Of a stretch of DNA of 35,516 nucleotides, positions 1-35,516 are shown piece after piece. Origin of the DNA: an uncultured Gemmataceae bacterium (GTDB lineage Bacteria; Planctomycetota; Planctomycetia; Gemmatales; Gemmataceae); NCBI GenBank assembly GCA_937922175.1, contig CAKZUU010000010.1:1-35516 (forward strand). Reading direction: 5' to 3'. The notes beneath the pieces were generated by a model. The model was not told the origin of the DNA. It searched no databases and saw only the letters and a program-made list of their open reading frames with translations. The stretch's first letter is position 1, and each line of letters opens with the position of its first letter. The translations under genes and the position numbers were made by a program.

Positions 1-90
1 TTTGTGGTTGCCGAAAGGCGGAATTGTGTTCACTGATGCTTTTCACTATAAGGTGCAGGAAGTTGTCGCTTTTATTCCGCGGAGAGAGTC

Positions 91-1692
91 ATGGCCGACC
101 CGAATATGCGAACTCCTTACGATGAGGTCCCTTACGCAAGCTACTCGTTTCCCGAAACACACCCGGACCGAATGGCAACGGTGGCGCATCTGTTCAATTT
201 AAAGCCTGTGCCGCCGGATCAATGCCGCGTCCTGGAACTCGGTTGCGCGAGTGGGGGCAACCTGGCTCCGATGGCGTCGCTGTACCCGAACAGCGAATTC
301 ATCGGCATCGATCTCTCCCGCGTCCAGATCGAGCAAGGGAAGCAGTTGTGGGAGCCCTTGAACCTCAGCAACTTGCAGTTGCGCCATGCCAGCATTATGG
401 ACGTGGACGCATCGTTCGGGAAATTCGACTACATTATTTGCCACGGCGTCTTTTCTTGGGTGCCTACTGAGGTCCAAGACAAGATCCTGAGCATCGCTCG
501 CGATCACCTCACGCCGAATGGCATCGCCTACATCAGCTACAACACGCTTCCGGGTTGGCATATGCGCGGCATGATCCGCGACATGATGCGGTATCATGCC
601 CTGCGCTTCAAGGACCCCGCCACCCGTGTGGCCCAGGCTCGCGCCTTGCTCGACTTCCTGGCGAAGAGTGTCGGCAACGATGCCAACAACCCTTATGCGA
701 CGCTTCTCAAGGTGGAAACCGAGTTCCTCAAACAGTCGGAAGATTGGTACCTGTACCACGAGCACCTCGAAGAGATCAACGCTCCGATGTACTTCTACCA
801 ATTTGTGGATCGGGCCCAGCAATTCGGCCTGCGCTTCCTGGGCGAGTCGATGGTCCGGCAGATGGTGCCCGGGAACTATCCCCAAGAGGTCGAACAAGTC
901 CTGCAACGGCTGGCACCGAACATCATCTACATGGAACAGTACATGGACTTCCTGCGGAATCGCATGTTCCGGCAAACCCTGCTTTGTCGACCCGAACACG
1001 AACCGCAATATGCTCTGAACCCGGATCGCTTGATTGGTTTGCACGTGGCCAGCCCGCTGAAACCCGAGAATAAAGAACCCGACACCAAGACGAACGCCTC
1101 GGAGACGTTCAAAATGCCCGTGGGGAGTGCCAACGTACAGATCACCGACCCCCTGTGCAAAACCGCGATGATGATCCTCGTGGAGCGCTATCCGGCGTCG
1201 ATCGAGTTCGAAGAGTTGTGTCTTGAGGCACGTCGGCGGTTGACTCCCCTGATGGCCAACCCCGATGACATCACGAAAAATCGCGACCGGCAAATTATTG
1301 GACGGATGATCCTTCAGTTCTACATGTCGCTCGTGGATCGGTTGGTGGAGCTGCGGAAGGTGCCGGTTCCTGTCTTCACCAAGGTGAGCGAACGGCCTCT
1401 GACGACGCCGCTGGCCCGTCGGCAAGCCTCGACGGGGCGTGCGGCCACCAATCTCAAACACGAATTGGGCACGCTCGGAGAATTTGAGCGGCACATTCTG
1501 CGGCACCTGGACGGCCAGCATGACAAGTCGCAACTCACGGATATCCTCGTCGAGATGGTCACAACGGGCGTCCTGAATGCTCACAAAGACGGCCAGAAAG
1601 TGACCGATCCGGTCGAAGTGCGTAAGCTGATCGTGCCGGCGCTGGACGAGGCGCTAACTCGGTTCGCCAACTTCTCGTTCCTGATTGCGTGA
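91..1692 (+). CDS. Class I SAM-dependent methyltransferase with C-terminal methyltransferase regulatory domain
   Basis: 533-aa ORF. Motif I 'VLELGCASGGNLAPMA', then 'FIGIDLSRVQIEQG' and 'FDYIICHGVFSWVP'. The long C-terminal region (MYFYQFVDRAQQFGLRFLGES...) resembles the PKMT regulatory domain family. Confidence 0.85.
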   Translation: MADPNMRTPYDEVPYASYSFPETHPDRMATVAHLFNLKPVPPDQCRVLELGCASGGNLAPMASLYPNSEFIGIDLSRVQIEQGKQLWEPLNLSNLQLRHASIMDVDASFGKFDYIICHGVFSWVPTEVQDKILSIARDHLTPNGIAYISYNTLPGWHMRGMIRDMMRYHALRFKDPATRVAQARALLDFLAKSVGNDANNPYATLLKVETEFLKQSEDWYLYHEHLEEINAPMYFYQFVDRAQQFGLRFLGESMVRQMVPGNYPQEVEQVLQRLAPNIIYMEQYMDFLRNRMFRQTLLCRPEHEPQYALNPDRLIGLHVASPLKPENKEPDTKTNASETFKMPVGSANVQITDPLCKTAMMILVERYPASIEFEELCLEARRRLTPLMANPDDITKNRDRQIIGRMILQFYMSLVDRLVELRKVPVPVFTKVSERPLTTPLARRQASTGRAATNLKHELGTLGEFERHILRHLDGQHDKSQLTDILVEMVTTGVLNAHKDGQKVTDPVEVRKLIVPALDEALTRFANFSFLIA

Positions 1693-1780
1693 CGGTCGCT
1701 CGGAGAGTGGGGTGAGGGACCGGCGCGGCGAACAGTCGACCATCACCTGGTTCCCGCCCCCACGCTGCGGTAGCGATGCG

Positions 1781-4168
1781 ATGACATTGTCACGTTCCGA
1801 AATCCTTGACCGCTATCTCGCCCAACTCCCTTATCCCCCTTACCCTGTTCAGGAAGAGGCTCTTCTCGCATGGTTTGCGGCCGATGAAGGCGTCATGGTT
1901 TGTACGCCGACCGGCACCGGCAAGACGTTAATCGCTCAGGCCGCCATCTTCGAAGCCCTGCACACCGGAGCTCGTGCCTACTACACGACCCCCCTAATCG
2001 CTCTGACCGAACAAAAGTTCCGGGAGATGCAAGAGGCCGCCGAACGGTGGGGATTCTCCCGCGATGACATCGGCTTGGTCACAGGCAATCGCAAGGTCCA
2101 TCCCCAGGCCCGCATCCTGATCGTCGTCGCGGAGATTTTGCTCAATCGCCTGCTCCATCCCGAAGCGTTTTCCTTCGACGACGTCGCCGCTGTCGTCATG
2201 GACGAATTTCACCACTTCGCCGATCCCGAGCGAGGGATCGTCTGGGAATTGTCGCTGGCCATGCTGCCGAAACGCACGCGGTTGCTTCTGCTTTCCGCGA
2301 CGGTCGGCAACGCTTTTGAGTTTCTGCAATGGCTCGAGACGCGCCACGAACGAAAGCTGGAGTTGGTGGAAAGTCGCGAGCGCAAAATCCCGTTAACGTA
2401 TCATTGGGTGCCGAATCAACTCTTGGGCGAGTTACTCGAAGAGATGGTGAAAGGGGACGAGGCGACACGGAAGACGCCGGCCTTGGTTTTCTGTTTCAAC
2501 CGCGACGAATGCTGGACCGTAGCCGAGGCTCTCAAAGGTCTCGACCTATTGTGGAGCGGGCAACGGGGGCAGATCAATGCCATCTTGGAGCGATACGATT
2601 GGACCCACGGAGCGGGACCGAAACTGCGTCAGATGCTGTTGCGTGGCGTGGGGGTGCATCATGCGGGGGTGTTGCCCAAGTACCGCCGCGTCGTCGAGGA
2701 GTTATTCATCAAAAAGCTCTTGAGCGTGGCCGTTTGTACCGAAACCTTGGCCGCCGGCATCAACTTGCCGGCTCGATCGGTCGTCGTCACGAGTCTCGCG
2801 AAAGGACCGTTGGGCAAGCAGAAACTCATCGATGCCAGCACGCTGCATCAAATTTTCGGTCGAGCGGGACGACCTCAGTACGACACGCAAGGCTTTGTGT
2901 ATGTCTTGGCCCACGAGGATGACGTCCGCTTGCTGCGCTGGAAGGAGAAGTACGACGCGATTCCCGACACGACCAAAGATCCCGTACTTCTCAAGATGAA
3001 AAAGGAACTGAAACGAAAAAAGCCCACCAAGCGAGACGACGTGCTGTACTGGACCGAGGGTCAATTTGAGAAGCTGAAGAATTCGCCCCCCGCTCGACTG
3101 TACAGCAAAGGTCCGTTGCCGTGGCGTTTGCTGGCGTATCTGTTAAAAGTCTCGCCTGAGGTGGACAAGGTTCGCACGGTGATTCGCAAGCGACTCCTGG
3201 ACCAACCCCGAATCGCCGCCGGCGAAAAGATGCTCGAGCAAATGCTTCAAACACTGGAGACCGGAGGCTATGTGACGTTGGAACCGCCGACTCCGCCGAC
3301 GGCCGCTCCCGACAACACTTCCTCGGAGGTCAGTGCCCCGGCTGCTCGCGCCCCGATCCAACGGGCGATCCCCACCGATCGTTTGGACCGTCTTCTCGTC
3401 TTCCGCAGTGTGCACCCCCTGTATGGTGCCTTTCTGGTCGATCAACTCGGCATCGCTAGCCCCGAGGAACGGTTGCAGGCGTTGGAGAGCGTGTTGGAGT
3501 TACCGCGGCCGTTGTTGAAATGCGTCCGTGTGCCGCGCGATCTCTCACCCGGTCGTTTGGAGCGCGAACGGCTTGACCCGGAGCTGATCCGTCGCGGCTT
3601 GATCCCTGCCCCGGTCGAGCCGTCGTCGGACGAGAACCGGGACAATCCCCCGGAGAGACCCCGAGAGTTCATCCCCTGGGAGGAACGTCCCCCGCGGCTC
3701 GCGGAAAAACTCCGACTGTATTTTGAAGCGTTGCACCCCGAAGTGACCGACGTACAAGCTGAAGCGGTCTGGTCGGCGGCCGAGTTGCTGCGCTTCGGCG
3801 GCGACTTCAATGCCTATGTCAAGCAGCGGGATTTGACACGGCAAGAGGGAATTATTTTTCGGCACCTCCTACGCTTGATCTTGCTCTGCGCCGAATTCGC
3901 CGAGCTGACTCCGCCCGAGACGACGGCGGAGGAGTGGCGGGAATGGCTCCGCGATTTGGAGCGTCGCTTGGCGGAATCTTGTCGCAAGGTTGATCCGACG
4001 AGCACCGATCTGATGATTCAAGCGGCCAAGGCGGCCGATGTCGTGGAGGGGGAAGAGGCCAAACCGATCGATTTACCCGAGCCTCCGCCCGCCGTCCAGG
4101 TCCTCTACGACAGCAGCACGACATTGGCTCCCGACGCGGAATTCGGAGCCGGCATTCTCGACGAATAG
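1781..4168 (+). CDS. DEAD/DEAH-box (Ski2-like) superfamily 2 helicase
   Basis: Walker A 'CTPTGTGKT', motif II 'VVMDEFHHF', motif III 'LLSATVGN', 'VHHAGVLPKYR', 'TETLAAGINLPARSVV', motif VI 'QIFGRAGRPQYD'. The ORF opens at 1685 inside the upstream gene; ATG at 1781 (MTLSRSEILDRYLAQLPYPPYPVQ) is the likely start. Confidence 0.88.
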   Translation: MTLSRSEILDRYLAQLPYPPYPVQEEALLAWFAADEGVMVCTPTGTGKTLIAQAAIFEALHTGARAYYTTPLIALTEQKFREMQEAAERWGFSRDDIGLVTGNRKVHPQARILIVVAEILLNRLLHPEAFSFDDVAAVVMDEFHHFADPERGIVWELSLAMLPKRTRLLLLSATVGNAFEFLQWLETRHERKLELVESRERKIPLTYHWVPNQLLGELLEEMVKGDEATRKTPALVFCFNRDECWTVAEALKGLDLLWSGQRGQINAILERYDWTHGAGPKLRQMLLRGVGVHHAGVLPKYRRVVEELFIKKLLSVAVCTETLAAGINLPARSVVVTSLAKGPLGKQKLIDASTLHQIFGRAGRPQYDTQGFVYVLAHEDDVRLLRWKEKYDAIPDTTKDPVLLKMKKELKRKKPTKRDDVLYWTEGQFEKLKNSPPARLYSKGPLPWRLLAYLLKVSPEVDKVRTVIRKRLLDQPRIAAGEKMLEQMLQTLETGGYVTLEPPTPPTAAPDNTSSEVSAPAARAPIQRAIPTDRLDRLLVFRSVHPLYGAFLVDQLGIASPEERLQALESVLELPRPLLKCVRVPRDLSPGRLERERLDPELIRRGLIPAPVEPSSDENRDNPPERPREFIPWEERPPRLAEKLRLYFEALHPEVTDVQAEAVWSAAELLRFGGDFNAYVKQRDLTRQEGIIFRHLLRLILLCAEFAELTPPETTAEEWREWLRDLERRLAESCRKVDPTSTDLMIQAAKAADVVEGEEAKPIDLPEPPPAVQVLYDSSTTLAPDAEFGAGILDE

Positions 4169-4281
4169 CCGTCGGTTCACCTCAGCCCCGTTGAACCTTC
4201 GTCTTGTGCGCTTAGATAGAAACAAATCGGATTCGTTTGGACAGGATGCGTCGACTGAGGAATCCCGTTTGCGAGGTCACT

Positions 4282-7200
4282 ATGCGTTTGGGATCGATGG
4301 CAACGATCTTCTTGGTCGCGGCAACGGTGAGTCAAGCCGAAGAGGCCCGGCTGCTGCGATTTCCCACAATCCACGGCGACACGATCGCCTTTACCCACGC
4401 AGGGAATCTGTACTCCGTGTCCGCGAAAGGAGGAGTGGCCCGGCGACTCACCAACCACGACGGACAGGAGATTTTCCCGCGGTTCAGCCCCGACGGTCGA
4501 TGGATCGCTTTCAGCGGGCAGTACGACGGCAATACCGAAGTCTACGTCATCCCCGCGAGCGGGGGGGTGCCCAAACGACTGACATGGACCGCGACCTTGG
4601 CCCGCGATGACGTCGCCGATCGGATGGGCCCGAACAACATGGTCATCGGTTGGAAGCATGACAGCAAAACGATCCTCTTCCGCTCACGGATGCGATCGTT
4701 CAACGACTTCATTGGAGCGCTTTACACGGTGACGATCGATGGTGCGATGCCGGAGCCGGTCCCCTTGCCGCGGGGTGGTTTCGCCAGTTATTCGCCCGAC
4801 GACTCCCAGCTCGCCTACAACCGCATCTTCCGCGAATTCCGCACCTGGAAGCGTTATCGCGGGGGGATGGCCGACGACATCTGGATTCACGACTTCAACA
4901 AGAAGACGACCGAAGCAATTGCCCCCAGCCCCGCCAGCGACATCATTCCGATGTGGGCCGGCGATCGAATTTATTTCCTCTCCGATCGAGACAAGAACAG
5001 CCGATTCAACTTGTTCTCTTACCATCTGAAAACTCGCGAGGTTAAGCAACACACCTTTTTCGAGGAGTTCGATTGCAAGTTCCCTTCGTTGGGGGACAAC
5101 GCGATCGTGTTCGAGAATGGTGGATACATCTACCGCTTCGACCTGAAAACAGAAACAGCGGAGAAAGTCGTGATCGAGCTGAACGACGATTTTCCGGTGG
5201 CCCGCAGCGGTCTGAGGTCGGTCGCAAATCAAGTCGCTTCCTACGAGATTTCTCCGGATGGCAAGCGCGCGCTGTTCAGTGCACGGGGCGATTTGTTCAC
5301 GGTGCCGGCCAGCTCCGGGCCGACACGCAACTTGACCCGCTCACCGGGAGTGCATGACCGCAGCCCCAAATGGTCACCCGACGGCAAGACGATCGCCTTC
5401 ATCTCCGATGCCACTGGCGAAGACGAGATTCACCTGATCGCACAAGACGGAGGCAGCCCGTCGCGGCCCATCACGAAAGGGGGCGACACCTACAAGTTCG
5501 AGTTGTACTGGTCGCCCGACGGCAGCAAGATCGCCTGGAACGACAAAAAGGGACGGCTCCAGTATGTCGATGTCAAGACCGGCGACGTCCAGTTGGTGGC
5601 GCAGTCGAACGCCTTTGAAATCAATGATTTCGTCTGGTCGCACGACTCGAAATGGCTCGCCTATGTCCTGCCTCGACCGCAAGAGTTCCCCCTGCTGATG
5701 CTCTACTCAGTCGAGAAGAAGGAGAGCATCGCGGCGAGCGACGGCTGGTACACGGTTGCCCGACCGGCGTTCAGTGACGACGGGAAATACCTGTATTTCA
5801 TCTCCGGCCGCGACTTCAACCCGATGTACGGCCAGACAGAATTCAATCACATCTACCAGAACATGCAGCGGATCTATCTGCTCACCTTGCGAAAAGACAC
5901 GCCGCATCCGTTTGCCCCCAAAAGCGACGAGGTCGCCATGGCGGCGGAGAAACCCAGCGACGGGAAGCCCGCCGCACCGGGCAAGCCGACCGAAGAGGGC
6001 AAACCCGCTGAGCAGAAACCCGAAGCGAACAAACCCGCGGAAGGTAGTCCACCCAGCGATAAGACCAAGCCCGCAGATCCAGCCAAGCCGGCCGAACCCG
6101 CCCACGCCGTCCGTGTCGATGCCGACGGGCTGGCTCAGCGTGTTGTCCAATTACCGGTTCCTCCGTCCAACTACGGCGACTTGAACGTCGTGGGGAATCT
6201 GGTGTATTACCGCCGCGGCGATGGACTCTTCGTCTTCGACATGTCGGCCAAGAAAGAGACGTCGCTGGGAAATGTGAGCGGTTATGAGATCTCCCACGAC
6301 AAAAAGAAGATGCTCGTGTTGTCGGGAGGTAAATATGCCATTATTGACCTGCCGCGGGGACCAATCAATGTCGGCGAAGGACTGAAACTCGACGGGATGG
6401 AGGTCGTGCTGGATCGAGCCGCCGAATGGAAGCAGATCTTCGAGGAATGTTGGCGGCAAATGCGCGACTTCTTCTATGATCCCGGAATGCATGGAGTGGA
6501 TTGGCCAACCCTGAAAGCAAAATACGCGGTGCTGTTGCCTCATGTCCATCATCGGGCCGATCTGACGTATGTGATCGGCGAGATGATTGCGGAGTTGAAT
6601 GCGGGTCATGCCTACGTCGGAGGGGGTGACGTACCGACGGTGCCCCGTTTACCATTGGGCCTGCTTGGTGCTGAGCTTCGGCGAGATCCAAACACGAAGT
6701 TCTACCGCATCGACCGTATCTTGAAGGGGACAACCTGGAATCCCGTGACGCGCTCGCCCCTGGCCGACATCGGTGTCGATGCCAAGGTCGGCGAATACAT
6801 CGTGGCGGTGAACGGTCGACCGACCAGCGAGATGGCCAACATCTATGAATCGCTTGTCAACGCTGCCGACCGCCACGTGATCCTGAGCTTGAACAGCAAA
6901 CCAGAGTTGGCCGGGGCTCGCACCGTTCATGTGGTACCGATCCGCGACGAAGCTCCGCTGTACTACTACGAGTGGGTGCAGAACAATATTGCCAAAGTCG
7001 AGAAAATGTCGAACGGCAAGATCGGTTACCTTCACGTTCCCGACATGTTGCAGAATGGTCTGAATGAATTTGCCCGACATTATTACCCGCAACTCGGGAA
7101 AAAGGCGTTGGTGATCGACATGCGGGGCAACGGCGGCGGAAACGTGTCGCCGATGTTGATCGAGCGATTGCGGCGGGAAATCGCGATGGTGGGTATTCAC

Positions 7201-7617
7201 CGAAATGGCTCACCCTCGGTGATCCCGTTCGGGACCTTTGTCGGCCCGAAAGCCTGCCTGATCAACGAGTTTTCTGCCAGCGACGGCGATTTGTTTCCCT
7301 GGCAGTTCCGCCATTATGGGCTGGGCAAACTCATCGGCAAACGCAGTTGGGGCGGCGTCATCGGCATCCGTGGCACCCTGCCACTGCTCGATGGCGGTTA
7401 CCTGAATCGGCCCGAATTTTCCCGGTACAGTCTCGATGGCAAAACGTGGATCATTGAAGGGTACGGCGTGGACCCCGACGAGGTGGTCGATAACGATCCC
7501 GCAAAAGAGTGGGCCGGCGACGATCAACAATTGAACTACGCCGTCCAACATCTGCTCGAAGAGCTCAAAACCAAGGAGTTCAATCTGCCGCCCGTTCCGC
7601 CCTACCCGAAACGGTAA
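4282..7617 (+). CDS. Tricorn-like S41 family peptidase (TolB-like beta-propeller, PDZ, C-terminal protease domain), exported
   Basis: Signal-like N-terminus from ATG 4282 (MRLGSMATIFLVAATVSQA). Repeated 'FSPDGRWIAF', 'WSPDGKTIAFIS' and 'WSPDGSKIAW' blades, PDZ-like 'DAKVGEYIVAVNGRP', and S41 core 'ALVIDMRGNGGGNVSP...INEFSASDGDLFPWQFRHYGLGKLIGKRSWGGVIG'. Confidence 0.9.
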   Translation: MRLGSMATIFLVAATVSQAEEARLLRFPTIHGDTIAFTHAGNLYSVSAKGGVARRLTNHDGQEIFPRFSPDGRWIAFSGQYDGNTEVYVIPASGGVPKRLTWTATLARDDVADRMGPNNMVIGWKHDSKTILFRSRMRSFNDFIGALYTVTIDGAMPEPVPLPRGGFASYSPDDSQLAYNRIFREFRTWKRYRGGMADDIWIHDFNKKTTEAIAPSPASDIIPMWAGDRIYFLSDRDKNSRFNLFSYHLKTREVKQHTFFEEFDCKFPSLGDNAIVFENGGYIYRFDLKTETAEKVVIELNDDFPVARSGLRSVANQVASYEISPDGKRALFSARGDLFTVPASSGPTRNLTRSPGVHDRSPKWSPDGKTIAFISDATGEDEIHLIAQDGGSPSRPITKGGDTYKFELYWSPDGSKIAWNDKKGRLQYVDVKTGDVQLVAQSNAFEINDFVWSHDSKWLAYVLPRPQEFPLLMLYSVEKKESIAASDGWYTVARPAFSDDGKYLYFISGRDFNPMYGQTEFNHIYQNMQRIYLLTLRKDTPHPFAPKSDEVAMAAEKPSDGKPAAPGKPTEEGKPAEQKPEANKPAEGSPPSDKTKPADPAKPAEPAHAVRVDADGLAQRVVQLPVPPSNYGDLNVVGNLVYYRRGDGLFVFDMSAKKETSLGNVSGYEISHDKKKMLVLSGGKYAIIDLPRGPINVGEGLKLDGMEVVLDRAAEWKQIFEECWRQMRDFFYDPGMHGVDWPTLKAKYAVLLPHVHHRADLTYVIGEMIAELNAGHAYVGGGDVPTVPRLPLGLLGAELRRDPNTKFYRIDRILKGTTWNPVTRSPLADIGVDAKVGEYIVAVNGRPTSEMANIYESLVNAADRHVILSLNSKPELAGARTVHVVPIRDEAPLYYYEWVQNNIAKVEKMSNGKIGYLHVPDMLQNGLNEFARHYYPQLGKKALVIDMRGNGGGNVSPMLIERLRREIAMVGIHRNGSPSVIPFGTFVGPKACLINEFSASDGDLFPWQFRHYGLGKLIGKRSWGGVIGIRGTLPLLDGGYLNRPEFSRYSLDGKTWIIEGYGVDPDEVVDNDPAKEWAGDDQQLNYAVQHLLEELKTKEFNLPPVPPYPKR

Positions 7618-7649
7618 GCCCCTTCCCGCCGACGCACGGTACTTGTATC

Positions 7650-7679
7650 GCGGCTGCCGAGGTTTTCGTCGGCAGCCGC
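7650..7679. other. Intergenic hairpin between the S41 and M28 peptidase genes
   Basis: Perfect 11-bp inverted repeat GCGGCTGCCGA-ggttttcg-TCGGCAGCCGC. No T-tract follows. Confidence 0.6.
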
Positions 7680-7746
7680 AACCTCAGCCCTGAAACTGGG
7701 TTTATATCCGCAACTCCTGTCGGGATTCCGCCCTGGTGAGGTTGTC

Positions 7747-9366
7747 ATGAGATCGCGACTTGCTCTGATTTGTTTTTGTTGCGCTTGGGTGCTCCTGTCC
7801 GTTCCGACGCTTCGGAGCGACAATCGCGAACCGGCGGCGGCCGTTGCCGCCGATGCCAAGGCTCTGGATCAAAAGATCATGGCTGAGGCGAAGAACAACT
7901 CCGAAATCCTCGCCAACATTACCTATTTGTGCGATATGATCGGCCCACGTCTGACAGGATCCGAAAATCTGAAGCGTGCCAACGAATGGACAGCCGAACG
8001 GATGAGGTCATATGGGTTGGAAAATGTCCGTCTCGAGCCCTGGGAAATTCCCGTTGGTTGGGAGCGGGGGCCGGCAAGCCTGCGGATCGTCGATCCTCCG
8101 ATTCAGATCAATCTTCTCATCGCCGCTGCTGGATGGACGCCTGGGACCAAAGGCAAGATTGTCGGTCCCGTCGTCATCCTTCAAGTGTCGAAGCGAGAAG
8201 ATCTGGCTCAGTATAAAGGGAAGCTCAAAAATGCTATCGTCCTCAGAGGTGAGCCGCGAACGATCCCGCCCATCACAACACCGATCGACCCGAATCTTGG
8301 CCCCTATGGCATTCCTCGTCAGCCCATGGGCAACCGACCCATGGGCGGGGGAGACGCACCACGAACGGAGAATCGGCCCATGTCGGGCGATCAACCGCCC
8401 CCCCGTGGCAATTTCGGCGAGATGCAACGACTCACGCAAGAGATCCGCGACTTCCTCAAGACTGAGGGTGTCGCGGCCGTGCTGCAAGATGCGGGCAAAC
8501 CCCACGGATTGCTGGTGACGACCGGAAGTTGGCGTGGTCGTGAGCGAGCCGAAGAACAAGATGGTGTGACCACACTGTTCATTGCCCACGAGCATTACCG
8601 CTTGTTGTGGCGGTTGGCCAGTCGCCCTGAACCCGCCGTCACCAAGGTGGAACTGGAGGTAAACAACCGTTTTCTGCCGGGTCCCATCACCGTTTACAAC
8701 ACCGTGGGCGAAATCCGAGGCAGTGAGAAACCCGACGAATTCGTCGTCGTCGGTGCGCATCTGGATTCCTGGGACCTGGCCCAGGGGGCGACCGACAACG
8801 GGACCGGCACGTGCGTCGTTCTCGAAACCGCTCGAGTGTTGGCCCGCTGTGGCGTCAAACCCAAACGCACGATCAAGTTCGTGCTGTTCAGCGGTGAAGA
8901 GCAGGGGTTACACGGCTCACGCCAATTCGTCGAGCGGCACAAGGACAAAATGGCCCGATGTTCCATGGCGCTGGTCCACGATACAGGGACGGGTAAAGTC
9001 ATCAGTATCGGCCTGCAAGGCCGGGAAGTGCTCAAACCGATCTTCGAACGAGAACTGGAATCACTCAAGGAGATCGGTGTTCATAGCATCTCGACTCGAT
9101 CCGTCGGCGGGACCGACCATCAGTCGTTTGAGCGCGTCGGCGTCCCGGGATTCGCCTGTTATCAGGAGCCGCACGAATACCGCCTCACCCATCACACCCA
9201 GACCGATACGGTCGACAAAGTGATCGAGGCGAACTTGATCCAGGGCACGCAGGTGATGGCCGTGGCCGCCATGCGTGTGGCTAATCTCCCCGAGCTGCTC
9301 CCGCGAGAACGCCGAAGTCAACAACCAAGTCAACGTCCCGCGAACGGCGGCAGCGGAAATGACTGA
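7747..9366 (+). CDS. M28 family zinc metallopeptidase, exported
   Basis: Signal-like N-terminus. M28 metal-site motifs 'VVVGAHLDSWDLAQGATDNGTGTCVVLE', 'VLFSGEEQGLHGSR', 'LVHDTGTG' and 'HTQTDTVDKV'. Confidence 0.9.
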   Translation: MRSRLALICFCCAWVLLSVPTLRSDNREPAAAVAADAKALDQKIMAEAKNNSEILANITYLCDMIGPRLTGSENLKRANEWTAERMRSYGLENVRLEPWEIPVGWERGPASLRIVDPPIQINLLIAAAGWTPGTKGKIVGPVVILQVSKREDLAQYKGKLKNAIVLRGEPRTIPPITTPIDPNLGPYGIPRQPMGNRPMGGGDAPRTENRPMSGDQPPPRGNFGEMQRLTQEIRDFLKTEGVAAVLQDAGKPHGLLVTTGSWRGRERAEEQDGVTTLFIAHEHYRLLWRLASRPEPAVTKVELEVNNRFLPGPITVYNTVGEIRGSEKPDEFVVVGAHLDSWDLAQGATDNGTGTCVVLETARVLARCGVKPKRTIKFVLFSGEEQGLHGSRQFVERHKDKMARCSMALVHDTGTGKVISIGLQGREVLKPIFERELESLKEIGVHSISTRSVGGTDHQSFERVGVPGFACYQEPHEYRLTHHTQTDTVDKVIEANLIQGTQVMAVAAMRVANLPELLPRERRSQQPSQRPANGGSGND

Positions 9367-9449
9367 GGAAACCGCCCCTCGAAGGGCACCCGGGCAACCC
9401 CGACACGAGGAACGGGCCCCCCTCCGTGGCCGTCAGGGCATCGACCGGC

Positions 9450-10706
9450 TCATCCCCAGCGAACGGCCGATGCCTTGACCTGCTCAGCGGCAGCCAAGGC
9501 TCGGGCACTCACCTGCAAAACACGCACGAACCCCTCGCTGTCGGCATGGTCGAACACGCCAATCGCTTCCATCGAGGCATTGGCCTCCGAATAAAGCGAG
9601 TGGGGAACTTCGGCCGCCGAGTCGAAGATGACCCGGCCTTTGTACAGCGACACCGTGATCGTGCCCGTGACTAGTTCTGTCACTTGGTGAATCGCTTCAC
9701 GGATCATGCGCGAAGCGAAATCGAAGCCATAACCTTGGTAAATCTGCTTCGCCATCACAACCGACAGATGGTCAAAAACCTCTCGGGCGCGACGATCGAG
9801 AATCAGTTGGAGCAAATAACCATAGCAGCTACCCAGCAACTCCATCCCCGGAGCTTCGTAGACGCCCCGGGATTTGATCCCCACGAAACGGTTTTCGACC
9901 AGATGATAGCCGATGCCGACCCCGTGCCGCCCCCCCAGTTGGTTCGCCTTCGACAGCGCACGGAAGGCGTCGGTTGGCTCGCCGTTGATGGCCACCGGCC
10001 GACCTTTCTCGAACCGAATGGTCACCCGTTCGGAGGTATCCGGCGCTTGTTCCGGATGAACTCCCATGCCTGGGGTGATAAATCCCGGAGGCGTGTCCAA
10101 GGATTCGAGCCGGCCCGCCTCGTGCGTCAGCCCCAACAGGTTGGCGTCGGTCGAATACGGCGAATCCTTCGTCGCCTTGATGGGCAATCGATGCGACAGA
10201 CAGTAGTCGATCATCTCGCTGCGTCCACGGAAACGGGCGAGGAATTCCGAATCGCGCCAGGGAGCATAAACTTCGATTTCCGGTGCGAGCATGTTGGTGC
10301 ACAATTGGAAGCGCACCTGGTCGTTCCCTCGACCGGTAGCGCCATGGCTGAGGATCTTCAGCCCCCGCTGCCGCATCAAAGGAATCATGCCGGCAACGAG
10401 AACGTGCCGGGCGATGCCGGTGGTGTTCCAATAGCGACCCTCGTAAGTTGCCTGGGTCTGAATCAATTCGATCCCTGCCTCGGCAATGGCCTCGCGCAGG
10501 TCCATGCGAACGAAGTCAACGGCACCGCAAGCCAACATCCGCTGGCGGATTTCATCGAAATCGACTTCGTCCGGCTGAGCCAGATCGGCCGAAAAACAGA
10601 CCACCCGCACGCCCTGTTCGCTCAGCCATCGGGTAATGGTGCAACTATCCAGACCACCCGAAGCAGCAAAAGCAATCGTTCGACCTTTCAGTTGGCTGGC
10701 ATTCAT
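9450..10706 (-). CDS. argG: Argininosuccinate synthase
   Basis: 'IAFAASGGLDSCTITRWL' PP-loop, 'ADLAQPDEVDFDEI', 'GRYWNTTGIAR', 'LSHGATGRGNDQVRF', 'KDSPYSTDANLLGLTHEAG', 'GGRHGVGIGYHLVENRFVGIKSRGVYEAPG'. Start taken at ATG 10706 (MNASQLKGR). Confidence 0.92.
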   Translation of the reverse strand: MNASQLKGRTIAFAASGGLDSCTITRWLSEQGVRVVCFSADLAQPDEVDFDEIRQRMLACGAVDFVRMDLREAIAEAGIELIQTQATYEGRYWNTTGIARHVLVAGMIPLMRQRGLKILSHGATGRGNDQVRFQLCTNMLAPEIEVYAPWRDSEFLARFRGRSEMIDYCLSHRLPIKATKDSPYSTDANLLGLTHEAGRLESLDTPPGFITPGMGVHPEQAPDTSERVTIRFEKGRPVAINGEPTDAFRALSKANQLGGRHGVGIGYHLVENRFVGIKSRGVYEAPGMELLGSCYGYLLQLILDRRAREVFDHLSVVMAKQIYQGYGFDFASRMIREAIHQVTELVTGTITVSLYKGRVIFDSAAEVPHSLYSEANASMEAIGVFDHADSEGFVRVLQVSARALAAAEQVKASAVRWG

Positions 10707-10769
10707 GATCGTCTCACGACAAAGGAAAACACGGGTAGAATACAAGGCAATCGAGAAGTTTCATCCAGA

Positions 10770-11864
10770 GTGACTCGGGAAAACGGGGAAGCGCGAGAGC
10801 CGGGTTTGAGCGATTCCGATTGGATGCGGCGGGCGTTGGAATTAGCGGAGCGGGGTCGGGGATGGGTCGAACCGAACCCGATGGTCGGCGCCGTCATCGT
10901 GCGCGATGGCCGGGTCGTCGGCGAGGGCTGGCACGAAGTCTATGGTGGACCTCATGCCGAGATCAACGCGCTCCGGCAGGCCGGTCATTTGGCCCGAAGC
11001 GCCACACTCTATGTCACTCTGGAGCCATGCTGCCACCACGGCAAGACCCCCCCGTGCACCGAGGCGGTGATCGCGGCCGGAATCAAGCGAGTCGTCGCCG
11101 CGATGCCGGATCCATTTCCCCAAGTCGCCGGGCAAGGTCTCGAGCAACTGCGATCAGCCGGAATCGAAATCGAGGTGGGATTGCACCAAGCCGAAGCCCG
11201 CCGGCTCAACGCACCCTACTTGACCCGTCTTGAAAAAGCTCGCCCCTACGTCCATGCCAAATGGGCGATGACGCTGGATGGAAAGTTGGCCACCCATCAG
11301 GGCGATTCTCGATGGATCAGCGGCGACGAATCGCGGCGAAAGGTTCACGCCCTGCGCGGCTTGATGGACGCGATCATCGTCGGCGCGGGGACCGTTCGTG
11401 CCGACGACCCGTTGTTGACGGTCCGCCCACCGGGGCCACGAATCCCGACCCGTTTGGTCCTCACGCGCCAGGGCGATCTCCCCCCGACGTGTCGGCTGTG
11501 GCAGACTTTGGATCAGGCACCGGTGTGGCTTGCGGGTCCTCACCTGGCCGAGCGTATTCGACATTTCCCCCAAGGCGTGGAGATTCTCTCGGCGGAGTCC
11601 ATCGCCGATCTGCTCGCCGAACTCGCGTGCCGAGGTTTCACGAATGTGCTCGTCGAAGGAGGAGCGCAAGTCTTGGGAGCGTTCTTCGATGCTCGTCTGA
11701 TCGATGAAGTTCATGTCTTCGTAGCGCCGAAACTGATCGGCGGAAGCGGACCGTCCGCCCTGTTGGGTCTTGGGCTTCCCACGATGACCAGCGCCATCCA
11801 ACTTCAAGACGTTTGTTATGAACGCAGCGGTAGGGACTGCTATATCCACGGATTGCTTCGATGA
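10770..11864 (+). CDS. ribD: Bifunctional diaminohydroxyphosphoribosylaminopyrimidine deaminase / 5-amino-6-(5-phosphoribosylamino)uracil reductase
   Basis: 'PNPMVGAVIVRDGRVVGEGWHEVYGGPHAEINAL', 'LYVTLEPCCHHGKTPPCTEAVIAAGIKRVV', 'KWAMTLDGKLATHQGDSRWISGDESRRKVHALR', 'VEGGAQVLGAF'. Start uncertain: GTG 10770, TTG 10806 or ATG 10824. The N-terminal 360 aa of the listed 9684 ORF are antisense to argG and are not real. Confidence 0.9.
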   Translation: MTRENGEAREPGLSDSDWMRRALELAERGRGWVEPNPMVGAVIVRDGRVVGEGWHEVYGGPHAEINALRQAGHLARSATLYVTLEPCCHHGKTPPCTEAVIAAGIKRVVAAMPDPFPQVAGQGLEQLRSAGIEIEVGLHQAEARRLNAPYLTRLEKARPYVHAKWAMTLDGKLATHQGDSRWISGDESRRKVHALRGLMDAIIVGAGTVRADDPLLTVRPPGPRIPTRLVLTRQGDLPPTCRLWQTLDQAPVWLAGPHLAERIRHFPQGVEILSAESIADLLAELACRGFTNVLVEGGAQVLGAFFDARLIDEVHVFVAPKLIGGSGPSALLGLGLPTMTSAIQLQDVCYERSGRDCYIHGLLR

Positions 11865-12376
11865 AATGGCAATTGTTAACACGCCGAGGGCATTATTGGG
11901 CAGCCATCATTGTCGCCCTGCCGGGGTTCGTCATGATGACGACCGGGCTATTGCTCCAGGTAAAAAAGCACTGGAGTTGGGTGCAGCCCCCCGAGAAACG
12001 AGGCAAAAGCGAGCAACCGCAAGTGTCGTTCGAGCAAGTTTTCCGGGTCTGCCAAACCGTTCCCGAAGCAGAGATTCGATCCTGGGCCGATGTCGCTCGA
12101 ATTGATGTCCGCCCATCTCGGGGTTTGATGAAGGTGACCGCCCGAAATCAATGGGAAATCCAACTCGATGCGGCCAGCGCGGAGATTCTCCAAGTCGCCT
12201 TCCGTCGATCCGACATCATCGAATCCATGCATGACGGATCGTGGTTTCACGAATCGGCCAAGCTGTGGGTCTTTTTCCCAGCTGGCGTGCTTCTGCTGTT
12301 TTTGTGGTTCAGCGGCATGTACCTGTTTTGGTTGCCGCGCTACGTCCGTTGGCGGCGGGCCCGACCACAAAAGTGA
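11861..12376 (+). CDS. PepSY-associated TM domain protein
   Basis: 171 aa. N-terminal 'RRGHYWAAIIVALPGFVMMTTGLLLQVKK' TM, PepSY-like middle region and C-terminal TM 'LWVFFPAGVLLLFLWFSGMYLFWLP'. Start overlaps the ribD stop (ATGA). Confidence 0.65.
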   Translation: MKWQLLTRRGHYWAAIIVALPGFVMMTTGLLLQVKKHWSWVQPPEKRGKSEQPQVSFEQVFRVCQTVPEAEIRSWADVARIDVRPSRGLMKVTARNQWEIQLDAASAEILQVAFRRSDIIESMHDGSWFHESAKLWVFFPAGVLLLFLWFSGMYLFWLPRYVRWRRARPQK

Positions 12377-12390
12377 GACGGGAAAAGAGA

Positions 12391-13983
12391 TCAACCCAGC
12401 GGGGCGTATCGCGCCATGATCGCTTTGGCGGTACGCAGGCCATCGACGGCAGCGCTGACGATGCCCCCGGCGTAGCCGGCCCCTTCGCCCACAGGATAAA
12501 GCCCATCGATCCCCGGGGACATCCGATTCTCTGGATCGCGGACCAGACGAACCGGTGCGCTGCCTCGAGCCTCAGGACCGGCCAAGACAGCTTCCGGCAA
12601 AAATCGGCCCCGCCAACGGTGATCCAGGATCGGCAAGCCCTGACGCAGGGCTTCGACCACAAGGGGCGGCAGCACTTCCTCCAGATTCGCGGCGACAGCC
12701 CCGCGGGGATAACTCACCGCCGGAACTTCCCGTGATCGCCGACGTTCGAGAAAATCCGAGGCCCGCTGCACGGGACAACGATACTCTCCTCGGCCGATCT
12801 CAAAGGCACGACGTTCGTATTGCCGCTGCAATTCCACGCCCGACAGGGGGTGGTCACTCGGAAACGCCTCAATCGGGATCGTCACGACCAAGCCGCTATT
12901 GGCCCACGGAGAGTCCCGCTTCGACAGGCTCATCCCATTCGTGCAAAAATACCCCGCTTCCGAGACACTCGGGATGATATATCCCCCGGCACACATGCAA
13001 AACGTGAAGACATCATGCTTCCCATGAGCGACGAGTGAATAATCAGCCGAGCCGAGAAGTGTCTCCAGGCGTGCCGTCCCGTATTGGACACGATTGACCA
13101 ACTCTTGTGGGTGTTCGACCCGAACGCCAAATTGAAATGGTTTGCGGACCATCGGCACGCCCCGGCGATGCAGCATGGCATAAGTGTCGCGGGCGCTGTG
13201 GCCAATGGCCAGGACCACGATCTGGGCGGGGAGCCAGCCCGAGGTCGTTTGGACTCCACGAATGCGTCCGTCCGACCAAACGAGGTCTTCCATTCGGCAA
13301 TGAAAGCGGACCTCGCCGCCGAAATCCTGGATTCGTTGACGCCAAGCTTTGATGACGGCGGGCAAGCGATTGCTCCCCAAGTGCGGGCGGTGTTCATACA
13401 GGATGCCCGGTTTTCCCTTGCACTCGGCAAACAACTCCAGGATGCGATGAACGTCGGGTCCGGAGAGCCGGCAGGTCAATTTCCCGTCGCTGAATGTCCC
13501 GGCGCCCCCTTCGCCGAACAGGTAATTGCTCTCCGGCGAAAACGGCCCACCGTCGTCGAATCGCTTGACATCGCGGATTCGTTGGGTGACGGGAGGTCCA
13601 CGCTCCAACAGCAACGGACGATAGCCTTCAGCGGCCAAAAAGTACGCGGCTGCCAGCCCCCCGGGGCCTGACCCGACGACGATCGGGCGATGCTGGAGCG
13701 GACGATCTCCCGGTGGGGGCAGGACAAATGGCTCCTCCTTATAAGGTTCAACCGTCACTCCACCCGTGGTCCGGCCCAAGCCCGTGCGTTCATCACGGAG
13801 AGCGACTTCCAGACTATACACGAATTGGATGTGCCCTTTATCCCGCACGTCCAAGCTCTTTCTTAAGATGCGCCACGAGCGCAACTCATCGGGACGTATC
13901 CCAACGGCGGCGGCGAGACGTAAAGGTAGCTCGGCTTGCGGAGCATCGACCGACAACCGTAGATTTGAAACACGCCAGCCCAC
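12391..13983 (-). CDS. NAD(P)/FAD-dependent oxidoreductase (predicted FAD-dependent dehydrogenase)
   Basis: 'PIVVGSGPGGLAAAYFLAAEGYRPLLLERG' dinucleotide-binding motif, 'NYLFGEGGAGTFSDGKLTCR', 'CMCAGGYIIPSVSEAG', 'GLYPVGEGAGYAGGIVSAAVDGLRTAKAI'. The ORF opens at 14103 inside the neighbouring gene; GTG at 13983 is the likely start. Confidence 0.88.
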   Translation of the reverse strand: MGWRVSNLRLSVDAPQAELPLRLAAAVGIRPDELRSWRILRKSLDVRDKGHIQFVYSLEVALRDERTGLGRTTGGVTVEPYKEEPFVLPPPGDRPLQHRPIVVGSGPGGLAAAYFLAAEGYRPLLLERGPPVTQRIRDVKRFDDGGPFSPESNYLFGEGGAGTFSDGKLTCRLSGPDVHRILELFAECKGKPGILYEHRPHLGSNRLPAVIKAWRQRIQDFGGEVRFHCRMEDLVWSDGRIRGVQTTSGWLPAQIVVLAIGHSARDTYAMLHRRGVPMVRKPFQFGVRVEHPQELVNRVQYGTARLETLLGSADYSLVAHGKHDVFTFCMCAGGYIIPSVSEAGYFCTNGMSLSKRDSPWANSGLVVTIPIEAFPSDHPLSGVELQRQYERRAFEIGRGEYRCPVQRASDFLERRRSREVPAVSYPRGAVAANLEEVLPPLVVEALRQGLPILDHRWRGRFLPEAVLAGPEARGSAPVRLVRDPENRMSPGIDGLYPVGEGAGYAGGIVSAAVDGLRTAKAIMARYAPLG

Positions 13984-14036
13984 AGCCGACCCTACCCGAT
14001 GCCGATTCCTGACGATGTTGATTTTCCTCTCGTTGC

Positions 14037-15182
14037 TCAATTTCTGCCGACTCGTACCTCGGATGCATCGAACGTCACCCCGACGACCGCGCAGACGGAC
14101 CATTCTCGACCCTCAAACGGAATTAACCCCCGGCGAAGCAGCACGCGCCAAACGATCGGTTCCGGTCCGGAATGAGCTTTCACCGAACGCAGAACTTGCT
14201 CGTCCATCGGATCGGTGCAAACGACCGTGCGACGTTCGGCGCCGGGGGCCAACGGCTGGTCGTCTTCATCCTGTCCCACGACGAAGACGCGGCGAAATGT
14301 CGAACGCCCCGAATGGCCCCGCCAGTCGATCGCCCCGCCGTAGGCATGGTAGCCGTCGGCGATCAATTGAGTGTACGGCCTCGGAATGCCACGCCGGGGC
14401 TGATATCGGCGGTCGAAAGCTGGGTCCGTCGGATGAAACCAAATATCTCGAGAGAGGTTTTTCAAGCGTAGACGCATCACCAACGATTCCCGCGTTGCAC
14501 GGGTCGACGACACCTCTCCGCTTTGAAACACGGTACGGATGTCGATCCGTCGCTGCTCGACGGCTTCGGGCGTGACCTCCAGGTCTCCAACGGTGAGCGT
14601 TTCTCCCAATCGCACGATTAAGCCCGGCGGAAGAGGAGCATCGACGGGCGGTAATCGCTCCAAGCGTCGGCCAAGCTGCATGCGTCGTGCAGGTTCGTAT
14701 TCGCCGAGAATGTCCGGTATGTTGGCCAAAGGATGTTCCGCCGCTGCCTGTTGTTGATTCCGGAAGTACAACCAACCGGCGATGAATGTCATGCTGAGCG
14801 AATAGGGGACCAGGATGCTCAACAACAGACCGGGCCATCGGCTGGATGGTGTGGGCGAAGGGGACACGTTCCTGGGCTGTCTCGCCGATGACGAGGCAGG
14901 CGCGTGCGCCACTTGGGAGGCGACCCAGTCAGGCAAGGGCGGTTCCGCTTGAGGATGTTCCACGGTCGTCGCGGTCGGCCAATCCTCTGGAGCCAACATC
15001 ATTGGCGGCGGAGGCTCGTTCGAGAAAGTTTCCTCAACCGAAGTCGGCTCCAACGCCGACCGCGATTCCGGGACCTGAATCGACGCACCGCATTCAGGAC
15101 AAGCAATCGTCTGACCCGCAATTGCCGCTGAAGTCTCGACGATCCGTCCACAATGACTGCAGGGAATGGAAATCGGATGCAT
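14037..15182 (-). CDS. Zinc-ribbon membrane protein of unknown function
   Basis: N-terminal zinc ribbon 'IPCSHCGRIVETSAAIAGQTIACPECGASIQVP' (two CxxC knuckles), TM 'WPGLLLSILVPYSLSMTFIAGWLYF', then an uncharacterised C-terminal domain. Confidence 0.7.
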   Translation of the reverse strand: MHPISIPCSHCGRIVETSAAIAGQTIACPECGASIQVPESRSALEPTSVEETFSNEPPPPMMLAPEDWPTATTVEHPQAEPPLPDWVASQVAHAPASSSARQPRNVSPSPTPSSRWPGLLLSILVPYSLSMTFIAGWLYFRNQQQAAAEHPLANIPDILGEYEPARRMQLGRRLERLPPVDAPLPPGLIVRLGETLTVGDLEVTPEAVEQRRIDIRTVFQSGEVSSTRATRESLVMRLRLKNLSRDIWFHPTDPAFDRRYQPRRGIPRPYTQLIADGYHAYGGAIDWRGHSGRSTFRRVFVVGQDEDDQPLAPGAERRTVVCTDPMDEQVLRSVKAHSGPEPIVWRVLLRRGLIPFEGREWSVCAVVGVTFDASEVRVGRN

Positions 15183-15294
15183 GGGCTAAGGCTGATTCCG
15201 CTGTTGTTTGCCGTGGTTCGCCCGCTCGTTGGGCTTGTGCGAATTATAGCGGCTTGCCGCCACGGCGAGCCGCACGGTCACGACGCGAGATGAT

Positions 15295-17640
15295 ATGATG
15301 ATCCCAGCCAATGTACCAGGGGGCCGACCAATGGATATCATGTTGGGGTTGTCGACTTTGGCAGTGAGCAGTCTGGTCTTCGGTACTGCCGGTGTGGGAG
15401 GGATCGATTCCGGTGGTCTCGCGATTCAGACCATGGTCGACCTGCTTCGCAGTCGATTCGGTTCCCAAGGTTCTCGATTGGTCACCGCGCTGCGACGGGC
15501 CAACCAACGGGCGTGGCGGACCTTGGAAATGGCGTTGGCTGGCGACTCGTTCTGGCAACGGTGTCGAACGGTGCTGACGAGCGCGGATGAGAAGGCGTTA
15601 CGACGTGAACTACAAGCGTATTTCCAAGCGTTGCAATTGCCCCAAGCTGACCCCACGCGCTTTTGTCGCCAATGCGTTGCGGAGTTGCGCTCAGCGCAAA
15701 AGCAGGGGCTGCTCGATCACGACCGGCTCGACCCGGCGCGGCTCGCCGAGAACGCGGGCCAACTCCTCCAGTTTCGGGAAACCCAATCGTGGCTCAACGC
15801 GGAAAAAAAGATCCTCCTACGTGTCAGCGAGGCGTTGCGACACGCGGGCTACACGCACCTGGCCGAGTTGATTGATTTGCAGCCCTGCTCAGATCAAACA
15901 TTGCTGACCGCCTCCGTCCGATTTTTCTTCCGTCGTGCCGTCGAGGAAGATCGTGAACTATTCCAGAGTCTCGCGTTCTCGCAACTGGAATCCATTCAAC
16001 ACGAGCAGCAACATCAATTTGAGGCGATCCAGGGACTGCTCACCCAATACGGCGACCGACTGGAGAATCTGCTGGACGAATTGCAAGCGGGAGTCTGGGA
16101 GATCCACAGCACCGTTCTGGATGTGCGCCAGGAACAGCAACGGCAAGCCGGCCGACATGAGGAACTTTACCAAGCCGTCATTGATCTTCAGCGACGCCTG
16201 GACTTGATGCATCGAAATCTTCGACCCAGGGACAGTCTCTCGATCCGAGGAGATGTGGAGAAACGTCTCGTCCGGGAGCTTGTCAAGCGGATTCGGTCGT
16301 TACCGGAGGATCAGCGACAGGACATGCCCGCTCTGCTGAATGCCGTGGGCATGCTTCAAGTGGCGGCGGGCGATTTTCAGCCAGCCCAACATGACTTTAT
16401 GGAGGTGGCGCAAGTCGTTCACGACACCGAAGCTCGCGCGGAGGCCCATTACAATGCGTACCGGGCCTGTCTCGAACGTCGCGATTGGATCGCGGCGTTG
16501 GATTCCTTGAACCGTGCCGTTCAGCTCGATCGGCCTCGCTTCGAGCCATTCCCCTGGCGAAAATATCGCCCTGAACGCATTCTCGGTGCGGGCGGTTTCG
16601 GTGTCGCGTTTCTTTGCCGACACACCCGCATCGACGTCCTCGTCGTGGTGAAGACGTTGAATTCCGAGGATCTCGAGCGCGACTTAACGGATATTTTCAA
16701 CGAAGCCCGTGCTTTACGCCAGATCGCTCACCCGAACATCATCGGTTTAAGGGACTGTGATTTCGCCGACGACGAGCAGTCCCGGGCGTACATCGAGATG
16801 GATTACTTCGAGAGCGAGTCCCTCGAGGCGTACATTGGCTCTCACGGCTGTTTATCCGAGGCCGACCTCATCGACCTCGCGCGACAATGGGCCGAGGGAC
16901 TTCGAGCCGCCCATGAACATGGCATCTTGCACCGAGACGTGAAACCCGGAAACATTCTCGTCCGACGCGAAGGCAAGAACTGGCTCACCAAACTCATCGA
17001 CTTTGGGTTGGCTGTGCATCGGGACCTTATGGTCGGCTCAACCGCGTCGGAGTCTCTGAGGGGGCGGAGTATCGCGGGGACCATCGACTATGCCGCGCCC
17101 GAGCAGATGGGCAAAATGCCAGGCGTCCCCGTGGACCGCGCCAGTGACGTGTTTGGCTTTGCTCGGACGTGTTATTTCGCCTTGTTCGGCACACCGTATC
17201 CTAAGGCCAAACATTTCGACAGACTCACTCCCGCTTGGCGAAATCTGCTCGACGATTGCACCAACGACGACCCACGAGAACGCCCGGCGGATTTCAATGA
17301 GCTTCTCAAACGTTGGCCCGGCACTCGGAGTGCGGTTCCGGTCGCTCCCACCATGGCGACTCCCATCACCGCCGGTCAACTATGGAGTCAGATTGTCGAT
17401 CAAACCAGAGGCCTTCTGAAATCTGCCTTTGCCACTCATACTCCATTGGCAAAACCGGTCACGGAGAAACCCAGCCGCGGGGTTGCTTCCGACGACTCCC
17501 TCCACCCGGAGAAGGAAGCGGCCATTCCCGAAGTCATCCAAGCCGTCCAAACCGCGATTCCCGAGGTCACCGCAATCGACGACGAATTAGAAGTCCTGCC
17601 GGTCATTCCGGAGTCCCAACCTCCTAAGCCTCCAACGTGA
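15295..17640 (+). CDS. Serine/threonine protein kinase with N-terminal hydrophobic/helical region and TPR-like segment
   Basis: Kinase motifs 'ILGAGGFGVAFLC', 'VLVVVKTL', 'GILHRDVKPGNILV', 'KLIDFGLAV' and 'IDYAAPEQMG'. Preceded by about 420 aa with a hydrophobic N-terminus, a helical region and TPR-like 'AVGMLQVAAGDFQPAQHDFMEVAQVV...YRACLERRDWIAALDSLNRAVQLD'. Internal ATG 15331 (MDIMLG) is an alternative start. Confidence 0.88.
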   Translation: MMIPANVPGGRPMDIMLGLSTLAVSSLVFGTAGVGGIDSGGLAIQTMVDLLRSRFGSQGSRLVTALRRANQRAWRTLEMALAGDSFWQRCRTVLTSADEKALRRELQAYFQALQLPQADPTRFCRQCVAELRSAQKQGLLDHDRLDPARLAENAGQLLQFRETQSWLNAEKKILLRVSEALRHAGYTHLAELIDLQPCSDQTLLTASVRFFFRRAVEEDRELFQSLAFSQLESIQHEQQHQFEAIQGLLTQYGDRLENLLDELQAGVWEIHSTVLDVRQEQQRQAGRHEELYQAVIDLQRRLDLMHRNLRPRDSLSIRGDVEKRLVRELVKRIRSLPEDQRQDMPALLNAVGMLQVAAGDFQPAQHDFMEVAQVVHDTEARAEAHYNAYRACLERRDWIAALDSLNRAVQLDRPRFEPFPWRKYRPERILGAGGFGVAFLCRHTRIDVLVVVKTLNSEDLERDLTDIFNEARALRQIAHPNIIGLRDCDFADDEQSRAYIEMDYFESESLEAYIGSHGCLSEADLIDLARQWAEGLRAAHEHGILHRDVKPGNILVRREGKNWLTKLIDFGLAVHRDLMVGSTASESLRGRSIAGTIDYAAPEQMGKMPGVPVDRASDVFGFARTCYFALFGTPYPKAKHFDRLTPAWRNLLDDCTNDDPRERPADFNELLKRWPGTRSAVPVAPTMATPITAGQLWSQIVDQTRGLLKSAFATHTPLAKPVTEKPSRGVASDDSLHPEKEAAIPEVIQAVQTAIPEVTAIDDELEVLPVIPESQPPKPPT

Positions 17641-17675
17641 TCGAATCCACGAGGCGTATGTGGCGTGAGACGTCG

Positions 17676-19034
17676 TCAGGGGCTGGTTAATTTAGCTCGG
17701 CTGAGACGCCGCACAGTATCGACGATTTTTTGCTCGATGCCGGTCTTCCATTTCGAGGGTAAGCCGTACTCGACCATGGAAGTCGCACCTTCATAACCGC
17801 CCTCGGCCAAAACACGCTCCGAGGGAATATAGGCCATCACATCATTGGCATAGGCGGTGACCCATACCGGGGTGGATTGCCCCAATTCCTTCTTCAACCG
17901 CAAAGAGTAATCCACGACGACCTCACCCCCCAGAGCAATCCAGCAAACTTCGCCGAGTTGCCACACTTGCACGGGATAATGCGGATACTCGGTAGGGATC
18001 GGTTTGCCCTCGGCCAACATCTGTAGATAACGCTGAGCCCGATGCCGGCGGGCGGGGTACGAATCCTTTGCTTCGGCCCGTAATCGTTCAATCGTTGGCA
18101 GAGATGCAAAGGGCAGCACGATCTCTTCGTAGCGAGTCACGATCGGCCCCCGGATTTCGGTCATGGGCGAACTCAAGACTTCGTGAACCGCCACGGCGAG
18201 TTCCTTGCCATACTTGCGGCACAGTTCGACGGTGCTTCGCGGCAGCGGATTGATGTCGCCGCCACAACCCGCCCAAAACATCGCCACCATTCCCGGGTTT
18301 CGCTCCTCCAATTCGATTTGGGCGAATCCCGCGTAGTCGCCGCACCACTTGTAGTACTGGAGAGTCGTGTTGTGGCACGCATAGCCAAACACGACCGCCA
18401 GTCGACGACCGTCATGATCAGCAACACTCAGCACCGGAACGTCGTGATCGACCGGCCCGTCGGGATTGGCCCCTCCGACGATCCCTTGCGGCGTCGCCTT
18501 TCGGCGATTGACCGCGAATCGAGCTGTGCCCTGACCGTGACGGAGAAGGGCCGGTCGTCGATTCTGCCAAGCATGGATGATGACCTCGACGAGCTGGTTT
18601 TTGAGCTGCTCCGTGTAGTCATGTCCTTTGCGGAGCATCTCTTCCGGCATGGGGTACATCCCCACAAGGTTGTCCACGATGGCAGGGCCGCAATGAGTAT
18701 GAGACGACGTGAACATCATTCGGTCGCGAGAGAGCCCCGTCGCCCTCTCGACTCGACGTGCCACCTCTGTTGAGACATTGCGGGAGAGGCCTAGCAAATC
18801 GGTCGTCAACAGCACGACGCCGCGTCCGTCCGGCCCTTCGAGGGCAAGAGCCTTGGCGTAAAGGTCGTGTTCCTTTCCCTCGGCGGGATGATTTCGCGCG
18901 GCATAACCCGCCAGCCACATCGGTTCGCGCGGCGTGATCACCACTCGAGCGACGCCGGCCTTGTACCCGGGTTCGGCGGTTGCGGCGACACTTCCACTCA
19001 ACAGCACCCATCCCAGGATCCACGCCGTCCGCAT
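17676..19034 (-). CDS. Exported neutral/alkaline non-lysosomal ceramidase-like protein
   Basis: Signal peptide MRTAWILGWVLLSGSVAATAE from ATG 19034 with an AGGAG-like RBS. 'AGVARVVITPREPMWLAGYAARN', 'MFTSSHTHCGP', 'VFGYACHNTTL', 'FWAGCGGDINPLPR'. The listed ORF to 19556 is antisense read-through. Confidence 0.8.
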   Translation of the reverse strand: MRTAWILGWVLLSGSVAATAEPGYKAGVARVVITPREPMWLAGYAARNHPAEGKEHDLYAKALALEGPDGRGVVLLTTDLLGLSRNVSTEVARRVERATGLSRDRMMFTSSHTHCGPAIVDNLVGMYPMPEEMLRKGHDYTEQLKNQLVEVIIHAWQNRRPALLRHGQGTARFAVNRRKATPQGIVGGANPDGPVDHDVPVLSVADHDGRRLAVVFGYACHNTTLQYYKWCGDYAGFAQIELEERNPGMVAMFWAGCGGDINPLPRSTVELCRKYGKELAVAVHEVLSSPMTEIRGPIVTRYEEIVLPFASLPTIERLRAEAKDSYPARRHRAQRYLQMLAEGKPIPTEYPHYPVQVWQLGEVCWIALGGEVVVDYSLRLKKELGQSTPVWVTAYANDVMAYIPSERVLAEGGYEGATSMVEYGLPSKWKTGIEQKIVDTVRRLSRAKLTSP

Positions 19035-19100
19035 AAGATTTCTCCTATGTGCATGCCTATCATAAAAGTGTCCGGTTATTGTACCGATCGAAGGTGAATC

Positions 19101-20870
19101 ATGGCTCTGACCGCCGCCGAAATTCAACAACAGAAAAAGCAGGTCGAGGAAATGTTGGCCGGTCCTGAGGCGCTCGGCTTTGCCAAGTCGCTGTTTTTCG
19201 GTCGGTTTCAAGGCGAGTTGCTGTTCCCCTACCCTACTTTGCCGCCGGAACAGCAACGACAAGCTGACGAGGCGGTCGAACAGGTCCGCGCCTTTTGCGA
19301 GGAGCACATCGATGCCGCTGCCATCGACCGAAATGCCGACATCCCCCGTTCGGTCATCGACGGTCTGGGGCGTCTCGGCGTTTTGGGAATGACCGCCCCG
19401 AAGGAATTCGGCGGGCGTGGCTTTGGGCAGCAACAATATTGCAAGGTGATGGAGGTCATTGGCGGCCACGACGCCTCGACGGCGGTCTTCGTGAACGCGC
19501 ACCATTCCATCGGAATTCGCGCGTTGTTGCTCTTCGGGACGAAAGAACAGCAACAACGATGGTTGCCTGACCTCGTCACGGGTCGCAAGATCGCTGCATT
19601 CGCCCTAACCGAACCGCAAGCCGGTTCGGACGCCGGCAATGTTCAAACGACGGCGATCCCCTCACCCGACGGCTCCAGCTACATCCTCAACGGCGAGAAG
19701 CGTTACATCACCAGTGGCGGAATCGCGGACGTCCTGACCGTGATGGCTCGAACGCCCTTCCCCGGGACCGATGAATGGAAAGTGACCGCTTTTCTCGTCA
19801 CGCCCGACATGCCGGGGTTTCACGTTGTCGAAGCCAGAATGCCTAAAGTCGGAATCCGAGGCACCGCGACCGCCCGCTTAGCGTTCAAAGACATGCGAGT
19901 GCCAGCGGAGAATGTCTTAGGTCAAGTGGGCAAAGGTTTGCGCATCGCGCTGACGGTGCTCGATTTCGGCCGCACAACTTTCGGCGCCAGTTGCACGGGG
20001 GTCGCCAAGACCTGCTTACGCTTGGCGATCGATCATGCCAAGACACGAATCCAGTTCAAGCAACCTTTAGCCGAATTCGAGTTGGTCAAGAAGAAAATCG
20101 CCTTCATGGCCGCCCATGCCTTTGCAATGGAGGCGACCACGACCCAGTGTGCCGCCTTTATCGACTCCGGAAACGAAGACTACATGCTCGAGACAGCCAT
20201 GCTGAAAGTCTGGAGCACCGAGCATCTTTGGACCATCGTCAACGACACGTTGCAGATTTACGGCGGACGAGGCTTTTTCACCGACGAGCCGATCGAGCGG
20301 ATGATGCGGGACGCTCGCTTGAATCAGATCGGTGAGGGAGCCAACGACGTTCTACGTGCTTTCATCGCCGTTGTCGGATCCAAGGCGGTGGGTGAGGGAT
20401 TTTTGAAGGTGCTCGATGCCCTGAAGCGTCCTTGGAATCATGTCGGCACCCTTCTCGAATTTGGCCGCGAGCAAATCGCCTCCCGCCTCGTGACTCCGCA
20501 AGTCCCGGTTCAATGTCGCGAACTCACTCGGGAAGCACGAGTCCTCGCCGGATTGGTCCGCGAATTCGGTCTGGCGGTGCAATGGGTTCTGCGAAAAAGT
20601 AAACGCATCGAGGTTTTCCTCACCAGTCAATATCAGCACGAGAGATTGGCGGATGCGGCCTGCGATCTTTATGCCGCCAGTTGCGCATTGAGTCGATTGG
20701 AGCATTTATTGCAAAGAAGCAACGGCCGTCCGGCCCACAAGGACCGCGATGTCGTCGCGGGTCGTCACTTCCTCAAGATCGCTTTCCGCCGCATCCGCCA
20801 CAACCTGGCGGCCCTGAATGACAATGATGACGCTTCCACCACCGCTGCGGCCGAGGCGTGGCTGAAATAG
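19101..20870 (+). CDS. Acyl-CoA dehydrogenase family protein
   Basis: 'AAFALTEPQAGSDAGNVQTTA', 'YILNGEKRYITSGG', 'GIRGTATARLAFKDMRVPAENVLG', 'TLQIYGGRGFFTDEPIERMMRDARLNQIGEGANDVLRAFI', plus a C-terminal extension. Confidence 0.9.
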   Translation: MALTAAEIQQQKKQVEEMLAGPEALGFAKSLFFGRFQGELLFPYPTLPPEQQRQADEAVEQVRAFCEEHIDAAAIDRNADIPRSVIDGLGRLGVLGMTAPKEFGGRGFGQQQYCKVMEVIGGHDASTAVFVNAHHSIGIRALLLFGTKEQQQRWLPDLVTGRKIAAFALTEPQAGSDAGNVQTTAIPSPDGSSYILNGEKRYITSGGIADVLTVMARTPFPGTDEWKVTAFLVTPDMPGFHVVEARMPKVGIRGTATARLAFKDMRVPAENVLGQVGKGLRIALTVLDFGRTTFGASCTGVAKTCLRLAIDHAKTRIQFKQPLAEFELVKKKIAFMAAHAFAMEATTTQCAAFIDSGNEDYMLETAMLKVWSTEHLWTIVNDTLQIYGGRGFFTDEPIERMMRDARLNQIGEGANDVLRAFIAVVGSKAVGEGFLKVLDALKRPWNHVGTLLEFGREQIASRLVTPQVPVQCRELTREARVLAGLVREFGLAVQWVLRKSKRIEVFLTSQYQHERLADAACDLYAASCALSRLEHLLQRSNGRPAHKDRDVVAGRHFLKIAFRRIRHNLAALNDNDDASTTAAAEAWLK

Positions 20871-21107
20871 GCTCACTTCTTCCCCGAATTCTCGCAAATC
20901 GGCGGTAATCTTTTTCTAGTTCCCGCCAACGCAGACATTCTTCCCACTTTCAGAAGTCCGAACATGTTCCCCTGTCGTTCACCTCAATTCGACGCCCCTC
21001 CCCAATCGCCCTCGTCGCGCAGGTCTCGTTGGTGCAGAGCCGGACAATCGTCAGCCGCCCACGCCGGAAGAGTGCGGAACCCTTTTGTCCTTCGAGGAGA
21101 TTCATCC

Positions 21108-22994
21108 ATGTCGCGCCTCATTCTTCGCCGACTGACCTTCTGTTTGAGTATCTGCGGAGCGGTCTTGGGTATTTTTGGACCGAGCCATGGCCGTTCGGTG
21201 TCAGCCATGCCTCTGGCCAGCTGGTATCGCAGCTACCAAGCCGCCCGTGCTGAGGCAGAAACCCGATCCGCCCAAGCACTCGAAGCGCAAAACAATTTGG
21301 ACAAGGCCTTGGCCGCGCAGAACCGCGCCCAGCAAGTCTTGGACGCTGCCGCTGCCGATCAGGCCATCGCCGAGGAAAAACTTGTGATCGCTCGCCGGAG
21401 TTGGCAAGAACGGCAAGTCCCGTTTGTGGAAAATCAGCATCGGCTCAAAGAACGGCAGGAGCAAGCCTCTCGAACTATTGAACGCCGACAACGGTTGGAA
21501 AAAGCACTGCACGAGCATGACGCTCAAATTCAACGACTGGAAGAAACGATTTGCCATGCCGAAAAGCTCGGAGTGAAAAAAACTGAAGTGCAACGCCGAA
21601 TCCAGGAGTTGGAGACCCAAGCCCGAGAGTGCCAAGCTGTCATCGAGCAAGCCCAACAGGCGAAAGCTGACGCCGATCGGATTCGATCCGAGGTCAGCGC
21701 CAAGCTCGACTTGGCCCGTCGACAGGTCGCTGACGCTCAAAATCTCGTGGATCAAGAGCGATCTCGGGTCGCCCCCGTCCTCGCCGCCCTCGAAAAAGTG
21801 TCGAATCAGGTAAAGACAACGACAGAGCGGCAAGTCGCCGAGGCGGAAACCCGTTGGCGAGCAGCGAAGGAAGCGCTGAATTTGGCTCGTCAAAAGCTTT
21901 CCCAAGCCGAGACCCACCTCGCCGACGCTCGACGACGGGTTGCCGATGCCGAGAAGGACGCTGGGGAAAAGTCCCAGGCCGCCACCGCTGCCTTGACGGT
22001 CGCTCAGGAACAACGCGACATCACCGACCGCATCCACAAGCACCTCGGTGATGTCGCTCGGCTGATCGAGAAACTTCAATGGACCACGGCAGACCCGGAC
22101 GTCGGTCGCTCCATCGAGGCGATCTTAACCGACACCCTCAAAGTCTCTCGGACCCAGCGAGAGGAGCACGAGCGGCAGGCTCTGGCTCGCGTTGAGGCGG
22201 CAGCCCGGGCCGTCGCTGAATTGGAGTCAGCCAAAAAAGCCATGCAAAAAGCTCTTGAAGTCCAAGCGTCTGCGGAAATGGCGCTGGTCAAAGCCCGTCG
22301 AACTCTGGAGGAGGCGACTCGAGTGGAACAACGAGCCAAAGAAATTCGGGACGGCTTGATCCGGGACAGTGGGCGATTGTTCAATGAACTGTCCGAACGA
22401 GTGGCGACGGTTGTCCAACAAGCAGAGAGGCCCTTGACTCAAGCTCTCGCGACGTTGCAACAAGCCGACACCCAGGTCCAACGGCTCACTCGGACAATGG
22501 CAGATGCGACCCGACGACGGACAACGGCTCATGAGACGTGGAAGACAGCAGAGCAACGGGCAGAGCAGATCGAGGTGACCCTCAAGGTCTTCCGCGAGGA
22601 ATTAGCGGGGATTCCCGAAGTTGCCGATTTACCTGCCCGGAAAAACGCTTTGGCCAGACAGCAGAGCCTCCGCAACCAAGTCCTGGATGCACGAAATGCT
22701 CTCATCGCCGAGGAGCGACTTCTGACCGACGACATTGCGAGACGGACCCGACAGATGGCCGAACAGGGGTCGGCGTTGAAGCGGTTAGAGACAGAAGTCA
22801 ACGACCTGCAAGACTCGGTGCGACGAGCAGCAGTCAGGGTCCTCGAGGCGCGCAAAGCGTATGATGCCGCAGTCCAGGCCGTCATCGCCGCTCGACAAGA
22901 CGCCAACGAAAAAGCGGCTGCGGCGAAACGGGCCACCGATCGGCTGGCGAGACTCGCACCCGGTCAGGTCTTTGAGACGACACAACCTCGGTAA
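21108..22994 (+). CDS. Exported long coiled-coil protein of unknown function
   Basis: 628 aa from ATG 21108 (MSRLILRRLTFCLSICGAVLGIFGPSHG signal-like), then almost uninterrupted A/E/Q/R-rich heptad-like sequence. No enzymatic motif seen. Confidence 0.7.
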   Translation: MSRLILRRLTFCLSICGAVLGIFGPSHGRSVSAMPLASWYRSYQAARAEAETRSAQALEAQNNLDKALAAQNRAQQVLDAAAADQAIAEEKLVIARRSWQERQVPFVENQHRLKERQEQASRTIERRQRLEKALHEHDAQIQRLEETICHAEKLGVKKTEVQRRIQELETQARECQAVIEQAQQAKADADRIRSEVSAKLDLARRQVADAQNLVDQERSRVAPVLAALEKVSNQVKTTTERQVAEAETRWRAAKEALNLARQKLSQAETHLADARRRVADAEKDAGEKSQAATAALTVAQEQRDITDRIHKHLGDVARLIEKLQWTTADPDVGRSIEAILTDTLKVSRTQREEHERQALARVEAAARAVAELESAKKAMQKALEVQASAEMALVKARRTLEEATRVEQRAKEIRDGLIRDSGRLFNELSERVATVVQQAERPLTQALATLQQADTQVQRLTRTMADATRRRTTAHETWKTAEQRAEQIEVTLKVFREELAGIPEVADLPARKNALARQQSLRNQVLDARNALIAEERLLTDDIARRTRQMAEQGSALKRLETEVNDLQDSVRRAAVRVLEARKAYDAAVQAVIAARQDANEKAAAAKRATDRLARLAPGQVFETTQPR

Positions 22995-23030
22995 GGTTTG
23001 TGGCCGCTCGCGACTGACGCTTCTTGAATC

Positions 23031-23062
23031 AGGCCGCTGCGAGAAATCGCGGCGGCCTTTCG
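23031..23062 (+). terminator. Rho-independent terminator of the coiled-coil gene
   Basis: AGGCCGCTGCGA-GAAA-TCGCGGCGGCCT: 12-bp stem with one G-U wobble, then TTTCGATTT. Confidence 0.7.
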
Positions 23063-23132
23063 ATTTGGCCCTTCCACGGTCCGACTTCGCGTCAAAAAAG
23101 TCGACCCACGGGGACGAATGACGACGGCCGCT

Positions 23133-24359
23133 TCATTCGTCGGGCCGATTCCAATAGATGCGAATGTTTCGCGTTTGCCGACCCACGGCGACAATGTCGA
23201 TACGGCCATCGCCGTCCAGATCAGCCGCAGCCAGATCCTCGACAGCGACGCCACCCGGATCAACGAGATACCGGATCCATTTTTCGCCGTGGCGATCCTG
23301 GCATTTGTAGATGCGGACCCCGCTCCGGGCTTGTTCATTGAGTTGGTCTCGAACTCCGATGATCAACTCCTCGTCTCCGTCGCCGTCCAAGTCCGCGACC
23401 CAGACGGCATGTCCCCAACGCAACTGATCGTCGAGGACGAATCGCCGACGCAACTGGTCTTCGCCGATCTCTTCGGTGTAAACCACCACCTGATGACCGT
23501 GCCAAGGTTCGATGGTGGCAATGAATGACCGACCATTTTTCAACTTGCCCTCTTTGATCTCGCTGGCACCTCGACTGCCTTTGGGGTTCTGCTGATTTCC
23601 GGAACCGATGCGCCGCGTTCGCCACTGTCCCGTCTGGCCGATCTCGATGACACTGACCCCCTCGTAGCTGGCCGTCAACAAGCGGTGGCGTTGGTCCGAT
23701 GAAGCGCCCGGGACTACGGCAACGTTGTGAACAACGTGCAGCTCTTCGCTCAGGACGGTCGGCACCCACGGACCACGGACAGGATCTTTGGGAAGGCGAT
23801 AAGCCAAAATGCGGACCGGTCGCCCGTCCATCCAGTTACCGGCTGCGGTGCTCTGCCGACCCATCAGGGGAGCGAGAATGAGGGCAGGTGGTCGTCGTGG
23901 GCCGTCCAACCACGCCACTTTCACCCGGTGGACCGAAGGTTCCTCAGCGATTGGGTACAGGTCCCACTCCATGTCGAGGGAGGATCGTCGTCGGAGCCAT
24001 TGCAGGGTGCCGCCGACCTCCGTGTTAAAAGGGCGCCATCCCGCGCCCAAGATGATGTCCAACTTGCCATCGCCATCGACGTCGAGAACCGCGAGACAGA
24101 CATGATCCGGTTTGGTTTTCCCTTGCAGGATGAGCCTTGGCCTCCAAGTCGGGTTTTCGTACCACAGCAAGCGGTGTTGATCCGCGACGATGATGTCGGC
24201 CCGGCCATCATCATTGAGATCCGCCAAAGCGACGGCGTAGCCGATCGTCAGATCCCGCCCGATCTCTTGCACGTCCCAACGCACCCCCGGGGGCCCCGCC
24301 GATAACGGCTGGCCTGGGGGAAGGGCGATCAGCACCACCGAAATCATCCATCGGCGCAT
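23133..24359 (-). CDS. Exported FG-GAP/VCBS repeat beta-propeller protein
   Basis: Signal-like MRRWMISVVLIALPPGQPLSAG from ATG 24359. Repeated Ca-binding-like motifs 'ALADLNDDGRADIIVAD', 'VLDVDGDGKLDIILG', 'VADLDGDGDEELIIG', 'AADLDGDGRIDIVAVG'. Confidence 0.85.
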   Translation of the reverse strand: MRRWMISVVLIALPPGQPLSAGPPGVRWDVQEIGRDLTIGYAVALADLNDDGRADIIVADQHRLLWYENPTWRPRLILQGKTKPDHVCLAVLDVDGDGKLDIILGAGWRPFNTEVGGTLQWLRRRSSLDMEWDLYPIAEEPSVHRVKVAWLDGPRRPPALILAPLMGRQSTAAGNWMDGRPVRILAYRLPKDPVRGPWVPTVLSEELHVVHNVAVVPGASSDQRHRLLTASYEGVSVIEIGQTGQWRTRRIGSGNQQNPKGSRGASEIKEGKLKNGRSFIATIEPWHGHQVVVYTEEIGEDQLRRRFVLDDQLRWGHAVWVADLDGDGDEELIIGVRDQLNEQARSGVRIYKCQDRHGEKWIRYLVDPGGVAVEDLAAADLDGDGRIDIVAVGRQTRNIRIYWNRPDE

Positions 24360-24539
24360 GTCGTCACCTGCGGGAGGACTTCTAGACGATATAGCGAGGC
24401 GGTCGAAATTTTCCGCAAAAGCGGACGAATCACCAGAAGCGTTTCCCTCGGAAAACACGGTTCTCCCTTGATCCGAATCCCGGCGCACCGGAGAATGGAG
24501 ACGTTGAGAGAAGTGGTGGCACTCAGCCCTGGTAGCCGC

Positions 24540-25349
24540 ATGACCATTCGCTCATCGCACAAACCATCGCGTGAAATTGCGTTGTTGCTGCTGTCGCTGG
24601 TCCTGGTCGCCGGGATCAGCTATCCGATCCACCGATGGACGCAGACGTCGGGAAATTCGCTTGATCCCGAGGGGAAGTGGACGCCGCAGCGACTGGGCCG
24701 GCTGCTTTTTGGACCGGAGCAGATCACCTGTTACTGCTTTTTCACCTGGGCGAGTTTGATTCTGGGCCGACGAGCTGCCGAGGTCGCTCGACAGCGCTCC
24801 GCGTTTCATTTGGATCTTTTGCCCACCGACGAGGGAGCGCGAATCCTGCCCGAGGACGCGCGACCGCTCATCCGCAAGTTGGAGATGCAGACCGCCCAGC
24901 GCGGTCCCCTGATCCTTGCGACGATGGTGCGAATCGCCTTGGGGAAATACGCCATCAGCAAGTCAGCGCCGGACGTGGGGGAAGTGGTTCGGACCCAAGC
25001 GGAAATCGAGCAGTACCGCTTGGTCAGCAGCATGTACCTCGTGCAATACTTGATGTGGGCGATTCCAGCCGTCGGGTTCATCGGAACGGTTCGTGGTCTG
25101 GCCGGGGCGTTTTCGATGGCCAGTTCGACCGTCGAGGAACTTACGGTCTTCATGAACGACGCGAGTCGGCATTTGAATTTCGCCTTCGACTGCACTCTGG
25201 TCGCGTTGGTTCTAAGCGTCGTGGGGATGTATTTCCTCCACTTGGTGCAAAGGAGCGAGGAAAACCTGATCAACGACTGCCAGCAATACTGCCAGGAACA
25301 CTTGTTGCTCCGCCTATACGATCCGCAACCGGAGCAAGCTGTGGTGTGA
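24540..25349 (+). CDS. MotA/TolQ/ExbB-like proton channel family protein
   Basis: Four predicted hydrophobic segments. MotA/ExbB signature 'YLMWAIPAVGFIGTVRGLAGAFSMAS...LTVFMNDASRHLNFAFDCTLVALVLSVVGMYFLHLVQRSEE'. ATG 24540 preferred over 24468 or 24495. Confidence 0.82.
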   Translation: MTIRSSHKPSREIALLLLSLVLVAGISYPIHRWTQTSGNSLDPEGKWTPQRLGRLLFGPEQITCYCFFTWASLILGRRAAEVARQRSAFHLDLLPTDEGARILPEDARPLIRKLEMQTAQRGPLILATMVRIALGKYAISKSAPDVGEVVRTQAEIEQYRLVSSMYLVQYLMWAIPAVGFIGTVRGLAGAFSMASSTVEELTVFMNDASRHLNFAFDCTLVALVLSVVGMYFLHLVQRSEENLINDCQQYCQEHLLLRLYDPQPEQAVV

Positions 25350-25387
25350 AGTCGAGCGCGAGGGTAAGGAACCATCGAGGGTGGGTC

Positions 25388-26590
25388 ATGGGCTGGACCA
25401 ATTGGTCGCGGAAGGTCGCGGAACCAGTTCGTGGAACGGACTCCCTGATGGGGTTGGACCTGAATTCAACACGATTACGGGTGATGACCGGCGACGGCCA
25501 ACGGGTCGCACACTCCGTGATTCTGGATGATCCGCATGAGGAATTCCCACTCGCGGTGGCGTTCTCCGGCCGGACATCCGAATGGGGACACGCCGCTCAG
25601 GCCGTCGAACGCCGTTGGCCCCACCTGTTCCTCGCGGATTTTCTGGCTGACGTGAATTTGCCCCGTCGGTGGGAGGTGGGCCGATACCGCCTGACCTCCG
25701 CCGAGCTGCTGACCCAGATGTTCCAGCGACTGCGTCCGACCTGCCCGCCAGCGACAGCGATCACAGCGGTGTTGCCAGCGTATCTGACGAGTCCGAAAGT
25801 CACCCTTCTGGCCGAGATCATGGAGCGTTGCCGGTTCCCACTGCGCGGCTCGGCGCTCCTCCCACTGGCCCTAGCCGCGACCTACGACTTACCCGATGGA
25901 CGTCCGGCCTCGATCTTGATCGTCGACTGCGACGCTCACGCCCTGAGTGTGTCGTTGGTCCTCGTTGAAGAGACTCAAGCACGCTTGCTTAGCACGGCCC
26001 CCTTGCCGCGGCTGAATACCCGGACTTGGAAAAACTGGCTACTGGCCGGGATCGCCGATCGCTGTGTCCGCGTTTGCCGACGAGATCCTCGGGACTCCGC
26101 CGCCACGGAGCAGGCCCTTTTTGAGCAACTCGACTCGGCGATGGAGAGCCTCCGCCAGGAGCCGCGGGTCGAGTTAATCATTCGATCGACGCATTGGTAT
26201 CAAACGTTGCTCCAGACGGCAGATGATTTCGCTCGTTATTGTGGCAATCTGGTGAAAGCGAGTCTGGCGGGGTTGCGCGAGTTTTTGCAACCTTTGGTTG
26301 CGGAGCCGCCGACCGCGGTTTGGCTGACGCACGCTGCTGGCCGACTGCCCGGCCTGGTCGCCGCCGTGGAGTCATTCACGGCCGAGCGTACTGCTGTCGA
26401 AGTGCTGGCACCTGACGCCGCTTGCCGTGCCGCCCTGACACTGGCCAGTCGATGGAATCAGGACGATTTGCCGCGTCTGCACCGGGACAGCGTGATCCCT
26501 CGACCCGAGGGATCCTCGCGGGATTCCTCGCCGACCACGTACCGAACTGCCAATTCGCCCCCCCCACCAAGGGTCTGGCGAGAGCGCTGA
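25388..26590 (+). CDS. Hsp70/actin-fold nucleotide-binding-domain-like protein with degenerate phosphate-2 motif
   Basis: 400 aa from ATG 25388. 'LMGLDLNSTRLRVMT' (phosphate-1-like), 'AITAVLPAYLTSPKVTLLAEIMERCRFPLRGSALLPLALAATYDL' (matches DnaK 'VPAYF...A...INEPTAAALAYGL' by eye), 'ILIVDCDAHALSVSLVLVEE' (phosphate-2 position), 'AVWLTHAAGRLPGLVAAVESF' (adenosine-motif position). The listed ORF start at 24677 is out-of-frame read-through. Confidence 0.7.
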   Translation: MGWTNWSRKVAEPVRGTDSLMGLDLNSTRLRVMTGDGQRVAHSVILDDPHEEFPLAVAFSGRTSEWGHAAQAVERRWPHLFLADFLADVNLPRRWEVGRYRLTSAELLTQMFQRLRPTCPPATAITAVLPAYLTSPKVTLLAEIMERCRFPLRGSALLPLALAATYDLPDGRPASILIVDCDAHALSVSLVLVEETQARLLSTAPLPRLNTRTWKNWLLAGIADRCVRVCRRDPRDSAATEQALFEQLDSAMESLRQEPRVELIIRSTHWYQTLLQTADDFARYCGNLVKASLAGLREFLQPLVAEPPTAVWLTHAAGRLPGLVAAVESFTAERTAVEVLAPDAACRAALTLASRWNQDDLPRLHRDSVIPRPEGSSRDSSPTTYRTANSPPPPRVWRER

Positions 26591-26637
26591 GCGGTGAACA
26601 CCGGGCCAGGAAAAAATCACGTCAGTGAGACGAAGTT

Positions 26638-28062
26638 ATGCGAACTCGCCACCGCATCCCCACGATTTTTTCCCTGTCCATGCTCGATGTGTTTTGTTGC
26701 GCTCTGGGATGCGTCATCTTTCTCTGGCTGTGGAACGATCGTTTAGCCAAGATGCGTCTCAAGGCGGCGGATGAGACACAGCGGCAACTGGAGTCGGTCC
26801 GGGCCGACTTTCTTCAAGCCCGAAGCCGCATCCAATCGTTGGAGTCGGAACTCTCCCGGGTGCAGAACCAACTCGCCGCGACCGCCTCTGACCTGAAGAA
26901 AACGCAAAACGAAGCCGCAACTCTTGCTCGCCAAAAGGAGCAGACCGCCCAGGAACTCGCGGACACCCAAAAGGAGTTGGCCAATTGGCAACAGCGGGCT
27001 GACGAGCTTCGGAAGAAGTCGGAGCAGCAAGAGCGGTCCGCCAAGGGGCTGGCCGATCAGTTAGAGAAAATGTCGGCAGCGGAGAGACAACTTCGGAGTC
27101 AGATGGTGGCCGCGACCCAACGGTTGGAGAGTTTGGAGATGCTCTTGCGCAACCGGGAGAAGGATTTGACCATGACCTCGACTCGGGCCAAGGAGTTGAC
27201 CGATCAGCTTCAACATCTGGAGGGGCAACTGCGGATGCTGCGAGCGCAAGCGCAAGAGTCGCTGTCCGAACAGGGACAAAAACTCGCTGCCGCTCAAGCA
27301 CGGATCCAGGAGCTGGAGAAGTTTCTCAACAATCGCAAGTCCAGTTTGATCGAGATGCAGCGGACCCTGGACGACTTGCAGTCGGAGAGAAAAAGCCTCA
27401 GCGAACAGTTGGCGAAGTATCGGTTAGCCGCGGACAATCGCTTCGCGGGGATTAGTTTGACGGGTCGTCGCGTCATCTTCGTGGTCGATATGTCCGGGAG
27501 CATGCGGATGACGAATGCGCAGTCAGAAGCGCCAGAGAAATGGCCCTTGGTCATCGAAACCGTGACGAAGATCATGCGGAGCCTGCCGGAACTGGAAAAA
27601 TTCCAGGTCATTGTTTTCAGTGAGGGGGCGAGCTTCCCATTGGGCAAATCGAATGATTGGTTCAATTACGATGAGGCCGCCGCCGATCGTGTGAACCAAG
27701 CATTGAAAGCCATTCAACCCAAGGGGAATACGAATCTGTACGCGGCCTTCGAGGCCGCCTTCCGTTTTCGACCATTGGGTCTGGACACGATCTACCTGTT
27801 GTCCGATGGCCTGCCGAACGTCGGACCCGGCCTGACGCCCTTGGAGCAAACACAGGTCATGAGCGAGCTGCAAAAAGGTGAGCGACTCGGCCGACACATT
27901 CGAAATATGCTAAGCTCTACCTGGAATCGCCCAACACCGGGTTGGGCCAAAGTTCGGATTAATTCCATTGGTTTTTTCTACGACAGCCCCGACCTAGGCT
28001 CGTTCCTGTGGGCGCTCGCCCGGGAAAATGAGGGGAGCTTTGTCGGGATGAGTCAGCCATGA
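26638..28062 (+). CDS. MotB-like single-TM protein with long coiled coil and C-terminal VWA domain
   Basis: N-terminal TM 'SMLDVFCCALGCVIFLWLWND', about 200-aa coiled coil, VWA domain with MIDAS 'VIFVVDMSGSMRMTN', 'KGNTNLYAAFEAAF' and 'IYLLSDGLPNVG'. Confidence 0.82.
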   Translation: MRTRHRIPTIFSLSMLDVFCCALGCVIFLWLWNDRLAKMRLKAADETQRQLESVRADFLQARSRIQSLESELSRVQNQLAATASDLKKTQNEAATLARQKEQTAQELADTQKELANWQQRADELRKKSEQQERSAKGLADQLEKMSAAERQLRSQMVAATQRLESLEMLLRNREKDLTMTSTRAKELTDQLQHLEGQLRMLRAQAQESLSEQGQKLAAAQARIQELEKFLNNRKSSLIEMQRTLDDLQSERKSLSEQLAKYRLAADNRFAGISLTGRRVIFVVDMSGSMRMTNAQSEAPEKWPLVIETVTKIMRSLPELEKFQVIVFSEGASFPLGKSNDWFNYDEAAADRVNQALKAIQPKGNTNLYAAFEAAFRFRPLGLDTIYLLSDGLPNVGPGLTPLEQTQVMSELQKGERLGRHIRNMLSSTWNRPTPGWAKVRINSIGFFYDSPDLGSFLWALARENEGSFVGMSQP

Positions 28063-28092
28063 CGATGGCGTCACTCCCTTGGGGGATCGACG

Positions 28093-28392
28093 ATGACGAT
28101 CGATGATGTTTTGCAATCAATGGGTAGTATGACGGTCGATGGGCAAGGGCGGTTAGCCAATCTGATGTTTGTCAAGGATCAAATCGTCGGCCATATCGAA
28201 GCTCGTCTACCCAGGGATTTTCTGAGGATTCCCGACGCAGCCATCGAGTGGACGCTGCATTGGCGCGACAACAAGGGAATGGAGCAACGGCTCACTTCGA
28301 CGGATTTGCGAGGTTTGTTACAACGATTCGGCCCGGTTGACTTGCTCACGACGCCGGCCCAGTCCTTGGATGAAGTTCTACAGCCGATCTGA
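28093..28392 (+). CDS. Small conserved-looking hypothetical protein, last gene of the proton-channel/VWA cassette
   Basis: 99-aa ORF 30 nt downstream of the VWA gene on the same strand (MTIDDVLQSMGSMTVDGQGRLANLMFVKDQIVGH...). No family recognised. Confidence 0.6.
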   Translation: MTIDDVLQSMGSMTVDGQGRLANLMFVKDQIVGHIEARLPRDFLRIPDAAIEWTLHWRDNKGMEQRLTSTDLRGLLQRFGPVDLLTTPAQSLDEVLQPI

Positions 28393-28470
28393 GCGAGCTC
28401 GGCATCGCCGTGGGTAAGCTCCTCTCGTAAATTGGCCAGGAATGGAGAATCTCACCCTGGAGACAAAGCG

Positions 28471-29094
<624 letters not shown>

Positions 29095-29114
29095 CCGCGC
29101 CTGAGCGTCGTCAC

Positions 29115-29158
29115 AAAAAGCAACGGCACGGTTCTTCGGAGCCGTGCCGTTGCGCTTT
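29115..29158. terminator. Bidirectional intrinsic terminator between convergent SOD and mgtE genes
   Basis: GCAACGGCACGGTTC-TTCG-GAGCCGTGCCGTTGC (29120..29153): 15-bp stem with one G-U pair and a UUCG tetraloop on the + strand. Followed by GCTTT on + and by CTTTTTGTGA on -. Confidence 0.85.
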
Positions 29159-30551
29159 AGAAGAGGATGACCAAAGCGACGCAGAAATAGATAATCAGCC
29201 CCATCACATCAACAAGCGTTGCGACAAACGGGGCGGAACTGGTGGCGGGATCGAAGCCCAACCAACTCAGGAGAAAAGGAAACATGCTCCCGGTCAGCGA
29301 GCCGAAAGTGACGACGCCGATCAGGCTGAGCCAAACCGTCAATGCGACAAAAAGAAAGTCTTCGCCGTAGTCGAACAAGTGGATTTCCTGCCACAGCACG
29401 ATTCGGGCAAAACCAATAAATCCCAGCCAAGTGCCCAAGCTCAGCCCGGAGCGAAGTTCGCGCCAAGCAACGCGCCACCAATCGCGCAGTTTCAATTCCG
29501 TCAGGGCAAGGGCCCGGACCACCAAGGTGGCTGCCTGCGAGCCGGAGTTCCCACCGCTGCTGATGATCAGCGGTATAAACATCGCCAGGACGACCTTTTT
29601 GGCGATCTCGTCCTCGAAATAGCCCATCGCCGTCGCGGTCAGCATCTCTCCCAGGAACAAGGCAGACAGCCATCCGCCGCGCTTGACCACCATCTGACGA
29701 TAGGAAACTTCGAGATATGGCTTATCCAGGGCTTCCATGCCGCCGAACTTCTGGATGTCTTCGGTGGCTTCTCTCTCCGCCACATCCAGGACGTCGTCGG
29801 CGGTGATGATGCCCAACATCTTGCCGTCCCGATCGACGACGGGAAGGGCCACTCGGTCGTACTTGCGGAAAGCGGCGACGACCTGCTCGCGATCCATCGT
29901 CGCCGGGATCGCCACCAAGGCGCGTCCTTCAATGTCGCCCACCCGGGTTTGCGGGTCAGCCAAGACCAATGAGCCGAGGCGCAACTCTTTCAGCAATTTC
30001 CCTGTCTCATCGACCACATAAACAACATTCAAAGTCTCCATCCCCGCCCCGAACCGACGGATCAGATCCAACGCTTGGGCGGCCGTCAGACCCGGCATCA
30101 AGGCGACATACCGGGGCGTCATGTACCGACCGGCGGTCTCCGGGGGGTAACCCAAAAGGGAACGTGCCGCCTTTAGCTCCTCCGGGGAGAGCGTCTCCAA
30201 AATGCGGCGAGTCACTTCCGCAGGCAACTCCTCGAACAAGCGTGCCTGGTCGTCCGGTGACATGCCTTGCAGGACGGCGTGCATCTGCTCGTTGGTCAGG
30301 TTGCGCAAAAGAATATCCTGCCGATCGGCTGGCAGGTAAGCAAACACTGCCCCCGCTTGTTCCCGCGGCAAGAGGCGGAAAATGGTGACATCGTCGGGAT
30401 GCGGAGCCTCGGTGATAATCTCCGCAACATCGGAAGGATCGAACTCCCCCAACGTTCGTTGGATGACGTCCCAACGCTTCTCCGCGATCAACTCATGCAG
30501 ATCCGGAACCAGTAGAGGTGCGATCGAAGCCATGCCCGTTTTCCCTGCCAT
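29157..30551 (-). CDS. mgtE: Magnesium transporter MgtE
   Basis: N-terminal MgtE domain, CBS-domain pair ('MTPRYVALMPGLTAAQALDLIRR...', 'LPVVDRDGKMLGIITADDVLDV'), membrane domain 'FIPLIISSGGNSGSQAATLVVRALAL...PATSSAPFVATLVDVMGLIIYF'. Alternative start at 30533. Confidence 0.92.
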   Translation of the reverse strand: MAGKTGMASIAPLLVPDLHELIAEKRWDVIQRTLGEFDPSDVAEIITEAPHPDDVTIFRLLPREQAGAVFAYLPADRQDILLRNLTNEQMHAVLQGMSPDDQARLFEELPAEVTRRILETLSPEELKAARSLLGYPPETAGRYMTPRYVALMPGLTAAQALDLIRRFGAGMETLNVVYVVDETGKLLKELRLGSLVLADPQTRVGDIEGRALVAIPATMDREQVVAAFRKYDRVALPVVDRDGKMLGIITADDVLDVAEREATEDIQKFGGMEALDKPYLEVSYRQMVVKRGGWLSALFLGEMLTATAMGYFEDEIAKKVVLAMFIPLIISSGGNSGSQAATLVVRALALTELKLRDWWRVAWRELRSGLSLGTWLGFIGFARIVLWQEIHLFDYGEDFLFVALTVWLSLIGVVTFGSLTGSMFPFLLSWLGFDPATSSAPFVATLVDVMGLIIYFCVALVILF

Positions 30552-30584
30552 GTTGCCGAGTCAAGCTGTTATACAGCATTCCGC

Positions 30585-30612
30585 TTGACGCGGTTCGGGA
30601 CCGCGTTATAAC
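30585..30612 (+). promoter_or_regulatory. Sigma70-like promoter with palindromic spacer upstream of the small lipoprotein gene
   Basis: -35 TTGACG (30585..30590), 16-nt spacer, -10 TATAAC (30607..30612). Spacer contains inverted repeat ACGCGGT-TCGGG-ACCGCGT (30588..30606). Confidence 0.5.
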
Positions 30613-30643
30613 GCCGCGAACGCTGACCCGGAGAGGCGTCCCG

Positions 30644-30904
30644 ATGCGTCAAATGTGGAAGATGATTGCCGGCATCAGCCTCGCTGGACTGTTTGTCGGA
30701 GGTTGTCAGGAGACGCCCCGACGCGTCGTGATCCGGCCGCCCAAGGAAGACTTCCACACTCCCCCGGACGGATTGTTCAAGGACCGAATCGAATATCCCA
30801 ACGACCTTCTCAACCAAGTCGCGCCTCGGCGGAAGAACGACGAGGATCGCTTCACCCCCCCGGCCGGTCCCCTCAATAGCGCAATGGGTGCCATGCCCCA
30901 ATGA
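30644..30904 (+). CDS. Small putative lipoprotein
   Basis: 86 aa from ATG 30644: MRQMWKMIAGISLAGLFVGGCQETPRR, signal peptide with lipobox-like VGGC, then a Pro-rich soluble region. Confidence 0.6.
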   Translation: MRQMWKMIAGISLAGLFVGGCQETPRRVVIRPPKEDFHTPPDGLFKDRIEYPNDLLNQVAPRRKNDEDRFTPPAGPLNSAMGAMPQ

Positions 30905-30912
30905 CGCAGCCA

Positions 30913-31743
30913 TCAGCACTGGAGGCCAAGAGTCGGTCCCTTGCTCGGGCTTGGCGGCGACCCTTCGACAGTCTTCTCACCCAGACCAAATCGTGTCATC
31001 AGAGCGGACAAAATCTCGGCCGCGACTTTCCGGTCGGACTCGTTCATTTCTTGACCATCCGTGCGTCGGATGCCGCTCCACGTCAATTCCAGACCGAGTT
31101 GGCGATGGGTTGACGAGTTGTGAAACTGCTCACGCAGCCGCCACGCCCAGACCATGCCGAACCGATTGCGAAATTCGAGCCACCATCGGGAAGCACGATC
31201 AGTGGGAGGACAACCGCGTGCCAACGCCCACCACGCTATCCACGGAGAAATTCCGGCCAAAAGAATGGCGGTCTCGTGCCAGGTCGATCCGGTGAGCCAA
31301 CGCGCCAGATAAAGTTCGCAAGCGACGGCGATCAATAGGGCGACGGCGGCAGCCCCCAGCCGAGTCGGCAAATAATTCAACAATCCCACGGCCGTGGCCA
31401 CAGCCAAGAAGGTCGTTCGCAAATCATCGGAGTTCGGCGGTTCCCCCTGAGAGAAAAATGTCTCAGCCAACGGCAAAAGGAGGACGGCCGCCAAACCCGC
31501 CACGACCGCATGCCAAGCGGTCACGCCGGGACGACGAGCGCCAAGGACGGCCACCCCCGCGCAGCAGGTCATCGAAACAGCGAGATAGGGCCACCATCCC
31601 TCGCGGTTCCAGCTTGCCCCGAGCCAAGCCAGCCAAGCCAAGGTGATCCAAAAGAAGGTGTGGCCCAAAGTCGTCCGCCGATTCGCCCACCACCCGAGGG
31701 CAAGCGGGAGGGCGGCGGACAGCAAGACGACACGGGGGACCAT
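30913..31743 (-). CDS. Hypothetical multi-pass membrane protein
   Basis: 276 aa from ATG 31743 (MVPRVVLLSAALPLALGWWANRR...). Several hydrophobic segments and a C-terminal soluble tail. Confidence 0.6.
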   Translation of the reverse strand: MVPRVVLLSAALPLALGWWANRRTTLGHTFFWITLAWLAWLGASWNREGWWPYLAVSMTCCAGVAVLGARRPGVTAWHAVVAGLAAVLLLPLAETFFSQGEPPNSDDLRTTFLAVATAVGLLNYLPTRLGAAAVALLIAVACELYLARWLTGSTWHETAILLAGISPWIAWWALARGCPPTDRASRWWLEFRNRFGMVWAWRLREQFHNSSTHRQLGLELTWSGIRRTDGQEMNESDRKVAAEILSALMTRFGLGEKTVEGSPPSPSKGPTLGLQC

Positions 31744-31962
31744 CAATTCCTCGCTGATTCGAGCCCAACACAATCGCGGCGAACCGATCGGCAAGACTCC
31801 GATACGGATTGTAACGATTACGATCAACGTAGGGCCAAGAGGATCCCCCTCAAACAAGTTTTTCACCCGTGCGGATTTGCCACGCGGTCGATAACAGGGA
31901 AGGAGCGTTACGCCGAAGTTGGCCCACGTCCGCGGATATCCTGGGGCAAGGAGATAGCCGTC

Positions 31963-32778
31963 ATGAGATTACGGAGCTGGTTTCTAGGATGGGCTGCCAT
32001 CGTCTGTTGGGCGGGTACCAACGAGGCAGGGATCATTGACCGATTCAAGCCCAAACCACCGGCTAAACCCGCAGCACCGACGCGTCCGACCGATCGGGCC
32101 GGTGAACTCGTGCAAGTCCTCCGGAACGATCCCGACGAGCGTCGGCGGCTGGCGGCGATCATCGAATTGAGCAAAGCCGATCTTCGTCAGGCTCCACAGG
32201 CAGGCGAGGCGCTGATCGAGGCGTTGCGGTTCGATGCGAATGTGGCGATTCGCACCGCAGCAGCCACTGCCTTGGGACGGCTTCGTCCGTTAACCATCTC
32301 GGCCGCTCAAGCCTTGGATGAGGCGTTTCAAAGTGATGCGTCTCCCCGAGTTCGCACAGCGGCTAAGGCGGCGTTGACGCCATACCTCCAAGCGGGCTAT
32401 CGTGCTCCATCGGCTCCACCGATCCCCGCTTCGACCCCTCGGACTTCGGTTCCCTTGGCGAAGAAGGCAGGCACTCCCCCCGGCCCGACGATTGCTCCCC
32501 ATACGGGTATTCCCCCGCGGCAGCCGATGTCTCGAATTACGATTCTCCAGCCGAGCACGGATGAGCCGCCTCTCGCCGACAGCCGACCGCAGGAGCCAAC
32601 TCAAGAGGCCAATCCGGCTTCGACCCAACGTTCCTCGGTGGTGCCGCTGCGTTCGCCCCTCAATTCACCGGCGCCCAGCAAGCCCGAGATCGTCGAGCCG
32701 AAACCGATCAAGCCCGAACCCCGTAAACCGACCAAACCGACGGATGACGAAGGTCCGATCCTGATCGGCCCAGGCTGA
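31963..32778 (+). CDS. Exported HEAT-repeat-containing protein with Pro-rich C-terminal tail
   Basis: Signal-like [26 protein letters not shown]-like '[15 protein letters not shown]...[28 protein letters not shown]...[21 protein letters not shown]', then P/K/S/T-rich tail. Confidence 0.72.
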
Positions 32779-32806
32779 TCAGGCCAACCGTCCCTGGAGT
32801 GCCCCG

Positions 32807-32843
32807 ACCGGTCTGCTTCCCGTCAGGGATCGGGCCGGTTTTC
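32807..32843 (+). terminator. Probable intrinsic terminator between the HEAT-repeat gene and thrS
   Basis: ACCGGTCTG ... CGGGCCGGT (9-bp stem with two G-U wobbles, 15-nt loop) followed by TTTC. Confidence 0.45.
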
Positions 32844-32935
32844 AGTTTTCATACGATGTTCTGAAGATGGAAACGGATAGGGAGGACGTCGACCGACCCG
32901 CGGGTCAGGGTCGTCGACGAGTTCCCGACGGAGCG

Positions 32936-35173
32936 ATGCGGATGATCACGTTACGTTTGCCCGACCAATCGACACGACAAGTCCCCGAAGGAACGCGACC
33001 GCGGGAGGTGGCCGAGAGTATCGGCAAAGGGTTGGCCAAAGCCGCCGTCGCCGCCCGGGTGAACGGCGAGATCGTCGACCTGGAACGCGAATTGACCGGC
33101 GACAACCGCGACGTCACCTTCGAGATCCTCACCGATAAAAACCGCGACGCGCTGGACGTTTTACGGCACTCTTGCGCCCACGTGATGGCTCGGGCTGTGA
33201 TGAGATTGTTCCCCGGAACCCAGCTTGCCTTCGGACCGACAATCGAGAATGGTTTCTATTACGACATCGACAGCCCTACCCCCATTCGCGAGGAAGACTT
33301 TCCGCGAATCGAAGCCGAGATGAAGGCCATCATCGACAAGGCCGAGCCTTTTGAGCGTTTCGAGCTGTCCATTGCCGAGGGAAGGGCTTTAGTCGCTGAC
33401 TTAAACCAGACCTTGAAAGTCGAACACATCGACGAAGAATTGAGTCGATTCCCGACGATCAGTTTTTACCGTCAGGGTGAATTCATCGATTTGTGCCGCG
33501 GGCCTCACATCCCCCATGCCGGACGAATCGGCGCTTTCAAATTGCTGAGTATTGCCGGCGCGTACTGGAAGAACGATGCCAAACGAAAGCAGTTGCAACG
33601 GCTTTACGGGACGGCTTTCTTCCGCAAGGAGGACCTCGATGCCTACCTAAAGCAGGTCGAGGAGGCCAAGAAACGCGATCATCGTGTGCTGGGCAAGCAA
33701 TTGAAGCTCTTTACCATCAGTCAGCAGGCCGGACAGGGTTTGATCCTGTGGATGCCCAAAGGGGCGATGGTCCGATCGATTCTCGAGAGCTTTATCAAGG
33801 ACGAGTTGCTGAAGCGAGGCTACTCGCCGGTGTACACCCCGCACATCGGTCGGTTGGAAATGTACCGCACCAGCGGACATTTTCCGTATTACCGCGATGC
33901 ACAATATCCGCCACTCTACTTCAACCCGCTGGGCCAGACCGTCGACACCTGGCTGACATTGCTGGAAAAAGGAACACTTCGACACGAATCCGAACAGGCG
34001 TTCGTCGCCTTGCTCGAAGCCGTCGCGGCCGATGCTGAACGCATCGAGGGACAGGAGCATGAGCTGGGGTTATCGCCGTCCGGATTGCGGCAATTGGTCC
34101 AAACCTATCGTCAATCCTCCGACGCGGCGCACAAAATGACGCTCTTGAAAACTTGGCTCTCCTCCCAAGAAGGCTACCTGCTCAAACCGATGAACTGCCC
34201 CCACCACATCCAGATTTACAAATCGCAACCCCGCAGTTACCGCGATTTGCCGGTGCGGTTGGCCGAGTTCGGCACCGTTTACCGGTTCGAGCAGTCCGGC
34301 GAACTGAACGGCATGACCCGAGTTCGCGGCTTCACCCAGGATGACGCTCACCTGTTTGTCACACCCGAGCAAGTCGAGCCCGAATTGCAAGCGAATATCG
34401 ACCTTGTCCTGTTTGTCTTGCGGTCTCTGGGGTTAAGCGATTTCCGGGTGCGTGTCGGCTTGCGTGATCCGAACAGCGATAAATACGTGGGGCCGCCCGA
34501 ACTGTGGGAGCAAGCCGAGCAAACCCTCATGAACGTCGTGAAGGCAGCGGGGATGGAATACGTTCGCGGCGTGGGCGAAGCCGCCTTCTATGGCCCCAAA
34601 ATCGACTTCCTGGTCCGTGATTGCATCGGACGCGAATGGCAACTCGGTACCGTGCAGTTGGACTACAACCTGCCCATTCGCTTCGATCTCGAATACATCG
34701 GCTCGGACAACAAACCGCATCGGCCCGTAATGATCCACCGTGCCCCGTTTGGGAGCATGGAGCGATTCTGTGGTATCTTGATCGAACACTTCGCCGGGGC
34801 CTTTCCTCTGTGGTTGGCACCCGAACAAGCTCGAATCATCCCCATCCGCGAGATGAATGATTACGCCCGGCACATCGAAACCGAAATGCGCCAACGCGGT
34901 TTCCGTGTCAGCGCTGACTTACGCCATGAAGATTTCCGCTCGAAAATCCGTGACGCTCAGTTAGAAAAAATTCCGTACATGCTCATTGTCGGCGAGAAAG
35001 AACGGGCCGCTGGAACGGCCGCGCTACGCGATCGAGTCGAGGGCGATTTGGGGGCAATGCCCTTGGCACAAATCATCGACCGCTTCGAAGCCGAGGTCCG
35101 AGAGAAGCGGATTCGAGAAGTGAGTCATCCCATGGCGAACCTCAGCGAAAGTTCGGCACGTTTTGGCGAATAA
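32936..35173 (+). CDS. thrS: Threonyl-tRNA synthetase
   Basis: TGS domain '[28 protein letters not shown]', '[35 protein letters not shown]', '[16 protein letters not shown]', '[41 protein letters not shown]', '[15 protein letters not shown]', C-terminal anticodon-binding domain. ATG 32936 or 32942 likely. Confidence 0.94.
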
Positions 35174-35225
35174 AGCTCGAGCGCATTGAGGATGAGTCCG
35201 TCGTCTCCCGAATCCGTGGATCGGC

Positions 35226-35516
35226 TTAGTACTTCATCAGGATCGTGGTGAAATAGTCCACATCGTTGCGTCGGCCGGATCCGGGGCGACTGTCGTAGCG
35301 CTCTTGGATGCCAGCCCGAAGGACCAGACCATACTCCGGAACGATCAAGAATTCACCGGCGGCCCGGAGCCGCAAGCGGAATTGTCCCCAGTCCGCGACG
35401 TTCGGAAAGTAATCACCGAAAGTCGCGAACCGAACGCGATCCGTCACAAGGTACTCCATGTCGAAACCCCACATCCCTTCCGGCACCCACCGGCTTTCGC
35501 GGGTCGTGGTGTTCAG
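35226..35516 (-). CDS. C-terminal fragment of a probable outer-membrane beta-barrel protein (DUF481-like), truncated by window edge
   Basis: Open from 35516 (LNTTTRESRWVPEGMWGF...). Alternating beta-strand pattern 'RFRLRAAGEFLIVPEYGLVLRAGIQERYDS...DYFTTILMKY' with a terminal aromatic residue typical of barrels. Confidence 0.45.
   Translation of the reverse strand: MNTTTRESRWVPEGMWGFDMEYLVTDRVRFATFGDYFPNVADWGQFRLRLRAAGEFLIVPEYGLVLRAGIQERYDSRPGSGRRNDVDYFTTILMKY

Follow-up and report, generated by a model that had tools for sequence, protein, structure and literature searches.

A candidate ion-driven membrane motor with a VWA-bearing B subunit, encoded by three conserved genes in Gemmataceae

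Three genes at 24540-28062 of the window (the whole stretch of DNA analysed, 35,516 nucleotides from an uncultured Gemmataceae bacterium) quite probably encode an ion-driven inner-membrane motor of the 5:2 type, with a VWA protein as B subunit. Established for these genes are the parts themselves, their conservation, synteny and co-loss, the missing ExbD or MotB and a charge bias around the membrane helix. Coordinates are collected in Table 1.

Table 1. Features of the three-gene module, in window coordinates
Feature	Positions	Strand	Basis
A subunit, MotA/TolQ/ExbB family, 269 aa, pore threonines T183 and T219	24540..25349	+	Pfam, AF2 fold, conservation
Middle gene, Hsp70/DnaK NBD homologue, 400 aa	25388..26590	+	Profile, AF2, Foldseek
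Proposed B subunit: TM helix, coiled coil and VWA, 474 aa	26638..28062	+	ORF, Pfam and conservation
Transmembrane (pore) helix, residues 8-33	26659..26736	+	Hydropathy; most conserved block
D17 codon, candidate ion-binding Asp	26686..26688	+	67/67 invariant
Coiled coil, residues about 38-262	26749..27423	+	3.50-residue hydrophobic periodicity
VWA domain core, residues 278-393, fold runs on to C terminus	27469..27816	+	VWA_3, VWA_2 matches

The VWA protein (N-terminal sequence MRTRHRIPTIFSLSMLDVFCCALGCVIFLWLWNDRLAK) was read from its open reading frame. This confirmed a description made in a first-pass annotation, namely a transmembrane helix heading a VWA protein, with an Asp (D17) and a Trp (W30) 13 residues further on (D-x12-W). 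The highest hydropathy was found over residues 13-31 (KD 2.27). Hydrophobic periodicity of the following segment peaked at exactly 3.50 residues (heptad), a peak reached in 0/500 shuffles. Across the family this coiled coil measures 207-343 residues, corresponding to about 31-51 nm if fully extended. Pfam assigned the C-terminal part to VWA_3 (E 4e-10) and VWA_2 (E 1.2e-9), and the MIDAS is complete, with D284-x-S286-x-S288, T365 and D390 each present in 67/67 homologues. Matches to SMC, Rad50 and similar Pfam and NCBIfam entries were discarded as coiled-coil artefacts.

For conservation analysis, homologues were collected with an alignment query, which returned 73 named loci with titles mostly of Gemmataceae or other planctomycetes. 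A scan of genome contigs with the VWA protein as single query gave no match, and tblastn against plasmids gave just weak coiled-coil or generic VWA matches. Whole genomes were a further source (match in 50/59 relatives, for some VWA only). The final set comprised 67 sequences with readable N terminus, i.e. the window and 66 named loci. Lack of conservation of D17 among homologues had been named beforehand as a refuting result; the residue was found in all 67 sequences and the refutation fails. P8, M15, L23 and G24 were likewise invariant (67/67). Position 30 varies, with W in 47 sequences, F in 16 and M in 4. D17 is thus strictly constrained and W30 is merely a preferred aromatic, and the Trp spacing therefore carries no evidential weight. 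Mean majority-residue frequency is highest in the helix (0.77; VWA 0.64, coil 0.36), whose signature in the window family reads D-V-x-C-C-x-L-G-C. The cysteines in this stretch (residues 20-25, 26695-26712) are near-invariant (C20 66/67, C21 66/67, C25 63/67), and they had no counterpart in the MotB or ExbD helices aligned.

The protein encoded at the start of the module is a genuine MotA/TolQ/ExbB relative. PF01618 was matched with E 1.3e-6 (28.6 bits against a curated cut-off of 22.9). An AlphaFold2 model (pLDDT 85.0) was searched against PDB folds; ExbB and TolQ chains lead the list (best E 2e-3, probability 1.00), and the entries below them are other 5:2 A subunits (PomA, MotA, ZorA). A PDB sequence search with the A profile gave asparaginase matches only, which were rejected as spurious. 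Both pore threonines are invariant (55/55), and hhalign of the A profile with 14 canonical A subunits of the same genomes placed them on the known pore Thr positions of TolQ/MotA. D217, two residues before T219 (D217-T219, 25188-25196), was present in 55/55 sequences and absent from the TolQ/MotA sequences aligned, and may mark a different ion path. The A protein also carries an extra N-terminal helix relative to the ExbB set. Both features count against the motor reading, insofar as the ion pathway may differ.

Three A genes were found in the window's genome: one beside two ExbD genes (C281), one beside MotB (C449), and that of the window beside neither. An ExbD or MotB neighbour of the module A gene was missing in 6/6 genomes, and the top-scoring A genes that belong to other systems there adjoin ExbD or MotB. 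Given a true A partner with both pore threonines and the missing ExbD/MotB neighbour, the VWA protein is therefore the natural B subunit. The partnership of the two proteins, as originally proposed, is supported by the A-family relationship, the invariant pore Thr, the missing neighbours and the conserved operon.

The helix had also been called specifically MotB-like, and this was not borne out. D-x12-W occurs in some MotB only; the genome's own flagellar MotB (WKVAYADFVTAMMAFFMVMWI) has it, and D-MMSLLLTFF-type MotB of the same class lacks it. Comparison of the helix with MotB helices of the same class using hhalign was marginal (P 0.01, D on D), with column-shuffled controls as high in 16/150 and 6/100 cases, and comparison with ExbD was not significant (P 0.16). 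Helix homology to MotB/ExbD by direct profile comparison was dropped, since column-shuffled controls score as well; this weak link counts against the motor reading. MotB_plug (PF13677) was not among the Pfam matches listed for the VWA protein, and a genome search detected it in the C449 MotB only. PF02472 (ExbD/TolR) had no match in the VWA protein or at the window locus. The VWA protein ends in a VWA domain and has no OmpA-like peptidoglycan-binding domain of the MotB family.

Closer relatives of the helix were found beside distantly related A genes, which occur in other orders of the class and in three genomes from within the same family. These A genes are mostly followed by paired B-like genes (B1 and B2), each encoding an N-terminal helix and a coiled coil (loci L165-L171; at the length cut-off used, L167 showed the first gene only, and L172 had neither motif). 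B1 carries the motif FPFLSxLACxIG (FPFLSVLACVIG), with S or A at the Asp position in 6/7; B2 carries DSLLDxxxNVVGI (DSLLDTMxNVVGI), which includes the Asp. For the window helix, the match to B1 spans all 42 columns (P 1.9e-7), and the match to B2 (P 1.6e-3) places D17 on the B2 Asp; 0/100 shuffled controls scored as high in either case. By this significant similarity, the window helix belongs with the B-like helices accompanying the same A-subunit branch. B2 was aligned with ExbD at P 4.5e-3, Asp on Asp, a figure obtained without control, and any link of the window helix to ExbD would be transitive and weak. Pfam gave no domain beyond coiled-coil noise in the two paired B-like proteins tested.

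The S or A at the D17 position in 6/7 B1 sequences, the strongest helix match, speaks against the motor reading. It would fit a structural role of D17, in helix packing or in a salt bridge with an A-subunit Arg (e.g. R185), with the VWA protein merely anchored to an A subunit whose ExbD is encoded elsewhere; ExbD genes are indeed present elsewhere in the genomes. However, these ExbD genes adjoin A genes of their own and, in the paired systems, D17 has the B2 Asp as its counterpart; we regard a structural D17 as very unlikely.

Topology was predicted from the charges flanking the helix. Mean net charge across the 67 homologues was +2.8 before and +0.04 after the helix, the N-flank being more positive in 64/67 and the C-flank in none. 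At one locus (L115:4627-6660) a Ser/Thr kinase (PF00069, E 2.6e-52), a membrane helix and a closely related VWA are joined in one protein. The kinase must be inside, and the VWA of this protein is therefore outside. Charge bias and kinase-TM-VWA fusion favour the predicted N-in topology with a periplasmic VWA, in agreement with what had been deduced from the basic N-terminus. An N-in orientation is shared by all B subunits known for A partners of this kind (MotB, ExbD, TolR and ZorB). In the window protein, basic residues are also found past the helix (R35, K38, R40, K42). Together with the soluble, predicted cytosolic product of the middle gene, they would suit a reversed orientation in which VWA and coiled coil form a cytosolic complex with the Hsp70-like protein; against the charge bias, the kinase fusion and the uniform orientation of known B subunits, such an arrangement is extremely improbable.

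The first-pass annotation was silent on the Hsp70-like middle gene, which is part of the same module. Its profile was matched to the DnaK NBD with E 7.7e-20, and all 50 Foldseek matches listed for its AF2 model (pLDDT 90.9) were of the Hsp70 family (E to 7.5e-23). The protein stops after the NBD and no substrate-binding domain was found in it. Catalytic positions were mapped via profile alignment to M. tuberculosis DnaK, using the DnaK catalytic residues K70, E171 and T199 (E. coli numbering). L was found at the K70 position in 50/52 and A at the T199 position in 47/52 sequences; none of the residues listed for the E171 position is acidic, and the two glycine loops are degenerate as well. R231, D233, R235 and D182 are invariant. 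The product is probably a non-hydrolysing pseudo-enzyme, judged from these substitutions. To our knowledge, no described 5:2 motor has a catalytically dead Hsp70 domain as a part.

A pseudo-Hsp70 partner suggests signalling over force. VWA domains bind ligands, and the protein that links the related VWA through a membrane helix with a Ser/Thr kinase has the layout of a sensor. The A ring and VWA helix might thus form a mechanosensor or a ligand-gated ion channel: binding by the outside VWA would alter an ion leak or signal via the Hsp70-like protein. Both pore threonines and the Asp are nevertheless invariant, as in energy-converting relatives, and functionally known relatives turn ion flow into force; a sensor or channel is considered rather unlikely.

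The gene order of the module was kept in 56/71 named loci with a VWA match, with one VWA gene per locus (a single B gene, no pair). The other 15 comprise 13 loci cut by contig ends, the kinase fusion and one locus lacking the other two genes. The last (L084:5908-7545) has a VWA gene with no ExbB-like or Hsp70-like gene in 5.9 kb upstream, possibly by rearrangement or misassembly. The occurrence of a VWA gene without its two partner genes counts against the motor reading. A survey of the class covering 199 genomes detected the VWA protein in 43/47 of the same family, 4/4 from the order's second family and 0/148 of the remainder, for 132 of which the placement outside the order was read from table ordering, not by name. 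Four genomes of the same family were VWA-negative; three of them (G015, G209, G030) lack all three genes, and in G145 the module is cut by a contig end. Two records titled Bacteroidales and Candidatus Kuenenia (L058, L097) carry the module and are likely mislabelled planctomycete bins. No paper on an Hsp70-VWA-ExbB operon variant was retrieved in a literature search with most subscription journals outside its scope.

For the preferred motor reading, we infer assembly, ion flux, rotation and ligand as follows. A ring of five ExbB/TolQ-like subunits would enclose an axle made of two VWA proteins. In both axle helices, D17 would face the T183/T219 ring, and would take up and release a proton or sodium ion. 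Rotation or push would pass along the parallel coiled coil to the VWA pair outside the cytoplasm, and a ligand located in the periplasm, peptidoglycan or outer membrane would be gripped there by the intact MIDAS. The Hsp70-like protein would stay cytoplasmic; because it is without catalytic residues, it would most likely act at the cytoplasmic side of the ring as an adaptor or regulator that performs no hydrolysis. The fuller picture, an order-wide planctomycete motor whose ExbB-like ring holds a homodimeric axle of Asp helix, coiled coil and VWA, with a dead Hsp70 ATPase domain as cytoplasmic clutch or adaptor, is put forward tentatively, and the chances are somewhat against its holding as a whole.

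The module was compared with known systems. TPH-vWA force transducers (Mol Biol Evol 2025, msaf138; PMC12204202) were compared by published description. In them, a VWA protein carries a TolR/ExbD-like pore helix with an Asp and has a tolQ-like neighbour, with no tolR/exbD; they have been proposed as axles of 5:2 motors, AF3 models putting the Asp inside the Thr ring (PMC12204202). These models, from an independent group, speak for the motor reading. The transducers are reported mainly in Proteobacteria and Verrucomicrobia, 'predominantly' as heterologous pairs (PMC12204202). The window VWA protein shares the Asp TM helix, the VWA, the tolQ-like neighbour and the missing tolR/exbD. It differs in that the module has a single VWA gene, a planctomycete order as host, an Hsp70-like middle gene and the D-V-x-C-C-x-L-G-C helix. 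The window module has no heterologous pair, and pairing is not strictly defining. A VWA with Asp pore helix beside tolQ and no tolR is thus already published (PMC12204202); new are the single axle gene, its near-universal presence in the order and its absence from sampled sister orders, and the pseudo-Hsp70 partner.

With ExbB-ExbD and TolQ-TolR the module has in common the A-subunit fold and family, the B-helix Asp, the A-ring Thr pair and an N-in B; unlike these, the window B has a coiled coil and VWA and no ExbD periplasmic domain. No TonB/TolA-like gene was seen in the window module. MotA-MotB is similar in that the Asp lies early in the B helix and, for E. coli-type MotB, in the Trp 13 residues on. 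It is different in that the window B has no OmpA-like domain or plug match, the helix similarity is non-significant and the genome has separate MotAB (C449). ZorA-ZorB of Zorya defence shares the 5:2 membrane motor fold (ZorA 8vvn_D ranked 46 in the A-protein fold search). Membership in Zorya was rejected: the A protein had no PADLOC match, weak ZorA matches of the VWA protein were coiled-coil only, and there is no OmpA-like ZorB domain. The paired B-like genes (L165-L171) resemble the module in a related A gene, a downstream helix and coiled coil, a similar helix and an Asp in the second gene. They differ in having two B-like genes, as a rule one with Asp, a C-terminal domain that is not VWA and no Hsp70-like gene.

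If the motor reading holds, VWA-tipped 5:2 motors would be extended to nearly every sampled genome of one planctomycete order, and the conserved pseudo-Hsp70 would give a genetic handle on them. The paired-gene form in sister orders could serve as basis for studying the origin of the single-gene axle. Tests are made feasible by cultured carriers (Limnoglobus roseus, Zavarzinella formosa and a Gemmata sp.), and the host organisms have a cell envelope of an unusual kind, in which little is known about energised processes at the outer membrane.

Two further genes were noted upstream of the module. The gene at 20964-22994 (+) encodes a 676-aa protein, probably mostly coiled coil, which had no significant Pfam match and no homologue near the module in relatives. 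A divergent FG-GAP/beta-propeller protein is encoded at 23133-24488 (-), adjoining the module, and a homologue lies alongside it in 6/20 relatives.
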